From assembly GCF_024494595.1 (NCBI RefSeq), contig NZ_JANHDI010000001.1:124001-188000 (forward strand): a DNA stretch of 64,000 bases, in the 5' to 3' direction. Made by a program: the position numbers and the translations under genes. Under the pieces are notes generated by a model, which saw only the letters and a list, made by a program, of their open reading frames with translations, made no database searches and had not been told where the DNA came from. Position 1 is the first letter of the stretch, and each line of letters opens with the position of its first letter. Positions 1-64,000 of the stretch are shown here, in pieces. This DNA comes from Halobellus rarus (GTDB taxonomy: Archaea > Halobacteriota > Halobacteria > Halobacteriales > Haloferacaceae).

Positions 1-261
1 GACGTACGCGATCGCGACGCCGTCGAGGACGAGCGCGGCGAACAGGCCGCCGAACAGGACGGCGTCGCTCTCGGCGAACGTCGCGACCAGGATGCTGACC
101 GCCGCCGGTATCGGCCCGACGAGAAACGCGTTGCGAACGGGGACGTCGCCGAGGACGTTTCGGGCGGCGATGTACGCCGTGATCGAGAGAAAGACGGCGA
201 ACGTGGCGAACGTGCCGGCGATGGCGAGCGGGTCGGCGGCGGACTGCAGCGGGACCAACAT
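1..261 (-). CDS. Membrane protein of unknown function, C-terminus cut by the window edge
   Basis: The reading frame starts at an ATG (259-261) and runs off the left edge, so only the first 87 residues are seen. The visible part is strongly hydrophobic: a segment near residues 13-32 (IAGTFATFAVFLSITAYIAA) and two more further on, with few charged residues, so it is an integral membrane protein with at least three helices. I recognise no catalytic motif. It is divergent in content from, but on the same strand as, the TATA-binding protein gene, which ends 22 bases away on its 5' side. Similar small membrane proteins often sit next to tbp in haloarchaea (recollection, not checked). Function unknown. 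Confidence 0.7.
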   Translation of the reverse strand, partial: MLVPLQSAADPLAIAGTFATFAVFLSITAYIAARNVLGDVPVRNAFLVGPIPAAVSILVATFAESDAVLFGGLFAALVLDGVAIAYV

Positions 262-282
262 CTGTGACACGGAAACGACCGA

Positions 283-846
283 TCAGTCGTCGAGGAGACC
301 GAGTTCGCTCAGCCGGGACACGATCACGTCGACGGCCTCGCGGGCGTCGTCGGGCGCCTTTCCGCCGGTGATGACGAGCTTACCCGAGCCGAACAGTAGC
401 GCGACGACGGACGGCTCGTCGAGGCGGTAGACGAGACCGGGGAACTGCTCGGGTTCGTACTCGATGTTCTCGAGTCCGAGCCCGATGGCGATGGCGTTGA
501 GGTTGAGATTTCTACCGAGGTCGGCGGAGGTGACGATGTTCTGAACGGTGATCTCGGGGTCGTCGTCGACGGGGATTTGCAGTTCTCGGAGCTTCTCGAA
601 GACGATGTGGAGGCTCTCGTGGACGTCGTCGGTCGACTTCGCGCCGGTGCAGACGATCTTGCCCGAGCGGAAGATGAGCGCCGCCGACTTCGGGTCCTGC
701 GTCCGATAGACGAGGCCGGGAAACTGCTCGGGATCGTAGTCGGCGCCCTCGAGGTCCATCGCCACGCTCTGGAGGTCGAGCTCCTGACCGATCCCGGTGG
801 AAGCGACGACGTTTTCGATGTTGATCGTGTCCTTGGGGTCGCTCAT
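283..846 (-). CDS. tbp: TATA-box-binding protein (TBP)
   Basis: General archaeal transcription factor that binds and bends the TATA box and, with TFB, recruits RNA polymerase. The 187 residues form the expected two imperfect direct repeats (about 7-95 and 99-187). The hallmark QFPGLVYR occurs in both, at 41-48 and 134-141, each followed by the strand-helix segment with FxSGK (FRSGKIVCTGAK and FGSGKLVITGGK). Length is normal for archaeal TBP, and the surface is very acidic, as in halophiles. Haloarchaea often carry several TBPs; this one has no sign of degeneration. The start ATG (844-846) lies about 25 bases from an AT-rich TATA-like element on the same strand, which suggests a leaderless mRNA. 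Confidence 0.97.
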   Translation of the reverse strand: MSDPKDTINIENVVASTGIGQELDLQSVAMDLEGADYDPEQFPGLVYRTQDPKSAALIFRSGKIVCTGAKSTDDVHESLHIVFEKLRELQIPVDDDPEITVQNIVTSADLGRNLNLNAIAIGLGLENIEYEPEQFPGLVYRLDEPSVVALLFGSGKLVITGGKAPDDAREAVDVIVSRLSELGLLDD

Positions 847-865
847 ATATCGACTTAAACGACGT

Positions 866-876
866 ATTTAAGGTTT
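866..876 (-). promoter_or_regulatory. TATA-like promoter element of tbp
   Basis: In an otherwise GC-rich sequence, 858-880 is AT-rich. Read on the minus strand it contains a TTAAATAC-type TATA box centred near 870, about 25 bases before the tbp ATG at 846. This is the spacing expected for a leaderless archaeal transcript. A second AT stretch next to it (about 875-882) may be part of the BRE/TATA region or serve the divergent gene. Confidence 0.5.
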
Positions 877-986
877 AAAAAGGTTGGTGCGCGCAACTGC
901 GAGTCCGCGCGCCCGGATTTGCCCCGCAAATACCGACGCTCCGGCCGATCCGATACCCTGATTTGCGACCCCGACGAGGTTCGGCC

Positions 987-1976
987 GTGTACTACCTGGA
1001 ACTCGCGGGGGCGGCCGGCGACGAGGCGATGGCCGCGCTCGAAGCCGAGCGCGCGGCCGCCTCGGCCGTCTCGCGCGTCGCGCCCGGACTCGCGACCGCC
1101 CGCGGCGTGCGGGTCGACCGCGTGCCGACGCTCGCGTACACGCGGCACGTCTCCGAACTCGTCGGGCGGGCGGAGGCGTCCGTCGCCGACGCCGCCGCGG
1201 TCCTCACTGCGGCCTCGTTCGACCGGGCGGGCAGCATCGCGGTCCGAGCCCGGAACGTCCGCTCGACGGCCGATGCGAGCACGGCCGAAGCCGAGCGCGA
1301 ACTCGGCGGCGTGCTCGTCGACCGCGGGTTCTCCGTCGACCTCGACGACCCCGATCACGAACTCCGGGTCTGCTTCTCCGAGGACGTCTGTCTCCTCGGG
1401 TGGGCCGTCGCCGAACGCGACGCGGCGTTCGGATCGCGCGCGCCCACGGACCGCCCGTTCTTCCAGCCGGGGAGTATGGCCCCGTTGGACGCCCGCGCGT
1501 ACGTCAACCTCGCGGCCGGCCCGTCGCTCCCGGACGCGACGGTCCTGGACCCGATGTGCGGTACCGGCGGCCTCCTCATCGAGGCCGGTCTCGTCGGCGC
1601 CCGCGGCGTCGGCTCCGACGCCCAGTGGAAGATGGCCCGCGGCGCGGCCGAGAACCTCGATCACTACCTCCCCGACTCCCGCTGGGACGTCGTCCGCGGC
1701 GACGCCACGGAGCTCCCCTTCTCCGCCGACGCCGCCGACGCCGTCGTCTTCGACGCGCCCTACGGCCGGCAGTCGAAGATCGCCGGGCACGAACTCGCCG
1801 ACCTCGTCGGCGGCGCGCTCGCCGAGGCCGCGCGGGTCGCGCCGGCGTGCGTCCTCGTCGCCGACCGCTCCTGGGAGCCGGCGGCCGAAGACGCCGGGTG
1901 GACGGTCACGGAGCGGTTCGAACGCCGGGTCCACGGGTCGCTGGTGCGACACGTCCACGTGTTGGACCGGGCGTAA
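987..1976 (+). CDS. trmG10: tRNA (guanine(10)-N2)-dimethyltransferase (Trm-G10)
   Basis: SAM-dependent methyltransferase that makes N2-methyl/N2,N2-dimethylguanosine at position 10 of tRNA. The 329-residue product has an N-terminal THUMP-type half (about 1-150), then PFFQPGSM (157-164), the SAM-binding DPMCGTGG (188-195) and the catalytic DAPYG (256-260). This D-A/P-P-Y/F-G arrangement is typical of N2-guanine RNA methyltransferases. I chose the GTG at 987 because homologous N-termini begin with a short YYLEL-like strand; an upstream TTG in frame at 963 would add only eight residues that look unrelated. It is transcribed divergently from tbp. No truncation seen. Confidence 0.93.
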   Translation: MYYLELAGAAGDEAMAALEAERAAASAVSRVAPGLATARGVRVDRVPTLAYTRHVSELVGRAEASVADAAAVLTAASFDRAGSIAVRARNVRSTADASTAEAERELGGVLVDRGFSVDLDDPDHELRVCFSEDVCLLGWAVAERDAAFGSRAPTDRPFFQPGSMAPLDARAYVNLAAGPSLPDATVLDPMCGTGGLLIEAGLVGARGVGSDAQWKMARGAAENLDHYLPDSRWDVVRGDATELPFSADAADAVVFDAPYGRQSKIAGHELADLVGGALAEAARVAPACVLVADRSWEPAAEDAGWTVTERFERRVHGSLVRHVHVLDRA

Positions 1977-1994
1977 CGCCGCGTTCTGGTCCGC

Positions 1995-2420
1995 TCACCG
2001 CGCGAGGACCCACCCGAACAGCAGCGGCGCGACGAGGAGCGTGAGCGGGACGAGGATCCACACCTGTCCGGCCAGGACGTCGTACTGTGCGACCGTCTCG
2101 CTCACGGGCGTGCCCTCGACGTGTCCGACGAGGAACTCGAAACCGACGGTGAGCGCGGTCCAGCCGACGCCGACGAGGAGTAATTCGACCCGGGTGTACT
2201 CGATCGGCGTGTTCGCGAAGAACAGCCCCGAGACGGTGAGAATCGCGGCGACGAGGAGCACCGTACTGACGACGTGGCCCGCGTACTCACCGATCCGTGG
2301 GACGAGGACCACTTCCCTCAACGCGCCGTTCGCGACCGCGAGGACGGCCATCGCGACCCAGACCCCCAGCGGGTACAGGAACACAGATGACCGGACCGAT
2401 TGCGCTACCGTGAGATGCAT
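1995..2420 (-). CDS. Conserved haloarchaeal membrane protein, function unknown
   Basis: The 141-residue product has four clear hydrophobic segments (about 12-30, 46-66, 79-97 and 117-139) separated by short polar turns, and no signal peptide or Cys motif, so it is a small polytopic membrane protein. It is convergent with the Trm-G10 gene, with only 18 bases between the stops. The next gene on the same strand (archaetidylserine decarboxylase) ends 74 bases upstream of its start, so they could share a transcript. I do not recognise a family. Confidence 0.75.
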   Translation of the reverse strand: MHLTVAQSVRSSVFLYPLGVWVAMAVLAVANGALREVVLVPRIGEYAGHVVSTVLLVAAILTVSGLFFANTPIEYTRVELLLVGVGWTALTVGFEFLVGHVEGTPVSETVAQYDVLAGQVWILVPLTLLVAPLLFGWVLAR

Positions 2421-2494
2421 CGTGAGGTTCCTCGCGCTCTATAACGCACAGGCGGGAGAAAAACCCGACGTAGAGCGATCGATCACCGACCTCG

Positions 2495-3100
2495 TCACCG
2501 CTCTCGCGCGGCGACGATCGATTCCCCGGCGCGGACCGAATCGCCTTCCTCGACGAGGAGGTCACCGCGGTCGTACGCCGGCGGCAGGAGGACGTCCGCT
2601 CGGGAACCGAAGTCGATGTGACCGATTCGCTGGGCGCGGTCGAGGTCGTCGCCCGCCTCGACGTACGGATGGATCCGCCGGGCGAACGCGCCGGCGATGA
2701 GCGAGAGCTCGGCCGGCCCTCCGTCGGTCCCGACGTCGATGTCGACGCGTTCGTTCCGCTCCGATTCCTTCGAGAACGCCGGCAGGTGCTTTCCCGGTCG
2801 GTGAGTGACGCGCTCGACGCGGCCCTCGAACGGCGCGCGGTTCACGTGGACGTCGGTGACGTTCATGAACACTCCCACCCGGAGCTGGTCGCCCTCCTCG
2901 CGGACGACCGAGACGCGCCCGTCGGCCGGCGAGACGGCTCCCGGACCGGAGGGCCGACGCTCGGGATCGCGGAAGAACCACGCGACGAAGCCGCCGGCTG
3001 CGAGGGCGACGAGGGCGAGCGGCGGGGCGACGAGGGCGAGCGCCGCGGCGGCCGCGAACGCCGGCACCGCGAACCGCCGAGCGCCGGGGGCGAAGCGCAT
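2495..3100 (-). CDS. asd: Archaetidylserine decarboxylase (phosphatidylserine decarboxylase family)
   Basis: Pyruvoyl-dependent decarboxylase converting archaetidylserine to archaetidylethanolamine; in Haloferax this activity is also needed for archaeosortase-dependent lipid anchoring of surface proteins (established knowledge of the family). The 201 residues show an N-terminal hydrophobic hairpin (10-43), FFRDPER (42-48), SPADG (57-61), HVNRAP (85-90) and the self-cleavage Gly-Ser at 165-166 in HIDFGSRADV, where the serine becomes the pyruvoyl group. This is the short proteobacterial/archaeal type. Its start lies one base from the stop of the upstream rfcC gene, so the two are probably co-transcribed. 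Confidence 0.93.
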   Translation of the reverse strand: MRFAPGARRFAVPAFAAAAALALVAPPLALVALAAGGFVAWFFRDPERRPSGPGAVSPADGRVSVVREEGDQLRVGVFMNVTDVHVNRAPFEGRVERVTHRPGKHLPAFSKESERNERVDIDVGTDGGPAELSLIAGAFARRIHPYVEAGDDLDRAQRIGHIDFGSRADVLLPPAYDRGDLLVEEGDSVRAGESIVAARER

Positions 3101-3101
3101 C

Positions 3102-4196
3102 TCAGGCGAACGCCTCCCCGTCGAGTTCCGACTGGCCGCCGGCCCACGCCGCCAGCAGGTGCGTGAGGTGGAGCCGGCCGTCGTTGCCCTCCGCGAGGTC
3201 GAGGTCCACGGTCCCGGCGAGTCGGTGCAGGCGGACGAGGTTGGCCTCGCCGAACTCCTCGGGGTAGGTGTCGGCGACGCGGAGCAGTTCCGAGAGCAGT
3301 TCCTGGCCGCCGAACCCCTCGTCGTCGAGCAGCGAGGTCAGTCGTTTTCGCGCGTCGCGGATCTCGCCGGCCGCCGCGCCGTCGAGGACCTTCTTCAGCG
3401 CGTCGTCGTGGCCCGCCTCCGAGAGCGCCGTCTGCGCCGAGTCGACCGTGATCGCGCCGTCGCCCTCGACGGCGGCGTGCTGGGCGGCCAGGACCGCATA
3501 GCGGAGATCGCCGTCGGCCTTCGAGGCGACGAGGTTCAGCGCCATCGGCTCCGTCTCGACCGCCTCGGCGTCGGCGACGTTCGCGAGCACCGCCTCGATC
3601 TCGTCGGTCGTCGGCGCGCGGACCGGGACCGGGAAGCACCGCGAGCGGATCGGCGGGATGAGCTTCGAGGGCTGCCGCGTCGTGATCACGAACTGCGTGC
3701 TCCGGTGGTACTGCTCCATCACGCGCCGAAGCGCCTGCTGGAAGTCCTCGCGGATGGTCTCGGCGTTGTCGAGCAGGACGGTCTTGTACGTCCCCGACGC
3801 GGGCCGGTAAGACGAGAGCTCCTGCATCACGTGCGAGATCATGTCGCGCTTGGACCACTCGCGCTTGTACTTGTTCCCCTTCCCGCCGCGGCGGTACTGC
3901 TTCGAGAACTCGGTCTGCCCCTGGAGGAACCGGGAGAACCGGGGATCCTCGCGGATCTCCTTCTTGCTCCGGTCGAAGAAGTCCGCGACGTTGATCTCGA
4001 TCAGATCGGCGTCGGGATCCTCGTGCGCCTCCCGCGCCAGCGCGCGCACCGCGGCCGTCTTCCCGACGCCCGCCGGTCCCTGTACGACCAGGTTCATCGG
4101 TTCGTCGACGGTGCGGCCGAGTCGCTCTCGGACCTCCGCCTGCGGCAGTTCCGCGAGCGACGGCGCGTGTTTCTCGGTCCACAGGGGCGCGTCCAT
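3102..4196 (-). CDS. rfcC: Replication factor C small subunit, divergent (RfcC type)
   Basis: AAA+ clamp-loader subunit of the RFC complex that loads PCNA. The 364-residue protein has the RFC box near the N-terminus (LWTEKHAPSLAEL), Walker A GPAGVGKT (40-47), a Walker B position reading LLDNAE (141-146) and the IRSRC motif (183-187), followed by a helical collar domain. The usual DEAD/DEAH Walker B acid pair is replaced by D-N-A-E, which fits the third haloarchaeal small subunit (RfcC) rather than RfcA. An Arg/Lys/Gly-rich insertion occurs around 101-115 (YRRGGKGNKYKREW). No intein is present. It is followed immediately by the asd gene. Confidence 0.9.
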   Translation of the reverse strand: MDAPLWTEKHAPSLAELPQAEVRERLGRTVDEPMNLVVQGPAGVGKTAAVRALAREAHEDPDADLIEINVADFFDRSKKEIREDPRFSRFLQGQTEFSKQYRRGGKGNKYKREWSKRDMISHVMQELSSYRPASGTYKTVLLDNAETIREDFQQALRRVMEQYHRSTQFVITTRQPSKLIPPIRSRCFPVPVRAPTTDEIEAVLANVADAEAVETEPMALNLVASKADGDLRYAVLAAQHAAVEGDGAITVDSAQTALSEAGHDDALKKVLDGAAAGEIRDARKRLTSLLDDEGFGGQELLSELLRVADTYPEEFGEANLVRLHRLAGTVDLDLAEGNDGRLHLTHLLAAWAGGQSELDGEAFA

Positions 4197-4316
4197 TGTC
4201 GTCGGGTAATCGACGGGCGGATAAGAAACTCTCCCTCCGCGCGTGCGGTCAACCGCGGCACGATACCCGGCCCGGTGAGCGGTGTCGAGTTCGAAACCGA
4301 CGCCGAGACCGGCGAA

Positions 4317-4823
4317 CTACCGCGCTTCTCCGGTCTCGCGCTGGGTCCGTTTTCGCTCGTCCCGGTTGCTGTCCGGTCGGAGTCGCTCGCGTTCGACTCG
4401 CTCGCGGGCTTTCTCCGGCGTGTCGGTTTCGAGCAGGACTTCGAGTTTCCGCTCGAACTGCTCCTCCGAGAGATCGCCGCGCGCGTACCGATCGCGGAGG
4501 CGCGCGAGGGCCTCGTCGACGTCGTCGGTGCCGCTTCGATCGGCATCCGCCCGTTCCGACTGCGCGGCGTTTCGACTCCCGCGACGAGCGGGGTCCGTTC
4601 CCGCCGTCCGCCTCCGAAGGAGCGACACGAGGGGAACGACCACCGCGTAGCCGATGGCGAAGATGATCCAGAAGTCGATCGCTGCGAGGACCGGGAGGCC
4701 GAAGAGCGAGCCGAGGCCGGCACCGAGAACCAACAGCGCGACCGCTCCGACGACGGGGTCGTCAGGTTCGGCGAGGCCCTCGTCCCACCACCGATCCGAT
4801 CGGGGGCGTCCGCTGCCGTTCAT
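4317..4823 (-). CDS. SHOCT-domain membrane protein
   Basis: The 168-residue product has two hydrophobic segments (about 25-45 and 47-67), a basic linker, and near residues 105-130 a short C-terminal SHOCT-like module, ALARLRDRYARGDLSEEQFE. SHOCT modules are short oligomerisation motifs found at the ends of many prokaryotic membrane proteins. The tail is highly charged (Arg/Glu). I start at the ATG at 4821-4823 (MNGSGRPRSDRWWDEGL) because the 63 upstream codons look non-coding and basic. It stands between rfcC and the divergent DtxR-like gene. The specific role is unknown. Confidence 0.8.
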   Translation of the reverse strand: MNGSGRPRSDRWWDEGLAEPDDPVVGAVALLVLGAGLGSLFGLPVLAAIDFWIIFAIGYAVVVPLVSLLRRRTAGTDPARRGSRNAAQSERADADRSGTDDVDEALARLRDRYARGDLSEEQFERKLEVLLETDTPEKARERVERERLRPDSNRDERKRTQRETGEAR

Positions 4824-4967
4824 ACAGGTTGTCTCCGGCGGGAACGGCAAAAAGATGCGCCGTCGTTCGGAACTGCAGGGGCGTTCCCGTCGCCGAATGC
4901 GGACCGACGGGTCGAGCGAACTCGTTCGGGGCTCGACTTTCCGGTGTCGGTGTCGAACCGATCGGTG

Positions 4968-5450
4968 ATGGCTGCGACGAAATCCACAGTGACGCGGTGT
5001 GAGTGTTCGCACCCCGGTGACTGTGTCTCCCGCCGCGCCGGTCGGTACCTAACTGTCGTCTACCGGCTCTTGTCGGACGGACCTGACCGAGTCGGCACGG
5101 GCGAGGTCAGCGCCCGGCTGGACGTGTCGCCGGCGTCGGCCACCGAGATGTTCGATCGCCTGGCGACGGACGCGCTCGTCGACTACGAGAAGCACGACGG
5201 TGTCCGGCTGACGCACCGCGGGACCGAGGTCGCCCGGGAACTCGCGTGGCGACAGTGCGCCGTCCGTGCGTTCTTCGCGACGGAACTGGATCTCGAATTT
5301 GACGCCGAGACGAGCTATCGCTTCGGCTACGTCCTCCCCGCGAGCGGGGTCGAGACGCTGTGTGAACTCACCGACCACGGGCCCGTCGACTGCGCCGGCG
5401 TCGGTCCGTCCTCCCCGAGGAAGTGTCTATACGGGGCGAGCGCGAACTGA
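4968..5450 (+). CDS. Metal-dependent (DtxR/MntR-like) transcriptional regulator
   Basis: The 160-residue protein has a winged helix-turn-helix near residues 24-85 (GRYLTVVYRLLSDG, then VSPASATEMFDRL as the recognition region and a wing ending in HRGTEVARELAWR), then a DtxR-style dimerisation segment. Such proteins repress metal uptake or efflux genes in response to Mn or Fe. The N-terminus carries an unusual Cys cluster (C11, C13, C19) and more Cys near the C-terminus, which could bind metal. The ATG at 4968 is chosen; a GTG three bases upstream is an alternative. The molybdopterin-binding oxidoreductase gene begins 6 bases after its stop, so they look co-transcribed. Confidence 0.82.
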   Translation: MAATKSTVTRCECSHPGDCVSRRAGRYLTVVYRLLSDGPDRVGTGEVSARLDVSPASATEMFDRLATDALVDYEKHDGVRLTHRGTEVARELAWRQCAVRAFFATELDLEFDAETSYRFGYVLPASGVETLCELTDHGPVDCAGVGPSSPRKCLYGASAN

Positions 5451-5456
5451 CCCGCG

Positions 5457-5954
5457 ATGAGTGACCTCGAAACCCACGACGTGCCCGAGGACGTCGACGC
5501 CGACGCGTGGAGACTCGGCGTCACCGGTGCGGTTGGACGGGAAATGGACGCCGACGTCGCCGACTTGGCGACGCTCCCCACGGAGACGTTCACGGCCGAT
5601 TTCTCGTGCGTCGAGGGATGGGTCGCCGAAGACCTCACGTGGCGCGGGGTCCGCGTCGGCGACCTCCTCGAACGGGCCGGACCGACCGCGGCAGCCACGC
5701 ACGCGCTAGTCCGTGCGATGGACGGCGCGTACGCGTGCTCGTTCCCGCTGGAACGCCTCTCGGAGGCCGTCCTCGCGATCGAACTCGACGGCGCTCCGCT
5801 TCCCATCGAGCACGGCGGCCCGGCGCGTCTCGTCCCCACCGGTGCGGCGGACTGCTGGGAGAGCGTGAAGTGGGTCGCGGAGATCGAACTCGTCGACTCG
5901 CCGCCCGGCGACGACGACACCGCGAAGTCCATCGCGCTCTCGCGGGTCGAGTGA
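5457..5954 (+). CDS. Small molybdopterin-binding oxidoreductase (sulfite-oxidase-fold domain)
   Basis: The 165-residue protein matches the oxidoreductase molybdopterin-binding fold of sulfite oxidase/YedY. It has DFSCVEGW, with the conserved Cys that ligates Mo (near residue 45), GVRVGDLLERAG, a central Y-A-C-S-F region, PIEHGGPARLV and the WESVKWV segment typical of this family. It lacks a Tat signal and the C-terminal dimerisation domain, so it would be cytoplasmic and minimal. It lies 6 bases after a DtxR-like regulator gene, suggesting joint control. Substrate unknown. Confidence 0.85.
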   Translation: MSDLETHDVPEDVDADAWRLGVTGAVGREMDADVADLATLPTETFTADFSCVEGWVAEDLTWRGVRVGDLLERAGPTAAATHALVRAMDGAYACSFPLERLSEAVLAIELDGAPLPIEHGGPARLVPTGAADCWESVKWVAEIELVDSPPGDDDTAKSIALSRVE

Positions 5955-6024
5955 GTCCCGTCTCGCTCTTCCGCTGGACGGTGTGTTCCGACACGCGTTT
6001 ACCCGACCGCCACGCAGGACGGGT

Positions 6025-6960
6025 ATGTCGATGCGCGTGACGTTCCTCGGGACGGGCGGGGCCGTACCGACGACCCAGCGAGGGCCGAGTGCGTTCCTCG
6101 TCGAACGCGAGGGCGAGCGGCTGCTGTTCGACTGCGGCGAGGGGACCCAGCGGCAGATGATGCGGTTCGGGACCGGCTTTTCCGTCTCTCACCTGTTCGT
6201 CACGCACCTCCACGGCGACCACGTCCTCGGAATTCCGGGACTGGTCCAGACGATGGACTTCAACGACCGCGAGGAACCGCTCGCGATCCACGGCCCGCCG
6301 GGATCGAAGGGACACCTCAAGAACCTCGTCGAGGCCGGCGGCTACCGGCCGGACTTCCCGCTCACCGTTCGCGAGGTCCGACCCGGCGCCGTCGCGCTCG
6401 ACGCCGACGACTACGAGGTCCGGACGTTCGCGACCGAGCACCGGAACGTCAGCTCGGTCGGGTACGCGCTCGTCGAGGACGACAGGCGCGGTCGCTTCGA
6501 CCGGGAGAAAGCCGAAGAGCTGGGCGTGCCCGTCGGACCGAAGTTCGGCCGCCTCCACGACGGCGAGGCCGTCGAACTGCCGGACGGAACGGTCGTCGAG
6601 CCCGATGAGGTCGTCGGCGACGACCGTCCGGGCCGGCGATTCGTCTACACGGGCGACACGCGACCAGTAGACGCCACCGTCGACGTCGTCGACGCGCCGG
6701 ATCTGCTCGTCCACGACGCCACCTTCGGGGACGAATGGGACGACCGGGCACGCCAGACCGGTCACTCGACGGGGCGAGAAGCGGCCGAGATCGCGAACCG
6801 CGCGGGCGCGAAGCGACTCGCGCTCACGCACATCTCCTCGCGGTACGCCGCCGACGCCTCGCCGATCGAACGCGAGGCCAGAGAGGCGTTCGACGGCGAG
6901 GCGGCGTTCGTCCCCGACGACGGCCGGGAAGTCGACGTTCCGTACCCCGACGACGAGTGA
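6025..6960 (+). CDS. rnz: Ribonuclease Z (tRNA 3' endonuclease)
   Basis: Zinc-dependent endonuclease that removes 3' trailers from pre-tRNAs. The 311 residues show the N-terminal FLGTGGAVPT signature of tRNase Z, the metal-binding THLHGDH (60-66), the GDTRPV motif and a late AHTSR-type histidine motif in LTHISSRY. Length is normal for the short form. The ATG at 6025 is chosen over 6031 because both give the same N-terminal strand and the first has suitable spacing. It stands alone, followed by an intergenic region that contains a candidate small RNA on the opposite strand. Confidence 0.95.
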   Translation: MSMRVTFLGTGGAVPTTQRGPSAFLVEREGERLLFDCGEGTQRQMMRFGTGFSVSHLFVTHLHGDHVLGIPGLVQTMDFNDREEPLAIHGPPGSKGHLKNLVEAGGYRPDFPLTVREVRPGAVALDADDYEVRTFATEHRNVSSVGYALVEDDRRGRFDREKAEELGVPVGPKFGRLHDGEAVELPDGTVVEPDEVVGDDRPGRRFVYTGDTRPVDATVDVVDAPDLLVHDATFGDEWDDRARQTGHSTGREAAEIANRAGAKRLALTHISSRYAADASPIEREAREAFDGEAAFVPDDGREVDVPYPDDE

Positions 6961-7010
6961 GTCCGTCGCCGCCGCGGCGATACGGCCCCGCTACGGCCAT
7001 CGTGCGGTCA

Positions 7011-7142
7011 GCGAACAGTCGGCACGGTCGCAATCGCCGCTGACTGCGTTCCCCACGTCGGTGTGCCGAGCAACCGCGTGTCGACGCAGGGTGACTTTCA
7101 GATCACGCGGCCTCTGGCCTCCCGATGGTATATAAACGATCG
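7011..7142 (-). ncRNA. Candidate structured small RNA with its own TATA box, copy A of three
   Basis: Read on the minus strand, a TATA box (TTTATATA, 7129-7136) is followed about 25 bases later by a region closely similar to two other intergenic stretches in this window. Shared blocks are GGCCAG, a CCC/GCGTCG arm, the core GGTTGCTCGGCAC (7063-7075), a CGACGTGGG arm and, about 40 bases on, GTGCCGACTGTTC (7012-7025 region). The core TCGGCAC can pair with the distal GTGCCGA. In this copy CCGCGTG and CACGCGG also form a perfect 7-bp pair around the 5' half. No ORF is conserved between copies. It lies between rnz and the DUF460 gene. Confidence 0.5.
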
Positions 7143-7217
7143 CCGGCGCGTGCGGGTCACCCGACCCACAGACTGTCGACGCCCTCCGACGTGGGACTGT
7201 CGACGCTCTCGGCGTGG

Positions 7218-7226
7218 AATATATAT
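7218..7226 (+). promoter_or_regulatory. TATA box of the DUF460 gene
   Basis: AATATATAT is centred 27 bases before the GTG start at 7249. That spacing predicts transcription starting at or next to the start codon, so the mRNA would be leaderless. It is separate from, and points away from, the TATA box of the opposite-strand small RNA candidate at 7129-7136. Confidence 0.65.
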
Positions 7227-7248
7227 CCGCACGCGACCAAACAGAGTT

Positions 7249-9231
7249 GTGAACGACCGGACGAGCGCCCTCGACTCCCTCGTCTTCGGCGTGGACATCC
7301 AGAGCGGTGACGTCCGCGGCGACGCGCCTTCCTACGCCCTCGTGGCCTTCGACGGCGAGCACGTCGACCGCGACGTCGTCTCCCACCGAAAGCTCCGACG
7401 ACTGCTCGACCGCGAGGAGCCCGCGATGCTCGCGACGGACAACATGTACGAACTCGCGGCCGACAAGGACGCGCTCGTCCACTTTCTCCGGTCCCTTCCG
7501 GCGGGGACGAAACTGGTGCAGGTGACCGGCGCGGAGCGCCCGGAACCGCTCTCGCGGGTCGCCTCCAGACACGGCGTGCCATACGGCAAGAAGCCGATGA
7601 AAGAGGCCGAGGCGGCCGCTCGGCTCGCGGCCGCCAACGTCGGTTACGAGGTGTCCGCCTTCGGCGACACGACCTCCGTGAAGGTGTCCCGCGGGCGCTC
7701 GACCGGCAAGGGCGGCTGGAGCCAGGACCGCTACACCAGACGGATCCACGGCTCGGTGAAGCGGCGCGCCCGCGAGGTGAAAGAGCGGTTGAAGCAGGCC
7801 GACCTGGAGTTCGAAACCGACGTGACAGAGAAGTACGGCGGCTACTCGAACGCCGTCTTCACCGTCGAAGCGCCGCCGACGGACCTCCCCGTCTCGGAGG
7901 GACGCTCCGGCGACACGCGGATCGAGATCGAGCGCGAGCGCTACGACGGCATCGAGTTCGAACCGCTGGTCAAGCGTCGCGACCACGTCGTCGTCGGCAT
8001 CGACCCCGGGACGACGACGGCCGCGGCGGTCGTGAGCCTCGACGGGCAGGTCCTCGACGTCTACTCGACGCGGACGGCCGACACCGCCGACGTGATCGAG
8101 TGGCTGATCGAGCGCGGCCGGCCGATCGTCGTCGCGGCCGACGTGACGCCGATACCGGAGACCGTCGAGAAGTTCCGCCGGAGCTTCGACGCCGCCGGTT
8201 GGACGCCGAACTCGGACCTCCCGGTCGACGAGAAGCTCCACCGCACGCGCGATGCGGCCTACGAGAACGACCACCAGCGGGACGCGCTCGCGGCGGCGCT
8301 GTTCGCGCTCGACGACCACGAGGACCAGATCGAGCGGATCTCACAGAAGGTGCCGGTGGACGTCGAGCGCGGCGAGGTGATCTCCCGCGTCGTCGCCGGC
8401 GAGGAGTCCGTCGAGGCGGTCCTCCGCGACCTGGACGACGACGAGGAGCGCGAGGCGGACGACTCCGAGCACGAGGAGCGCGAACTCACGGCCGAGGAGA
8501 AGGAGATCCGGCGGCTTCGCGAGCGCGTCGACCGCCTCGAGTCCCACGTCGACGACCTCGACGAGACGATCGACGACCGCGAGGAGACCATCGAGGAGTA
8601 CGAGGAGAAACTCTCCGAGGCGAAGCGCGAGGAGCGCCGGCAGGCCAGAGAGCGCCGCGAGGTCAAGCGGCTCGAACGCGAGAACGACCGGCTGGAGCGG
8701 CGCGTCGAGTCGCTGGAGGACGAGAACGAGGAACTCGACGAGAAGCTGGAGCGGCTGAAACGCCTCTGGAAGCTCGATCACTCGAACTTCGCCGACGTCG
8801 ACACCGACGGCGACCTCGTGTCGGTGAAGGTGATCGAGCAGTTCACCCGCGACGCCATCGAGACGGCCGACGAGGAGTACGGACTCGCCGCCGGCGACGT
8901 GGTCTACCTCCGGGACGCCTCGGGAGCGGGCCGCTCGACTGCCGAGCGCCTCGCGGAGATCGATCCGCGGGTCGTCCTCCGGTCGGGTGGCAACCTTTCG
9001 GAGGTCGCCGACCGGATCCTCTTCGAGCACGACATCCCCGTCTCGCCGGCAGACGGCGTCGCGATCCAGGAGGTCGACGAACTCGCCGTCGCCAGCGAGG
9101 ACGACGTCGAGGCGGCGATCGATGACTGGAAGCGTCGGGCCGAGGAGCGACAGAAGGAGCGGAAGGCGTCGATGGTCGATCAGATCATCTCCGAGCACCG
9201 CGCGGAGACGCGAGGTGGGGGCCGATCGTGA
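7249..9231 (+). CDS. DUF460 family protein (RuvC/RNase-H-like fold with coiled coil)
   Basis: The 660-residue protein belongs to the archaeal COG2433/DUF460 type: an N-terminal segment beginning SLVFGVDIQSGDV, an RNase-H-like core at about 245-350 with GIDPGTTTAAAVV, a long highly charged coiled coil at about 415-510, and a C-terminal alpha/beta domain. It is a predicted nucleic-acid-acting protein, but its biochemical role is not established. The GTG at 7249 is chosen because the TATA box at 7218-7226 predicts transcription from that base and upstream codons are unlike protein. It is convergent with the next small membrane gene (25 bases between stops). Confidence 0.9.
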   Translation: MNDRTSALDSLVFGVDIQSGDVRGDAPSYALVAFDGEHVDRDVVSHRKLRRLLDREEPAMLATDNMYELAADKDALVHFLRSLPAGTKLVQVTGAERPEPLSRVASRHGVPYGKKPMKEAEAAARLAAANVGYEVSAFGDTTSVKVSRGRSTGKGGWSQDRYTRRIHGSVKRRAREVKERLKQADLEFETDVTEKYGGYSNAVFTVEAPPTDLPVSEGRSGDTRIEIERERYDGIEFEPLVKRRDHVVVGIDPGTTTAAAVVSLDGQVLDVYSTRTADTADVIEWLIERGRPIVVAADVTPIPETVEKFRRSFDAAGWTPNSDLPVDEKLHRTRDAAYENDHQRDALAAALFALDDHEDQIERISQKVPVDVERGEVISRVVAGEESVEAVLRDLDDDEEREADDSEHEERELTAEEKEIRRLRERVDRLESHVDDLDETIDDREETIEEYEEKLSEAKREERRQARERREVKRLERENDRLERRVESLEDENEELDEKLERLKRLWKLDHSNFADVDTDGDLVSVKVIEQFTRDAIETADEEYGLAAGDVVYLRDASGAGRSTAERLAEIDPRVVLRSGGNLSEVADRILFEHDIPVSPADGVAIQEVDELAVASEDDVEAAIDDWKRRAEERQKERKASMVDQIISEHRAETRGGGRS

Positions 9232-9256
9232 GGCGCTGCGTTTCGCCCGCCCGGCC

Positions 9257-9574
9257 TCACCGAACGCCGGCGTTCGCGCCCGCCTCGTAGGGGGCGTCTG
9301 GCCGACCGAGGAAGTAGTACGCGACGAACCCGACGAACGGGAGGAAGAAGCAGATGCCCGTCCAGCCGACCGCCGAGTCGCTCCCGCGACCGGTCGCGTC
9401 GATGTAGACCCACCCCGGCAGCGCGACGTGCGCGACGAGAAAGTAGATCGCGAAGCCGGCGAAGTACGCGAACGTCGCGACGTCGCTGACGACGATCCAC
9501 ATCACCACGAGGGGGAGAAACGCCACCGCGACGAGTCCCACGAGGACGACGAACGGCGAACGGGTCGTTGCCAT
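9257..9574 (-). CDS. Small membrane protein, function unknown
   Basis: The 105 residues hold three hydrophobic segments (about 7-28, 33-53 and 68-90). The part ending CFFLPFVGFVAYYFLGRPDAP resembles the short phospholipase-D-nuclease N-terminal-like helical hairpin found in many small prokaryotic membrane proteins. That is a weak resemblance and gives no function. It is divergent from tyrS and convergent with the DUF460 gene. Confidence 0.75.
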   Translation of the reverse strand: MATTRSPFVVLVGLVAVAFLPLVVMWIVVSDVATFAYFAGFAIYFLVAHVALPGWVYIDATGRGSDSAVGWTGICFFLPFVGFVAYYFLGRPDAPYEAGANAGVR

Positions 9575-9698
9575 CGGCGATCCGTTGGGACCGCGCGGGT
9601 ATGACGCTTTCCAGTGCGTGCGAGTCGGACACGTCTAACTGCTCTCGCGACGGCGACATCCCAGAAGTCATATGCCGACGTCGTGATTTCCCTCCAGT

Positions 9699-10694
9699 AT
9701 GGACGCCTACGACCTGATCACCCGGAACGTCTCCGAGGTGGTCACCGAGGAGGAAGTGCGTGCGCTAGCCGAATCCCCCGACGGAAAGCGGGCGTACGTC
9801 GGCTACGAGCCCTCCGGCGTCCTCCACATCGGCCACATGCTGACCGCGAACAAACTGATCGAACTGCAGGAGGCCGGCTTCGATGTCGTGGTCCTCTTAG
9901 CCGACGTCCACGCCTACCTCAACGGCAAGGGGACGTTCGAGGAGATCCGCGAGACCGCGACGCGGATGCAGGAGCAGTTCGTCGCCTACGGCCTCGAGGA
10001 GTCCCAGACGGAGTTCGTCCTTGGATCCCAGTTCCAACTCGACGAGGAGTACGTCCTCGACCTGCACGCCCTGGAACTGGAGACGTCGCTGTCGCGGGCG
10101 TCCCGCGCGATGGCCGAGATCGCCGGCGACGGGGCCGCGACGGTCGCGCAGGCGGTCTACCCGCTGATGCAGGCGCTCGACATCGTCTACCTCGACGTCG
10201 ACCTCGCGATCGGCGGGATGGAACAGCGGAAGGTCCACATGCTCGCCCGCGACACGCTGCCGAGCATCGAGGCGGACTCGCCGACCTGTCTCCACACGCC
10301 GCTGATCGCCGATCTGACGACCGGCGTCGGCAAGATGTCGAGTTCCGAGGGACTCTCCATCTCGATGGAGGACTCCGAGTCGGAGGTCGAGGAGAAAGTC
10401 AACAAGGCGTACTGCCCGCCGACGGCCGATCCCGATCCGACGGACGAGGGCGAGGAGCGGGAGAACCCCGTCCTCCAGATCTTCGAGTACCACGTCTTCC
10501 CGCGGTTCGGCGAGGTCGTCGTCGAGCGCCCCGAACAGTACGGCGGCGACCTGGCCTACGAGACCTACGGGGCCCTCGAAGCCGACCTCGAATCCGGCGA
10601 ACTCCACCCCGCGGACGCGAAGGGCGCGCTCGCGACCTACCTGAACGACCTCATCGAACCCGGCCGCGAGAAGATCCGACAGCGGCGAGGCTGA
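9699..10694 (+). CDS. tyrS: Tyrosyl-tRNA synthetase
   Basis: Class I aminoacyl-tRNA synthetase charging tRNA-Tyr. The 331-residue protein has the YVGYEPSG entry strand, the HIGH motif at 43-46 (HIGHML), the tyrosine/adenylate loop around YPLMQALDIVYLDVDLAIGG and the KMSSS motif at 212-216. This is the short archaeal/eukaryal type without an S4 domain, and its length is normal. It begins at ATG 9699 and stands alone. No odd features. Confidence 0.97.
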   Translation: MDAYDLITRNVSEVVTEEEVRALAESPDGKRAYVGYEPSGVLHIGHMLTANKLIELQEAGFDVVVLLADVHAYLNGKGTFEEIRETATRMQEQFVAYGLEESQTEFVLGSQFQLDEEYVLDLHALELETSLSRASRAMAEIAGDGAATVAQAVYPLMQALDIVYLDVDLAIGGMEQRKVHMLARDTLPSIEADSPTCLHTPLIADLTTGVGKMSSSEGLSISMEDSESEVEEKVNKAYCPPTADPDPTDEGEERENPVLQIFEYHVFPRFGEVVVERPEQYGGDLAYETYGALEADLESGELHPADAKGALATYLNDLIEPGREKIRQRRG

Positions 10695-10798
10695 TGCGCC
10701 CGCAGTCACGACGGCTGGACTGAGATGCGTCGGATCGGCACGACGTCTGACGACCGTCTTGCGGAGATTGATACTGTTGCCCCGAAATCACGTGTACG

Positions 10799-10969
10799 AT
10801 GGGTATGAAGGGAATCGCACTGGGGGCGTACGCGCTCTGCCTCGGGGGGCTCTTCCTGTTCTCGGAGTCGGGCGTCACGACCGGGTTCGGGGTCGCGCTC
10901 ATCGCGATCACCTGGATCGCGGTCTTCTCCCGGTACCGGCTCAAACGCGCATCGCGGCAGCGAGGGTGA
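10799..10969 (+). CDS. Small two-helix membrane protein, overlapping the end of hisA
   Basis: A 56-residue reading frame from ATG 10799 to a TGA at 10967-10969. It holds two hydrophobic stretches (IALGAYALCLGGLFLFSES and FGVALIAITWIAVFSRY) and ends in a basic tail. Its last 29 bases overlap the 3' end of the convergent hisA gene. Hydrophobic periodicity and third-position GC are like neighbouring genes, so I think it is real, but no family is recognised. It has a second in-frame ATG at residue 3. Confidence 0.6.
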   Translation: MGMKGIALGAYALCLGGLFLFSESGVTTGFGVALIAITWIAVFSRYRLKRASRQRG

Positions 10970-11666
10970 ACGCCCCCTCGTAGAGCGCGGTTCCGACCAC
11001 GACAGCCGCCGCACCGGCGTCCCTCAGCGCCCGGATGTCGTCGAGAGAGGCGACGCCTCCAGAGGCGACCACCGGGATGTCGACCGCCTCGACGACGCGC
11101 TTCGTCACGTCCGTCTGGACGCCCTCCTGCTTCCCTTCGACGTCGACGTCAGTGAAGAGGATCGATCCCGCGCCCAGTTCTTCGTACCTGCTGGCGGCCT
11201 CTGCGGGGTCGAGTCCGGTCCCTTCGGTCCACCCGGAGACGACGACCTCGCCGCCTTTCGCGTCGAGGCTCACCATCACCCGACCGGGGTAGTCCTCGGA
11301 TACCTCCGCGACCAGATCCGGATTCTCGACGGCCGCCGTTCCGAGGATCACCCGCTCGACGCCGCGGTCGAGCAGGTCGGTCGCGTCGTCGGCGGTTCGA
11401 ATCCCACCGCCGAGTTGCACCGGGACGTCGACGGCGTCGACGACGGCCTCCACGGCGTCGGCGTTCCCGCGGTCGCCCTCGAAGGCCCCGTCGAGGTCGA
11501 CGAGGTGCAGCGTCTCCGCGCCGGCGTCGACCCAGCGCTCGGCGGCCGCGACGGGGTCGCCGTAGCGCTTCTCGGTGCCGCGTTCGCCCTGCACGAGCTG
11601 GACTACCTCCCCGTCCTGCATGTCGACGGCGGGCACGACCTCGAAGTCGGGAAACGGATCGCTCAT
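10941..11666 (-). CDS. hisA: Phosphoribosylformimino-5-aminoimidazole carboxamide ribotide isomerase
   Basis: HisA catalyses the fourth step of histidine biosynthesis, the isomerisation of ProFAR to PRFAR. The 241 residues form a (beta/alpha)8 barrel with the first catalytic Asp in VPAVDMQDG (about residue 15), LGGGIRT as a phosphate loop, the second catalytic Asp in ILFTDVDVEG and ASGGVAS plus VVVGTALYEG as C-terminal phosphate-binding loops. Length is typical. It is not in a his operon here; hisI is 4 kb away on the same strand. Its 3' end overlaps a tiny convergent membrane-protein gene. Confidence 0.96.
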   Translation of the reverse strand: MSDPFPDFEVVPAVDMQDGEVVQLVQGERGTEKRYGDPVAAAERWVDAGAETLHLVDLDGAFEGDRGNADAVEAVVDAVDVPVQLGGGIRTADDATDLLDRGVERVILGTAAVENPDLVAEVSEDYPGRVMVSLDAKGGEVVVSGWTEGTGLDPAEAASRYEELGAGSILFTDVDVEGKQEGVQTDVTKRVVEAVDIPVVASGGVASLDDIRALRDAGAAAVVVGTALYEGAFTLAAAMRV

Positions 11667-11739
11667 AGTCTATCGTCGTCTGCCAGGCGGCCTAAAGTCT
11701 CCGGAGCGTCACCACGGAAGCGGCGTGAACGACCCCCGA

Positions 11740-11970
11740 TCACTCCGTCAGCGGCAGCAGAATCCCAAACACGAACGGGGACAGTAGTGCGAGGCCTATC
11801 CCGGCCCACTCGGCGTCCACGAGCAGTGCGTGTTCCCAGGCTGGGACCGCCGTTCCTGTCGCCGCGAGCGCGAACTCGCCGAGCGCGCCCAGCGCGAACA
11901 GCCCGATTCCGAGGAGGAAACTCCGCTTCGTCAGCGTCGTATACTCTATATCGCCGTACCGTCCTGCCAT
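11740..11970 (-). CDS. Small membrane protein, function unknown
   Basis: A 76-residue product starting at the ATG 11968-11970 (MAGRYGDIEYTTLTKRSFLLG). Two hydrophobic segments (about 18-37 and 50-71) suggest an integral membrane protein with two helices. The ORF could extend 37 codons upstream, but that part is hydrophilic and irregular, and the chosen start follows an AT-rich stretch (11985-12005) that could hold the promoter. Divergent from the next small membrane gene. No family recognised. Confidence 0.65.
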   Translation of the reverse strand: MAGRYGDIEYTTLTKRSFLLGIGLFALGALGEFALAATGTAVPAWEHALLVDAEWAGIGLALLSPFVFGILLPLTE

Positions 11971-12123
11971 ATTGCCTGACGCGCTGCCGACGAATAATAC
12001 AATTTCGCTTGCGGAATCGACGGCTGAGTGGCGGTCGATCTGCGGAACCGACACAGCGGCGGAGTAGCGGTGACCGTCCACCTCGATCGGACCGAAAGAA
12101 TCTCAGTATTCCTTCCAGTACCG

Positions 12124-12390
12124 ATGGCTATGGCGGCGGCACTACTCGAACTCCTCCCGATGTTCCTCGAACTCTTCGTGTTCAGTCTTGGCGCGGTCGG
12201 GCTCTCGCTCACCGGCGCGTACGTCGAGCGCTTTGCCGTCGCGACCGCCCAGCACGGGCAACCGCTGCTTGCGCTCTGGGCGGCCGTGATGGGAGCCGTC
12301 GCGCTCTACTTCGCGTATTCGCTCGCGATCGGTAGGGTCGCCCCGACGCTCGCCGAACTCGCCGATCACTCGTCTCCGCCGACCGAGTGA
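12124..12390 (+). CDS. Small membrane protein, function unknown
   Basis: The 88-residue product has two hydrophobic helices (about 5-28 and 44-66) and a short acidic C-terminus. I start at ATG 12124, because upstream codons of the longer ORF are poor in hydrophobic residues and a promoter-like AATCTCAGTATTCC stretch precedes it. It is divergent from another small membrane gene at 11740-11970. No recognisable motif. Confidence 0.65.
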   Translation: MAMAAALLELLPMFLELFVFSLGAVGLSLTGAYVERFAVATAQHGQPLLALWAAVMGAVALYFAYSLAIGRVAPTLAELADHSSPPTE

Positions 12391-12533
12391 CACCCACGAT
12401 CGGCACGCGCTCCTGTCGGACGCGACCGTGATGCCGTCCGGCACCCGTTCGGTGGACGGATCGATCCTCCCACACAGGACCGCCTCCGGCCGTGTCGCAA
12501 CCGCTTTCACTCCGGCCCGAGGAGACAGACGTA

Positions 12534-13901
12534 ATGAAACTGTTCGGTTCGAGCGGCACTCGGGGTGTCGTCGGCGACAGCCTGACGCCCGAGTTCGTCC
12601 TCCGGATCGCCAAGGCGGCCGGGACGGTCTGGGACACCGACCGCGCCGTCGTCGCTCGGGACGCCCGCACGACCGGCGAGATGTTTTCGAACGCGGCCAC
12701 GAGCGGACTCGAGAGCGTCGGCGTCGACGTCGATCGCCTCGGCCCCACGCCGACGCCGAGCGCCGTTCGCTACGCCGGCGAGACGGCGCGGCCGGCCATC
12801 GTGATCACGGCCTCGCACAACCCGCCGGAGTACAACGGCGTGAAACTCGTCGGCGCGGACGGCGTCGAACTCGGCATCGACGACCTCGAAGCGATCGAAT
12901 CGCACGTCCTCGAGGAGCGATTCGCCACCGCCGCGTGGGACGCCGTCGGCGAGTCGCGACGGGTCGAATCGGCGAACCGCGAGTACGTCGCGGGGCTCCT
13001 CGACGCCGTCGACCGCGAGTCGATCGCGGAGGCGGACCTCACGGTCGCGCTCGACCCGGGTCACGGCCCGGGCGCGTTGACGAGTCCGACGTTCTTCCGC
13101 GAACTCGGCTGTGAGGTCGTCACCGTCAACGCCAACGCCGACGGCCACTTCCCCGGCCGCCCCTCCGAACCCGTCGAACCCAACCTCGGCGACCTCAAAT
13201 CGCTGGTCCGCGCCGCCGACGCCGACGTCGGGATCGCCCACGACGGCGACGCCGACAGAGCGGTCTTCGTCGACGAGCGCGGCGAGTTCGTCGCCGGCGA
13301 GGCCTCGCTCGCCGCGCTCGCCGCCGCGGAACTGGACCCGGGCGACATCGCCGTGGCCGCGGTGAACGTCTCCCAGCGGCTCGTCGACGTCTGCGACGCG
13401 GCCGACGCGACGCTCGAACTCACCCCGATCGGCGCGACGAACATCATCACGCGAATCCGGGAACTCCACGCGGCCGGCGAGCGCGTCCCGATCGCCGGCG
13501 AGGGCAACGGCGGGATCTTCTACCCCGAGTACCGGCTGGTCCGCGACGGCGCGTACGTCGGCGCGAAGTTCCTCGAACTCGCCGCCGAGCGACCGGTCTC
13601 GGAGATCGTCTCGCCCTACACCGACTACGAGAACGTCCGGATCAACCTCTCGTACGACACCGAGGCGGAACTGAAGTCGATGCTCGATGCCGCCCGTCAG
13701 TTCGCCGAGTCGGCCGACGCCGAACCGAACACGACCGACGGCTACCGCCTCGACTACGGTGACGCCTGGGTGCTCGTCCGCCCCTCGGGTACCGAACCGA
13801 AAGTGCGCGTCTACGCCGAGGCGGCCGACGCGGAACGCGCGGAGCGCCTCGCCGAGGCGGCGGCCGAGCCGCTTCGCGACGCGCTCGCAGACCTGGACTG
13901 A
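12534..13901 (+). CDS. glmM: Phosphohexomutase (phosphoglucosamine/phosphomannomutase family)
   Basis: Alpha-D-phosphohexomutase superfamily enzyme interconverting hexose 1- and 6-phosphates. The 455 residues begin MKLFGSSGTRGVVG, with the phosphoserine active site in TASHNPPEYNGVK (Ser94), the metal-binding loop HDGDADR and the phosphate-binding RPSGTEPKVRVYAEA near the C-terminus. The GSSGTRG start and archaeal context favour phosphoglucosamine mutase (GlmM), needed for UDP-GlcNAc, but phosphomannomutase or phosphoglucomutase activity cannot be excluded. ATG 12534 is chosen; 14 upstream in-frame codons look non-coding. Confidence 0.9.
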   Translation: MKLFGSSGTRGVVGDSLTPEFVLRIAKAAGTVWDTDRAVVARDARTTGEMFSNAATSGLESVGVDVDRLGPTPTPSAVRYAGETARPAIVITASHNPPEYNGVKLVGADGVELGIDDLEAIESHVLEERFATAAWDAVGESRRVESANREYVAGLLDAVDRESIAEADLTVALDPGHGPGALTSPTFFRELGCEVVTVNANADGHFPGRPSEPVEPNLGDLKSLVRAADADVGIAHDGDADRAVFVDERGEFVAGEASLAALAAAELDPGDIAVAAVNVSQRLVDVCDAADATLELTPIGATNIITRIRELHAAGERVPIAGEGNGGIFYPEYRLVRDGAYVGAKFLELAAERPVSEIVSPYTDYENVRINLSYDTEAELKSMLDAARQFAESADAEPNTTDGYRLDYGDAWVLVRPSGTEPKVRVYAEAADAERAERLAEAAAEPLRDALADLD

Positions 13902-13935
13902 CTGGTCTCTGACCTGTGGACGCTTGCGTCGGATC

Positions 13936-14265
13936 TCAGAGGGCGAGTATCCCGAAAAGCAGACACAGACCGCCCAGCGCCAGGAGGACGAACCCCCGCT
14001 CGATCGCGACGTCCTCCGCGGGGTCTCCGGGTGGGTCGACGACGTCCGCCCCCGGCGTCCCACGGCCCGTTGACCGCTCGATCGACGTGTCGGTCCACGC
14101 GGGCGGATCTGCTCGCTCGGACGGCGCGTCGCTCCGCGTGTCTCGCTCGGGACGTGCGCCGCGTCGCCCTTTCAGCCGGCGGAGCGCCCGCCTCGTCCGG
14201 AGGTCGCGCGAGCCGTAGTACAGACACAGCGCCCCGGCACCGAACGCGACGGCCGAGACGAGCAT
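13936..14265 (-). CDS. Membrane protein with acidic/basic linker, function unknown
   Basis: The 109-residue product has a hydrophobic helix at each end (about 2-18 and 88-108) joined by a long hydrophilic linker rich in Arg, Asp and Pro. Both ends probably sit in the membrane. It begins 2 bases after the stop of the upstream 398-residue gene, so these two and probably hisI form one transcription unit. No family recognised. Confidence 0.7.
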   Translation of the reverse strand: MLVSAVAFGAGALCLYYGSRDLRTRRALRRLKGRRGARPERDTRSDAPSERADPPAWTDTSIERSTGRGTPGADVVDPPGDPAEDVAIERGFVLLALGGLCLLFGILAL

Positions 14266-14267
14266 CG

Positions 14268-15464
14268 TCAGTCGCGCGGTTCGTCGCTCGGTCCCGCCTC
14301 CCCGTGGAGCGCCGATTCGAGCCGTTCGCGAACGCTGCGGAGGCGGTCCAGTTCGGCCGCGGCCGCGCCCGAGTTGACCCGCTCGCGCGCCTCGGCGTCG
14401 AGTTCTTCGTGCGCGCGAGCGACGAACCGCAGGTCCTCGTAGTCGTCGCGGCGCGTGAGGTCCCGCGCGTTTCTCAGGCGTGCGACCGTCTCCTCGCTCG
14501 CGAACCGACCGAGGAGAGACGTCGCCTCGCGGACCCAGAGACGGAGCGACTCGGCCCTCGGCGGCGGCAGTTCGACGGTCAGCGGCTCGGCGGAGAGCCG
14601 TTCGAGGAACGTCCGGTGGACCGCGACGGTCGTCTGCAGCAGCGCGGGGTCCTCGGCGTAGTGGTCCAGTTTCGAACCGGAGTAGTCGGCGTACTCGAGC
14701 AGCGTCGGGATCGGTTCGTCGGCGTCGGGGCTCTCGCGGGCGAACTCTCTGAGGTCCCGCGGCGGCGACCTGAACGTGATCAGGGGAAACGACTCCGCGC
14801 GCTCTAAGAGCGCGATCACGTCGGCCGCCGCGGCCGACTCGTAGAACTCCCGGAACTCCTCGCTGACGGCCTCGTTGTACGCCCGAATCGGCTCCCGGAG
14901 CTCCTCGACCGGCGCGTCGAGGTCGGCGTCGGCGAAGGCCAGCGTCTCCTCGCGTCGCTCGATCTCCTCGTCGAGGTCGCGGAGACAGAGCCTCGCGTCC
15001 CGTCGAGCCTTCGAGACCGCCTCCTCGGCCTCCTCCCGGCGATCCAGGAGGTCGACGTACTCGGCGGCGGGTTCGAGATCGGCGCGTGCGCCCTCGAAGT
15101 CGTCCTCGCTCAGTCGGCGGCGGTCCATCCGTTCGGCGGCGGCCTCGAAGGCGTCCGTGGCGGGGACGTCGCCGTCGAGTTCCTCCAGGAGGCCGAGGAA
15201 CTTGTCCTGGAACTCCACGTACGCCTGGAAGTCCCCCGTACCGGTCGCGGAGTCCTCGTAGCGGTCGAGCAGCCCCAGCGCCTTCCGGTAGGTGTCGGCC
15301 GCGGCGACGACGGCCTCTTCGCCGGCGTCGTCGATCGCGGCCTCGACTTCCTCGCGACGCTGCCGAGCCGCTCGGAGGTCGTCGATGCGCGCCTCGGCGG
15401 CGACGTGACTCTCGCCGTCGGCCCCCCGGTCTCTCCCGTCCGTGGTCGAACCTGACTCTGCCAT
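14268..15464 (-). CDS. Conserved haloarchaeal helical protein, function unknown
   Basis: The 398-residue protein is almost entirely charged helix with heptad-like repeats (long runs of Ala, Arg, Glu, Leu between about 25 and 220), no signal peptide and no membrane helix, so it is a cytoplasmic, probably coiled-coil protein. The C-terminal third is more globular (LTVELPPPRAESLRLWVREA). I start at the ATG 15462-15464, which overlaps the 3' region of hisI by leaving only 5 bases between the genes; the longer ORF continues into hisI out of frame. Only its position in a hisI-linked operon is informative. Confidence 0.8.
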   Translation of the reverse strand: MAESGSTTDGRDRGADGESHVAAEARIDDLRAARQRREEVEAAIDDAGEEAVVAAADTYRKALGLLDRYEDSATGTGDFQAYVEFQDKFLGLLEELDGDVPATDAFEAAAERMDRRRLSEDDFEGARADLEPAAEYVDLLDRREEAEEAVSKARRDARLCLRDLDEEIERREETLAFADADLDAPVEELREPIRAYNEAVSEEFREFYESAAAADVIALLERAESFPLITFRSPPRDLREFARESPDADEPIPTLLEYADYSGSKLDHYAEDPALLQTTVAVHRTFLERLSAEPLTVELPPPRAESLRLWVREATSLLGRFASEETVARLRNARDLTRRDDYEDLRFVARAHEELDAEARERVNSGAAAAELDRLRSVRERLESALHGEAGPSDEPRD

Positions 15465-15469
15465 CGATC

Positions 15470-15838
15470 TCACTCGTAGACGTCGTCGGGGTCGAACACG
15501 CGCTCGCCGACGTGCTCGCCGTCGACCGTACGGTAGAAGCACGAGCGGTGGCCGGTGTGACACGCGCCGCCGGTCTGCTCGACGAGGTACAACAGCGTGT
15601 CCGCGTCGCAGTCGACGCGGATCTCCTCGACCGACTGGGTGTGCCCGCTCGTCGCACCCTTCTCCCAGAGCTCGTCACGGCTGCGGGAGTAGTAGTGCGC
15701 GCGTCCGGTCTCGCGCGTTCGTTCGAGCGCCTCCCTCGAGACGTACGCGAGCATCAACACCTCGCCGGAGTCGGCGTCCTGTGCCACGGCGGGGACGAGT
15801 CCGTCCGCGCCGAAGTCGACCTCGACGTCGTCGGTCAT
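15470..15838 (-). CDS. hisI: Phosphoribosyl-AMP cyclohydrolase
   Basis: HisI opens the purine ring of phosphoribosyl-AMP in the third step of histidine biosynthesis, a Zn/Mg-dependent reaction. The 122 residues contain [32 protein letters not shown], the metal-binding [11 protein letters not shown] and the zinc-ligand segment [14 protein letters not shown]. Length is that of the stand-alone archaeal/bacterial enzyme without the HisE domain. The ATG 15836-15838 is used. It heads a likely operon with two unrelated genes downstream. Confidence 0.96.
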
Positions 15839-15906
15839 TGGTTCGATCGACGGGAGTCCGGCCGATAGGTCTTTTGCCCCCCGCCGGCGTCGACGTCGGA
15901 ACGGCG

Positions 15907-16956
15907 TCACAGGACGCCGAGCGCTTCGAGGACACCGAAGACGATGTCGCCGTACGCGAACGCCAGCAGCGTCCCGACGAACATCGGCACGAGGAACGGG
16001 ATCCCCGGCGAGATCCAGACCTCATCGCGCTCGGCGACGACCTCCAGCCCGCCGCGGAGCTTCTCCGGCGTCGTGCCGTAGGCGCTTCCGTCGATGCCGT
16101 CGAGGAAGGCCTCGGCGGCCCACGAATCGTCGGTTTCGGCTGCCGTGCCCGCGTCCCCGCCGTCGCTCTCGGCGGCCATTCCGCCGTCGGATTCGACGCT
16201 TGGAGCGTCGCTACTCGGCTTCGGGGCGCTCTCGCTCCCGCCGTCGCCCTCGACACCGACCGCTCCGTCCGTCGGATCGTACGTCTCTCCGACGCTCTCC
16301 GGATCGCGGAGTTGGTCGGCGTCCGCTCGCAACTCGTCGAGGCTCAGCCCGCGCCAGCGGAGGTACATCCGCAGCGCGTCGATGTCGAGGCCGTTCCGCG
16401 AGAAGCCCTCGGGCGTCTCGTACAGGCGGCCGTGCGCGTCGGAGAGCCCGTCGACGGTGATCCGCGTCCCGAGGAACGATACCGGGAACCGGACGTCGCC
16501 AGCGAGGACGTTTCGCACGCCGAGCGCCAGCGGGTAGCCGGCGGCGAGGACGACCGTGTTCGTGAGGATTGTCATCGAGAAGACGCCCAGCGTGGTGACG
16601 ACCTCCGGCAGCGTGAACCCGAGAAAGTAGTACGTCGGGAACGTCGGCAGGAGGATCGCGATCGTGATGAGCGCCTTCGCGTCCGCGCCGCCGAAGCCGC
16701 CGATCCACCAGAAGCCGTAGGCGATCGGCGCGACGAGAAAGAGGCTGATGGCGACGCGGACGAAGAACAGCACGTCGGCGGAGGTCGCGAGCGCGAGGTG
16801 GCCGACCGATTCCCACGCGAGGAGCAGGAGTCCGAGGCCGACGAGGGGGTACCAGGTCCGGGTGGACACCCGTCTGGTCTCGATGTCCCGCCACGCCGCC
16901 CACCCGAGCACCGGGAGCACGGCCAGTCGAAGCAGATCCGGAACGCTGGCGAACAT
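15907..16956 (-). CDS. pibD: Prepilin/prearchaellin peptidase (A24 aspartic protease, PibD type)
   Basis: Membrane aspartic protease that removes the class III signal peptide from archaellins and pilins. The 349-residue protein has two catalytic-Asp regions: WRDIETRRV (Asp24) and the [10 protein letters not shown] motif (Asp92), equal to the GxGD site. Six or more hydrophobic segments surround them. A long Ser/Asp/Gly-rich cytoplasmic linker at about 225-285 separates the last helix, a feature I associate with haloarchaeal members. Assignment to PibD rather than another A24 peptidase rests on the motif and length; no pilin genes are adjacent. Confidence 0.87.
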
Positions 16957-17321
16957 ACAGGGGAAGCGAACCCGGGGGAGTTGTAGTTTGCGTCTATACC
17001 CTGGTTCTGTCGGTACTCATTCCGGTACGACTGCGACCGAGACGACTTCGGAAGCCCCCGCGCGCTCGACGGCTGCGACTCGTTGCGCTCCTCGCTCCGC
17101 TGCGGTGCTTACGTCGTCTCGCTCGTCGAGCGCGCGCCCCTTCCATTCCCGATGTCCCGCTCGTTCCACTCGCGGGACTCCCATCCGCGTCGGTTGGTCC
17201 CTCCCGAATTCGCGGCGGTTCTTCGGCCGCAATCGCCCGATCCGAGTCGGGGCCGTCGCGTCGCTTCCCCTCAGGGCTGTCGCGTCTGAACCTTTTTACC
17301 CGAGAGCGCCACAGAGCCAGT
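16957..17321. other. Intergenic region between divergent pibD and helicase genes
   Basis: No gene is visible in this 365-base gap. It begins with a short AT-richer stretch (16975-17000) that probably holds the pibD promoter and ends with CTTTTTACCC at about 17290, about 30 bases before the helicase GTG. Between them is a low-complexity part (about 17035-17150) rich in CTCGCTCCGCTGCGG-like runs, the type of degenerate GC motif common in haloarchaeal spacers. I see no RNA-like fold that I can support. Confidence 0.6.
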
Positions 17322-19175
17322 GTGGACCCCGATCGGATCCCCTCGTCGTTTCCGGCCCCGAGCTACCGCGGTGCGCAGGAGGAAGCGCTCTCGGACATCC
17401 GCGACGCCTTCGCCGCCGGGAACGACGTCGTGCTCGTCCGGGCACCGACGGGGAGCGGGAAGTCGCTTCTCGCGCGGGCGATCGCCGGCGCGGCCGCGAC
17501 GACGGACGATGTCTCGCCCGCCGAGGCGACCGACGCGTACTACACGACGCCGCAGGTCTCTCAGCTCGACGACGTCGCGGAGGATCCGCTCCTCGACGAC
17601 CTGAACGTGATCAGGGGAAAGTCGAACTACACGTGCATCCTGAACGGCGAGACCGACACGCCGGTCGACCGCGCGCCGTGCGCCAGACAGGCGGGCTTCG
17701 ACTGTTCCGTTCGGCATCGCTGTCCGTACTTTTCGGACCGCGCGATCGCCTCGAACCGCCGAATTGCGGCGATGACGCTGGCGTACTTCATGCAGACCGC
17801 CGGCTCCGAGGTCTTCCGCAAGCGCGACGTCGTGGTGATCGACGAGGCCCACGGTCTCGCTGAATGGGCGGAGATGTACGCGACCGTGGATCTGAACCCC
17901 CGGACGGTGCCGGTCTGGGACGACGTGGGGATCCCGGACGTCGCGGCCGACGGCGACCCCCTCGAACGGACCGTCCGGTTCGCCGAGACGCTGGCGGGCG
18001 CGGTCGAGCGCGCGAAGGACGAACTGCTCAGAAAGCCGGAACTGACGCCCGAAGAGGCGGCGCGTCGGGACCGCCTGCAGGAGCTTCGCTCGGAGCTTCA
18101 GTGGTTCGTCGAGGACTACCGGAACCCGGAGAGCCCGACGACCTGGGTCGTCGATCAGCCCGACGGCGAGGGGGGTGCGATCACGATCAAGCCGCTCGAT
18201 CCGGCGCGGTACCTGCATCACACCGTCTGGGACCGCGGCAACAAGTTCGCGCTCCTGTCGGCGACGATCCTCAATAAAGAAGCGTTCTGCCGGGGCGTCG
18301 GCCTCGACCCCGCGAACGTCGCCCTCGTCGACGTCGAGCACACGTTTCCCGTCGATAACCGCCCGCTGTACGACGTGACGCGGGGGAAGATGACCTACGA
18401 CGAGCGAGACGAGACGCTCCCGAAGGTGGCCCGGACGCTGGTCCGGATTATGGCGCACCACCCCGACGAGAAGGGTCTCGTCCACTGTCACTCCTACGCG
18501 ATCCAGTCGGAACTCCGTCGCCGACTGGCCCAACTCGGCCTCGGGGGTCGCGTCCGGGCGCACGACCGGGAGAACCGCGACGCCGAACTGGACTCGTGGA
18601 AGGCGACCGACGACTCCGACGTCTTCCTCTCGGTCAAGATGGAGGAGGCGCTCGATCTCACGGGCGATCTCTGCCGCTGGCAGGTCGTCTGCAAGGCCCC
18701 CTATCTCAACACGAACGACTCGCGGGTCGCGCGTCGCCTCGAAGAGGGGCAGTGGTCGTGGTACCGACGGGCGGCGCTCCGGACCGTGATCCAGGCCTGC
18801 GGTCGGGTCGTCCGCGCGCCCGACGACTACGGCGCGACCTACCTCGCGGACTCGTCGCTGCTCGACCTGTTCGAGCGGACGCGGAGCGATATGCCCGGCT
18901 GGTTTCGCGACCAGGTCGACCGACTGTCGGAACCGGACCTCCCCGAGTTCGATCAGGTCGCGGCCGGCGGTGCGCCTGGTTCAGCTTCGGGATCGGGCCG
19001 CTCGAAATCGTCGGCGACGAATCGCCGCCGGACGTCGAACCGAAGTCGGGAACGCTCGAAGACGCGGTCGGAATCGTCGCAGTCGAACGAATCGAGCATC
19101 GACCGCTCGGTCTCCGATGGCGATGACGACGACCGATCGAGTCACCCGCTCTCCGACGTCTGGGGCGACGGATAG
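17322..19175 (+). CDS. XPD/Rad3-related DNA helicase with an iron-sulfur cluster
   Basis: Superfamily 2 5'-3' DNA helicase related to XPD/DinG, probably in repair or recombination. The 617 residues have Walker A APTGSGKS (41-48), four Cys at 105, 120, 128 and 134 with the spacing of the 4Fe-4S domain, DEAH at 174-177 and C-terminal helicase motifs (HCHSYA near 390, SVKMEEALDLTGD and VIQACGRVVR near 500). The C-terminal 70 residues are a Ser/Arg/Asp-rich low-complexity tail. GTG 17322 is chosen because the next in-frame ATG is far inside. Haloarchaea usually carry two Rad3-like helicases; I cannot tell which one this is. Confidence 0.92.
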   Translation: MDPDRIPSSFPAPSYRGAQEEALSDIRDAFAAGNDVVLVRAPTGSGKSLLARAIAGAAATTDDVSPAEATDAYYTTPQVSQLDDVAEDPLLDDLNVIRGKSNYTCILNGETDTPVDRAPCARQAGFDCSVRHRCPYFSDRAIASNRRIAAMTLAYFMQTAGSEVFRKRDVVVIDEAHGLAEWAEMYATVDLNPRTVPVWDDVGIPDVAADGDPLERTVRFAETLAGAVERAKDELLRKPELTPEEAARRDRLQELRSELQWFVEDYRNPESPTTWVVDQPDGEGGAITIKPLDPARYLHHTVWDRGNKFALLSATILNKEAFCRGVGLDPANVALVDVEHTFPVDNRPLYDVTRGKMTYDERDETLPKVARTLVRIMAHHPDEKGLVHCHSYAIQSELRRRLAQLGLGGRVRAHDRENRDAELDSWKATDDSDVFLSVKMEEALDLTGDLCRWQVVCKAPYLNTNDSRVARRLEEGQWSWYRRAALRTVIQACGRVVRAPDDYGATYLADSSLLDLFERTRSDMPGWFRDQVDRLSEPDLPEFDQVAAGGAPGSASGSGRSKSSATNRRRTSNRSRERSKTRSESSQSNESSIDRSVSDGDDDDRSSHPLSDVWGDG

Positions 19176-19224
19176 GACGGGATCGCTCCCCGAGGGATCG
19201 GACTCTCGCAGTCGGTTCGGCTAC

Positions 19225-19311
19225 TCACAAAAGGAGCGCTGCTCCGTAGGCGAACGAAGAACCGACCATCAGGAGGACGAGTATCAACGCGAGCACCTGC
19301 TGTCGATCCAT
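19225..19311 (-). CDS. Very small single-helix membrane protein (28 residues)
   Basis: A 28-codon reading frame from ATG 19309-19311 to TGA 19225-19227. The product starts MDRQQ and continues with one hydrophobic helix (VLALILVLLMVGSSFAYGAA). I recall very similar tiny proteins with the same MDR-Q start and GSS-AY ending annotated in other haloarchaea, which supports it as a real gene; this is memory, not a search. It lies between the helicase gene (convergent) and an AT-rich promoter region. It may be a membrane-bound accessory peptide. Confidence 0.55.
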   Translation of the reverse strand: MDRQQVLALILVLLMVGSSFAYGAALLL

Positions 19312-19569
19312 ATCCGGCGTTCGTCCTCCATCGATTCAATTCTTTCGCTCGTCGGTGACGCGTGCCAGGAAGCTGGTGTGTAACTTCACAGCGAATCCGC
19401 TCGATGCCGAAACAAGTACTTAATGAATGTTAATTTAGGTTTAGATATAGGTTCTAATATCGATAAATTCGCTACGTTCGTTTCCTATAGTGAGATCACA
19501 CTGTCTCTTTGAGACGGTATAACACAGAATACTTAACACTCCTCACCTCGTGGAGACGAATGTCCCGCA

Positions 19570-19740
19570 ATGTATACCCACGGGCTGAACACGGCGATGA
19601 CCCTGTACCGGAACGGAACACTGACGCTCTCACAGGCGGCGTCTCGGGCGGGCCGCTCGACGGACGCGTTCGCCACTGCGCTCGTGCGGCACGGTATCAC
19701 GGTTCGCGAGAATCAGATGCGCTCGCGGACGGCGGAATGA
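19570..19740 (+). CDS. Small helix-turn-helix-like protein
   Basis: A 56-residue product from ATG 19570. The segment LYRNGTLTLSQAASRAGRS followed by TDAFATALVRHGI has the pattern of the UPF0175 / small sigma-like HTH found in many short haloarchaeal proteins: a helix, a turn with Ala-Gly, and a recognition helix. It is probably a DNA-binding protein or an antitoxin-like regulator. It follows a 100-base AT-rich promoter region. A different reading frame is open across the same bases but its product has no domain pattern. Confidence 0.6.
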   Translation: MYTHGLNTAMTLYRNGTLTLSQAASRAGRSTDAFATALVRHGITVRENQMRSRTAE

Positions 19741-19839
19741 CCGCTTCGGGGGATTGAGGCGACCCGTCCGGTTGCTATCGGTCGCTCGTTCGCCCTGTCT
19801 CGGCGGCCACTCGTTTTTGACGTAGCAACCGACTCGCCG

Positions 19840-20952
19840 CTATTCGCCGCGCTCGTCGGGGAGAATGTGCAGTCCGGCGCGACTCTTCAACACCGAGACG
19901 GTGTCGGCGTCGCTGTCGACGTACGACGGCCGCGAGATGGTCTTCGACTCGTACGTCTCGGGATCGAGCACCTGAATCGCGTACTCGTCTTCGACGGCCA
20001 CGACCGTCGTCTCGGTTGCGTCATCGGCGGTCCCGACCAAGCGGGCGTCGGGTGTCTCGCCCTCCTCGAAGGCCGCCTCGTAGGGGTCGCCGGTCGCGAG
20101 TCGAACGCCCTTCAGGTTCCCGCGGACGCTCCTGACCAGCACCGGCCCATCGTCGTCGTCGGGATCGACCACGTCGCCGGGCGTGAATTTCGGGAGACGC
20201 ACCGCGTAGGTCACCCGGTAGACCTCGTTGCCGTCGCCGTCCTCGGTCACGAGCGTCGGATACTCCTCGACGTTGCCGCCGAGTTCCCTGACGATCCGCT
20301 TTGCGACGCCGCCGCCCATCTGATTCGTCGATATCTTGATGTCGGTGCCGTCGTCGGTCTCGGTGATCTCGGAGATGAACGCCTCGCGGTCGCCGGTCGC
20401 CTCGCGCTCTGCGACGTAGGATTCGGAGATCTCCACCGCGCGCCGTTCCTCCTCGGCGGTGGGCGTCCGCTCGTCGGCCCGCACCTGGACGATACTGGCG
20501 TAGTAACCGCCGGCGATCCGGCCGCAGCGGTCGCAGGTCTGCCGGGAGATGTACACCGGGACGGTCACGCTCTCCTCGCGGTAGGTGTCGCGGACGACCC
20601 CACCGAACGTGCAGTGCATCCGGATAGTGTTCTCGTCGAGCTGCTCGGGTTCGACGCCCCAACGGATGTCTTCGGCCTTCAGGTGGACGCCGAGCGCCTC
20701 GGTCACCTGCTCGATCGCGACGTCCGTGTAATCCTCCGCGTCGACGTCGACCCAGCGGTTGCCCTCGTGGACCGCGCCGCACTGCGAACAGACCCGGACC
20801 TCGATCCGGTCGGGCGCGTCGACGAGGTCGAAGTCCTCGAAGTAGCAGTCGTCACAGAGGACGGCGTCGCGCTCGCGGGGTTCGCCGGGAAGCGGGTCCT
20901 CACGCTCCGGAACCGGGTCGCCACAGCGAGGACAGAAGTCTCCCGAACTCAT
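19840..20952 (-). CDS. nmd3: Archaeal NMD3-like protein
   Basis: Homologue of eukaryotic NMD3, a 60S ribosome maturation/export factor; in archaea it presumably acts in large-subunit maturation together with eIF6. The 370 residues begin with zinc-binding CxxC pairs (C7/C10, C33/C36, C55/C58, then CDRCG near 140), followed by the NMD3 OB/SH3-like regions with KISTNQMGGGVAKRIVREL near 210. Length is normal for archaeal members, which lack the eukaryotic export signal. The ATG 20950-20952 is used. It is divergent from htpX. Confidence 0.93.
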   Translation of the reverse strand: MSSGDFCPRCGDPVPEREDPLPGEPRERDAVLCDDCYFEDFDLVDAPDRIEVRVCSQCGAVHEGNRWVDVDAEDYTDVAIEQVTEALGVHLKAEDIRWGVEPEQLDENTIRMHCTFGGVVRDTYREESVTVPVYISRQTCDRCGRIAGGYYASIVQVRADERTPTAEEERRAVEISESYVAEREATGDREAFISEITETDDGTDIKISTNQMGGGVAKRIVRELGGNVEEYPTLVTEDGDGNEVYRVTYAVRLPKFTPGDVVDPDDDDGPVLVRSVRGNLKGVRLATGDPYEAAFEEGETPDARLVGTADDATETTVVAVEDEYAIQVLDPETYESKTISRPSYVDSDADTVSVLKSRAGLHILPDERGE

Positions 20953-21083
20953 CGGTGTCCGTAGACGACCGAGTCGGTTAAGCGCGACGAAGCGCGTCGG
21001 GTGGGGCGGTGCTATCTCCCCGTCGGCCCAACTGGCGTCTGCCTCTGCAACACCGTTTATTACCCCGAAGCCGTAGGCGGGGT

Positions 21084-21953
21084 ATGGAGTGGAAACCCGA
21101 CTGGGGACTCAGGGGCCGGATGGTCCTGACGATGTTCCTGCTTTTCGCCCTCTATCTCGTCTTCGTGGGGGCGCTGTGGCAGACGGACTCGTTCGTCTTC
21201 CTCCCGCTGATGGGCGTGTTCGTCCTCGCACAGTTCTTCTTCAGCGACAAACTGGCGCTGTACAGTATGGGCGCGAAGGAGGTGTCCGAAGACGAGTATC
21301 CGGAACTCCACGCGACGATTTCGCGGCTCAGCCAGCAGGCCGACCTACCGAAACCGACGGTCGCCGTCGCCGACTCGCGCGTCCCGAACGCCTTCGCGGC
21401 CGGACGCTCACAGAAGAAGTCGACGGTCTGTGTGACGACCGAGCTCCTCCGGACGCTCGACCGCGACGAACTGGAGGGCGTGATCGCCCACGAGCTCGCG
21501 CACGTGAAGAACCGCGACGTGATGGTGATGACCATCGCGTCGTTCCTCTCGACGGTCGCGTTCATGATCGTCCGGATGGGATTCTGGTTCGGCGGCGGCC
21601 GGAACCGACAGGGCGGCGGGGGGTTCCTCGTCGCTATCGTCGCCTCGCTGGTCGTCTGGATCGTCTCGTTCTTCCTGATCCGCGCGCTCTCGCGGTACCG
21701 CGAGTTCGCGGCCGACCGCGGCGGCGCGCTGATCACGGGACGCCCCTCGGCGCTCGCCTCCGCGCTCTTGAAGATCGACGGTCGGATGGACAAGGTCCCG
21801 AAGGAGGACCTCCGCGAGCAGTCGGAGATGAACGCGTTCTTCATCGTACCGCTGAAGAGCGACGTCATCGGCCGACTGTTCAGTACCCACCCGGCGACCG
21901 AAAAGCGCGTCGACCGCCTGCGCGACCTCGAACGGGAACTGGAGTCTCAGTGA
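21084..21953 (+). CDS. htpX: HtpX-family zinc metalloprotease
   Basis: M48 membrane zinc protease involved in quality control of membrane proteins. The 289 residues have two N-terminal transmembrane helices (about 13-32 and 37-53), the zinc-binding HELAH at 136-140, two further helices (about 146-165 and 183-205) and the downstream glutamate region EFAADRGGALITG. The ATG 21084 follows a TATA-like TTTATTACC about 25 bases upstream. The pspAB gene begins 27 bases after its stop; this htpX-pspAB pairing is a recognised association in archaea and actinobacteria. Confidence 0.95.
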   Translation: MEWKPDWGLRGRMVLTMFLLFALYLVFVGALWQTDSFVFLPLMGVFVLAQFFFSDKLALYSMGAKEVSEDEYPELHATISRLSQQADLPKPTVAVADSRVPNAFAAGRSQKKSTVCVTTELLRTLDRDELEGVIAHELAHVKNRDVMVMTIASFLSTVAFMIVRMGFWFGGGRNRQGGGGFLVAIVASLVVWIVSFFLIRALSRYREFAADRGGALITGRPSALASALLKIDGRMDKVPKEDLREQSEMNAFFIVPLKSDVIGRLFSTHPATEKRVDRLRDLERELESQ

Positions 21954-21980
21954 GATGTCGCTAACAGAGGCTCCCCGCTG

Positions 21981-22616
21981 ATGGGCATCTTCGACGCGAT
22001 CCGATCGGTCCTCGGGACGAGCGCCGAGGCGGACGCGACCCGCGACGCCGACCCGGAGGACCTCTTCGGGATGAGCACGGCCTACGTCACGATGGAGGCC
22101 GACCTCGGATACACCTCCGTCGGGGCCGCGGCGCTCTGTTTCTCCGGCGTCGACAGCACCGACTTCGCCGAGACCGTCGAGGACGTCGAAACGATCCTCC
22201 GCGCCGGCGAGGAGGAGACCGGCACGGCGTTCGAACTCCGCGAGGACAGCCACGGCTGGGAGTGGGTCGTCCTCCGCGACGACGATCCCGAGGACCTGGT
22301 GACGAGCGTCCACTTCGCCGCCGACGAGTTCATCGAACGCGGCTACGGCTCTCGGATCCTCGCCGCGGTTTTCGGCTTCGAGCGAACCGGAGACCGTCGT
22401 GGTGACGACGACGGCGACGCCGACCGCGCCTACTGGATCTACTCGTTCCGGCGGGGCGCGTACTACCCGTTCGCACCGAAGTCCGGCAAGGAGCGGAACC
22501 AGCGCCTGGAGTTCAAATTGGAGTCGATGCTCGACGGCGAACTGGGACTGGAGGACGACGAGTCCTACTGGTACCCGATGTGGCCCGATACGGCAGGCGG
22601 CCACCCCTGGGAGTGA
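21981..22616 (+). CDS. pspAB: PspA-associated protein PspAB
   Basis: The 211-residue protein resembles the PspAB family (start MGIFDAIRSVLGTS, then DPEDLFGMSTAYVTMEADLGY, and the C-terminal SYWYPMWPD). PspAB is linked with PspA-type phage-shock and HtpX stress systems (knowledge of the family). No membrane helix is seen, so it is cytoplasmic or peripheral. A short Asp/Gly-rich loop lies near 135-145. It directly follows htpX and is probably co-transcribed. No pspA gene is in this window. Confidence 0.85.
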   Translation: MGIFDAIRSVLGTSAEADATRDADPEDLFGMSTAYVTMEADLGYTSVGAAALCFSGVDSTDFAETVEDVETILRAGEEETGTAFELREDSHGWEWVVLRDDDPEDLVTSVHFAADEFIERGYGSRILAAVFGFERTGDRRGDDDGDADRAYWIYSFRRGAYYPFAPKSGKERNQRLEFKLESMLDGELGLEDDESYWYPMWPDTAGGHPWE

Positions 22617-22655
22617 GACGGGCTGTGGGTGCGGACGTATCGTTTGGAGGGACCT

Positions 22656-22815
22656 GGCGAACAGTCGGCACGACGGTTTTCTCGACGCCGATCGGATCTG
22701 GTCGGTCTAGGAGCGGCGTTTGTCACCCGCGTCGACGTGCCGAGCAACCGCGGCTCGACGCGGGGCGATCTCTAGCGCACGCCGCGTCTGGCCGCCCGAT
22801 CGTACATAAACGCTC
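22656..22815 (-). ncRNA. Candidate structured small RNA with its own TATA box, copy B of three
   Basis: Minus-strand copy of the repeated element seen at 7011-7142 and 46367-46485. A TATA-like TTTATGTA (22803-22810) is followed by GATCGGGCGGCCAGA, a GCGTCG arm, the core GGTTGCTCGGCAC (22737-22749), a CGACGCGGG arm and, after a longer spacer, GTGCCGACTGTTC (22659-22671). The spacer between core and distal block is about 25-30 bases longer than in the other copies. It lies between pspAB and a Tat lipoprotein gene, with no open frame shared between copies. Confidence 0.5.
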
Positions 22816-22876
22816 GTCGGACCGGCAGTGGCCGTTCCCGTGGCTATTTTATTCCCCTCCCGAGTAGTTTCGTTCG

Positions 22877-23539
22877 ATGCCCTCCACTACGCCCGCGCCG
22901 ACTAGACGTCGGCTCCTCCAGTCGGTCGCTGCCGCCCTCAGCGCGTCCGCGCTCGCCGGCTGCGGCGGCAGCGGTTCTACCTCGGGCACCGCCAGCGTCG
23001 GACCCGACGCTTCCCCGCCCGAAGACGCCCTGACCGACCCGACGCACGTCAGCCTCCGGAACTCCGAACTGGCCCCGATCGTCGAGGAGCGGGACTCGGA
23101 GACGGACGCGTCCGAGAGCGATACCGCCGGCACTCGGCGGTTCGACGATTGGCAACACGACCTCGTCGTCGACGCCGAACGAGCCGCGTCGCTCACGTTC
23201 GCGGACGTCGATGGCGCCGACGAGGCCCGCGCGCTCCTCGAGGAGACCGACTTCGAGTCGGAATCGGTGTACGTCGAGGGGCACGTCGTTCCCGAGTGTT
23301 ACGAACGACGGCTCTGCTGGGTCCGGTGGACCGACTCGGAGATCGAGACCGACTACGCGCGGATCCTTCGGGATGCCGACGTCGCCTGCGAGGCCGACGC
23401 CGACGACTTCGTGACGAACCTCATCCGCATCCCGGCCGCGCTGAACCCCGACGACGTCCGGAGCTACGGATCTAGCGGCGGCAGCGGTCCCTGTCGAACG
23501 CCGACGGGTGAATCGATGGCGACCGGGGAGGGAGCGTGA
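22877..23539 (+). CDS. Tat-exported lipoprotein, function unknown
   Basis: The 220-residue protein starts with a twin-arginine signal TRRRLLQSVAAALSASALAG ending in the lipobox LAGC (Cys29), the standard haloarchaeal route for lipid-anchored surface proteins. The mature part is acidic, with about four Cys after residue 120 (VPECYERRLCW, VACEADADD, GPCRTPT) that could form disulfides outside the cell. Its last bases overlap the GTG start of the next lipoprotein (GTGA), so they are translationally coupled. I recognise no domain. Confidence 0.82.
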   Translation: MPSTTPAPTRRRLLQSVAAALSASALAGCGGSGSTSGTASVGPDASPPEDALTDPTHVSLRNSELAPIVEERDSETDASESDTAGTRRFDDWQHDLVVDAERAASLTFADVDGADEARALLEETDFESESVYVEGHVVPECYERRLCWVRWTDSEIETDYARILRDADVACEADADDFVTNLIRIPAALNPDDVRSYGSSGGSGPCRTPTGESMATGEGA

Positions 23540-24891
23540 CCCGAACACCCGCGGACTCTCGACGAGACGGTCGTATCGGCCGCCGAGAGCTGCTGGCGCT
23601 CTCAGGCGCGCTCGGGCTCACGTCTCTCGCGGGATGTCTCGATCAGCTCCCCGGATCGGGACCGGCGACCGTCGACGGCGACGCGCTCGCGGCCGTCGTC
23701 GACGACGGAGCTCCCGAGGTGGCCGAGACGCTCCCGGTCGACATCGAGGCGTCGTTCGTCGCCGAACAGCGCGAGGTCGCCGAGGCGAAACTCGACTCGG
23801 TGCCCGCGCCGTTCGACGAGGCGGAGATACCGAACGGCGTGATCCGCGAACGGATGAACGGGGAGTACGAGGCCGCAGGCGAGTCGATCAGCGCGTCTTC
23901 GGGAACCGGGACGGCTCACGAACGGCTCGAGCATACGACTCACGCCCGGGCGAGCGCACACGAGGTACAGACCGCCTGGCGCGCGATCGAGGGGGACGCG
24001 ACCGTCGATGACCTCCGCGAGTCACGATCGACCGTCGACGCCGACGTCGACGCGCTCACCTCCCGATGGGAGTACGTCGGCGACGACCCGGTGCGGGCGG
24101 CGATCGTCCACGCGGAGATCGAGCGCGCGATCCGCGGCGCGCGGAACTGGCTGTCGTTCCGGGAGCGCGACCTCGAATACGCGGCGGAACAGCCGCTCAG
24201 ATTCGGGGACGTTGCCGCCGACGTCGAACGCGCGCGGACTTCGGTAGCGGTCGCCTCGTACTACTTCGATCAGTTTCGCGAGAGCCTCGCGCGGGAGGCG
24301 ACCCTCCGCGAGCGGTTCGCGGCCGCGCGAGACGCCCTCGACGAGCGAGTCCGGACCCGCGGCGAGTCGCTCCCCGAAGAGGCCGACGATCCGACGTCCC
24401 TCCTGGACCGGGACGTCGGCCAGACCGCCGGCGTGATCGCACTCGACGACATCCTCCGGAACGCGCGGTGGCGCACCGAAGACCGCGGCGACGAGCAGGA
24501 GACGCCGTCACTCGCGGGCGCCGCGCTCGACGCGACGGGAACGCTCGTGTACCTCCGCGCGTTCGAGGCGCTTCGCGAACGACTCGAGGGGGGCGACGAC
24601 GTCGCCGTCGACGAGGTGGACGACGTCGCCGAACTCCGTACCGACGCCATCGACGCGATCAGCGCCGCTCGCGAGGCGGATCGAAATCGCCTCGTCGTCG
24701 ACGCGGTCCTCCCGCGGTTCGCCCGAGAGCTGCGCTGGATCGACGATCAGATCTCTCGATACGAGGACGACACGCGGGTTGACTTCGCCGAGCGCGAGGC
24801 CGCCGGGTACGTCGTCGTCGCCGAAACGTGCCGCGCGGTCCCACCCGTCAGTGCCGACGTGGCGTCGATACTCCGCGGCGACGACGCGTAA
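23536..24891 (+). CDS. Tat-exported lipoprotein rich in helices, coupled to the preceding one
   Basis: The 451-residue protein begins with a Tat signal (RRELLALSGALGLTSLAGC) with the lipobox Cys at residue 34. The mature part is a long acidic helical protein (Ala, Arg, Glu, Asp repeats) with few aromatic residues and no recognised domain. The GTG start at 23536 overlaps the stop of the previous lipoprotein gene by four bases, which makes a two-gene operon likely. It could be a cell-surface adaptor for its partner. Confidence 0.8.
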   Translation: MTRTPADSRRDGRIGRRELLALSGALGLTSLAGCLDQLPGSGPATVDGDALAAVVDDGAPEVAETLPVDIEASFVAEQREVAEAKLDSVPAPFDEAEIPNGVIRERMNGEYEAAGESISASSGTGTAHERLEHTTHARASAHEVQTAWRAIEGDATVDDLRESRSTVDADVDALTSRWEYVGDDPVRAAIVHAEIERAIRGARNWLSFRERDLEYAAEQPLRFGDVAADVERARTSVAVASYYFDQFRESLAREATLRERFAAARDALDERVRTRGESLPEEADDPTSLLDRDVGQTAGVIALDDILRNARWRTEDRGDEQETPSLAGAALDATGTLVYLRAFEALRERLEGGDDVAVDEVDDVAELRTDAIDAISAAREADRNRLVVDAVLPRFARELRWIDDQISRYEDDTRVDFAEREAAGYVVVAETCRAVPPVSADVASILRGDDA

Positions 24892-24980
24892 CTCGCGGCC
24901 TTCGGTTTGAACCTTCGCTGACTCGCACCACGAGCGTCCTCTCAGTCGCGCGTTTCCACTTCCACTCTGGTGTTAACGAG

Positions 24981-24990
24981 GGTTTATGTG
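24981..24990 (+). promoter_or_regulatory. TATA-like element of radA
   Basis: GGTTTATGTG lies about 27-30 bases before the radA ATG at 25016, the right distance for a leaderless transcript. An ATG-initiated reading frame beginning at 24986 would overlap this element, which argues against the longer start. Confidence 0.5.
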
Positions 24991-25015
24991 CGAGTGGGAC
25001 CCAGCAGTGGATACA

Positions 25016-26047
25016 ATGCCAGAAGACGACCTCGAGAGTCTTCCCGGAGTGGGCCCCGCGACCGCAGACAAACTCGTCGATTCCGGATTCGAGAGCTACC
25101 AGGCGATCGCCGTCGCGAGTCCCGGCGAGATGTCCAACACCGCCGACGTCGGCGAGTCGACCGCGGCCGACATCATCAACGCCGCGCGCGACGCCGCCGA
25201 CATCGGCGGCTTCGAGACGGGTGCGACCGTCCTCGAACGGCGCGAGCAGATCGGGAAGCTCTCGTGGCTGATCCCCGAGGTCGACGAACTGCTGGGCGGC
25301 GGTATCGAGACGCAGTCGATCACCGAGGTGTACGGCGAGTTCGGTGCCGGCAAGTCGCAGGTCACTCACCAGATGGCCGTCAACGTCCAACTCCCGCAGG
25401 AACACGGCGGGCTCGAGGGCTCGTGCATCTTCATCGACTCCGAGGACACGTTCCGCCCCGAGCGGATCGACGATATGATCCGCGGCCTCGACGACGAGAT
25501 CGTCGCCGACCTCCTGGAGCGACGCGAGATCGAGGGCTCGCCCGGCGACGAGGAGACGATGAGCGACCTCCTGGACAGCTTCCTCGATCACATCCACGTC
25601 GCGAAGGCGTTCAACTCCAACCACCAGATTCTCCTCGCAGAGAAGGCCAAGGAGATCGCCCGCGACAACGAGGACGCGGAGTTCCCCGTCCGCTTACTCT
25701 GCGTCGACTCGCTCACCGCGCACTTCCGCGCGGAGTACGTCGGCCGGGGACAACTCGCCGATCGACAGCAGAAGCTCAACAAGCACCTCCACGACCTGAT
25801 GCGCATCGGCGACCTCTACAACACGGCCGTGCTGGTGACGAACCAGGTCGCCTCCAACCCCGACTCGTACTTCGGCGACCCGACGCAGCCGATCGGCGGC
25901 AACATCCTCGGGCACACCTCGACGTTCCGGATGTACCTCCGGAAGTCGAAGGGCGACAAGCGGATCGTCAAACTCGTCGACGCGCCCAACCTCGCCGACG
26001 GCGAGGCCATAATGCGCGTCCAGGACGGCGGCCTGAAGCCCGAATAA
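25016..26047 (+). CDS. radA: DNA repair and recombination protein RadA
   Basis: Archaeal RecA/Rad51 strand-exchange protein. The 343 residues have an N-terminal helix-hairpin-helix domain ([12 protein letters not shown], 9-20), the ATPase Walker [10 protein letters not shown] (107-115), Walker B LLCVDSL, the linker glutamate region and the L2 region [19 protein letters not shown]. Length is that of RadA without an intein. The chosen ATG ([11 protein letters not shown]) matches the family N-terminus; ten extra upstream codons are rejected. A very strong hairpin with T-rich flank follows the stop. Confidence 0.97.
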
Positions 26048-26056
26048 ACATCTACC

Positions 26057-26116
26057 TTTTTGTGCGGAGGGTTTCCTCGCTCACTGCGCTCGCTGCGGGA
26101 ACCCTCCGCGCAAAAA
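26057..26116 (+). terminator. Strong hairpin downstream of radA
   Basis: A 20-bp stem, perfect apart from G-U pairs, is formed by 26057-26076 (TTTTTGTGCGGAGGG...) and 26097-26116 (...CCCTCCGCGCAAAAA), with a 20-base loop. The stem ends in T and A runs, so it can act as a terminator in both directions. It lies just 10 bases after the radA stop. Confidence 0.6.
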
Positions 26117-26244
26117 CCTAGAGGGAAAAGTGCCGCCGACTTCACGGCCTTCGGCCGTTCGTCGGCGGTGAACCGCTCGCTCACTGCGTTCGCTCGCGGA
26201 TGCTCAATACAATTATATTATTACTGAGTGTGTTCTATCGTACG

Positions 26245-26466
26245 ATGGTTCCCTTGCAAGTGCCTGGCGGGCCGGAACTGCTCATCGTTGGCCTCATCTT
26301 TCTCATCTTCGGAACGGGGCTCGTCGTGATCATCGGAGCGATTGCGTACCTCGCTCGCCGCGGCTCCGGGAAATCCGGCTCCGAGCAACAGCGGATAGCC
26401 GAACTCGAACAGCGCGTCGCGGAACTGGAGGAGGAACTTGACAGTGGGGACGGCTCAGGCGAATAA
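26245..26466 (+). CDS. Small membrane protein with a C-terminal coiled coil
   Basis: A 73-residue product: a hydrophobic helix at about 9-36 (LLIVGLIFLIFGTGLVVIIG), a basic stop-transfer part (YLARRGSGKSG) and a short heptad coiled coil with two near-identical repeats (RIAELEQRVAELEEEL) ending in an acidic tail. The start could be the ATG at 26245 or the upstream ATG at 26200; an AT-rich promoter-like stretch at 26205-26225 favours 26245. Function unknown; the layout is like many single-span haloarchaeal proteins. Confidence 0.7.
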   Translation: MVPLQVPGGPELLIVGLIFLIFGTGLVVIIGAIAYLARRGSGKSGSEQQRIAELEQRVAELEEELDSGDGSGE

Positions 26467-26627
26467 CGGGGTCTCACAGAACTCGTCACAGGCCCTCGCT
26501 CACTGCCAAGCGGACCGACTCTGCCGTCTTCGACGGCTTCGTCAGTGAACCGCTCGCTGGAAGCCGGCGCGGAGCGCACCCGAGGCGGAAAAAGGTGGGG
26601 CTGAAAGGTGGGGGAGGCAGGTCGGGG

Positions 26628-27053
26628 TCAGTCGTCCTCTTCAGTCGTCGTCTCGTCGATGTCGACGTCGCCCTCGTGGATCCTCGCGCCGTCCTGGGCC
26701 ACCTGCCGGGCGAGCACGGCGCACTTGATCCGCATCGGCGAGATGTCGACGCCGAGCATATCTGTCACGTCGTCGGTGTCCATCGCTTCGAGTTCCGACA
26801 GCGTCAGCCCGCGGAGCTTCTCCGAAAGCATACTCGCGGAGGCCTGACTGATCGCGCAGCCGTCGCCGGTGAACGTGACGTACTCGATGGTCTCCCCGTC
26901 GTCTTCGAGACTGACGTTCACCGTGATCGTATCGCCGCAGGAGGGGTTCTCCCCGGTGTGTGAGAAGTCCGGATCGGACATCTCGCCCTTGTTCCGGGGG
27001 TTCTTGTAGTGATCCAGGATCTGCTGCCGATACATATCCGAGCCCATTCCCAT
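26628..27053 (-). CDS. sufU: Iron-sulfur cluster assembly scaffold protein, SufU/IscU type
   Basis: Scaffold/zinc protein of the SUF or ISC system that receives sulfur from a cysteine desulfurase. The 141 residues contain NPSCGD (Cys39, Asp41), TGDGCAIS (Cys66) and RIKCAVLA (Cys111), the three conserved Cys and the Asp that hold the cluster or zinc. Length is normal. An alternative start is the ATG two codons in. The sufS gene lies 2.2 kb away on the same strand, so function is shared but not the transcript. Confidence 0.93.
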   Translation of the reverse strand: MGMGSDMYRQQILDHYKNPRNKGEMSDPDFSHTGENPSCGDTITVNVSLEDDGETIEYVTFTGDGCAISQASASMLSEKLRGLTLSELEAMDTDDVTDMLGVDISPMRIKCAVLARQVAQDGARIHEGDVDIDETTTEEDD

Positions 27054-27194
27054 TGTTGCCTGAGGTAGGCCTGTCTCGCGCAAAAGAGTTCCGCCGCCAC
27101 GCACGGGCGGTCGCGACGAACGCTGTCTGGCGGGAGACTCCAGCCGTCTCGATGTACCGATATCTCTACGGTTCTTCGGACACGACGGGGACCG

Positions 27195-27524
27195 ATGGCG
27201 ATCCCTACGTGGCTCAGCGACCCCGACGCGTCGGAGTCCTCGTCGCTCCGGACCACCGAGATCGAGGGCGTCTCCGAGACGCTCGATGTCCTCTCGAACC
27301 CGATTCGGCTCGAAATCCTCGCAACGCTTCACCAGCGCCCCGGAGACGTTCGGTACGCCGACCTGCGGGCGGAACTGTCGATCCGTGACAAGGGGCGATT
27401 GAACTATCACCTTCGGCAACTCGACGGGCTCGTCGACCGTGACGACGGTCGCTATACCCTCACCGACCGCGGGCGACGACTCGTTCGACAGGTGGCCACA
27501 GCGGACGTCTGGAACGCTCCGTAG
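27195..27524 (+). CDS. Winged-helix transcriptional regulator
   Basis: The 109-residue protein has an ArsR-like winged helix: DVLSNPIRLEILATLHQRP as the first helices, RYADLRAELSIRDKGRLNYHL as the turn and recognition helix, and LTDRGRRLVRQV as the wing/helix. It is a typical haloarchaeal one-domain regulator. The azlCD transporter genes follow 71 bases later on the same strand, so it may regulate them. The ATG 27195 is used. Confidence 0.8.
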   Translation: MAIPTWLSDPDASESSSLRTTEIEGVSETLDVLSNPIRLEILATLHQRPGDVRYADLRAELSIRDKGRLNYHLRQLDGLVDRDDGRYTLTDRGRRLVRQVATADVWNAP

Positions 27525-27595
27525 ACGGACCCCCAAGCGGAGAAATCCTCTTCTCCGAGCGTTTAGGGTCCGGTGCCGTCAAGACGATCCCGCTG

Positions 27596-28330
27596 ATGAG
27601 TCAGAAGCGGAACGATCACGCACCGGACGCGCCCGAACCGATCGAGTCGATGTCGTTTTCATCGGCGGGGCTCCGCGCCGGCTTCGTCCGCTGTACGCCG
27701 ATCGCGCTCGGCGTCGCGGGCTACGGATTCGTCTTCGGTGTTCTCGCCGATCGAGCGGGCCTCAGCGCGGCCGAGGCGACACTGATGAGCGCGACCGTGC
27801 TCGCCGGGGCGGCCCAGCTCGTCGCGATAGAGATCTGGACGGAGCCGATTCCCATCCTCGCGGTCGTGGGAACGACGCTCGTCGTGAACCTCCGGTATCT
27901 GCTGATGGGGGCGGCGCTCCGGCCCTGGTTCCGGCATCTCTCGCCGATACAAGCGTACGCGAGCGCGTTCTTCACCGCCGACGAGAACTGGGCGCTCACG
28001 ATCGGCGAACTGCGCTCCGGCGGTCGCCAGGGCGCCTTCCTGCTCGGGAGCGGCCTCGCGATCTGGACGTTCTGGGTCCTCGCCACGTTGCTCGGCGTTA
28101 CGGTTGGCGGAAGTATCGAGCGGCCCGCTCGGTTCGGCCTGGATTTCGTCCTCACGGCGGTCTTTCTCGTCCTCGTGACCGAACTCTGGGAGGGTCGGTC
28201 TAGCCTCCCCGCGTGGACCGTCGCCGCCGTGGTTGCGGTGTTGACCGCTCGCTTACTCCCCGGATACTGGTACGTGCTGTGCGGCGGCCTGTCCGGAAGT
28301 CTCCTGCAGGCGGCGTGGTACGATGGTTGA
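27596..28330 (+). CDS. azlC: AzlC-family branched-chain amino-acid exporter, large subunit
   Basis: The 244 residues have seven or eight hydrophobic segments and the AzlC signature region: GLRAGFVRCTPIALGVAGYG, GLSAAEATLMSATVLAGAAQL and TLVVNLRYLLMGAALRPWF. The AzlCD pair exports branched-chain or other hydrophobic amino acids. It overlaps the start of azlD by 8 bases, so the two are coupled. ATG 27596. A winged-helix regulator gene lies just upstream. Confidence 0.92.
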   Translation: MSQKRNDHAPDAPEPIESMSFSSAGLRAGFVRCTPIALGVAGYGFVFGVLADRAGLSAAEATLMSATVLAGAAQLVAIEIWTEPIPILAVVGTTLVVNLRYLLMGAALRPWFRHLSPIQAYASAFFTADENWALTIGELRSGGRQGAFLLGSGLAIWTFWVLATLLGVTVGGSIERPARFGLDFVLTAVFLVLVTELWEGRSSLPAWTVAAVVAVLTARLLPGYWYVLCGGLSGSLLQAAWYDG

Positions 28331-28628
28331 CCTCGATCCGACGGTCGTCGCCGTCGTCCTCGCGATGAGCGTCGCGACGTACGCGACGAAAGCGGGCGGG
28401 CTCTGGCTGCTCGGTCGAGTCGAACTCTCGGGACGAACCGAGGCGGCGCTCGACGCCCTCCCCGGTGCGGTCGTGATCTCGCTGCTCGTCCCGACGCTGT
28501 CCGAGTTCGGGGTTCCCGGTCTCGTCTCGGCGGCTGCAGTCCTGTTCGTCGCCCGACGGACCGACAGCGTCCTCCTGGCGCTCGGGGTCGGAATGGTGGC
28601 CGTGATCTCGCTCAGGCGTCTGCTGTAG
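28323..28628 (+). CDS. azlD: AzlD-family exporter small subunit
   Basis: The 101-residue protein has four hydrophobic segments and the AzlD pattern (VAVVLAMSVATYATKAGG, then ALDALPGAVVISLLVPTL and the C-terminal VGMVAVISLRRLL). It forms the two-component exporter with AzlC, whose stop it overlaps by 8 bases. Its own 3' end overlaps the convergent mscS gene by 17 bases. Length matches the family. Confidence 0.9.
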   Translation: MVDLDPTVVAVVLAMSVATYATKAGGLWLLGRVELSGRTEAALDALPGAVVISLLVPTLSEFGVPGLVSAAAVLFVARRTDSVLLALGVGMVAVISLRRLL

Positions 28629-29184
28629 CGTCGTCGTCGCCGACCAACTGCGTCCACTTCTTTTCGACGTCGCGGTTCGCGACGACGACGGTGTCGCCCT
28701 CCTCGTTTCTGAATCGGGTCTTCCGGAGTTCGATCGCCGTCACGACGCCGGTGACGGGGTCGGATTTCACCTCGTCACCGGGGTTGAAGTCCGGATCGCG
28801 GAGCAGGTACACGCCCGCGACGGTGTCGGCGATCATGTTCGAGAGGGCGTAGGAGACGCCGAGCGCGACGAAGCCGGCGGCGGTCCCGAGGCTCGCGGCG
28901 ATCTCGCCCATACCGAAGATGTTCAGGAGCGTCAGCCCGACGCCGAACCACAGGAAGACGCCGGCGACGGTCACGCCGAGGTCGACGATGAGGCGCTGTT
29001 CGTCGGGATAGACGGCGTCGAGCGCCCGGCGGATGACGCGCATAAGCAGCCGGATTCCCAGATACGCGATCGTGAGAAACACGAGGCCGGTCAGGACCTT
29101 CGGGGCGGCCTCCTGCAGCCCCATCGCGAACTCGTTGATCGTCCGCTGGATCGTCTCGACGAGGAATCGACCGACTGTGGGCAT
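28612..29184 (-). CDS. Small-conductance mechanosensitive channel (MscS family)
   Basis: The 190-residue protein is a minimal MscS channel: an N-terminal amphipathic/hydrophobic part, three hydrophobic helices (about 30-45, 62-83, 90-120) with the Gly/Ala-rich pore helix LGTAAGFVALGVSYALSNMIADTVAG, and the beta domain start (DPDFNPGDEVKSDPVTGVVTAIELRKT). It releases solutes on hypo-osmotic shock. The last part of the cytosolic domain is shorter than in E. coli MscS. The ATG 29182-29184 is chosen over the start 30 bases upstream. Its 3' end overlaps azlD by 17 bases. Confidence 0.9.
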   Translation of the reverse strand: MPTVGRFLVETIQRTINEFAMGLQEAAPKVLTGLVFLTIAYLGIRLLMRVIRRALDAVYPDEQRLIVDLGVTVAGVFLWFGVGLTLLNIFGMGEIAASLGTAAGFVALGVSYALSNMIADTVAGVYLLRDPDFNPGDEVKSDPVTGVVTAIELRKTRFRNEEGDTVVVANRDVEKKWTQLVGDDDATADA

Positions 29185-29262
29185 CGGTGCCGGGAGGTCA
29201 CGAGACAGCCACAAAGAGCTTCGGGGACGGTGGATCCGACCGCCGGAAACGAGGCCCGAGGA

Positions 29263-30540
29263 TCAGGCGAACAGCTGCCGGGCGTCGTCGACGGCGTCGA
29301 CGAGCGCGTCGATCTCGGACTTCTCGTTGTAGACGTAGAACGAGGCGCGGGTCGAGGCGGCGATGCCGAGTTTGTCGTGCAGCGGCTGCGTGCAGTGGTC
29401 GCCGGCGCGGATCGCCACGCCGTGGTCGTTGAGGATGCTGGAGAGGTCGTGGGCGTGGACGCCGTCGAGATTGAACGCGACCAGCCCGCCGCGCTCGTCC
29501 CCCGGTGGGCCGTAGATCTCCACGTCGTCGAACTCGCTCAGTCGGTCGTAGGCGTACTCCGCGAGCAGTTCCTCGTGCGCCTGGACGCGCTCCATTCCGA
29601 TCTCGTCGAGGTAATCGATCGCGGCGTGGAGCGCGATCCCCTGCGCGATGACGGGCGTGCCGGCCTCGAACTTCCAGGGGAGGTCCTCCCACGTCGAGTC
29701 CTCGTAGGTGACGCTTCGGATCATCTCGCCGCCGTAGAGGTACGGCTGCATCTCTTCCAGAATGTGTTCTTTCCCGTAGAGCACGCCGATCCCGGTCGGA
29801 CCGAGCATCTTGTGCCCCGAGAAGGCGAAGAAGTCGGCGTCGATCGCCTCGACGTCGACCGGCCGGGTCGGAACCGACTGCGCGCCGTCGACGAAGATGT
29901 ACGCGCCGTGTTCGTGCGCCAGGTCCGCGAGGTCGCCGACGGGGACGACCGTCCCGAGAGTGTTCGAGACGTGCACGGCCGAGACCATCGCGGTCGAGTC
30001 GTCGATCAGCTCGGCGGCGTGGTCCATATCCAGCCGTCCGTCGCCGTCGACCCGGATGTACTCGACGCTCGCGCCGGTCTTCTTCGCGATCTGCTGCCAG
30101 GTGACCAGCGAGGCGTGGTGCTCCATCTCCGTCAGGACGACCGTGTCGCCCGGCCCCAACTCGGCGAGTCCCCACGCGTAGGCGACGAGGTTCAGCGACT
30201 CCGTCGTGTTCTTCGTGAAGACGATCTCTTCTCGCCCGTTCGCGCCGATGAACTCCGCGACGCGGTCGTGGGCCTCCTCGTAGGCGACGGAGGCCTCCTG
30301 GCTCAGGTGGTGGATGCCGCGGTGGACGTTCGAGTTGTAGCCGTAGTAGTAGTCGACGATGGACTCGACGACGGGCTTCGGCGTCTGGCTGGTCGCCGCG
30401 TTGTCGAGGTAGACGAGCGGGCGCGTGTCGTCGGGACCCTCGCCCGGCGTCTCGATGTCGCCGCCGACCTGCCGATCGAGGATCGGGAAGTCCTCGCGGA
30501 TGGCTTCCACGTCGATCGGATACTGTTCCTGCGTTCTCAT
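29263..30540 (-). CDS. sufS: Cysteine desulfurase SufS
   Basis: PLP-dependent enzyme releasing sulfur from cysteine for Fe-S cluster assembly. The 425 residues show YLDNAATSQTPKPV (44-57), TEMEHHASLVTWQ (137-149), the PLP lysine in FSGHKMLGPTG (Lys244), and RAGDHCTQPLH near 385 with the catalytic Cys in the SufS (group II) position. Length is typical. It begins at ATG 30538-30540. The SufU scaffold is about 2.2 kb away on the same strand. An intergenic stretch with no clear gene precedes it. Confidence 0.95.
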   Translation of the reverse strand: MRTQEQYPIDVEAIREDFPILDRQVGGDIETPGEGPDDTRPLVYLDNAATSQTPKPVVESIVDYYYGYNSNVHRGIHHLSQEASVAYEEAHDRVAEFIGANGREEIVFTKNTTESLNLVAYAWGLAELGPGDTVVLTEMEHHASLVTWQQIAKKTGASVEYIRVDGDGRLDMDHAAELIDDSTAMVSAVHVSNTLGTVVPVGDLADLAHEHGAYIFVDGAQSVPTRPVDVEAIDADFFAFSGHKMLGPTGIGVLYGKEHILEEMQPYLYGGEMIRSVTYEDSTWEDLPWKFEAGTPVIAQGIALHAAIDYLDEIGMERVQAHEELLAEYAYDRLSEFDDVEIYGPPGDERGGLVAFNLDGVHAHDLSSILNDHGVAIRAGDHCTQPLHDKLGIAASTRASFYVYNEKSEIDALVDAVDDARQLFA

Positions 30541-30850
30541 TGAGGGCTGATAACGGCCGCAGCACTAACACGGCTTCGGTCTGGGCGGGAAAATGCAACC
30601 GGTGTTGGTTACAAGGCCGTTCTGTCAGAAGGTGTGAGGCGAACTATCTGTTCTGCAAGCGTCGTCTATTTTCAACTGATCCGAAGATCTGTAGATAAAA
30701 TCCCTCTTGTAGAGTAGCTGTCTCGTCCGCTGTTTCCAGGATATTCTTCCGCGAGCGAGGCCGAAGGCCGAGCGAGCGGCGTCTTTTTGGTCCAGCTTTT
30801 TGCAACGAGCGGTGCGCCGGAGGCGCACCCGAGTCAGCAAAAAGGTGGGA
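30541..30850. other. Intergenic region between sufS and the DUF424 gene
   Basis: A 310-base gap with no supported gene. The middle (about 30640-30745) is AT-rich compared with the chromosome and likely holds the sufS promoter region or other control sites. Toward its right end, 30796-30844 is a compound hairpin that probably terminates the DUF424 transcript. Confidence 0.6.
30796..30844 (-). terminator. Compound hairpin terminator of the DUF424 gene
   Basis: On the minus strand, after the DUF424 stop at 30851, an outer arm CTTTTTGC (30837-30844 read in reverse) pairs with 30796-30803, and an inner perfect 8-bp stem GGTGCGCC/GGCGCACC (30811-30818, 30822-30829) has a 3-base loop. T-rich tracts follow, as expected for a haloarchaeal terminator. 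Confidence 0.5.
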
Positions 30851-31150
30851 TTACATCCAAAGGAGTTGCGCGTGCAGCGTCCCGTCGATCGAGAGCACGC
30901 GCTCCTCGTCGATGATGCCGGCGTCGATGGCGACGGAGACGGCGCGCTCGCCGACGAGGTTGGCGACGCTGGCGCGGGTGAGGCTGGCGACGACGGTTTC
31001 CTCGTCGGCCTCGACGGCGTCCGCGCCGCCGTAGAACGACTCGGTCACGTCGAGTTCGATCTCGCCCTCGGCGTAGGTCTCCCCGAGGCACTCGGCGTCG
31101 CAGACGGAGACGAGCAGACCGTCGGACGTCTGTCGTTCGCGGAGGAGCAT
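30851..31150 (-). CDS. DUF424 family protein
   Basis: A 99-residue archaeal protein of the DUF424 type, beginning MLLRERQTSDGLLVSVCDAE and containing LGETYAEGEIELDVTESFYGG. The family is widespread in archaea and lacks a settled function. The ATG 31148-31150 is chosen; a longer ORF in the same frame continues upstream through the TPR gene out of its proper frame. It lies 5 bases after the stop of the upstream TPR gene and is probably co-transcribed. Confidence 0.85.
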   Translation of the reverse strand: MLLRERQTSDGLLVSVCDAECLGETYAEGEIELDVTESFYGGADAVEADEETVVASLTRASVANLVGERAVSVAIDAGIIDEERVLSIDGTLHAQLLWM

Positions 31151-31155
31151 CACCG

Positions 31156-31956
31156 TCACCGGCGTCGCTGGCGGTCCTGTGGCCGCTGTTGCTGCTGGCC
31201 TTGCTTTCGTTGCTCCTGCCCCTGTTGCAACATCTCCTGTTCGCGTTCCTGGCGGAGTTCGTTCGCCTGCTGTTGGACCTCTTCGGCCTGTTCGTCCTCG
31301 CCGAGTTCTTCGAGCGCGGCGGCCTTCTCTTCGAGGACGTCGGCGGTGCGCATCCCCAGTCGGATGGCGTTGTCGAAGGCGTTGACCGCTTCCTCGTTGA
31401 GGCCGCGTTCGGCGAGGAAGAAGCCGCGGTTGTACCACGCCTGCGGGAAGCGCGGGTCGATCTCGACGGCGCGCTCGGCGTGGCGCAGCGCCGCCTCGAT
31501 CTCGCCGGCGCTCCAGAGCGCGTACGCGAGGTTCGTCTCGGCCGACGCGGCGTGCTCGGAGTCCTCGTTGGCGCGGAGCGCCTCCCGATACGCGCCGATC
31601 GCCTCGTCCCACTCCTCCAACTCGGCGTGGGCGGCACCCTTGTTCACCCACGCCTCCTGCGCTTCCAGCGACTCCTCGTCGGCGAAGCGCGCCGCGCGCT
31701 CGAAGGTCTCGGTGGCCTCCTCGAAGCGGTTGATCTGCATGTAGGAGAGTCCGACGTCGATCAGCTGCTCGACGTCGACCTCGTCGGAGGCGATGTTTCG
31801 CCGGTCGAGTTCGTCGGTGAGAACCCGCGTGTCGACGGGGTCGACCTTTGTCGGGTCGACCTTCAGCTCCGGCGGGTCGAGTGTGAACTCCTCGTAGTCC
31901 TCGTCGAAGCCCTGCCCCGAGGAGAACTCGTGGTCGTCTCGCTCGCCGTCTGTCAT
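31156..31956 (-). CDS. Tetratricopeptide-repeat protein with a Gln/Arg-rich tail
   Basis: The 266-residue protein has an acidic N-terminus, then about four TPR motifs (near 65-98, 103-136, 139-172 and 175-205), for example IDVGLSYMQINRFEEATETF and WYNRGFFLAERGLNEEAVNA. TPRs are protein-protein interaction modules. The C-terminus is a highly charged coiled segment ending in a Gln/Arg-rich stretch (EQRKQGQQQQRPQDRQRRR). ATG 31954-31956 is chosen. It is in a probable operon with the DUF424 gene. Partner unknown. Confidence 0.88.
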   Translation of the reverse strand: MTDGERDDHEFSSGQGFDEDYEEFTLDPPELKVDPTKVDPVDTRVLTDELDRRNIASDEVDVEQLIDVGLSYMQINRFEEATETFERAARFADEESLEAQEAWVNKGAAHAELEEWDEAIGAYREALRANEDSEHAASAETNLAYALWSAGEIEAALRHAERAVEIDPRFPQAWYNRGFFLAERGLNEEAVNAFDNAIRLGMRTADVLEEKAAALEELGEDEQAEEVQQQANELRQEREQEMLQQGQEQRKQGQQQQRPQDRQRRR

Positions 31957-32034
31957 ACACCTCGATTGGGTATCGGGACGGTTAAGCACTGCGTCACGCG
32001 GTGATTTTACGTCTTGCGGCGCTCACGTACCGGT

Positions 32035-32595
32035 ATGCGACTGTTCGTCAGCATCGACCTCCCGGACCGACTCGCCGAGGCCGTCGCCGAAGCCCAGGAA
32101 CGCTTCGCGGACGCCGAGGGGCTTCGGTTCGTCGACCCCGAGGGGGCGCACCTGACGCTGTTCTTCCTCGGCGACACGGATTCCGACCGAGCCGAAGAGA
32201 TCGAAGACGCGCTGGAGCGCGCCGTCGCCGCCGCCGGCGTCGACCCGTTCGAACTCCGCGTCGGCGGCTTCGGCGTCTTCCCCGCGATGGAGTACATCAG
32301 CGTCGTCTGGGTCGGCGTCCGCGACGGCGGGGGCGCCGCGGAGACGACGCGACTGCACGAGAGCGTCGAAGACCAACTGACGGCGCTGGGATTCGAGGGC
32401 GACGACCACGAGTTCACGCCGCACATCACGCTCGCTCGGATGGACGACGCGCGCGGGAAGGACCTGGTCCAGCGTGTCGTCCGCGAGAGCGATCCGGACC
32501 TCGGCTCGTTCCGCGTCTCGGAGATCCGCCTGACCGAGAGCACGTTGACCGACGACGGTCCGGTCTACGAGACGGTCGCGTCGGTCGGGCTGTGA
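32035..32595 (+). CDS. thpR: RNA 2',3'-cyclic phosphodiesterase (2H superfamily)
   Basis: Small 2H phosphoesterase of the LigT/ThpR type, which opens 2',3'-cyclic phosphates at RNA ends and has been linked to tRNA ligation. The 186-residue protein contains the two diagnostic HxT motifs: HLT at 39-41 (AHLTLFFLGD) and HIT at 130-132 (PHITLARM). Length is normal. I start at ATG 32035 (MRLFVSIDLP), which matches the family, not at 32014. It is divergent from the TPR gene. Confidence 0.93.
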   Translation: MRLFVSIDLPDRLAEAVAEAQERFADAEGLRFVDPEGAHLTLFFLGDTDSDRAEEIEDALERAVAAAGVDPFELRVGGFGVFPAMEYISVVWVGVRDGGGAAETTRLHESVEDQLTALGFEGDDHEFTPHITLARMDDARGKDLVQRVVRESDPDLGSFRVSEIRLTESTLTDDGPVYETVASVGL

Positions 32596-32667
32596 GTGCC
32601 TCTTCGACCCCGTTTTCCCGTACACACTGTCACGACGACGTGTCGACCGCTGTATCGACGGAAACTC

Positions 32668-33606
32668 TCAGTCCGCGCGCTGCGTCGCCGTGATCGATCG
32701 ATCGCGCCACTCCCGGAGTCCGGTCCGGATGGACTGACGTTTGACGAGGACGAACCCGGCGAAGATGATCGCGAATCCGGCGACAGTCGTCGGTGCGATC
32801 GCCTCACCGAGCGCGACCCACCCGACGACGGCGGCGAAGAGCGGAATGACGTACTCAAGGAGGCTCACCTCGACGGGCCCGACGCGGCGGAGGAGCCAGA
32901 AGTACAGCGCGAACCCGGCCGCGCCGGCGACGACGGCGAGGTAGACGATCGAAAAGACGCCGGCGGACGTCCAGACCACGCCCGACAGCGACTCGCCGGG
33001 CAGGAGCGCGCTCGTCGCGTGCAGGACGACCGCGCCGACGAGCATCATCCAGGCCTGCTCGGCCAGCATCGGCATCGTAGCCGTCGCGTCGTGGGTCAGT
33101 ACCGCGCCGAACGCGAAGGCGAGCGCCGATCCGAGGACGAGCGCGACGCCCCGGAGGTCCGACCCGACGAGGTTCGACGGGTCGGGGTTCGCGATGGTGA
33201 CGACGCCGAGGAACCCCAGCCCGACGCCGAGCAACCCGATCGGTGTGAGCCGTTCCCGGGTCGTCGACAGCCTGGTCAGCGCGGGCGTGACGATCGGGAT
33301 GAGCCCGAGGAGTACGGCGGCGACGGCGCTCGGGACGTACTGCTGGCCGGCGAACAGCAGCGCGTGGTGGACGCCGATCAGGAGGACGCCGCCGGTCACG
33401 ATCGGCCACCACTCGCGTCGGCCGGCGGGGCGGAGTCGGTTCCCGCGCCAGACGGCGAGCGCGAAGAGGAGCGCCGCCGCCAGATCGAACCGGAACGCGG
33501 CGAAGAGGGCGGGCGGAAGCCACCTGAGCCCGACCTCGGTCACGGCGAACCCGGTGCCCCATATCGCGGCCACGAGCAGGAAGACGAGGGGGCGGAGGGT
33601 TCGCAT
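32668..33606 (-). CDS. EamA/DMT-family transporter
   Basis: The 312 residues have ten hydrophobic segments arranged as two EamA repeats (about 1-140 and 155-290), typical of the drug/metabolite transporter family. Motifs include AAIWGTGFAVTEVGLRW at the N-terminus and VSLLEYVIPLFAAVVGWVALGE in the second half. Substrate is unknown. I start at ATG 33604-33606. The open frame continues upstream through four 21-bp tandem repeats (33656-33739), but the resulting VQSGFDG repeats are unlike this protein family. The gene is in the opposite direction to the ribosomal cluster. Confidence 0.9.
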   Translation of the reverse strand: MRTLRPLVFLLVAAIWGTGFAVTEVGLRWLPPALFAAFRFDLAAALLFALAVWRGNRLRPAGRREWWPIVTGGVLLIGVHHALLFAGQQYVPSAVAAVLLGLIPIVTPALTRLSTTRERLTPIGLLGVGLGFLGVVTIANPDPSNLVGSDLRGVALVLGSALAFAFGAVLTHDATATMPMLAEQAWMMLVGAVVLHATSALLPGESLSGVVWTSAGVFSIVYLAVVAGAAGFALYFWLLRRVGPVEVSLLEYVIPLFAAVVGWVALGEAIAPTTVAGFAIIFAGFVLVKRQSIRTGLREWRDRSITATQRAD

Positions 33607-33655
33607 CGACCGACCGGACGCACCGGGCCGTTTTGAACGTCTCGACTCCGACGCG

Positions 33656-33739
33656 CCGGACTGGACCCCGTCGAAGCCGGACTGGACCCCGTCGAAGCCG
33701 GACTGGACCCCGTCGAAGCCGGACTGGACCCCGCCGAAA
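33656..33739. repeat. Four tandem 21-bp repeats upstream of the DMT transporter
   Basis: The unit CCGGACTGGACCCCGTCGAAG is repeated four times, in units starting at 33656, 33677, 33698 and 33719. The first three are identical and the fourth differs at two bases (CCGCCGAAA end). The array sits between the divergent DMT gene and the L39e promoter. Unit length of 21 bases is two helical turns, as expected for stacked protein-binding sites, but it could also be a minisatellite. Confidence 0.95.
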
Positions 33740-33820
33740 ACTGTTCGCATACCCGCGTGTGAGACGGCTTCGAAACGGGTGATATCCGCTCGCACGTCTG
33801 GCAGCCTCGAAGGAACAAGA

Positions 33821-33829
33821 TTTTATGCG
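33821..33829 (+). promoter_or_regulatory. TATA box of the rpl39e cluster
   Basis: TTTTATGC is centred about 28 bases before the rpl39e ATG at 33853, placing the start of transcription close to the start codon. It follows GC-rich sequence after the 21-bp repeat array. Confidence 0.55.
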
Positions 33830-33852
33830 GTCCGGGGGTAGAAGCGACCACT

Positions 33853-34005
33853 ATGGGTAAGAAATCGAAGGCCAAGAAGAAGCGCCTGGCCAAGCTGGAG
33901 CGCCAGAACACGCGCGTTCCGGCCTGGGTGATGATGAAGACGGACATGGAAGTCACGCGAAATCCCAAGCGCCGCAACTGGCGTCGCAGTAACACGGACG
34001 AGTAA
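33853..34005 (+). CDS. rpl39e: 50S ribosomal protein L39e
   Basis: A 50-residue basic protein with the L39e signature: [19 protein letters not shown], then RVPAWVMM and [10 protein letters not shown]. It is a small archaeal/eukaryal protein of the large ribosomal subunit near the exit tunnel. It heads the translation cluster; rpl31e begins 2 bases after its stop. It is one of the few clearly basic proteins in this acidic proteome. Confidence 0.96.
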
Positions 34006-34007
34006 GG

Positions 34008-34286
34008 ATGAGCGCCAGCGACTTCGAAGAGCGCGTCGTCACGGTACCGCTTCGGGACGTCAAGGCGGTTCCCGGCCACGAACGCGCCGGACGAGCGATG
34101 TCCCTGATCCGAGAGCACCTCGCGAAGCACTTCAAGGTGGACGAAGACGCCGTCCGCCTGGACCCCTCGCTCAACGAGACGGTGTGGGCCCGCGGCAAGC
34201 AGAAGCCCCCGAGCAAGCTCCGCGTCCGCGCTGCCCGGTTCGACGAGGACGGCGAGTCCATCGTCGAGGCGGAGATCGCAGAGTAG
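34008..34286 (+). CDS. rpl31e: 50S ribosomal protein L31e
   Basis: A 92-residue L31e with the typical [20 protein letters not shown] start, [23 protein letters not shown] and the [16 protein letters not shown] segment. It is an archaeal/eukaryal large-subunit protein at the exit-tunnel rim, which also contributes to the SRP-binding surface. Its ATG follows the rpl39e stop by 2 bases, and the eIF6 gene starts one base after its own stop, so the three genes are tightly coupled. Confidence 0.96.
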
Positions 34287-34287
34287 C

Positions 34288-34953
34288 GTGCTCCGCGCCT
34301 CCTTCGCCGGGTCGCCGTACGTCGGCGTGTTCGCCCGCGCGACGGATCACGTCCTCATCGTCCGCTCGGACGCCGAGTCCGACGTCGTCGACGCGATGAC
34401 CGAAGAGCTCGACGTCCCGGCAGTCGCGACCACGGTCGGCGGCTCCGGGACCGTCGGCGCGCTCGCGACCGGCAACGAGAACGGGATTCTCGTGACGAGT
34501 CGGGCCACCGAGCGCGAGAAGGAGGCGATCGAGTCCGCGGCGGAACTCCCGGTCGCCGAACTGCCCGGTCGCATCAACGCCGCCGGCAACGTCGTCCTCG
34601 CGAACGACTACGGCGCGTACGTCCACCCGGACCTCTCTGCGGAGGCGGTCGACGTCGTCGAGTCGACGCTCGACGTCCCCGTCGAGCACGGCTCGCTCGC
34701 GGACGTCCAGACCGTCGGGACGGCCGCGGTCGCGACCAACGACGGCGCGCTCTGTCACCCGAAGTCCCGCGAGCCGGAACTCGAGGCGCTCGAAGCGCAT
34801 CTCGACGTCCGCGCGGACATCGGCACGGTCAACTACGGCGCGCCTCTCGTCGGGTCCGGCCTCGTCGCCAACGAGGCCGGCTACGTCGCCGGCGAGGACA
34901 CGACCGGCCCCGAGCTGAGTCGGATCGAGGACGCGCTCGGCTACCTCGAGTAA
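34288..34953 (+). CDS. eif6: Translation initiation factor 6 (eIF6)
   Basis: Ribosome anti-association factor that binds the large subunit and is released during maturation; it works in the same pathway as NMD3. The 221-residue protein has the five-fold repeat (pentein) pattern: [47 protein letters not shown] and a final [20 protein letters not shown]. The GTG start (34288-34290) follows the rpl31e stop by one base. Length matches archaeal eIF6. Confidence 0.95.
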
Positions 34954-35091
34954 CGTTCGACCGTCCCAGCTCGCCGTTTTCCGTTACGTTGCTCCCGCGT
35001 AGCTCTGAGAGCGGTTCTCACGGCTCGATGCCCGCCGATCGCGGGATCCCGAGTAGGAAGATACTTCCCCGTCGCTCGGGAATCAAGCGGT

Positions 35092-35283
35092 ATGAGTCAG
35101 TTTACTGTGAGCGGCCGGTTCCAGAGCCGCGACGGGTTCAGCGAGTTCACCACGAGCGTGGAGGCGCCCAACGAGAACGTCGCTCGAGAGCGCGTGTACG
35201 CGAACATCGGCAGCCAGCACGGACTGAAGCGCACGCAGATCGAACTCGACGAGGTCGCCGAGGCCGAGGAGGTCGCAGCATGA
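35092..35283 (+). CDS. rplX: 50S ribosomal protein L18Ae (LX)
   Basis: A 63-residue archaeal LX/L18Ae protein: [26 protein letters not shown], then [18 protein letters not shown]. This short archaeal version corresponds to one half of eukaryotic L18a. It is separated from eIF6 by 138 bases that include a possible internal promoter. Its stop overlaps the prefoldin alpha start (ATGA), showing translational coupling. Confidence 0.93.
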
Positions 35284-35744
35284 TGGGTGGCGGCGGTCAG
35301 CAGCAACTCCAGCAGCTCTCCCAGGAACTGCAGGCGATCGACGAGGAGATCGAGGAGCTGGAGTCCCAGGTCGACGACCTCCAGACCGAACAGACCGAGA
35401 TCGACGAGGCGGTCGAGGCGATCCAGACGCTCGAGAGCGGCTCGACGGTCCAGGTCCCGCTCGGCGGCGGTGCGTACGTCCGCGCGGAGGTCCAGGACAT
35501 CGACGAGGTCATCGTCGGCCTCGGCGGCGACTTCGCGGCCGAGCAGTCCGCCGACGACGCGGTCGACGCCCTGCACACGAAGCAGGACGCGCTCGACGAC
35601 CGCATCGACGAGGTGCGCGAGGACATCGCCGAACTCGAATCCGAGAGTTCGGAGCTCGAACAGCAGGCCCAGCAGATGCAACAGCAGATGCAGCAACAGC
35701 AGATGCAGCAGATGCAGCAGATGGACGAAGGCGACGGCGAGTGA
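35280..35744 (+). CDS. pfdA: Prefoldin alpha subunit
   Basis: Subunit of the jellyfish-shaped prefoldin chaperone, which passes unfolded proteins to the thermosome. The 154 residues form two long coiled-coil arms (about 6-52 and 90-140) flanking the hydrophobic beta-hairpin [16 protein letters not shown] and [18 protein letters not shown]. The C-terminus is unusual: a run of Met/Gln repeats ([18 protein letters not shown]) before an acidic tail. The ATG at 35280 overlaps the rplX stop. Confidence 0.92.
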
Positions 35745-35782
35745 GCAGTCCGCGGTAGCACGTTCAGGCGAAGCAGACACCA

Positions 35783-37081
35783 ATGTTTGACGGATTAAAG
35801 AAGAAACTCGATAGCTTCCGGGAGGACGTCGAGGAGACGGCCGAGGAGAACGCGGCTGAGGAGGCCGACCTCGACGACGAACCGGCCGCCTCCGGCGACG
35901 CCGCCGACGCTGAATCCCCCGAAACCGAGTCCCCGGACGCGTCTCCGGGCTCGCAGGCGGATTCAACGGCTCCGTCGGTGGGCGTCGATGCCGAATCGGC
36001 CGCCAGCGACGCTTCGGAAGCAACGGCCGTCGCCGACGATGAGACCATCGACGACGTCGAAGCGACGACCGTCGACGACTCCGAAGCGAAGCCCGCCGAG
36101 GGCGACGGTTCCGAACGCGACAGCGACGGGACCGAGTCTCTCGCCTCCGAGGAAGCCGCCGCCGCGCTCCAAGAGGACGCGGCGGACGACTCGGGGCCCG
36201 GCCGACTCAAGCGCGCGGCGGCGTTCGCCACGGGGAAGATCATCATCGAGGAGGAAGACCTCGAAGATCCCCTGTGGGAACTGGAGATGGCGCTTCTCGA
36301 GAGCGACGTGGAGATGAACGTCGCCGAGGAGATCCTCGATACGATCCGCGAGAAGATGATCGGCGAGACGCGCGCGCAGGTCGAGACCACGGGCGAACTC
36401 GTCCAGACCGCGCTGCACGACGCCCTCTACGAGGTGATCAGCGTCGGGCAGTTCGACTTCGACGAGCGCGTCGCAGAGAGCGAGAAGCCGGTGACGATCG
36501 TCTTCACCGGCGTCAACGGCGTCGGCAAGACGACGAGCATCGCGAAGATGGCCCGGTACTTCGAGAACCAGGGCCTCTCGGTCGTGATGGCGAACGGCGA
36601 CACCTACCGCGCCGGCGCGAACGAGCAGATCCAGAAACACGCCGAGAACCTGGACACGAAGCTCATCACCCACGAGCAGGGCGGCGACCCCGCGGCCGTG
36701 CTCTACGACGCCGTCGAGTACGCCGAGGCCCACGACGTCGACGTCGTGCTCGGCGACACCGCGGGTCGGCTCCACACCTCGAACGATCTGATGGCCCAGC
36801 TGGAGAAGATCGACCGCGTCGTCGACCCCGATATGACGCTGTTCGTCGACGAGGCCGTCGCGGGCCAGGACGCCGTTGAGCGCGCGAAGACGTTCAACGA
36901 CGCCGCCGAGATCGACGGGGCCGTCCTCACGAAGGCCGACGCCGACTCCAACGGCGGCGCGGCCATCTCCATCGCCTACGTCACGGGCAAGCCGATCCTC
37001 TTTCTGGGTACCGGTCAGGGCTACGACGACATCGAACGGTTCGATCCCGAGCGGATGGTCGAACGGCTCGTCGGCGAGTAG
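35783..37081 (+). CDS. ftsY: SRP receptor FtsY
   Basis: GTPase receptor for the signal recognition particle, targeting translating ribosomes to the membrane. The 432 residues have an acidic N-terminal A domain (about 1-140, with Asp/Glu/Ala repeats), a helical N domain, and the G domain with GVNGVGKTTS (243-252), DTYRAGA (273-279), DTAGR (325-329) and TKADADS. Length is normal for halophiles. It is the last gene of the run starting at rpl39e. An 80-bp inverted-repeat element begins 57 bases after its stop. Confidence 0.96.
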   Translation: MFDGLKKKLDSFREDVEETAEENAAEEADLDDEPAASGDAADAESPETESPDASPGSQADSTAPSVGVDAESAASDASEATAVADDETIDDVEATTVDDSEAKPAEGDGSERDSDGTESLASEEAAAALQEDAADDSGPGRLKRAAAFATGKIIIEEEDLEDPLWELEMALLESDVEMNVAEEILDTIREKMIGETRAQVETTGELVQTALHDALYEVISVGQFDFDERVAESEKPVTIVFTGVNGVGKTTSIAKMARYFENQGLSVVMANGDTYRAGANEQIQKHAENLDTKLITHEQGGDPAAVLYDAVEYAEAHDVDVVLGDTAGRLHTSNDLMAQLEKIDRVVDPDMTLFVDEAVAGQDAVERAKTFNDAAEIDGAVLTKADADSNGGAAISIAYVTGKPILFLGTGQGYDDIERFDPERMVERLVGE

Positions 37082-37137
37082 TCGTAGCCGCCCGGTTCCT
37101 CGACAGTCTCCCCAAACTACTCGATGCCGGGGCAGTC

Positions 37138-37217
37138 ATACTGTCGGCTGTAAATCTGCGAAGCATTCCGCGACCCCGGGGTCGCGGATCTCCCGAAATA
37201 GTTACAGCCGACAGTAT
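37138..37217. repeat. 80-bp element with perfect 16-bp terminal inverted repeats
   Basis: ATACTGTCGGCTGTAA (37138-37153) is exactly reversed and complemented at 37202-37217 (TTACAGCCGACAGTAT). Inside is a second perfect 20-base palindrome, CCGCGACCCCGGGGTCGCGG (37169-37188). The right repeat touches the stop codon of the convergent acetyltransferase gene at 37217. The long perfect repeats look like a MITE or a strong two-way terminator. Confidence 0.85.
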
Positions 37218-37807
37218 CACCGTTCTGCCGGCGGTCGCTGTACCGCCTCCACGATCGCGGCGTCCAGAGAGAGCTCCATCGAGAGACCCGTCGCCTTCCG
37301 TTCGGTAACCTCGAAGTCGACGTTCCGGTAGACGGAGATGGCGCGGCGGTTCTCCTTCGCGACGTCGAGTTGAAGCGCGTCGTGGCCTCTGTCGGCGGCG
37401 GACGCGATGAGGTGCTTGATCAGTTCGGAGCCGACCCCGCGGTTCTGATAGTCGTCGTGAACGAAGATCACGAACTGGGGATCTTCGGTCGTGGCGGGGA
37501 CGACGCCGACGTGTCCGACGACGCGATCGTCGTCGACGGCGACCAGGTTCCAGCCGTTCTCGGTGAGCCTGGTCAGCCACTGTTCGAGCCGGTCTCGATT
37601 CGCCGGCGGCAGGCCCATCGTGCGGTTCGCCGGATCGAGGTCCTCGTACATTCTCACGACCGCGTCGAACTCTCGATCCTCGTAGCGGCGGACGAGTAGC
37701 GGGGTTTCCTCCCCGTCGATGAACCGGGGACACCGCGGCGGACAAAACGGCGTCCCGGTACACTCCGAGGGGTCCCAGTAGGTGCATCGACTGTCGGATT
37801 CGTGCAT
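37217..37807 (-). CDS. GNAT-family N-acetyltransferase with an N-terminal Cys cluster
   Basis: The 196-residue protein has a GNAT core from about residue 35: VRRYEDREFDAVVRMYEDL, the acetyl-CoA-binding strand-loop region DYQNRGVGSELIKHLIASA (about 125-143) and the final ISVYRNVDFEVTERKA. The first 30 residues carry four Cys (8, 16, 22 and 26, within CTYWDPSECTGTPFCPPRC), which could bind a metal. Acyl acceptor unknown. ATG 37805-37807 is chosen. Its stop codon abuts the inverted repeat element, and it interrupts ftsY and srp54. Confidence 0.87.
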   Translation of the reverse strand: MHESDSRCTYWDPSECTGTPFCPPRCPRFIDGEETPLLVRRYEDREFDAVVRMYEDLDPANRTMGLPPANRDRLEQWLTRLTENGWNLVAVDDDRVVGHVGVVPATTEDPQFVIFVHDDYQNRGVGSELIKHLIASAADRGHDALQLDVAKENRRAISVYRNVDFEVTERKATGLSMELSLDAAIVEAVQRPPAER

Positions 37808-38034
37808 AACGATCACTCCGTCGCGAGGTCCCGCGCGATCTTTCTCGCGTCTCCCCTCGCCCCGTGTGGAACGAGCGGGCTCGGGCGGGCGGTGCGAGAG
37901 CGACGACGCGTCCCGATAGCGTCGATACACGCATCCTCGATGGGATGGTAGCACGGGAAAGACGATCGGATCGCAGCCATTTCCTGTGGGTACGTGGCCT
38001 GGGAACAACTATCTTACTTCGAAACCGTTCGCGA

Positions 38035-38796
38035 TCAGTCGATCGCCAGCGTCAGTCCCAGCGTGATCATCGCGCCGCCGCCGAGCCAACTCAGCCGCGA
38101 GGTCGTCGTCGCCGAGGAGAGTACGTCCCCGACGCGTCCCGACGCGACGGCGACGCCGGAGAGGTACACCGCCGTCAGCGCAGCGTAGGTCGCCCCCAGA
38201 AGCAGCATTCGCGGGGCGGCGTCGGGGCCGGAGCCCGCGAACCCCGGGAGGAACGCGAGGAAGAACAGCGCGACTTTCGGGTTGAGCGCGTTGACGAGGA
38301 CGCCGCGGCGGAAGCTCCCCGTCGCCGCCGAGGGCGCTCCGTCTCCCCCCGCGGTACCGTCTTCGCCCGCCGATCCGAACTCGTCGTTCCTGATCGCCCG
38401 CACGCCGAGGAAGACGAGATAGGCCGCGCCGGCATACTTGACGATCCGGTACGCGGCGGGGGTCGCGCGGAGGAGCGCGGCGAGGCCGAGCGTCGCCGCC
38501 GCGGTGTGGAGGAGGACGCCGGTCGAGATTCCGAGGGCCGACCGGACGCCGGCGTCGCGGCTCTGAACTCCCCGTGCGAGGACGTACATCGTGTCCGGGC
38601 CGGGCGCGAGGATGAGCGCGACGGCGGCCGCGCAGAAGGCGAGGTAGGTGGCGAGGCCCGGAACGAACGCTGCGAGGTCGGTGGCGACGGCGGCAACGGA
38701 CCTGGCGACGAAGCCGACGGCCTCGGGAGCGACGGCAGCGGGAGCGGCGGTAGCGGGAACGACGGCGGGTATCGCGAATTCGGACACGAACGTCAC
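38035..38796 (-). CDS. LysE-family amino-acid/metabolite exporter
   Basis: The 253-residue protein is a LysE/RhtB-type exporter with six hydrophobic segments and the family motifs VALILAPGPDTMYVLARG and VLVNALNPKVALFFLAFLPG. Start choice is uncertain: GTG at 38796 or 38787 are the nearest starts, because no ATG lies near the expected N-terminus; the first 40 residues are Ala/Val-rich. Substrate unknown. It is divergent from srp54, whose start is 64 bases away. Confidence 0.83.
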   Translation of the reverse strand: MTFVSEFAIPAVVPATAAPAAVAPEAVGFVARSVAAVATDLAAFVPGLATYLAFCAAAVALILAPGPDTMYVLARGVQSRDAGVRSALGISTGVLLHTAAATLGLAALLRATPAAYRIVKYAGAAYLVFLGVRAIRNDEFGSAGEDGTAGGDGAPSAATGSFRRGVLVNALNPKVALFFLAFLPGFAGSGPDAAPRMLLLGATYAALTAVYLSGVAVASGRVGDVLSSATTTSRLSWLGGGAMITLGLTLAID

Positions 38797-38859
38797 GAGA
38801 GATCGATCGCCGGCGTCGCAGAAAAAGCCTTTACCCGCGCGGTAGCGTAGAGAGCGGTA

Positions 38860-40272
38860 ATGGTACTCGATAATCTCGGGAGTTCCCTTCGCAGCAGTCT
38901 CGACAAACTGCAGGGGAAGTCCCGCCTCGACGAGGAGGACGTCGAGGAGATCGTCAAGGAGATTCAGCGCTCGCTGCTCTCCGCCGACGTCGAAGTCGAC
39001 CTCGTGATGGATCTCTCCTCGTCGATAGAAGCGCGCGCGACCGAAGAGGAACCGCCCGCCGGCACGTCCGCGCGGGACCACGTCCTCAGGATCGTCTACG
39101 AGGAACTCGTCGACCTCGTCGGCGAGTCCACGGACCTCCCGCTGGAGTCCCAGACCATCCTCCTCGCCGGGCTCCAGGGATCGGGCAAGACCACGAGCGC
39201 CGCGAAGATGGCGTGGTGGTTCTCGAAGAAGGGGCTCCGCCCGGCCGTCATCCAGACCGACACCTTCCGCCCCGGCGCGTACGACCAGGCCAAGCAGATG
39301 TGCGAGCGCGCCGAGGTGGAGTTCTACGGCGACCCCGACGAGTCTGATCCGGTCACAATCGCCCGCGAGGGACTCGAAGCCACCGAGGACGCCGACGTCC
39401 ACATCGTCGACACCGCCGGTCGACACGCCCTCGAGGACGACCTCATCGCCGAGATCGAGGAGATCGAGTCGGTCGTCGACCCCGACCGCTCGCTGCTCGT
39501 CCTCGACGCCGCGATCGGCCAGGGCGCGAAAGAGCAGGCCCGCGAGTTCGACGACGCGATCGGTATCGGCGGCGTCGTCGTCACCAAACTCGACGGGACG
39601 GCGAAGGGCGGCGGCGCGCTGACCGCCGTCAACGAGACCGGCTCCTCGATCGCCTTCCTCGGGACGGGCGAGACCGTCCAAGACATCGAGCGCTTCGAGC
39701 CCAACGGCTTCATCTCCCGGCTGTTGGGGATGGGCGACCTCAAGCAACTCTCCGAGCGCGTCGAGCGCGCGATGGCCGAGACGGGAGAGGAAGAGGACGA
39801 TTGGGACCCAGAAGACATCATGGAGGGGTCGTTTACCCTCAAGGATATGCAGAAGCAGATGGAGGCGATGAACCGGATGGGGCCGCTCGATCAGGTCCTC
39901 GATATGATCCCCGGTCTCGGCGGCGGCTTCAAGGATCAGCTGCCGGACGACGCGATGGACGTCACGCAGGACCGGATGCACGCCTTCGACGTCATTATGG
40001 ACTCGATGACCGACGACGAACTGGAGAACCCCCGCTCGATCGGCGCTTCCCGCACCCGTCGTATCGCCCGCGGCTCCGGACAGGACGAGGAGACCGTCCG
40101 CGAACTCCTCGAACAGCACAAGATGATGGAACAGACCATCCAGCAGTTCCAGGGGATGGGCGACGGCGACATGCAGCGGATGATGAAGAAGCTCCAGAAC
40201 CAGGGCGGCGGTGGCGGCGGAATGGGCGGTCTCGGCGGCGGTGGTGGTGGCGGCCTCGGTCCGTTCGGATAA
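38860..40272 (+). CDS. srp54: Signal recognition particle 54 kDa protein (SRP54/Ffh)
   Basis: SRP GTPase that binds the signal peptide and the 7S RNA. The 470 residues have the helical N domain (1-90), G domain with [10 protein letters not shown] (104-113), DTFRPGA (134-140), DTAGRH and [13 protein letters not shown], and the Met-rich M domain (about 300-440). The C-terminus is a Gly/Met-rich tail ([17 protein letters not shown]). Length matches archaeal SRP54. The TATA-like CTTTACCC about 25-30 bases before ATG 38860 suggests a short or absent leader. A 21-bp repeat array follows the stop. Confidence 0.96.
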
Positions 40273-40286
40273 CGTTTTGATTTCTC

Positions 40287-40370
40287 CGCCGGCCGCGACG
40301 CGTTCGACGCCGGCCGCGACACGCTCTCCGTCGACCACGACGCGTTCGACGCCGGCCGCGACACGTCCGA
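40287..40370. repeat. Four imperfect 21-bp repeats downstream of srp54
   Basis: Four units of 21 bases at 40287, 40308, 40329 and 40350, consensus CGCCGGCCGCGACRCGTTCGA. Units 1 and 4 differ at four bases and unit 3 begins CGTCGACCAC. The array starts 14 bases after the srp54 stop and ends before a TTTTT tract (40371-40375), which could be part of a terminator. No protein pattern is seen. Confidence 0.85.
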
Positions 40371-40400
40371 TTTTTCACCCCCGCACCCGTCGACCGTCGT

Positions 40401-40982
40401 ATGACAGTCCGGGAGGTGGCTCGCGACGCCTATCGCGAGGCGCTCCCAGCGCTCGGTGCGAGCCTCGTCGGGGGCCTGTTCGCGGGCGTCGTCCTCAGCG
40501 GGATGCGCGCGGAACTGCGCGCGGTCCCCGGACTACTCGTTCTCGTTCCCGCGCTGCTCGCGACCCGCGGCAACGTCTACGGCTCGCTCGGCGCGCGCAT
40601 CTCGACCGCGCTCCATCAGGGGCTCGTGGAACCGCGCATCCGTGCCGGCGACGAGCGCCTCCGCGCGGCGGTTGCGGCGGCCCTCGCGAACGGTCTGCTC
40701 GTGTCGTCGTTCGCGGCGGTGGCGGTGTTCTCGATTCTCACCGTCCTCGGCGACACTGTCGCACCGCTGCCCGTGCTCGTCGCGACCGCGCTCCTCTCGG
40801 GGCTGCTCTCGGGCGTCGCGCTCGCGGGGGTCGTCGTCACCGCCGTCTTCGCCGGCTACCGCCGCGGCCGCGACCCCGACACGCTCGTGGGACCGCTGGT
40901 GACGACGACGGGCGACCTCTTCGGGATGCTCTTTCTGCTCGTGGCGGTCAGACTCGTCCTGTTCGCCGCCGGGGTGATCTGA
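40401..40982 (+). CDS. MgtE-type (SLC41) divalent cation transporter, half-size, first of a pair
   Basis: The 193-residue protein is one MgtE integral-membrane domain: five hydrophobic segments and the signature PALLATRGNVYGSLGARIST, similar to the GN-x-G-xxAxR-ST motif in the Mg2+ pore of MgtE. The N-terminal and CBS domains of bacterial MgtE are absent. The next gene begins immediately after its stop and encodes a second half, so together they likely form one heteromeric pore. ATG 40401. Confidence 0.88.
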   Translation: MTVREVARDAYREALPALGASLVGGLFAGVVLSGMRAELRAVPGLLVLVPALLATRGNVYGSLGARISTALHQGLVEPRIRAGDERLRAAVAAALANGLLVSSFAAVAVFSILTVLGDTVAPLPVLVATALLSGLLSGVALAGVVVTAVFAGYRRGRDPDTLVGPLVTTTGDLFGMLFLLVAVRLVLFAAGVI

Positions 40983-41540
40983 GTGGCGACCGACTGGACC
41001 GTCAGTGCGATCACGCGCGCGATGCTCCCGGTGCTTCTCGCCCTGACGCTCGTCGAAGTCGGCAGCGGCCTCGTACTCGGCCAGTTCGAGGCGCAACTGC
41101 TCCAGTATCCGACGCTGCTCGCGCTCGTTCCGGTGACGATCGGGACGGCCGGGAACCTCGGGAGTATCCTCGCGGCGCGGCTCTCGACGTCGTTTCACCT
41201 CGGAACGCTCTCGTTCGATCCGGCTGACGAACACCTCGCCGGCAACGCCGTCGCCACGCTCGCGCTCGCGCTCTCGATCTTTCCGCTCGTGGGGATCGGC
41301 GCGTGGGGGCTCACCGCGCTCTTCGGCAGTGTCCAACTCGCTCCCGGAACCGTGGTTGCCATCGCGCTCAGTTCGGGGGTCGCGCTCGCCGTTCTCGCGG
41401 TCGCGGTGACCGTCTCGGTCACGTACGTCGCCTATCGGTTCAGTCTCGACCCCGACGACGTCGTCATCCCGGTCGTCACCAACACCTGCGACGTCCTCGG
41501 CGTCGTGGTGCTGTTCGCGACCGTGCAGGTGTTCCTGTGA
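40983..41540 (+). CDS. MgtE-type divalent cation transporter, half-size, second of a pair
   Basis: The 185-residue partner of the previous gene, with the same family signature TIGTAGNLGSILAARLSTSFHLG and five hydrophobic segments. The GTG start (40983) directly follows the stop of the first gene with no spacer, which indicates translational coupling. The two halves differ enough that they probably have distinct roles in a heterodimer equal to the inverted-repeat SLC41 transporter. No CBS domain is attached. Confidence 0.88.
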   Translation: MATDWTVSAITRAMLPVLLALTLVEVGSGLVLGQFEAQLLQYPTLLALVPVTIGTAGNLGSILAARLSTSFHLGTLSFDPADEHLAGNAVATLALALSIFPLVGIGAWGLTALFGSVQLAPGTVVAIALSSGVALAVLAVAVTVSVTYVAYRFSLDPDDVVIPVVTNTCDVLGVVVLFATVQVFL

Positions 41541-41666
41541 CGAGGGCGACGTTGTCCCCGGTTCGTTCGACTCCACGGGGGAGTTCCCGCAGCGTTCGGA
41601 CGCGGAACGCCTTCTGCCACCAACCGTTTTAACCGAGACCTCCGAGAAACCGAACTGTCTACTCGT

Positions 41667-42104
41667 ATGACACGATCCGCCGATCCACACGACTTGCAAC
41701 GGTTCGTCGAGGCGCAGGACCCCGTCATAGACGAGGCCAAACGGGAGCTGCGGTCGGGCCGGAAACGTTCCCACTGGATGTGGTACGTTTTCCCGCAGAT
41801 GAAGGGGCTCGGAAGCAGCCAGACGGCCCAGTACTATGCGATCGATTCGCGAGAGGAGGCCGAAGCGTACCTGGCACATTCCACACTCGGCCCCCGACTC
41901 CGTGACTGCACAGCGATCGTGAACGCCGTGGAGGGACGCTCCGCGAACGAGATATTCGGATCACCGGACGATCTGAAGTTTCGCTCGTCGATGACGCTCT
42001 TCGATACAATCGCGGACGATCCGACGCCGTTCAGGACGGCCCTAGAGCGGTATTACGGCGGCGAATCCGATCGAAAGACGCTCGAACTGCTGGAGGACGT
42101 ATGA
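41667..42104 (+). CDS. DUF1810 family protein
   Basis: A 145-residue protein of the DUF1810 family, recognisable from DLQRFVEAQDPVIDEAKREL, SHWMWYVFPQMKGLGSS and QYYAIDSREEAEAYLAH. The family is common in bacteria and occasional in haloarchaea, and its function is not settled. Length matches. It stands alone between the MgtE pair and the nucleoside-recognition membrane gene. Possibly acquired from bacteria, which is an inference from family distribution. Confidence 0.88.
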   Translation: MTRSADPHDLQRFVEAQDPVIDEAKRELRSGRKRSHWMWYVFPQMKGLGSSQTAQYYAIDSREEAEAYLAHSTLGPRLRDCTAIVNAVEGRSANEIFGSPDDLKFRSSMTLFDTIADDPTPFRTALERYYGGESDRKTLELLEDV

Positions 42105-42210
42105 AACGCGAACTCTGATGCAGGCGTCTGTGACTCACGGGGAGAGACTGGCCGACGGTCGGGGCCGCGGAACCGACGCCGATTAGTCGTCCGCGCGCCA
42201 AGCGGCGCGC

Positions 42211-43269
42211 GTGCAACCGGCAGGGATCGTCGAGTCCGTCTGGCCCGTCCTCGTCGAGGTCGCCCCGCGAGTCGCTCGCATCGCGGTCTTCATCGCGGTC
42301 GGCGTCTTCCTCGCGAACGTCGCCGTCGGCTTCGGTCTCGTCGAGAAGATCGCCACCGTCTCGAAGTACCTCACCCGCCCGGCGAACCTCCCCGACGAGG
42401 TCGGGACCGCGATCGTCACCACCGCGGCGTCGACGACCGCGGGCTACGGGATGCTCGCGGACTTCCGCGAGTCCGGCCGCCTCGACGACGTCGAGACGCT
42501 GATCGCCGTCACGATGAACACGTTCTTCGGGTTCGTCCAGCACATCTTCACCTTCTACGCGCCGGTGTTGATCCCGATTCTCGGTCTCGAGGTCGGTCTG
42601 CTCTACGTCGGCGCGCGCGCCGCCATCGCGCTCGGAATCACGATCGCCGGGGTACTCGCCGGTGCGATCCTGCTCTCTCGCCGCGAAGGGGTGAGCGATC
42701 GCGTCGACGCTCCGGCGACGACGCCGGACGGCGGGATCGCGAGCGCCACCGACGACGCCGATCCCGCGGCGACCGGCGGCGAAACGGGTGCCGCTGCCGT
42801 CGACGACGACTCCGAACCGCCGCTCGACGTCCTCCGGACCGCCGGCGAGAAGACGTGGCCGAAACTGAAGCGCATCGTCCCGCGGCTGGCTGTCGTCTAC
42901 GCCCTCGTCACGCTCCTCGTCAGGACGTACGATCTGGAATCGGCCACTGCGATCGCCGAACCCCTGACGGCGCTCTTGGGTCTTCCCGGGGCGTCGCTGC
43001 CGGTCATCGCGGTGTTCGCTTTCGACACGACTGCCGGAGCCGCGACCATCGCGCCGATGATCGGATCGACGTTCACCCCGCGGACAGCGGTGGCCACGAT
43101 GCTCCTGGGCGGGATCGTCTCCTTCGCGGTCTCGACGTTCAAGCGCTCGATTCCGTTCCAGTACGGGATCTGGGGGCCGAAGTTCGGCTCGAAGGTGATC
43201 GCCGTCAACACGGCGCTGAAAATCGTCTTCATCGCGGCGGCGCTGCTCCTGCTTCTCGCACCGATGTGA
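42211..43269 (+). CDS. Nucleoside-recognition (Gate) domain membrane protein
   Basis: The 352-residue protein has about eight hydrophobic segments split into two halves by a hydrophilic loop at about 160-205. Both halves match the nucleoside-recognition/Gate type, with TTAASTTAGYGMLADFRESG in the first and AVFAFDTTAGAATIAPMIGSTFTPRTA in the second. Related proteins occur in nucleoside and ion transporters and sporulation membrane proteins, but its own substrate is unknown. The GTG 42211 is used. Confidence 0.82.
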   Translation: MQPAGIVESVWPVLVEVAPRVARIAVFIAVGVFLANVAVGFGLVEKIATVSKYLTRPANLPDEVGTAIVTTAASTTAGYGMLADFRESGRLDDVETLIAVTMNTFFGFVQHIFTFYAPVLIPILGLEVGLLYVGARAAIALGITIAGVLAGAILLSRREGVSDRVDAPATTPDGGIASATDDADPAATGGETGAAAVDDDSEPPLDVLRTAGEKTWPKLKRIVPRLAVVYALVTLLVRTYDLESATAIAEPLTALLGLPGASLPVIAVFAFDTTAGAATIAPMIGSTFTPRTAVATMLLGGIVSFAVSTFKRSIPFQYGIWGPKFGSKVIAVNTALKIVFIAAALLLLLAPM

Positions 43270-43318
43270 GTTTCGAGGGCCTCGGAATCGTTCGCGACGA
43301 TCTGGCGTCGCTCGCGCG

Positions 43319-43738
43319 TCACTCCCGCTCGTCGGGGTCGACCGGCCGTCCCTCCTCCGTCGGCGGCGCGACGTGGTCGACGTACGACTCGACGTCGGGT
43401 TCGTTGACGGTGACGTGCACGTGGATGTCGCCAAGTTCGTCGGGGTTGCCGACGGCGAAGTTGATCACGCCCTTGAACGCGGCCTGCTTCTTCAGCGCGA
43501 AGGAGAACCCCTCGTCGTCGGCGCGCTTGAAGAACTCCGTGCGCGCGGTCTCGAGGATCTCCTGTTCGTGCAGTCGTTCGGAGAAGCGTTCCAGCGAGTG
43601 CGTCTCGCCCACCAGTTCGCCCGGCCGGTGTTCGAACTCGACGTTCGGGAACAGATTTCGAACGGCGTCCTCGACGCGGTCTGTCACCTCCGTGTCGCGG
43701 ACCGGCGCGACGATCCGCGCGTCGATGCGGTAGATCAT
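43319..43738 (-). CDS. UPF0201 family (RNA-binding-like) protein
   Basis: A 139-residue archaeal protein of the UPF0201 family, with a start like MIYRIDARIVAPVRDTEVTD, then PNVEFEHRPGELVGE, and a second domain with KQAAFKGVINFAV. The fold is thought to be related to RNA-binding proteins; no function is proven. Its ATG (43736-43738) overlaps the stop of the upstream UPF0200 gene in an ATGA, so they are translationally coupled. Confidence 0.9.
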   Translation of the reverse strand: MIYRIDARIVAPVRDTEVTDRVEDAVRNLFPNVEFEHRPGELVGETHSLERFSERLHEQEILETARTEFFKRADDEGFSFALKKQAAFKGVINFAVGNPDELGDIHVHVTVNEPDVESYVDHVAPPTEEGRPVDPDERE

Positions 43739-44394
43739 CGCGACTCACCGGCGTCGGCCTCGGGTGTTCCGTCGGGGCGTTCGGCGGTCGAACCGGAGCC
43801 CTCGGCGGCGAATTCGGCGACGCGAACGTACTCGTCCTCTCTGAGACCCGCGACGTCGCCGTCGAGGATCGCCCGGATCCGCTCGCGGAACGCCGACAGC
43901 GAGTCGGTGTTCTCGACGACGACGTCCGCGCGGTCCATCACCTCGCCCATCCCGAACCCGAGCTCGCGCTCCTCGCGGTCGCGCAGCGCCTCCCTGTCGA
44001 CGTCGGAGTCGTCGCGGTCGCGTTCGAGCAGGCGCTCCGCGCGCGTCTCGAACGGCGCTTCGATGCTCACGAGCAGGAAGTCATCGCCGAACGCCTCGCG
44101 GAAGCGGTCCAGTTCGACGTCCGAGCGCAGGCCGTCGACGAGAACGGCGTCGCTCGCCTCCAGTTCGGACTCGATCAGCGGGAGCGACTGCTCGGCGATG
44201 GCCGCGGGGCCGCCCTCCTCGCGGAGCGTCCGCGCCATCTCGCCGTGGTGCTCTGCGGGGTCGAAGCCGCGGTCGCGGCAGGCCTTCCGAATCACGTCGC
44301 CCATCGTGACGACCGGAACGTCCGCCTCGCGGGCGACGGCGGCGGCCTCGCCCTTGCCGCTGCCTGGCAGTCCGACGGTGCCGATGACCTTCAT
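43735..44394 (-). CDS. UPF0200 family ATPase (adenylate/dephospho-CoA-kinase-like)
   Basis: The 219-residue protein has a P-loop GLPGSGKGEAAAVAR at about 7-21, the adenylate-kinase-like LVDGLRSDVELDRF near 97, a lid-like region RAERLLERDRDDSDVDREAL and a final acidic tail. It resembles archaeal UPF0200 proteins, whose role may be in nucleotide metabolism or coenzyme A synthesis. ATG 44392-44394 is used. It is coupled to the UPF0201 gene, and a tRNA-Arg gene lies 146 bases upstream on the other strand. Confidence 0.9.
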   Translation of the reverse strand: MKVIGTVGLPGSGKGEAAAVAREADVPVVTMGDVIRKACRDRGFDPAEHHGEMARTLREEGGPAAIAEQSLPLIESELEASDAVLVDGLRSDVELDRFREAFGDDFLLVSIEAPFETRAERLLERDRDDSDVDREALRDREERELGFGMGEVMDRADVVVENTDSLSAFRERIRAILDGDVAGLREDEYVRVAEFAAEGSGSTAERPDGTPEADAGESR

Positions 44395-44540
44395 TACGCG
44401 TCGATTCACGGCACCCGACCTTACGCGTTGCGCTCGGCGGTCTCGGTCGCGCTCGCCGACGCGGATTCGACGCCGGATCGGGTCGCTCTCGACGCCGAAC
44501 CCGTATTCCTTTTTACCCGCGACCGATTTGACTGCCACGA

Positions 44541-44614
44541 GGGCGCGTAGCTCAGTCGGACAGAGCGTCGGACTTCTAATCCGATGGTCGCGGGTTCGAA
44601 TCCCGTCGCGCTCG
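44541..44614 (+). tRNA. tRNA-Arg (anticodon TCT)
   Basis: 74 bases fold into a full cloverleaf: acceptor stem GGGCGCG with CGCGCTC (one G-U pair), a D arm beginning GTAGCTCAGTCGGACAGAGC, an anticodon stem TCGGA/TCCGA with loop CTTCTAA and anticodon TCT, a variable loop and the T arm GCGGGTTCGAATCCCGT. The CCA end is not encoded. A perfect 8-bp hairpin (GTGAAATC GGA GATTTCAC, 44614-44632) starts right at its 3' end. Confidence 0.95.
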
Positions 44615-44632
44615 TGAAATCGGAGATTTCAC
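44614..44632 (+). terminator. Hairpin immediately after tRNA-Arg
   Basis: GTGAAATC and GATTTCAC pair perfectly over 8 bases with a GGA loop, starting at the last base of the tRNA gene. It could form the 3' trailer structure cut by RNase Z or act as a terminator. There is no long T-run after it. Confidence 0.4.
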
Positions 44633-44830
44633 TCGCGCGACGACTCCCCGCTCACTTCGTTCGCGGGGATCCCGTCGCGCCCGTACAGCGAGGAGCGAAG
44701 CGACGAGCGAACCGGCACGCGGGATTCGAATCAGGGAGGTCGCGCGCAGCGGAGCGAGCACGTCCGACCGGGGTTCGAATCCCGGACTTCCGAAGCGTTT
44801 AATCGAATTCCGACGCCTTCTCTACTCGAT

Positions 44831-45745
44831 ATGACGAAAGTCAGCGTGGTCGGTGCCGCCGGAACGGTCGGTGCCGCCGCCGGGTACAATCTCGCGCTCC
44901 GGGACGTCGTGGACGAACTCGTCTTCGTCGACATCCCCGACAAAGAGGACGAGACGGTCGGACAGGCCGCGGACGCGAACCACGGCGTCGCTTACGACTC
45001 CAACACCGAGATCGTCCAGGGCACTTACGAGGACACCGCGGGATCGGACGTCGTCGTCATCACCGCCGGAATTCCGCGTCAGCCGGGCCAGACGCGGATC
45101 GACCTCGCCGGCGACAACGCGCCGATTATGGAAGACATCGGCTCGTCGCTCGCGGAGCACAACGACGACTTCGTCTCCGTCACGACCTCGAACCCGGTCG
45201 ACCTGCTGAACCGGCACCTCTACGAGTCCGGCGACCGGGACCGACACAAGGTGATCGGCTTCGGCGGCCGCCTCGACTCCGCGCGGTTCCGCTACGTGCT
45301 CAGCCAGCGGTTCGACGCGCCCGTGAAGAACGTCGAGGGGACGATCCTCGGCGAGCACGGCGACGCGCAGGTGCCCGTCTTCTCGAAGGTCCGCGTCGAC
45401 GGCGCGGACCCCGAGTTCTCGCCCGACGAGCGCGAGGAGATCCTCGGCGACCTCCAGGAGTCGGCGATGGACGTCATCGAGCGCAAGGGCGCGACCCAGT
45501 GGGGGCCCGCCACGGGCGTCGCGCACACCGTCGAAGCGATCCTCCGCGACACCGGCGAGGTGCTCCCGGGGTCGATCGCCCTCGACGGCGAGTTCGGGTA
45601 CGAGGACACCGCTTTCGGCGTCCCGCTGAAACTCGGTGCCGACGGCGTCGAAGCGGTCGTCGAGTGGGACCTCGACGAGTACGAGCGGGAACTGATGGAC
45701 GAGGCCGCCGAGAAGCTGTCCGAGCAGTACGAGAAGATCGCCTGA
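44831..45745 (+). CDS. mdh: Malate dehydrogenase (LDH-like)
   Basis: NAD-dependent malate/oxaloacetate oxidoreductase of the TCA cycle, of the LDH-like halophilic family well studied from Haloarcula. The 304 residues have the nucleotide-binding [16 protein letters not shown] near 7-22, substrate-binding [19 protein letters not shown] and the catalytic His in [16 protein letters not shown]. Length is normal and the sequence is strongly acidic. It is separated from tRNA-Arg by a spacer with tRNA-like fragments. Confidence 0.96.
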
Positions 45746-45877
45746 GCGACCCGACCGCCACGGGAGATTTTCTTTTCCGCGACGCTGCTGCGCTGCTCTC
45801 TCGGCGCGAAACCGGCGTGTGAGCGACACGGTCCGCGTCGGCGGACCGTGGCACGACACTCGGGCTGGAACCGTCGA

Positions 45878-46273
45878 CTACGCGGTCGTCCGGAGGTGGG
45901 AGACGTACGACGCCAGGTCGGTGGTGGTCACCATCCCGATGACTGCGCCGTCGTCGTCGACGACCGGGACGTGGTGGATACCGTGTTCGATCATCGACTC
46001 GGCGACCTGTGCGATCGGGACCTGCGCGGTCGTCGTCACCGCCGTTTCGGACATGTACGCCGAGACCGGCGTCCGATCCTTCGGTTTCCGCTCGGCGACG
46101 ATCTTCACGAAGTCGGTGTTGGTGAGGATGCCGACGAGCTGGCCGTCGTCGACGACGACGACCGATCCGATCTCTTCGTCCAGCATCCGCTGTGCGGCGT
46201 CCTCGACCAGCGTGTCGGGGGAGACGGTGTGCACCGGCGAGGACATCACGCGCGCGACGAAAATATCGTCCAT
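45878..46273 (-). CDS. CBS-domain protein (two CBS motifs)
   Basis: The 131-residue protein is two CBS motifs only: residues about 1-58 (VARVMSSPVHTVSPDTLVED, VVVVDDGQLVGILTNTDFV) and about 70-128 (VSAYMSETAVTTTAQVPIAQ, HHVPVVDDDGAVIGMVTTTDL). Such pairs bind adenine nucleotides and regulate partner proteins or channels. No other domain is fused. It is convergent with mdh and lies near the third candidate RNA copy on its 5' side. Confidence 0.92.
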   Translation of the reverse strand: MDDIFVARVMSSPVHTVSPDTLVEDAAQRMLDEEIGSVVVVDDGQLVGILTNTDFVKIVAERKPKDRTPVSAYMSETAVTTTAQVPIAQVAESMIEHGIHHVPVVDDDGAVIGMVTTTDLASYVSHLRTTA

Positions 46274-46366
46274 ACTACGACGTGGGGAATTATCGAGTAT
46301 TAAGGATTCGGCTCGCGCCGGGCGCGGACGCGAACCGACCGCGGCACAGCGACCGCCCGACCGCGT

Positions 46367-46485
46367 GCGTTTATATACGATCGAGCGGCCAGGGTCCCCG
46401 TGACGTAGCAAGCACCCTCGCGTCGGACGCGGTTGTTCGGCACGACGACGCGGGGGTCTGCGGTCAGCGGTTGTGCCGGCTGTCA
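46367..46485 (+). ncRNA. Candidate structured small RNA with its own TATA box, copy C of three
   Basis: Plus-strand copy of the elements at 7011-7142 and 22656-22815. TATA box TTTATATA (46370-46377), then ACGATCGAGCGGCCAG, CACCC with a GCGTCGG arm, the core GGTTGTTCGGCAC (46431-46443), a CGACGCGGG arm and the distal GTGCCGGCTGT (46473-46483). Here the core TCGGCAC pairs with GTGCCGG, so one A-U pair is replaced by G-U but pairing is kept. Spacing between core and distal block is about 30 bases. It lies between the CBS gene and the end of uvrC, with no conserved reading frame. Confidence 0.55.
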
Positions 46486-46544
46486 GCCACTCGTTGCGCG
46501 TCCCAACCGTCGGATCAGAGTATCAGCCGCTCTCGACGCCGCGC

Positions 46545-48278
46545 TCACAGTCGTTCCCGAAGCGTCCGCGCCGTTCCCTCGCCGACGCCCGGAACGTCTG
46601 TCAGGTCTGCCGTCGACGCCTCGCGGACGTTCTCGACGCTCCCGAACCGCCTGAGGAGCGCACGCCGGGTCTGTTCGCCGACGCCCGGCACGTCCTCTAG
46701 AACCGTCCGCACGTCGTCGCGGAGGGTCTGGTGGTACTGGACGGCGAAGCGGTGCGCCTCGTCGCGCACGCGCTGAAGGAGGTGTAGCGCCGGATCGTCG
46801 CTGTCCCAGTCGTGGACGCCCTCGGGCGTGATCACGAGCTCCCGCTCTTTCGCGAGTGCGACGACCGGCACGTCCCAGCCTACCTCCGCGAGCGCGTCCC
46901 GCGCGGCCCCGAGTTGCCCCTCGCCGCCGTCGACCAGAAGGAGATCGGGGTCCGGTCGGTCGTCCCGGCCTTCGACCGTCCGTTCGGCCCGCCAGCGGAC
47001 CAGTTCGCGCATCCGTGCGTAGTCGTCGTTGCCGTCGGCGAGTCGCTTGCGGCGGTAGTCGGACTTCTCGGCCGACCCGTCGACGAAGCAGACGTCGCTG
47101 CCGACGACCGCCGTGCCGCCGGCGTGGCTCACGTCGAAGCCCTCGATTCGGGTGATCGAAGACAGCCCGAGCGCGTCGGCGAGCGCCCCCGCTCCGTCGC
47201 GGCGGTCGGAGCCGGTCCGGGCGTTCTTGAGCGCGAGGTCGACGAGCTTCGACTCCCGGCCCGCGCCGGGGACGCGGACGTCGACGCCCTCGGCGTCCAG
47301 CCACGCGAGGACGTCCCTGTCGTCGGGGCGTTCCGAGCAGAGGATGGCGTCCGGCAGGTCGCGCTCGGCGTAGTACTGCGTGAGAAACGCCGTGAGCACC
47401 GCGGCCGAGCGCTCGCCGCCCTCGGGGGCGTCGAGGCGGTGCCGCGAGCGGTCGACGAGCTGCCCGCGCTCGCTGTGCAGTCGCGCCACCGTCGCGCCGT
47501 CGCCCTCGACCGCGACGCCGAGGACGTCGACGGCGCGTTCGTCGGACTGCGCGGAGACGGCCTCCTCGCCCGCCCCGTGGAACGATTCGACGGCGTCGAG
47601 GCGGTCCCGGAGGTTCGCGGCGCGCTCGAACTGCTCGGACTCCGCCGCCTCTTCCATCTCCCGACGGAGCGGATCGGCTAGCGCGCCCGTCTCGCCCTCG
47701 AAGAACCGGACGGCGGACTCGACGTCCTCGCGGTAGGCGTCGGCGTCGATTTCGCCGGTGCAGGGAGCGGTGCACAGCCCCATCTCGTAGTCCAGACAGG
47801 GGCGCTCACGGTTCGCGTACTTGTGATCCGAGCAGCCCCGGAGACCGTAGGCTTCCCGGAGCGCCTTCACGACGGTATCGACGCGACCCTTGTCGGTGAA
47901 CGGCCCGAAGACGGTCGCGCCCGGGTCCGGGTCGCGCGTCACCTCGATTCGCGGGACCGGGTGGTCCGTGAGTTGCACGAGCGGGTACGACTTGTCGTCT
48001 TTCAGTCGGACGTTGTACCGCGGCTGGTGCCGCTTGATCAGGTTCGCTTCGAGCAGCAGTGCCTGCGTCTCGGTGTCGGTGACGGCGACGTCGATCGAGC
48101 GGGCGCGCTCGACCATCCGTCGGATCCGCTCGCCGCGTGGGTCGGCGTACGAGCGGACCCGGTCGCGGACGTCCACCGCCTTGCCGACGTAGAGGACGTC
48201 GTCGCCGTCGAGGAACTGGTAGACGCCAGGCTCGGTGGGTAACTCCGCGGCGCGCTCGCGAAGTTCGCTATGCTGCAT
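46545..48278 (-). CDS. uvrC: UvrABC excinuclease subunit C
   Basis: Nuclease subunit of bacterial-type nucleotide excision repair, common in haloarchaea. The 577-residue protein has the GIY-YIG nuclease domain ([21 protein letters not shown] at 18-38), the UVR motif near 215-235 ([18 protein letters not shown]), the RNase-H-like endonuclease domain ([19 protein letters not shown] near 370) and a C-terminal tandem helix-hairpin-helix ([15 protein letters not shown] and [14 protein letters not shown]). Length is close to the usual 580-620. It is divergent from the next small gene. Confidence 0.96.
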
Positions 48279-48395
48279 CGGTCGTACGTAGCGGACCGAG
48301 CGGCTTGAGCGTGACGCGACGACACGGCGAGACGGGTACGCCGTCCGGCCGGATGAGGGCGGCAGCTACAAACCGCTCGCCCGAAGAGCACAGAT

Positions 48396-48755
48396 ATGAC
48401 CGATACCGACGCCGACGCGGACGACACTGACGACGCCGCGAACCGCGCCGACGACACCGCGAACCGCGCCGACGGTCCTGCAGACCCCGACGACACCGTC
48501 CGCTGCTGGCTCGTCGAACGGACGTACACCGACCGCGGACTCGTCGATATGGTGTACGCGACACCGGACGGCTCCCACGTGCGCCGCAAACAGCTCTCGA
48601 CGACCATTATGCGCCAGCGCGGTTCCGGAACGAGCGCCGCGGTCGACGTGGAGCGGGCGGATCTCGACCCAGTCGACGACGAGGCAGTTCGGGAGCGATA
48701 TGCGGCGGAAGTAGCGCGGATGCGCGAGCAGTACGATCCGGACGACGAGGTGTGA
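48396..48755 (+). CDS. Conserved haloarchaeal hypothetical protein
   Basis: A 119-residue protein with a very acidic, repetitive first 33 residues (Asp/Ala/Asn repeats) and a globular rest: CWLVERTYTDRGLVDMVYATPDGSHVRRKQLS and a charged C-terminal helix. No membrane helix or known motif is seen. It begins at ATG 48396 with a plausible TATA-poor upstream. It is divergent from uvrC and precedes the ABC transporter by 132 bases. Confidence 0.75.
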   Translation: MTDTDADADDTDDAANRADDTANRADGPADPDDTVRCWLVERTYTDRGLVDMVYATPDGSHVRRKQLSTTIMRQRGSGTSAAVDVERADLDPVDDEAVRERYAAEVARMREQYDPDDEV

Positions 48756-48887
48756 GGCCCGGAGACGAGGTGTAAGATCCGAGGACGAGGTGCGAACGGG
48801 GTCGACAGCCGCCGGAATCGGACTGGTGAGTCTCAGCACTGATTGCGCCACCAAACGCTTTATGCACGGACCTGACAACCCTCGCCT

Positions 48888-49997
48888 ATGACCGCTATCG
48901 AACTCGACGGGGTGACGAAGCGCTTCGAGGACGTCACCGCCGTTTCGGATCTCTCGTTGACGGTCGAGGAGGGAGAGGTGTTCGGCTTTCTCGGCCCCAA
49001 CGGGGCCGGAAAGTCGACGACGATCAACGTCCTGCTCGACTTCGTCCGGCCCACCGAAGGCTCCGTGACTGTTCTCGGCCACGACGCCCGCGAGGAGAGC
49101 GTCGCCGTCCGGGAGCGAACTGGCGTTCTCCCGGAGGGATTCGGCGTGTACGACCGGTTGACGGGCCGCGCGCACGTCGAGTTCGCCATCGACTCGAAGG
49201 AGGTCGACGCCGATCCCGACGACGTCTTGGAGCGGGTCGGCCTCGCAGACGCGGCCGACCGGAAGGCCGGCGGCTACTCGAAGGGGATGCGACAGCGCCT
49301 CGCGCTCGCGATGGCGCTCGTCGGCGATCCGGATCTCTTGGTCCTCGACGAGCCCTCGTCGGGACTCGATCCCGCCGGCGCGAAGGAGATGCGGGAAATC
49401 GTGCTCTCGGAGGCCGAGCGCGGCACGACCGTGTTCTTCTCCAGCCACATCCTCGAACAGGTCGAGGCCGTCTGCGACCGCGTCGGCATCCTCCGCGGCG
49501 GCGAACTCGTCGCGGTCGACTCCATCGAGGGGCTGCGCGAGGCGACCGACGCCGACGCGACGCTCCGCGTTTCGGTCGGTGATCCCGTCGCCGACGAGGT
49601 GCTCGCGGAGATCCGCGACCTCGCGGGCGTCCGGAGCGTCGACCGCGACGGCGACGACGCGCTCCGGGTGGCCTGCGACAGCGACGCCAAGACGGCGGTC
49701 GTCACGGAACTGGAGGAACGCGGGATCACCGTCACCGACTTCACGACCGAGGAGGCCTCCCTTGAGGACCTGTTCCTCGCCTACACGGAGGACGACAGCG
49801 ACGTCGCCGTCGACGACAGCGATGGTGCCGAGAACGACCGAAGCGAGGCTGCCGAGTCTGAGCGAAGCGACGCTGCCGATGCAGAGGAGGCCGGCGGGAC
49901 TGACGACCCCACGGAAGCCGGGACTGCGGACGAAGAAGACGGAGGCGACGACGCGGACTCCGAGGCATCCGCCGAGGACACGGAGGTGGCGCGATGA
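48888..49997 (+). CDS. ABC transporter ATP-binding protein (ABC-2 exporter)
   Basis: The 369-residue protein is an ABC ATPase: Walker A GPNGAGKST (36-44), signature YSKGMRQRLALA (about 130-141), Walker B LLVLDEP (150-156) and the H-loop FFSSHILEQ. From about 215 a regulatory domain follows, and the last 70 residues are a low-complexity acidic tail (DD, SE, AE repeats) absent from typical members. It is translated with the permease gene that overlaps its stop (GATGA). The pair is a typical ABC-2 exporter; substrate unknown. Confidence 0.93.
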   Translation: MTAIELDGVTKRFEDVTAVSDLSLTVEEGEVFGFLGPNGAGKSTTINVLLDFVRPTEGSVTVLGHDAREESVAVRERTGVLPEGFGVYDRLTGRAHVEFAIDSKEVDADPDDVLERVGLADAADRKAGGYSKGMRQRLALAMALVGDPDLLVLDEPSSGLDPAGAKEMREIVLSEAERGTTVFFSSHILEQVEAVCDRVGILRGGELVAVDSIEGLREATDADATLRVSVGDPVADEVLAEIRDLAGVRSVDRDGDDALRVACDSDAKTAVVTELEERGITVTDFTTEEASLEDLFLAYTEDDSDVAVDDSDGAENDRSEAAESERSDAADAEEAGGTDDPTEAGTADEEDGGDDADSEASAEDTEVAR

Positions 49998-50914
49998 GTT
50001 GGCAGGCGGTCGCCCGCAAGGAGTTCCGCGACGCGATCCGCTCGCGGTGGCTCCACGGCTCGACGCTGTTTTTCGTGCTGTTCCTCGGCGGGGCCGCGGC
50101 GCTCTTCTTCGGCGCGCTCTTGGGTCCCGACAGCCGCCAGGTGTCGAACCTCTTCGGGTTCTTCGCCAGCCTCGGCGTGTTCAGCTTCTCGTTCCCCGGT
50201 CTGCTCGCGCTCGTCCTCGGGTTCGTCGCGCTCTCGACGTCGTACGGCTCGATCACCGAGGAGCGCGAATCGGGGTCGATCAAGCTGCTCCTGTCGCTGC
50301 CGAACTCGCGGCTCGACGCCGTGATCGGAAAGCTCCTCGGCCGCTCGGGCGTCGTGGTCGCCGCGCTCCTAGTCGGCTTCTTCGCGACGTTCGTCGTCCT
50401 CCTGGCGACCGGGACGCGGCTCGAACTCGGTTCGTTCGTCCCGCAGGTCGCGCTCACGGCGCTGCTGGGCGTCGCGTTCGTCTCGGTCGGACTCAGCATC
50501 TCCGCGCTCGCCGACTCGAACCGCGAGGCGACGCTCGCGACGATGGGGCTGTACCTGGTCTTCGCGATCCTTTGGGGGTCGATCTCCGAGGGAATCCCGA
50601 AGCTCCTGAACTACGCGGCCGAACAGCTCGGTGCCGGCGGCGTCGCGGAGCTCACGCGCGTCAAACTCGGCGTCTTCCTGAAGTATCTGAACCCGCTGAA
50701 GACCTACGAGACGCTCGCAGCGCAACTGTACTACGGTCCGGCGCAGGCCCGTCTCGTCAGTACCACGTTCGGCGAACGCGCGGTGCTCGCTCCCGTCCTC
50801 GAAGGGTCGCCGCCGTTTTACTTCTCGGGATGGTTCCTGTTCGTGATCCTGCTCGCGTGGATCGTTATCCCCGCGGTAGTCGGATATTGGGCGTTCGAAC
50901 GCGCCGATCTGTAG
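49994..50914 (+). CDS. ABC-2 type transporter permease
   Basis: The 306-residue membrane protein has six to seven hydrophobic segments, with WQAVARKEFRDAIRSRWL at the start, as expected for ABC-2 permeases, and the long loop with ITEERESGSIKLLLSLPNSR (about 75-95). Its ATG overlaps the stop of the ATPase gene by four bases, so they are coupled. Function could be drug, lipid or polymer export. Length is typical for the family. Confidence 0.92.
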   Translation: MSWQAVARKEFRDAIRSRWLHGSTLFFVLFLGGAAALFFGALLGPDSRQVSNLFGFFASLGVFSFSFPGLLALVLGFVALSTSYGSITEERESGSIKLLLSLPNSRLDAVIGKLLGRSGVVVAALLVGFFATFVVLLATGTRLELGSFVPQVALTALLGVAFVSVGLSISALADSNREATLATMGLYLVFAILWGSISEGIPKLLNYAAEQLGAGGVAELTRVKLGVFLKYLNPLKTYETLAAQLYYGPAQARLVSTTFGERAVLAPVLEGSPPFYFSGWFLFVILLAWIVIPAVVGYWAFERADL

Positions 50915-51106
50915 TCCTGCTAGGGGACATCCTGCCAGGAACCTCGCAGGGCCGATACGGACGGTCGGTTGCAGCTACGGACGGAATCGGCACTCCCGAT
51001 GGCTCCGAGCACTGATGCGGCCGGCGGCGACGGATCTCGGAGAGTCGAGGGGTGGACAAACCGTTCGCCCGCGGCCGGACGTGTCTAATATTATGAACTT
51101 GTCTGA

Positions 51107-51120
51107 CTAATATTTATATT
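51107..51120 (+). promoter_or_regulatory. TATA box and repeated upstream element of the HalOD1 gene
   Basis: TAATATTTATATT is centred about 27-30 bases before the ATG at 51142, which suggests a leaderless transcript. Upstream a related stretch, GTCTAATATTATGAACTT then GTCTGACTAATATT (about 51082-51112), forms an imperfect direct repeat that may be an operator. Confidence 0.55.
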
Positions 51121-51141
51121 GTGTCATTATGTGGACTGTGT

Positions 51142-51396
51142 ATGATGGAGTCCACGGTGTCCGAGCAGATCGTCGAGAAGGTGGCGCGTGTCACCGGCAC
51201 GGATGCGCTGAAGTTGCCGCCGCTCTACGACTCGGTCGATACCGACGCGCTGAACGCGCTCGTGGAGAGCCCCGGTTACGTCGAGATCTCGTTCGTGTAT
51301 GCGGGCCAAGAGGTCTGTATCGAGAACGACGGGGAGATCAGCGTCGGCGAATGTTGCGATTCGCAGATCGCCGGTGAAATTCCCGCGGACGACTGA
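51142..51396 (+). CDS. Stand-alone HalOD1 output-domain protein
   Basis: The 84-residue product is a single HalOD1 domain (VARVTGTDALKLPPLYDSVDTDALNAL, then VEISFVYAGQEVCIENDGEISVG), an output domain restricted to haloarchaea and often found in small single-domain proteins. The start is uncertain between ATG 51142 and 51145; a GTG at 51121 overlaps the TATA box and is rejected. It stands alone between the ABC transporter and ligA. It has Cys near the C-terminus (GECCDSQ). Confidence 0.78.
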   Translation: MMESTVSEQIVEKVARVTGTDALKLPPLYDSVDTDALNALVESPGYVEISFVYAGQEVCIENDGEISVGECCDSQIAGEIPADD

Positions 51397-51569
51397 CTGA
51401 CGCCGGCCGCCGCCACGCTTGATCCGGTTTCGGAACCGGTGACGCTGACTCCGACAGCCGTCGTTTCCGTTCGCTATAGCAGCGTTCAGGGCTGTTTTTC
51501 CCGACGAGACACGTAGCGAGCGGAAGCCCACTCCGAGCATCCGACACTCGTCGTATGCCAGTCACTCCG

Positions 51570-53732
<2,163 letters not shown>

Positions 53733-53910
53733 TTAGGTGCTTCGTCGCTCACTCGATCGACGGCCCGGGCGGCGAAGAGTTGGACGCCCCGCCGGGTACG
53801 GGGACGCGTCGGCCGCGCCCGAAAACTCGAATTCGTGTAAACTCCCGCGAGCGACCGTACTGTCGGCGGAAACCCGTATCGCTTATCCCCCAGCGCCGCA
53901 ATCGCCGCGT

Positions 53911-55116
53911 ATGGAAGAGGACTTCCTGCTCCTCAACCCCGGTCCGGTGCCCATCACCGACGAGGTGTCGGCGGCGATGGACGAGCCGATGGTCTCGCAC
54001 CGGTCCGCGGCGTTCGAGGCGGTCTACGAGCGTGCACAGGACGGTCTCGACTACATCTTCGAGCAGTCGACGCTCGACGGGTCCTCGACGGCGACCGAGG
54101 GAGGCGGCACCTCGCTGCTTCTCAACGGGACCGCCTCGATGGGGATGGAGGCGGCCGTCGCCAACCTCGTGGGAGACGGCGGCCACGTCGTCGCGCTCGT
54201 CAACGGGAAGTTCGGCCGCCGCTTCGCGCGGATCGCCGAGCGCTACGCCGACGTCACGCGCGTCGAGGTCCCGTGGGGGGAATCGATCCCCCTCGAAGAC
54301 GTCCGCGCCGTGGTGACCGAGGAGACCGACGTGGTGACGATGGTCCACAACGAGACCAGCACGGGGCTCTTGAACCCCGTCGCCGGCGTGGGCGAGATCG
54401 CCGCGGAGTGCGACGCCCGATTCGTCGTCGACGGCGTCACCTCCATCGGCGGCGACGTCTTCGAACTCGACGCGTGGAACGTCGACATCGCGGTCACAGA
54501 TTCCCAGAAGGCGCTCGCGGCCCCGCCGGGCATCAGCGCGATGTACGTCACCGAAGAGGTGAAAGACGACCTGGAGGGCGAGTCGGCGCCGTTCTACGAG
54601 GACCTGGAGTGGCACCTTCGAAAATCGGAGTCCCATCAGACGCCCTTCACCAGCGCCGTGCCGCTGTTCCGCGCGATGGCGGTCGCCGTCGAGGACATCG
54701 CCGAGGAGACGATGCCGACCCGGATCGCCAGACACCGACGGCAGGCCGCGGCGTTCCGCGCCGGCTTCACCGCGATGGGACTCGACCTCTTCGCCGATGC
54801 GACGGGCGAGACGGATCTCTCGAACACCGTCACGTCAGTGTCGCTGCCGGACGCCGTCTCGGGCGACGACGCCGACGAGTTCTTCGACGGGGTCGACGCA
54901 CGCAACGTCGGTATCTCCGGCGGACAGGGCCACCTCGGCGGGACGATCTTCCGCGTGAGCAACATGGGCGGCCTCCCGGACGAGGCCATCCTCCGGGGCG
55001 TCCGGACCGTCGGCGAGGCGATGGACGACGCGGGCGTCGACGTCGACGTCGCGTCCGGCATCGCGGCCGCCGAGGGCGAACTCGACGTGACCGAGGCGGC
55101 CTCCGCGGACGACTGA
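53911..55116 (+). CDS. Class V aminotransferase (alanine-glyoxylate / serine-pyruvate type)
   Basis: PLP enzyme of the class V family. The 401 residues begin LLLNPGPVPITDEVSAAM, with NETSTGLLNPV and FVVDGVTSIGGD (cofactor binding) and the PLP lysine in VTDSQKALAAPPG (Lys200). The C-terminal RVSNMGG is the substrate-binding part. Likely alanine-glyoxylate or serine-pyruvate transaminase, but phosphoserine aminotransferase-like roles cannot be excluded. ATG 53911. It is convergent with the DUF1405 gene, with a 12-bp perfect hairpin between. Confidence 0.9.
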   Translation: MEEDFLLLNPGPVPITDEVSAAMDEPMVSHRSAAFEAVYERAQDGLDYIFEQSTLDGSSTATEGGGTSLLLNGTASMGMEAAVANLVGDGGHVVALVNGKFGRRFARIAERYADVTRVEVPWGESIPLEDVRAVVTEETDVVTMVHNETSTGLLNPVAGVGEIAAECDARFVVDGVTSIGGDVFELDAWNVDIAVTDSQKALAAPPGISAMYVTEEVKDDLEGESAPFYEDLEWHLRKSESHQTPFTSAVPLFRAMAVAVEDIAEETMPTRIARHRRQAAAFRAGFTAMGLDLFADATGETDLSNTVTSVSLPDAVSGDDADEFFDGVDARNVGISGGQGHLGGTIFRVSNMGGLPDEAILRGVRTVGEAMDDAGVDVDVASGIAAAEGELDVTEAASADD

Positions 55117-55138
55117 CACGGACTGTTGGAGTCTCTTT

Positions 55139-55167
55139 CCGGTGATCGCGGGGGTCGCGATCACCGG
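55139..55167. terminator. Perfect 12-bp hairpin between convergent genes
   Basis: CCGGTGATCGCG (55139-55150) pairs perfectly with CGCGATCACCGG (55156-55167), leaving a 5-base loop. It lies 22 bases after the aminotransferase stop and in front of the end of the convergent DUF1405 gene, so it could stop both transcripts. No T-run flanks it. Confidence 0.5.
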
Positions 55168-55216
55168 GACACAGGAACGACAGCCCTTCTGACCCGACGT
55201 CGGCCTCGACGCGGGG

Positions 55217-55897
55217 TCACTCGTCTCCGCCGACGGTCTCGGCCTCTAATCGGTGGATTCGAATCGCGAGTGCGAGAAACGTTGCGAGTATCGTCAGACC
55301 GACAGCCGCGGCTGCGGTAACGTCGTGTGCGCGGGTGCCGTGGTCGGCAATGACGAAATTCGGCCCGAAGTACGTGTGATGGTAGTCTCCGACGATGGGG
55401 AGAAAGTAATCGACCACGTCGTTGAAGCCGAACCAGGCGGTGGCGATGCCGACGGCCGGGACGGTGAACTCGGCGTACCGGTAGATCACGAACGCCTGTA
55501 ACCCCATCCCGAGGTGACTGACGAACAAGAACCAGAGGTAGGGATCGCCGGTTGCGAGGACGTCGTTGATCGTGAGTTGGACGACGACCACCCAGAGGCC
55601 GTACTTTAGATTTCCGACAAAAGCCAGCGCGTGAATCCAATCGCGGTCCCGCCCGAGCCTCCACGACGCGAGGCTCGCGGCCATAAGTAACGTCGCCAGC
55701 GGACTGTCGGGCACGACGGGCCACATCACGAGTGGAGTGTTCTGGAGCTGAAACCGGTAGTACCAGAAGCCGAACGCGGTGCCCGCGAGATTGATGGCGA
55801 TCACCACCCAGGCGAGACGGAGTGTCACCGTCTCGAGCCGGTCGGGTAACGGAGCGAGATACGCCGGGAGGTCGTCTGCGGAGGGACGCAACGCCAT
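55217..55897 (-). CDS. DUF1405 family membrane protein
   Basis: The 226-residue protein has six hydrophobic segments (about 27-48, 62-76, 90-108, 123-140, 148-165 and 195-213) and the conserved motifs AGTAFGFWYYRFQL and PDSPLATLLMAASL, matching the DUF1405 family known from Bacillus and haloarchaea. No function is assigned. I start at ATG 55895-55897 (MALRPSADDLPAYL), not at 55951. It is divergent from metY. Confidence 0.85.
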   Translation of the reverse strand: MALRPSADDLPAYLAPLPDRLETVTLRLAWVVIAINLAGTAFGFWYYRFQLQNTPLVMWPVVPDSPLATLLMAASLASWRLGRDRDWIHALAFVGNLKYGLWVVVVQLTINDVLATGDPYLWFLFVSHLGMGLQAFVIYRYAEFTVPAVGIATAWFGFNDVVDYFLPIVGDYHHTYFGPNFVIADHGTRAHDVTAAAAVGLTILATFLALAIRIHRLEAETVGGDE

Positions 55898-56204
55898 AGT
55901 GGATACTGTCTCGACGTCAGCGGTATAGGTATTTGTCGGAGGCGCGCCCACCGGATCGAGTTACCACGGTCTGTGGGGTGACGATGCAGCGCTTTCGATT
56001 CACCGTGCGGCGCGGAACGTCTTTCGACCCCCACGTCTCACAATGAAAAAGGCCTCCGGGCCTGTTTTGCGTGGTCTACCCGTCGAATTCGACTTCCCTA
56101 GCCCCCTTTCCGACCGAGCCGCGGCGGAAGAAAGAGCTTCACTGCCGCCACGGCCGTAACCGCTGGTTATAAGTCCACGAACGAATATGCATATAACACA
56201 TAGT
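55898..56204. other. Intergenic region between DUF1405 and metY genes
   Basis: A 307-base divergent promoter region with no gene. At 56050-56063 a short hairpin (AGGCC TCCG GGCCT) is followed by GTTTT, a weak terminator-like site. Near the metY end there are TATA candidates at 56166-56172 and 56189-56196. I see no open frame with domain content. Confidence 0.55.
56166..56172 (+). promoter_or_regulatory. TATA-like element of metY
   Basis: TTATAAG is centred about 36 bases before ATG 56205, so transcription would start about 9 bases before the start codon. A second AT-rich site, ATATAAC at 56191-56197, is too close to be the main TATA box. Confidence 0.45.
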
Positions 56205-57545
56205 ATGGTCGATGGGTTCCACACCCGGAGTCTGCACGCCGGTCAGGAGCCGGACGAGGCGATGGGCGCTCGCGCGCCGCCGATCTATCAGACCACTTCC
56301 TACGCCTTCGAGGACGCCGACCACGCCGCGGACCTGTACGCGCTCACGGCCGACGGCGACGTCTACTCGCGGATCTCGAACCCGACGACGCGGATTTTAG
56401 AGGACCGGCTCGCGGCGCTGGAGGGCGGCGTCGCCGCGGTCGCGACCGCCTCGGGGATGGCCGCCTTGGACTCGACGACGAGCATCCTCGCCAGCGCCGG
56501 CGACAACGTCGTCGCGAGCGCGGACATGTACGGCGGCACCGCGACGTACCTCACGAAGATGGCGACGCGCCGCGGCGTCGACGTCCGGGTCGTTGACACC
56601 CTCGATTACGAAGCCTACGCCGAGGAAATCGACGCGGACACCGCCTTCGTCCACGTCGAGACCATCGCCAACCCGTCGCTGAAGACGCCCGACTTCGAGC
56701 GCCTCGCGGACGTCGCCCACGCGAACGCCGCGCCGCTCGTCGTCGACAACACGTTCGCGACGCCGTACCTCTGTCGGCCGATCGAACGCGGCGCGGACGT
56801 CGTCTGGGAGTCGACGACGAAGTGGATCCACGGGTCGGGCACGACCATCGGCGGCATCCTCGTCGACGGCGGCACGTTCCCCTGGGAACACGCCGACTAC
56901 GACGAGCTTTCCGGGGAGAACCCCGCGTTCGGCGTCGACTTCGTCGAGCGCTACGGCGACGCCGCGTTCGCGAACGCCGTCCGCCAGCGCGCGCTGCGGA
57001 CGCTCGGAAACCAGCAGTCGCCCTTCGACGCCTGGCAGACGATCCAGGGGCTCGAAACCCTGCCGCTCCGGATGGCCCGCCACTGCGAGAACGCCCGCGC
57101 GGTCGCTGAATTCCTCCGCGACCACGCGGACGTCGCCTGGGTGTCGTATCCGGGCTTCGAGTCGCATCCGACGCACGAGAACGCGCGGCGGTACCTGGGA
57201 TCGAGCGAGTCCAAGGAGTTCGGCGGAATGGTCACTTTCGGCCTCGCGGCCGGGTTCGAGGCGGCCAAGCGGACCTGCGAGGAGACCGAACTCGCCTCCT
57301 TCCTCGCGAACATCGGCGACGCGAAGACGCTCGTGATCCACCCGGCGTCGACCACTCACGCTCAGCTCTCGGAGGAGGAACAGCGGGCCGCGGGGCTCTC
57401 GCCCGAGATGCTCCGGCTCTCGGTCGGCATCGAGGACGCCGCCGACGTGATCGCCGACCTGGATCGGGCGATCCGCGCGGCGACCCGAGACGGTTCGGGG
57501 GCGGACGACGGACGCGAGAACGGAGCAGTGGAGGGCGAGCGATGA
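56205..57545 (+). CDS. metY: O-acetylhomoserine aminocarboxypropyltransferase (sulfhydrylase), paralogue 1
   Basis: PLP enzyme of the Cys/Met metabolism family, making homocysteine from O-acetylhomoserine and sulfide. The 446 residues have [24 protein letters not shown] (83-87), the PLP lysine Lys206 in [12 protein letters not shown] and [11 protein letters not shown] near the end. The C-terminus is extended by an acidic tail. It overlaps the metX start (ATGA), a classic metYX arrangement. Cystathionine gamma-synthase activity cannot be excluded. Confidence 0.9.
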
Positions 57546-58747
57546 AAACCGAAAGCGGCACCGTCGACCTCGGTCGGTTCGACTTCGCCTCCGGCGACGA
57601 GATCGAGAACCTCCAAGTCGCCTACGAGTCCTACGGCGAGTTCGACGGCGATAACGCAGTTTTGGTCTGTCACGCCCTCACCGGCAGTCAGAACGTCGCC
57701 GGCTACGGTTCCGAGACCACCGGACAGGCGCGCGCCTGGTGGAACGACATCGTCGGGCCCGGGAAGGCCATCGACACCAACGAGTATTACGTCGTCTGCG
57801 CCAACATTCCCGGGTCGTGTTACGGCACCTCCGGTCCCGCCTCGGAAGATCCCGAGGGCGACGTGTACGGCACGGACTTCCCGCCCGTCACCGTCGACGA
57901 CTGGACCCGCTCGCAGCGACTGCTGCTGGATCAACTCGGCGTCGGCCGCCTCCACGCCGTCGTCGGCGGCAGCGTCGGCGGGATGAACGCCCTCGACTGG
58001 GCGAAGCGCTACCCCGACGACGCCCGCTACGTCGTCTCCGTCGCCGCCGCGGCCCGCCTCGACGCGCAGTGTCTCGCCCTCGACGCCGTCGCGCGCCGGG
58101 CGATCACCGCCGATCCGAACTGGAACGGCGGCGAGTACTACGGGAGCGACGAGCGACCCACGGACGGCCTCGCGATCGCTCGACAGATCGGCCACATAAT
58201 GTACCTCTCAAAATCGTCGATGGAGCAGAAGTTCGGCCGCCGCGCGGCCGGCCGCGACGCCCGGCGGGACTCGTTCCCGTCGGACCCGGCGGCGGCGTTC
58301 TTCCCGTACCGCGACGTGGAGTCGTATCTCGACTACCAGGCCGAGAAGTTCGTCGATCGCTTCGACGCCAACTCGTATCTGTATCTCACCCGCGCGATGG
58401 ACGACTACGACCTCGCGGAGGGCTACGAGGACGACGCCCGCGCCCTCGCGGCCTTCGAGGGCGAGGCGCTGTTGCTCTCGTTCACGGGGGATTGGCACTT
58501 CACCACCGAGCAGTCCGAGACGGTCGCGGCCGCGTTCCGCGAGAACGACGTCCCGGTCGCCCACCACGTCATCGAGTCCGACCACGGCCACGACGCGTTC
58601 CTCGTCGAACCCGAGAAGGTCGGGCCGCCGCTGCGGGACTTCCTCGACGCCGGCGTCGAGGGGCGGGCCGTCCACGACACCGACGAACCCGACCCCGACA
58701 CCGGGAACGACTTCGCGCCCGTGCACGCTTCGCTGTTCAGTCAGTGA
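57542..58747 (+). CDS. metX: Homoserine O-acetyltransferase
   Basis: Alpha/beta hydrolase-fold acyltransferase that activates homoserine for methionine synthesis. The 401 residues contain the nucleophile elbow [12 protein letters not shown] (Ser near 144), [14 protein letters not shown] near 43, and the C-terminal His/Asp in [12 protein letters not shown]. Its start overlaps the metY stop by four bases, so they are translationally coupled. Acyl specificity (acetyl against succinyl) is not visible, but archaeal members are acetyltransferases. Confidence 0.94.
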
Positions 58748-58826
58748 GTCGCGTCTCCCTTCGTCGACGACCCTGGTTCGACGTCGAACCCGAACGCACT
58801 TTTCGGTCCGCCCCGTCGTCGGAGGT

Positions 58827-59198
58827 ATGTCTCCGTCGGAGTTTCTGACTCGCCTCGTCGGCCTGCTCGTCGCCGTCGCGGGCGGCGTGCTCGCGTGGGG
58901 CGGTTTCCTGGTCCCGGTGGCCGGCGCGCGCGGCGTCGATCTGCTCGCGCGCGGTGCCGTCGCGGACATCGTCGTCGCCGGTGGGTTCGCGGGCATCGCG
59001 TTCGTCGCGGCCGGGGTCGCGGTGCTGATCGACCGCGGCCGTGCGCTCGCCGTTTCGGTCGGCGGCGTCGTCCTCGTCGCGGCCGTCGTCCTCCTCGTGG
59101 TCGGCACCGATTCGACGACGAGCGTGCTCGGCGTGGGCGTCGTCGCGCTTGGACTGCTGTTCGCCGGGGCGTCGCCCGGCGGCCGTTCGACGGCCTGA
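58827..59198 (+). CDS. Small membrane protein with four helices, function unknown
   Basis: The 123-residue protein has four Val/Ala/Gly-rich hydrophobic segments (about 9-31, 43-65, 71-92 and 97-112) and one polar loop with RGRA. It is predicted to be an integral membrane protein. No motif is recognised. It separates metX from the second metY paralogue in the same direction, so it may be part of a longer transcript. Confidence 0.75.
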   Translation: MSPSEFLTRLVGLLVAVAGGVLAWGGFLVPVAGARGVDLLARGAVADIVVAGGFAGIAFVAAGVAVLIDRGRALAVSVGGVVLVAAVVLLVVGTDSTTSVLGVGVVALGLLFAGASPGGRSTA

Positions 59199-59320
59199 GC
59201 GGCGGCTGCCCTTTCATTTCGGTCAGGACCCGACCGACCGCGTCGGGACCTGTCGTCGCAGATACCGGCGGAAATTGCACACGTCACGGCGGTTAGGATG
59301 TCCCTCGAAAAAGGAGCAGT

Positions 59321-60619
59321 ATGGCAGACGAAAGCGAAAAGCCGCTCGGATTCGGAACCCGCAGTCTCCACGCTGGGCAGGAACCGGATCCGGCCACCGG
59401 AGCGCGCGCACCGCCGATCTATCAGACGACCTCCTACGTCTTCGACGACGCCGAGGACGCCGCGGGGCAGTTCGCCCTGGAGAAAGAGGGGTTCATCTAC
59501 AGCCGACTGATGAACCCGACGGTCGCGACGCTGCAGGAGCGCCTCGCGTCGCTGGAGGGCGGTATCGGCGCGGCCGCGACGTCCTCGGGGATGGCCGCGC
59601 TCGACCTCGCGACGTTCCTCCTGGCCTCCGCCGGCGACAACATCGTCACGGCGTCGTCGCTGTACGGCGGCACCTACACGTACTTCACGCACACCGTCGA
59701 GCGCCGCGGCATCACGACGAAGTTCGTCGACACGCTCGATTACGACGCCTACGAGGAGGCCATCGACGAGGACACCGCCTACGTCCACCTCGAGACGATC
59801 GGCAACCCGGCGCTCGTCACCCCCGACATCGAGCGGATCGCCGACATCGCCCACGACCACGACGTCCCCTTGCTCGTCGACAACACGTTCGCGACGCCGT
59901 ATCTCTGCCGGCCGATCGAGCACGGCGCGGACCTGGTGTGGAACTCCACGACCAAGTGGATCCACGGCGCGGGCACGACCGTCGGGGGGATCCTCGTCGA
60001 CGGCGGGTCGTTCCCCTGGGGCGAGAACGCCGAGAAGTACCCCGAGATCGGTGCCTCGAACCCCGCCTACCACGGCGTCAACTTCGCCGAGCGCTTCGGC
60101 GACGCGGCGTTCACCTACGCCGCCATCGCCCGCGGTCTGCGCGATCTCGGCAACGCCCAGTCGCCGTTCGACGCGTGGAACACCATCGAGAAACTGGAAT
60201 CGCTTCCGATGCGGATGGAGCGCCACTGCGAGAACGCGCTGGTAGTCGCGGAGTTCCTCGAAGACCACGAGGCGGTCTCGTGGGTCAACTACCCCGGACT
60301 GGAGAGCCACGAGACCCACGAGGAGGCCTCTGAGTACCTCGAAGGCGGCTACGGCGGGATGATCACCTTCGGCCTCGAAGCCGGCTACGACGCCGCTCGC
60401 GACACCGTCGACAACGTCGAACTCGCCTCGCTGCTCGCGAACGTCGGCGACGCGAAGACGCTCGTGATCCACCCGGCGTCGACGACGCACCAGCAGCTGA
60501 CCGAGGAGGAACAGCAGGCGGCGGGCGTGACGCCCGATATGGTCCGACTGTCGGTCGGCATCGAGGACGTCGGCGACATCGTCGCCGATCTGGAGCAGGC
60601 GATCGAGTCGGCGACGTAG
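59321..60619 (+). CDS. O-acetylhomoserine sulfhydrylase family, paralogue 2
   Basis: A 432-residue PLP enzyme closely related to metY (very similar blocks: [46 protein letters not shown] with the PLP Lys near 212, and [15 protein letters not shown]). It lacks the acidic C-terminal tail of paralogue 1. The substrate pocket may differ, for example cystathionine gamma-synthase, so the gene symbol is left open. It lies 2.6 kb after the metYX pair, showing a duplication in one locus. Confidence 0.88.
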
Positions 60620-60849
60620 CAGGGCGATATGCCGACGACGTAGCCAGGCGAAATGGATCGGCGACGGACGGAGGGCAAATCGAACGGAGCGACACCGTTC
60701 TCCGATTCGGTAACGTCTGCAGACGGCCGAACGTGTTCCCGATCGTGTCGCCGGTCGGGCACGAACCGGACAGTTTTTTGAGATTAACCCGGCGACGGAG
60801 GCGAACTGAACAGCAAAGTCTAATGGGATGGCATACAAATATCCTGCTG

Positions 60850-61239
60850 ATGCCTACCGTAGAATACCTCAATTACGAAGTGCTGGACGACCAGGGCTGG
60901 AATATGGACGACGACGACCTCTTCGAGCAGGCCGCTGACGCCGGGCTGGACGACGAGGACTACGGTTCCATTGAAGTCAATGAGGGCGAGTACATCCTCG
61001 AAGCCGCCGAGGCACAGGGCTACGACTGGCCCTTCTCGTGCCGCGCCGGTGCCTGTGCGAACTGCGCGGCGATCCTCACGGAGGGCGAGATCGATATGGA
61101 TATGCAGCAGATCCTCTCCGACGAGGAAGTCGAAGAGAAGAACGTCCGCCTGACCTGCATCGGCTCGCCGGCGGCCGACGAGGTGCAGATCGTCTACAAC
61201 GCGAAACACCTGGATTACCTCCAGAACCGCGTCATCTGA
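60850..61239 (+). CDS. fdx: Halophilic 2Fe-2S ferredoxin
   Basis: Plant-type ferredoxin of the haloarchaeal kind, the electron carrier of 2-oxoacid:ferredoxin oxidoreductases. The 129 residues include the acidic N-terminal insertion ([21 protein letters not shown]), which is the halophile-specific domain, and the four cluster Cys (C64, C69, C72 and C103 in CRAGACANC and LTCIGS). Length matches the Halobacterium and Haloarcula proteins. Of two possible starts, ATG 60850 ([10 protein letters not shown]) matches the known N-terminus. Confidence 0.97.
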
Positions 61240-61559
61240 GCCTGATCCCAGGCAGCCCACTCCCCCGACTGCGGTGGTCGGCGGCCGCAACATCTCGGAG
61301 ATGCGCTCGCGCCTCTCCGCTTCTCTGCGAACTCGTGCAGCGTCGCGCCGACGTTGGCTTTCACGACTACCGGCAGTCCCCGGCTAACTCCCGCCTTCTT
61401 TGACGCTTCTCGTGACGCCGTCCGCTCGTGGCGACGCCTCCGACCACCCGATTCGGCTACGGTTTCTCTGCTGAGGAGGAGGGGCGTATTCGACGACTGC
61501 GGCGAGGCAGTCACTGGGCGACAAAGCAGTCACTGGGCGACGAAGCGAGTGCTAACCGT
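61240..61559. other. Intergenic region after ferredoxin
   Basis: A 320-base stretch with no gene supported. It includes a tandem pair of a 19-base sequence, GCAGTCACTGGGCGACRAA, at 61506-61524 and 61525-61543 (one base different). The rest is GC-rich and without a promoter-like element that I can identify; the downstream gene is on the opposite strand. Confidence 0.55.
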
Positions 61560-61763
61560 TCACAGCGATTCGACGTCCTCGCTCGTCACCACGCGGTCGT
61601 CGGGGAGCCGCGCGATGCAGTCGTGACACAGGAAGAACTCCCCGCCGTCGTCGAGTTCGAGCGTCATCCCGCCGCTCGATTCGGTCTCGAACGACCAGAA
61701 GTCGCCGATGCCGCCGGCGATCCGCACGGATCGACCGCAGCCGTCGCAGGGCTCACTCGTCAT
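61560..61763 (-). CDS. Small zinc-ribbon-like protein
   Basis: The 67-residue protein has two CxxC pairs: C6xxC9 (PCDGCGRSV) and C47xxC50 (FLCHDCIARL), an arrangement of a small zinc ribbon. The middle is a beta-rich region (GDFWSFETESSGGMTLEL). Such single-domain zinc proteins are common in haloarchaea and are often of unknown function. ATG 61761-61763 is used. It is convergent with the intergenic region after ferredoxin. Confidence 0.8.
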   Translation of the reverse strand: MTSEPCDGCGRSVRIAGGIGDFWSFETESSGGMTLELDDGGEFFLCHDCIARLPDDRVVTSEDVESL

Positions 61764-61862
61764 ACCCGATCGACGCGGTCGAGCGTGAAACCACCTGCGA
61801 GACACGTCCGATATATTAGGTATCGGTAACTTCTACTGGCAGTCCGACGAACTGATGGCTGA

Positions 61863-61997
61863 ATGACCACTCTCGTGCGGGAGCCCGGCGGCCGCAACTG
61901 CGTCGGCGAGTCGTCGCGGACCGTGGCGCTGCCCGATCCGGACGACGAGACCGCGACGCCCGAGGCGGATCCGAGGGATCCCGACTCGACCCGATGA
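61863..61997 (+). CDS. Possible 44-residue protein coupled to the YkgJ gene
   Basis: A short reading frame from ATG 61863 to TGA 61995-61997 whose stop overlaps the start of the next gene (ATGA). The product is hydrophilic with one Cys and a repetitive Asp/Pro part (PDPDDETATPEADPRDPD). Overlap of this kind suggests a real leader gene, but composition is weak evidence; it could be random. Confidence 0.35.
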   Translation: MTTLVREPGGRNCVGESSRTVALPDPDDETATPEADPRDPDSTR

Positions 61998-62965
61998 AAC
62001 TGAACTGCGAGGGTTGCGCCGGCTGTTGTCTCGACTGGCGGCCGCTCGCCTCGACGCCGTCGAACCACGAGCGCCGCGGTCCCGGCGAGCCGCTCGACGA
62101 CGCGTACAACCTCGTGCCGCTGACGCGCGACGAGGTGGCGCGGTTCGTCGAGCGCGGCTTCGGCGATGCCCTGACGCCGCGGCTCTGGCGCGTCGACGAG
62201 GAGACGCCGGGCGTCGTCGTCGACGGCGTTCGTCTCGCTGCCGTCGGCGGCCGCCCCGTCTTCTTCGTCGGGTTGCGGAACGCGCCGAAGCCGGTCGCGC
62301 CGTTCGACACCGACCGACGGTGGCTGAGAACCTGCGTCTTCCTCGATCCGGAGACGCTCCAGTGCCGGATCCACGACGCCGACACCTACCCCGGTGAGTG
62401 CGGGGCGTACCCCAGCTACAACCTCGACCTCGGGGTCGGAACCGAGTGCGAGCGCGTCGAAGCCGAGCACGGAGGCGAACGGCTCCTCGACGACGACCCC
62501 GGGGAGTACGAGGGACCGCTGCTCGGCCCGCAGGCGCTCGGCGCGAAGCTGTTCGGCTATCCCGATCCCGACGAGCTCGCGGGCGCCGTCGAACGGATGC
62601 GTGAGGGAGCTCTCCGAGAGACCGACAGAGCCGCCTTCGTCGGCGTGGCCGCCGGGTCGCGGCCGGGGACGCTCGACGTCGACGACGAGCGGGCGGCCGC
62701 GGGGACGGCCGACGTGCTCGACGCCGACTCGTGGGTCGGACGCGCGATCGACGAGTGGGAGGCTGCGGCCGATGGGGAGGCCGACAACACCGGCGATGAC
62801 GCTGCTGGCGTTGGCAACGACGACACTGCTGCTATCGACGGCGACGAAACGACGACCGACGCGATCGGGTCGCGCGCACCCGACGCTCCGACCGGAGACG
62901 AGATCGAAGTCGCTCGCGGCGCGCCGGAGACGCCCGGTTGGGACGCCGTCGACGACGCCGAGTGA
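61994..62965 (+). CDS. YkgJ-family Cys-cluster protein with a long acidic tail
   Basis: The 323-residue protein begins MKLNCEGCAGCCLDWR, the N-terminal Cys cluster of the YkgJ (CxxCxxCC) family, with more Cys near 117-140 (LRTCVFLDPETLQCRIHD, YPGECGAYP). These probably hold a zinc or iron-sulfur site; the family is poorly characterised. The last 80 residues are a low-complexity acidic tail (GEADNTGDDAAGVGNDDTA) absent in bacterial members. ATG 61994. Confidence 0.85.
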   Translation: MKLNCEGCAGCCLDWRPLASTPSNHERRGPGEPLDDAYNLVPLTRDEVARFVERGFGDALTPRLWRVDEETPGVVVDGVRLAAVGGRPVFFVGLRNAPKPVAPFDTDRRWLRTCVFLDPETLQCRIHDADTYPGECGAYPSYNLDLGVGTECERVEAEHGGERLLDDDPGEYEGPLLGPQALGAKLFGYPDPDELAGAVERMREGALRETDRAAFVGVAAGSRPGTLDVDDERAAAGTADVLDADSWVGRAIDEWEAAADGEADNTGDDAAGVGNDDTAAIDGDETTTDAIGSRAPDAPTGDEIEVARGAPETPGWDAVDDAE

Positions 62966-63045
62966 CGGCGCCCGCGGCGGCGGCACCGCTCGCCGTGTCT
63001 GACCGCGGCGGGAACGGTTAACAGGCCGCGGCACGACGAGTCGGT

Positions 63046-64000
63046 ATGAGAGTTCTCGTGACGGGCGCGACGGGGTTCGTCGGCGGCCGTCTCGTTCCCG
63101 CGCTGCTGGCGGCTGGCCACGACGTGACGGCGCTCGTCCGCGACGCCTCCCGATACGACGCGCCCGAGGGAGTCCGCGTCGTCGAGGGCGATCTGCTGGA
63201 GCCCGGGAGTTTCGACGCCGCCCTCGACGTCGACGCCGCCTACTACCTCGTCCACTCGATGCGGGCCGGTGCGGACTTCGAGGAGCGCGACAGCCGCGCG
63301 GCGGAGAATTTCGCGCGTGCGGCCTCCGAACGCGGCGTCGACCGCGTCGTCTACCTCGGCGGTCTCGGCGAGGACCGCGACCGCCTCTCCGAGCACCTCC
63401 GATCCCGACGGGAGGTCGAGCGGATCCTCGGCGAGGGCGAGTACGAGCTCACCACGCTCCGGGCTGCGATCCTGATCGGCGACGGGTCGGCGAGTTTCGA
63501 GATGATCGAGCAACTGTCCTCGCGACTCCCGGTGATGGTGACGCCGAGGTGGGTCGAGACGAAGTGTCAGCCGATCGCAATCGACGACGCGGTCGAGTAC
63601 CTCGTCGGTGTCCTCGACGTCCCCGAGACGGCGGGCGAGACCTACGAGATCGGCGGCCCGGACGTGCTGACGTACCGCGAGATTCTGACCCGAGTCGGCA
63701 GCTACCGCGGTCGCGCGCCGCGGATCGTTCCGGTCCCGATCCTCTCGCCGAAACTCTCCTCGCTGTGGATCGGCCTCGTCACCGATATTCCCACGTCAGT
63801 CGCCCGCCCGCTGATCGAGGGGCTGAAGAACCCCGTTGTCGTGCGGGATCACCGGATCGAATCGCTGGTCGACGTCGAGCGCACGCCGTTCGACGAGGCG
63901 GTCGCGAAGGCGCTGGGCAGAGCGGTGAAGACCGACGGCGGGTCGCCTTCGAGGCACGAGAGCGACGGTCTCTCCGGGCCTCGTGTCGAGCGCGTCTCCG
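63046..64000 (+). CDS. SDR-family NAD(P)-binding protein (NDUFA9-like), cut by the window edge
   Basis: An atypical short-chain dehydrogenase with the N-terminal nucleotide-binding GATGFVGGRLVPALLAAGH and the YLVHSM segment, then YLGGLGEDRDRLSEHLRSR and TLRAAILIGDGSASFEMI. This is the pattern of NAD(P)-binding epimerase-like proteins such as NDUFA9 and related haloarchaeal genes. The frame is open to the end of the window (over 318 residues). Start ATG 63046. Function unknown; coenzyme F420 or quinone-linked roles are possible but not shown. Confidence 0.82.
   Translation, partial: MRVLVTGATGFVGGRLVPALLAAGHDVTALVRDASRYDAPEGVRVVEGDLLEPGSFDAALDVDAAYYLVHSMRAGADFEERDSRAAENFARAASERGVDRVVYLGGLGEDRDRLSEHLRSRREVERILGEGEYELTTLRAAILIGDGSASFEMIEQLSSRLPVMVTPRWVETKCQPIAIDDAVEYLVGVLDVPETAGETYEIGGPDVLTYREILTRVGSYRGRAPRIVPVPILSPKLSSLWIGLVTDIPTSVARPLIEGLKNPVVVRDHRIESLVDVERTPFDEAVAKALGRAVKTDGGSPSRHESDGLSGPRVERVS

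Follow-up and report, generated by a model that had tools for sequence, protein, structure and literature searches.

A 78-bp palindromic MITE in a stop codon of Halobellus rarus, probably moved by IS630-type transposases with TNA target duplications

The window, a 64,000-nucleotide stretch of the Halobellus rarus genome, contains a short inverted-repeat structure between two convergent genes, and the question is whether it is a miniature transposable element (MITE) or a strong bidirectional terminator, as the original prediction allowed. On the left is ftsY (35783-37081, + strand), an open reading frame with SRP-receptor GTPase motifs readable in its sequence. On the right is a putative GNAT-family acetyltransferase gene (37217-37807, - strand), which has orthologs in the congeners G118 and G088 and whose name is taken from the original prediction. 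The perfect 16-base ends predicted for the structure are present: ATACTGTCGGCTGTAA occupies positions 37138-37153 and its exact complement positions 37202-37217. The structure had been described as an 80-bp element. It is real, but sequence, folding, and family copies define a mobile unit of 78 bp (37139-37216), and the outermost A/T pair belongs to a TCA...TCA direct repeat. The terminal inverted repeats of the 78-bp element are perfect and 15 bp long, with TACTGTCGGCTGTAA at 37139-37153 (+ strand) and its exact complement at 37202-37216 (- strand). The expected nesting of a second perfect palindrome is also found, with a length of 22 bases rather than 20; this inner palindrome, TCCGCGACCCCGGGGTCGCGGA (37167-37188), is the foldback centre of a quasi-palindrome that spans all 78 bp and is centred at 37177/37178.

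The element is too small for a gene and has no coding capacity. The predicted folds of both strands are far stronger than those of dinucleotide-shuffled sequences (z-scores of -5.1 and -8.3) and are equalled by none of 200 shuffles. Comparison of the element with Rfam gave no meaningful match, comparison with the phage collection gave no match, and a literature search for the end sequence found no occurrence. One end-like match within the window, TACTGTCGGCGGAAA at 53858-53872, is solitary, has no partner, and is probably due to chance.

The element is flanked by TCA on the left (37136-37138) and on the right (37217-37219). The original prediction placed the right end in contact with the GNAT stop codon; the location is correct, but the right TCA is the stop codon itself, read as TGA on the - strand. 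In G118, which belongs to the same genus (GNAT 92% identical), a 95% identical copy of the element is present at the same site, with the left TCA reading TCG. In G088, also of the same genus (GNAT 91% identical), the element is absent and there is one TCA at the same GNAT stop, GCCGGTCACCGTTCTG; a separate difference of about 28 bp is found at some distance to the left. The single TCA in the G088 ortholog indicates that the element was inserted in the GNAT stop codon, and that a 3-bp duplication rebuilt the stop. A duplication of TA was considered and rejected, since GTCACC, rather than TCATATCA, is found at the empty site, and since the middle base is the same in 163 of 175 family pairs with TNA on both flanks. 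A second, weaker empty-site comparison is provided by Halomicrobium sp. LC1Hm, in which an element flanked by TAA/TAA lies where a helix-turn-helix gene has its stop codon; the counterpart of this locus in Halomicrobium mukohataei reads CTAA and lacks the element. The stretch beside the GNAT gene of G079 is not alignable with the locus.

The observation expected to support the MITE reading was the presence of several copies with short target duplications elsewhere, and these exist together with the orthologous empty sites. Among the 209 distinct copies collected, 184 are exactly 78 bp long, 14 have 77 bp, eight have 79 bp, and three have 80 bp. Identical 3-bp flanks, nearly all of the form TNA, are found in 164 of the 209, compared with a mean of 67.7 and a maximum of 83 for shuffled flanks; about one-fifth of the copies have flanks that are not identical. 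The target consensus of the family is CTSAG. The element thus combines short non-coding sequence, terminal inverted repeats, a target-site duplication, a dispersed multi-copy family, and ends shared with an autonomous transposon, all of which characterize MITEs. The opposite pattern, one copy per genome fixed at the same place in distant relatives, is contradicted by the locus as well, where one close relative shares the copy and another does not.

The 78-bp MITE family is haloarchaeal and class-wide. The stretches with copies that come from named genomes, at least 120 in number, are all haloarchaeal by name except one. Matches to the window copy occur in 20 of 148 genomes sampled from the same family, and the Halobellus congeners G033 and G053 (Halobellus salinus) carry about 100 and about 60 copies, respectively. 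In the H. rarus genome the window copy is the sole intact one. A degenerate 78-bp copy (C18:66122) lies directly at the TGA that closes an open frame, a 77-bp relic is found at C20:219787, and further single ends remain. The one copy under a non-haloarchaeal name lies on a 4.6-kb contig (L258) binned as a Nitriliruptoraceae bacterium metagenome-assembled genome, which may be a haloarchaeal mis-bin or a transfer. Two copies are interrupted. The one at L102:2914-3073 is broken by another palindromic MITE, TAGTAGCG...CGCTACTA, with TA flanks and ends that resemble those of ISNma7-type IS630 elements, and the one at L116:6973-7298 is split by an insert of about 248 bp that appears to duplicate CACGTA.

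The ends of the MITE are matched by those of IS630-type elements (L338, L342, L347, L355, and others). These form a group of two-ORF transposons of about 1,070 bp with the left end TACTGTCGGCT / TACTGTCGGCTGAA and the right end TACTCACGGACATAAATACGTGAAGA, and their transposase belongs to the IS630 family (DDE_3), with NF033545 and PF13358 both above the cut-off. In a set of 18 copies, which leaves out the TA-flanked subgroup of L337 and L339, the flanks are identical TNA in 12, mismatched as TCA/TGA in five, and TCA/TAA in one. A further copy with TGA/TGA flanks is present in Haloarcula sinaiiensis (L383). An intact transposon of the group is found in the same genus, in Halobellus G068 C1 (L354), where it extends from a left end at 472 through ORFs at 517-1062 and 1005-1538 to a right end at 1541, with TGA/TCA flanks. 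A CRISPR array with seven copies of a repeat of about 30 nt, spaced by 66-68 bp, adjoins this transposon (L354:1-600).

The similarity of the MITE arms to these transposons changes along their length. Positions 1-12 have a mean identity of 0.94 to the transposon left end (0.35 for shuffled sequences) and of 0.61 to the right end. Positions 13-30 have a mean identity of 0.70 to the right end (best 0.94, shuffled 0.38) and of 0.50 to the left end, and the motif TACGTGAAGATATT of the right end is found again in the MITE arms. The arms of the window copy match the left end in 12 of 12 positions (1-12), the left repeat beginning with the same 12 bp as transposons such as L355, and the right end in 12 of 18 (13-30). 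Because positions 13-30 resemble the right end, the arms look hybrid, and the natural reading is that both would consist of an outer left end joined to an inner right end. The comparison of ends suggests that the ~1,070-bp transposons are the likely autonomous partners of the MITE. Pairs of ends separated by long distances near MITEs were dismissed as chance pairings or two separate MITEs.

In the genome of H. rarus itself the IS630-type matches are limited to two distant ones, with identities of 39% and 26% and an internal stop in each, and a close intact partner was not found in its one draft genome (97% complete). Since only distant transposase remnants are kept, the window copy is probably stranded, as judged from this one draft genome.

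Taken as a whole, the locus is very probably explained by a MITE moved in trans. An IS630-type transposase supplied in trans would have bound both hybrid ends and excised the element, which would then have been inserted at a TSA trinucleotide, preferably within CTSAG, with a 3-bp stagger that duplicated TCA. The target would have been the GNAT stop codon, and the insertion would have been tolerated because the duplication remade the stop. The presence of the copy in G118 suggests that the insertion predates the split of H. rarus from G118, after which the copy would have become stranded.

A fixed bidirectional transcription terminator between ftsY and the GNAT gene would account for the strong hairpin on both strands and for the convergent orientation of the genes. 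As the origin of the element it is highly improbable, and this part of the original prediction is not supported: the same gene pair, with a 91% identical ortholog, occurs without the element in G088, so that the position between these genes is not conserved. Intrinsic termination in archaea depends on U-rich tracts, and a T run follows neither arm. According to an approximate codon-usage gene caller, copies are present in all four gene arrangements, roughly as often as each arrangement occurs among the gaps. Of 150 copies, 11 lie inside predicted genes, although 75% of weighted TNA targets are coding. The duplication coincides exactly with the stop codon of a neighbouring gene in 36 of 139 intergenic copies (26%), whereas non-coding targets would lead one to expect 15% (binomial p of 0.0008, for copies that are not independent). 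The pattern, in which the stop-codon excess is modest and dependent on approximate gene calls, fits purifying selection together with a target among whose forms are TGA and TAA.

The same excess could be cited for a variant in which the element originated as a MITE and the host retains its hairpin for termination, RNA stability, or a nucleoid function. Evidence for such retention could also be seen in the pattern of change within the family, which was analysed in 29 clusters at 80% identity and compared with shuffles and slid registers. Pairing reaches 0.93 in the outer arms. In the inner stem (positions 26-39) it is 0.73, above the shuffled maximum of 0.67, and this stem contains 48 double-change cells compared with a shuffled maximum of 32, with slid registers performing worse. 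In these clusters, pairing of positions 16-25 in the middle of the element does not exceed chance. The counts, which are blind to relatedness, point to coordinated change and not to its cause: selection on the structure, selection on transposition, or template-switch correction of palindromes could each have produced it. Many copies are also decaying, those in H. rarus being mostly relics, and retention by the host for the hairpin is unlikely. The state found most often at positions 16/63 is a C.C mismatch, present in 101 of 184 copies, and its asymmetry gives the palindrome an orientation. It is more doubtful than host retention that another transposase, for example of the IS5 type, mobilizes the family and that the likeness to IS630-type ends is convergent. 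Some IS5-type elements also generate 3-bp duplications, and DDE_3 transposases were not found in G033, G101, and G111, all of them rich in copies, nor was an IS630-type partner in G033. However, the outer 12 bp of the MITE are the same as those of the IS630-type left end, TNA duplications are common in both, and the right-end motif recurs in the arms. An IS5-type (PF01609) partner was ruled out among the DDE_Tnp_1 loci of G033, G053, and a Natribaculum plasmid, where 45 matches were obtained and none of the 30 loci examined has matching ends.

The 78-bp family has sibling elements, which were revealed by a search for TNA-flanked ends beginning with TA. Small elements of this kind include TACGGATTATTGTA (79-80 bp), TACGGAAAGTTGTA (80 bp), TAGTGATTGGTGCG (80 bp), TAGTGATTATTGCG (108 bp), and TAGGGATTAGCGTA (98 bp). 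Their sizes cluster at 78-80, 98, and 108 bp, and haloarchaeal plasmids (L268, L269, L273, L274, and L275) carry elements of about 108 bp, a second size class in which the ends are similar and the duplication is again TNA. A near-perfect 34-bp palindrome with TCA/TCA flanks, TACGGTCGGTTGTA / TACGGTCGGTTGTACCGATTTACAACCGACCGTA (L218:7048-7081), is perhaps the smallest member of such elements. One sibling-type end adjoins an IS630-like transposase. Following this transposase led to numerous IS630-type transposons that have two ORFs, a length of about 1.12-1.15 kb, the ends TAGTGATTA, TAGGGTCGG, and TACGGTCGTGCG, and mostly TNA duplications.

In the transposase tree, TNA-duplicating groups occupy two places, TACT and TAGT/TAGG/TACG. 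Groups flanked by TA, with TACTGACGG ends or of the ISNma7 type, are positioned beside the TACT group, and haloarchaeal relatives of both types appear to duplicate TA. The shift from TA to TNA may have been one event or two, as some nodes are modestly supported and the root is arbitrary. We consider it somewhat more probable than its negation that haloarchaeal IS630-type transposases shifted from TA to TNA one or more times, perhaps on two independent occasions, and that each sublineage spawned palindromic MITEs of fixed length (78-80 or about 108 bp), the 78-bp arms combining an outer left with an inner right end and TSA targeting permitting harmless insertions in stop codons.

Elements of the IS630/Tc1-mariner group duplicate TA (PMC2170065, PMC8533490). 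The two-ORF haloarchaeal representatives ISNma7, ISNpe3, and ISNamo16 share with the partners described here the transposase family, the length of about 1.07-1.15 kb, and short terminal repeats, but the duplication differs. The transposase assignment is to the IS630 family and the duplication is the 3-bp TNA rather than TA, and the MITE is therefore classed as moved by IS630-type transposases and not as a standard IS630 element. Within the IS630-Tc1-mariner group, a 3-bp duplication in place of TA is also known from the Fot-type pogo transposons of eukaryotes, which duplicate TAA (PMC7386202). These are a separate lineage, and the duplication of the present elements is TNA with a variable middle base. 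Haloarchaeal ISH2 is 531 bp long, is moved by the ISH8 transposase, and has a 10-bp duplication, and the duplications of the Halobacterium elements described with it are 5-10 bp (PMC10264941). Like ISH2 and the MITEs of Haloquadratum (PMC3119063), the present element is non-coding, shares its terminal repeats with transposons, has a target duplication, and would be moved in trans; unlike them, it is only 78 bp long, palindromic over its full length, fixed in length class-wide, and flanked by a 3-bp TNA. The small mobile repeats (SMRs) of Haloquadratum have no target duplication and no transposon match, and its PATEs have no terminal repeats (PMC3119063). They are likewise small haloarchaeal repeats without a transposase, but the 78-bp family combines a target duplication with terminal repeats and with a transposon that it matches.

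The analysis yields a MITE family that extends across the haloarchaeal class, along with the transposons that are its likely autonomous partners. New are the TNA rather than TA duplication in IS630-type elements, the fixed-length palindromic MITEs, and the sibling families. The partners represent an IS630-type lineage with a 3-bp in place of a 2-bp duplication, and the MITEs provide tiny defined substrates with which it may be asked why the transposase would prefer hybrid ends, and why the MITEs keep exactly 78 bp and the palindrome.
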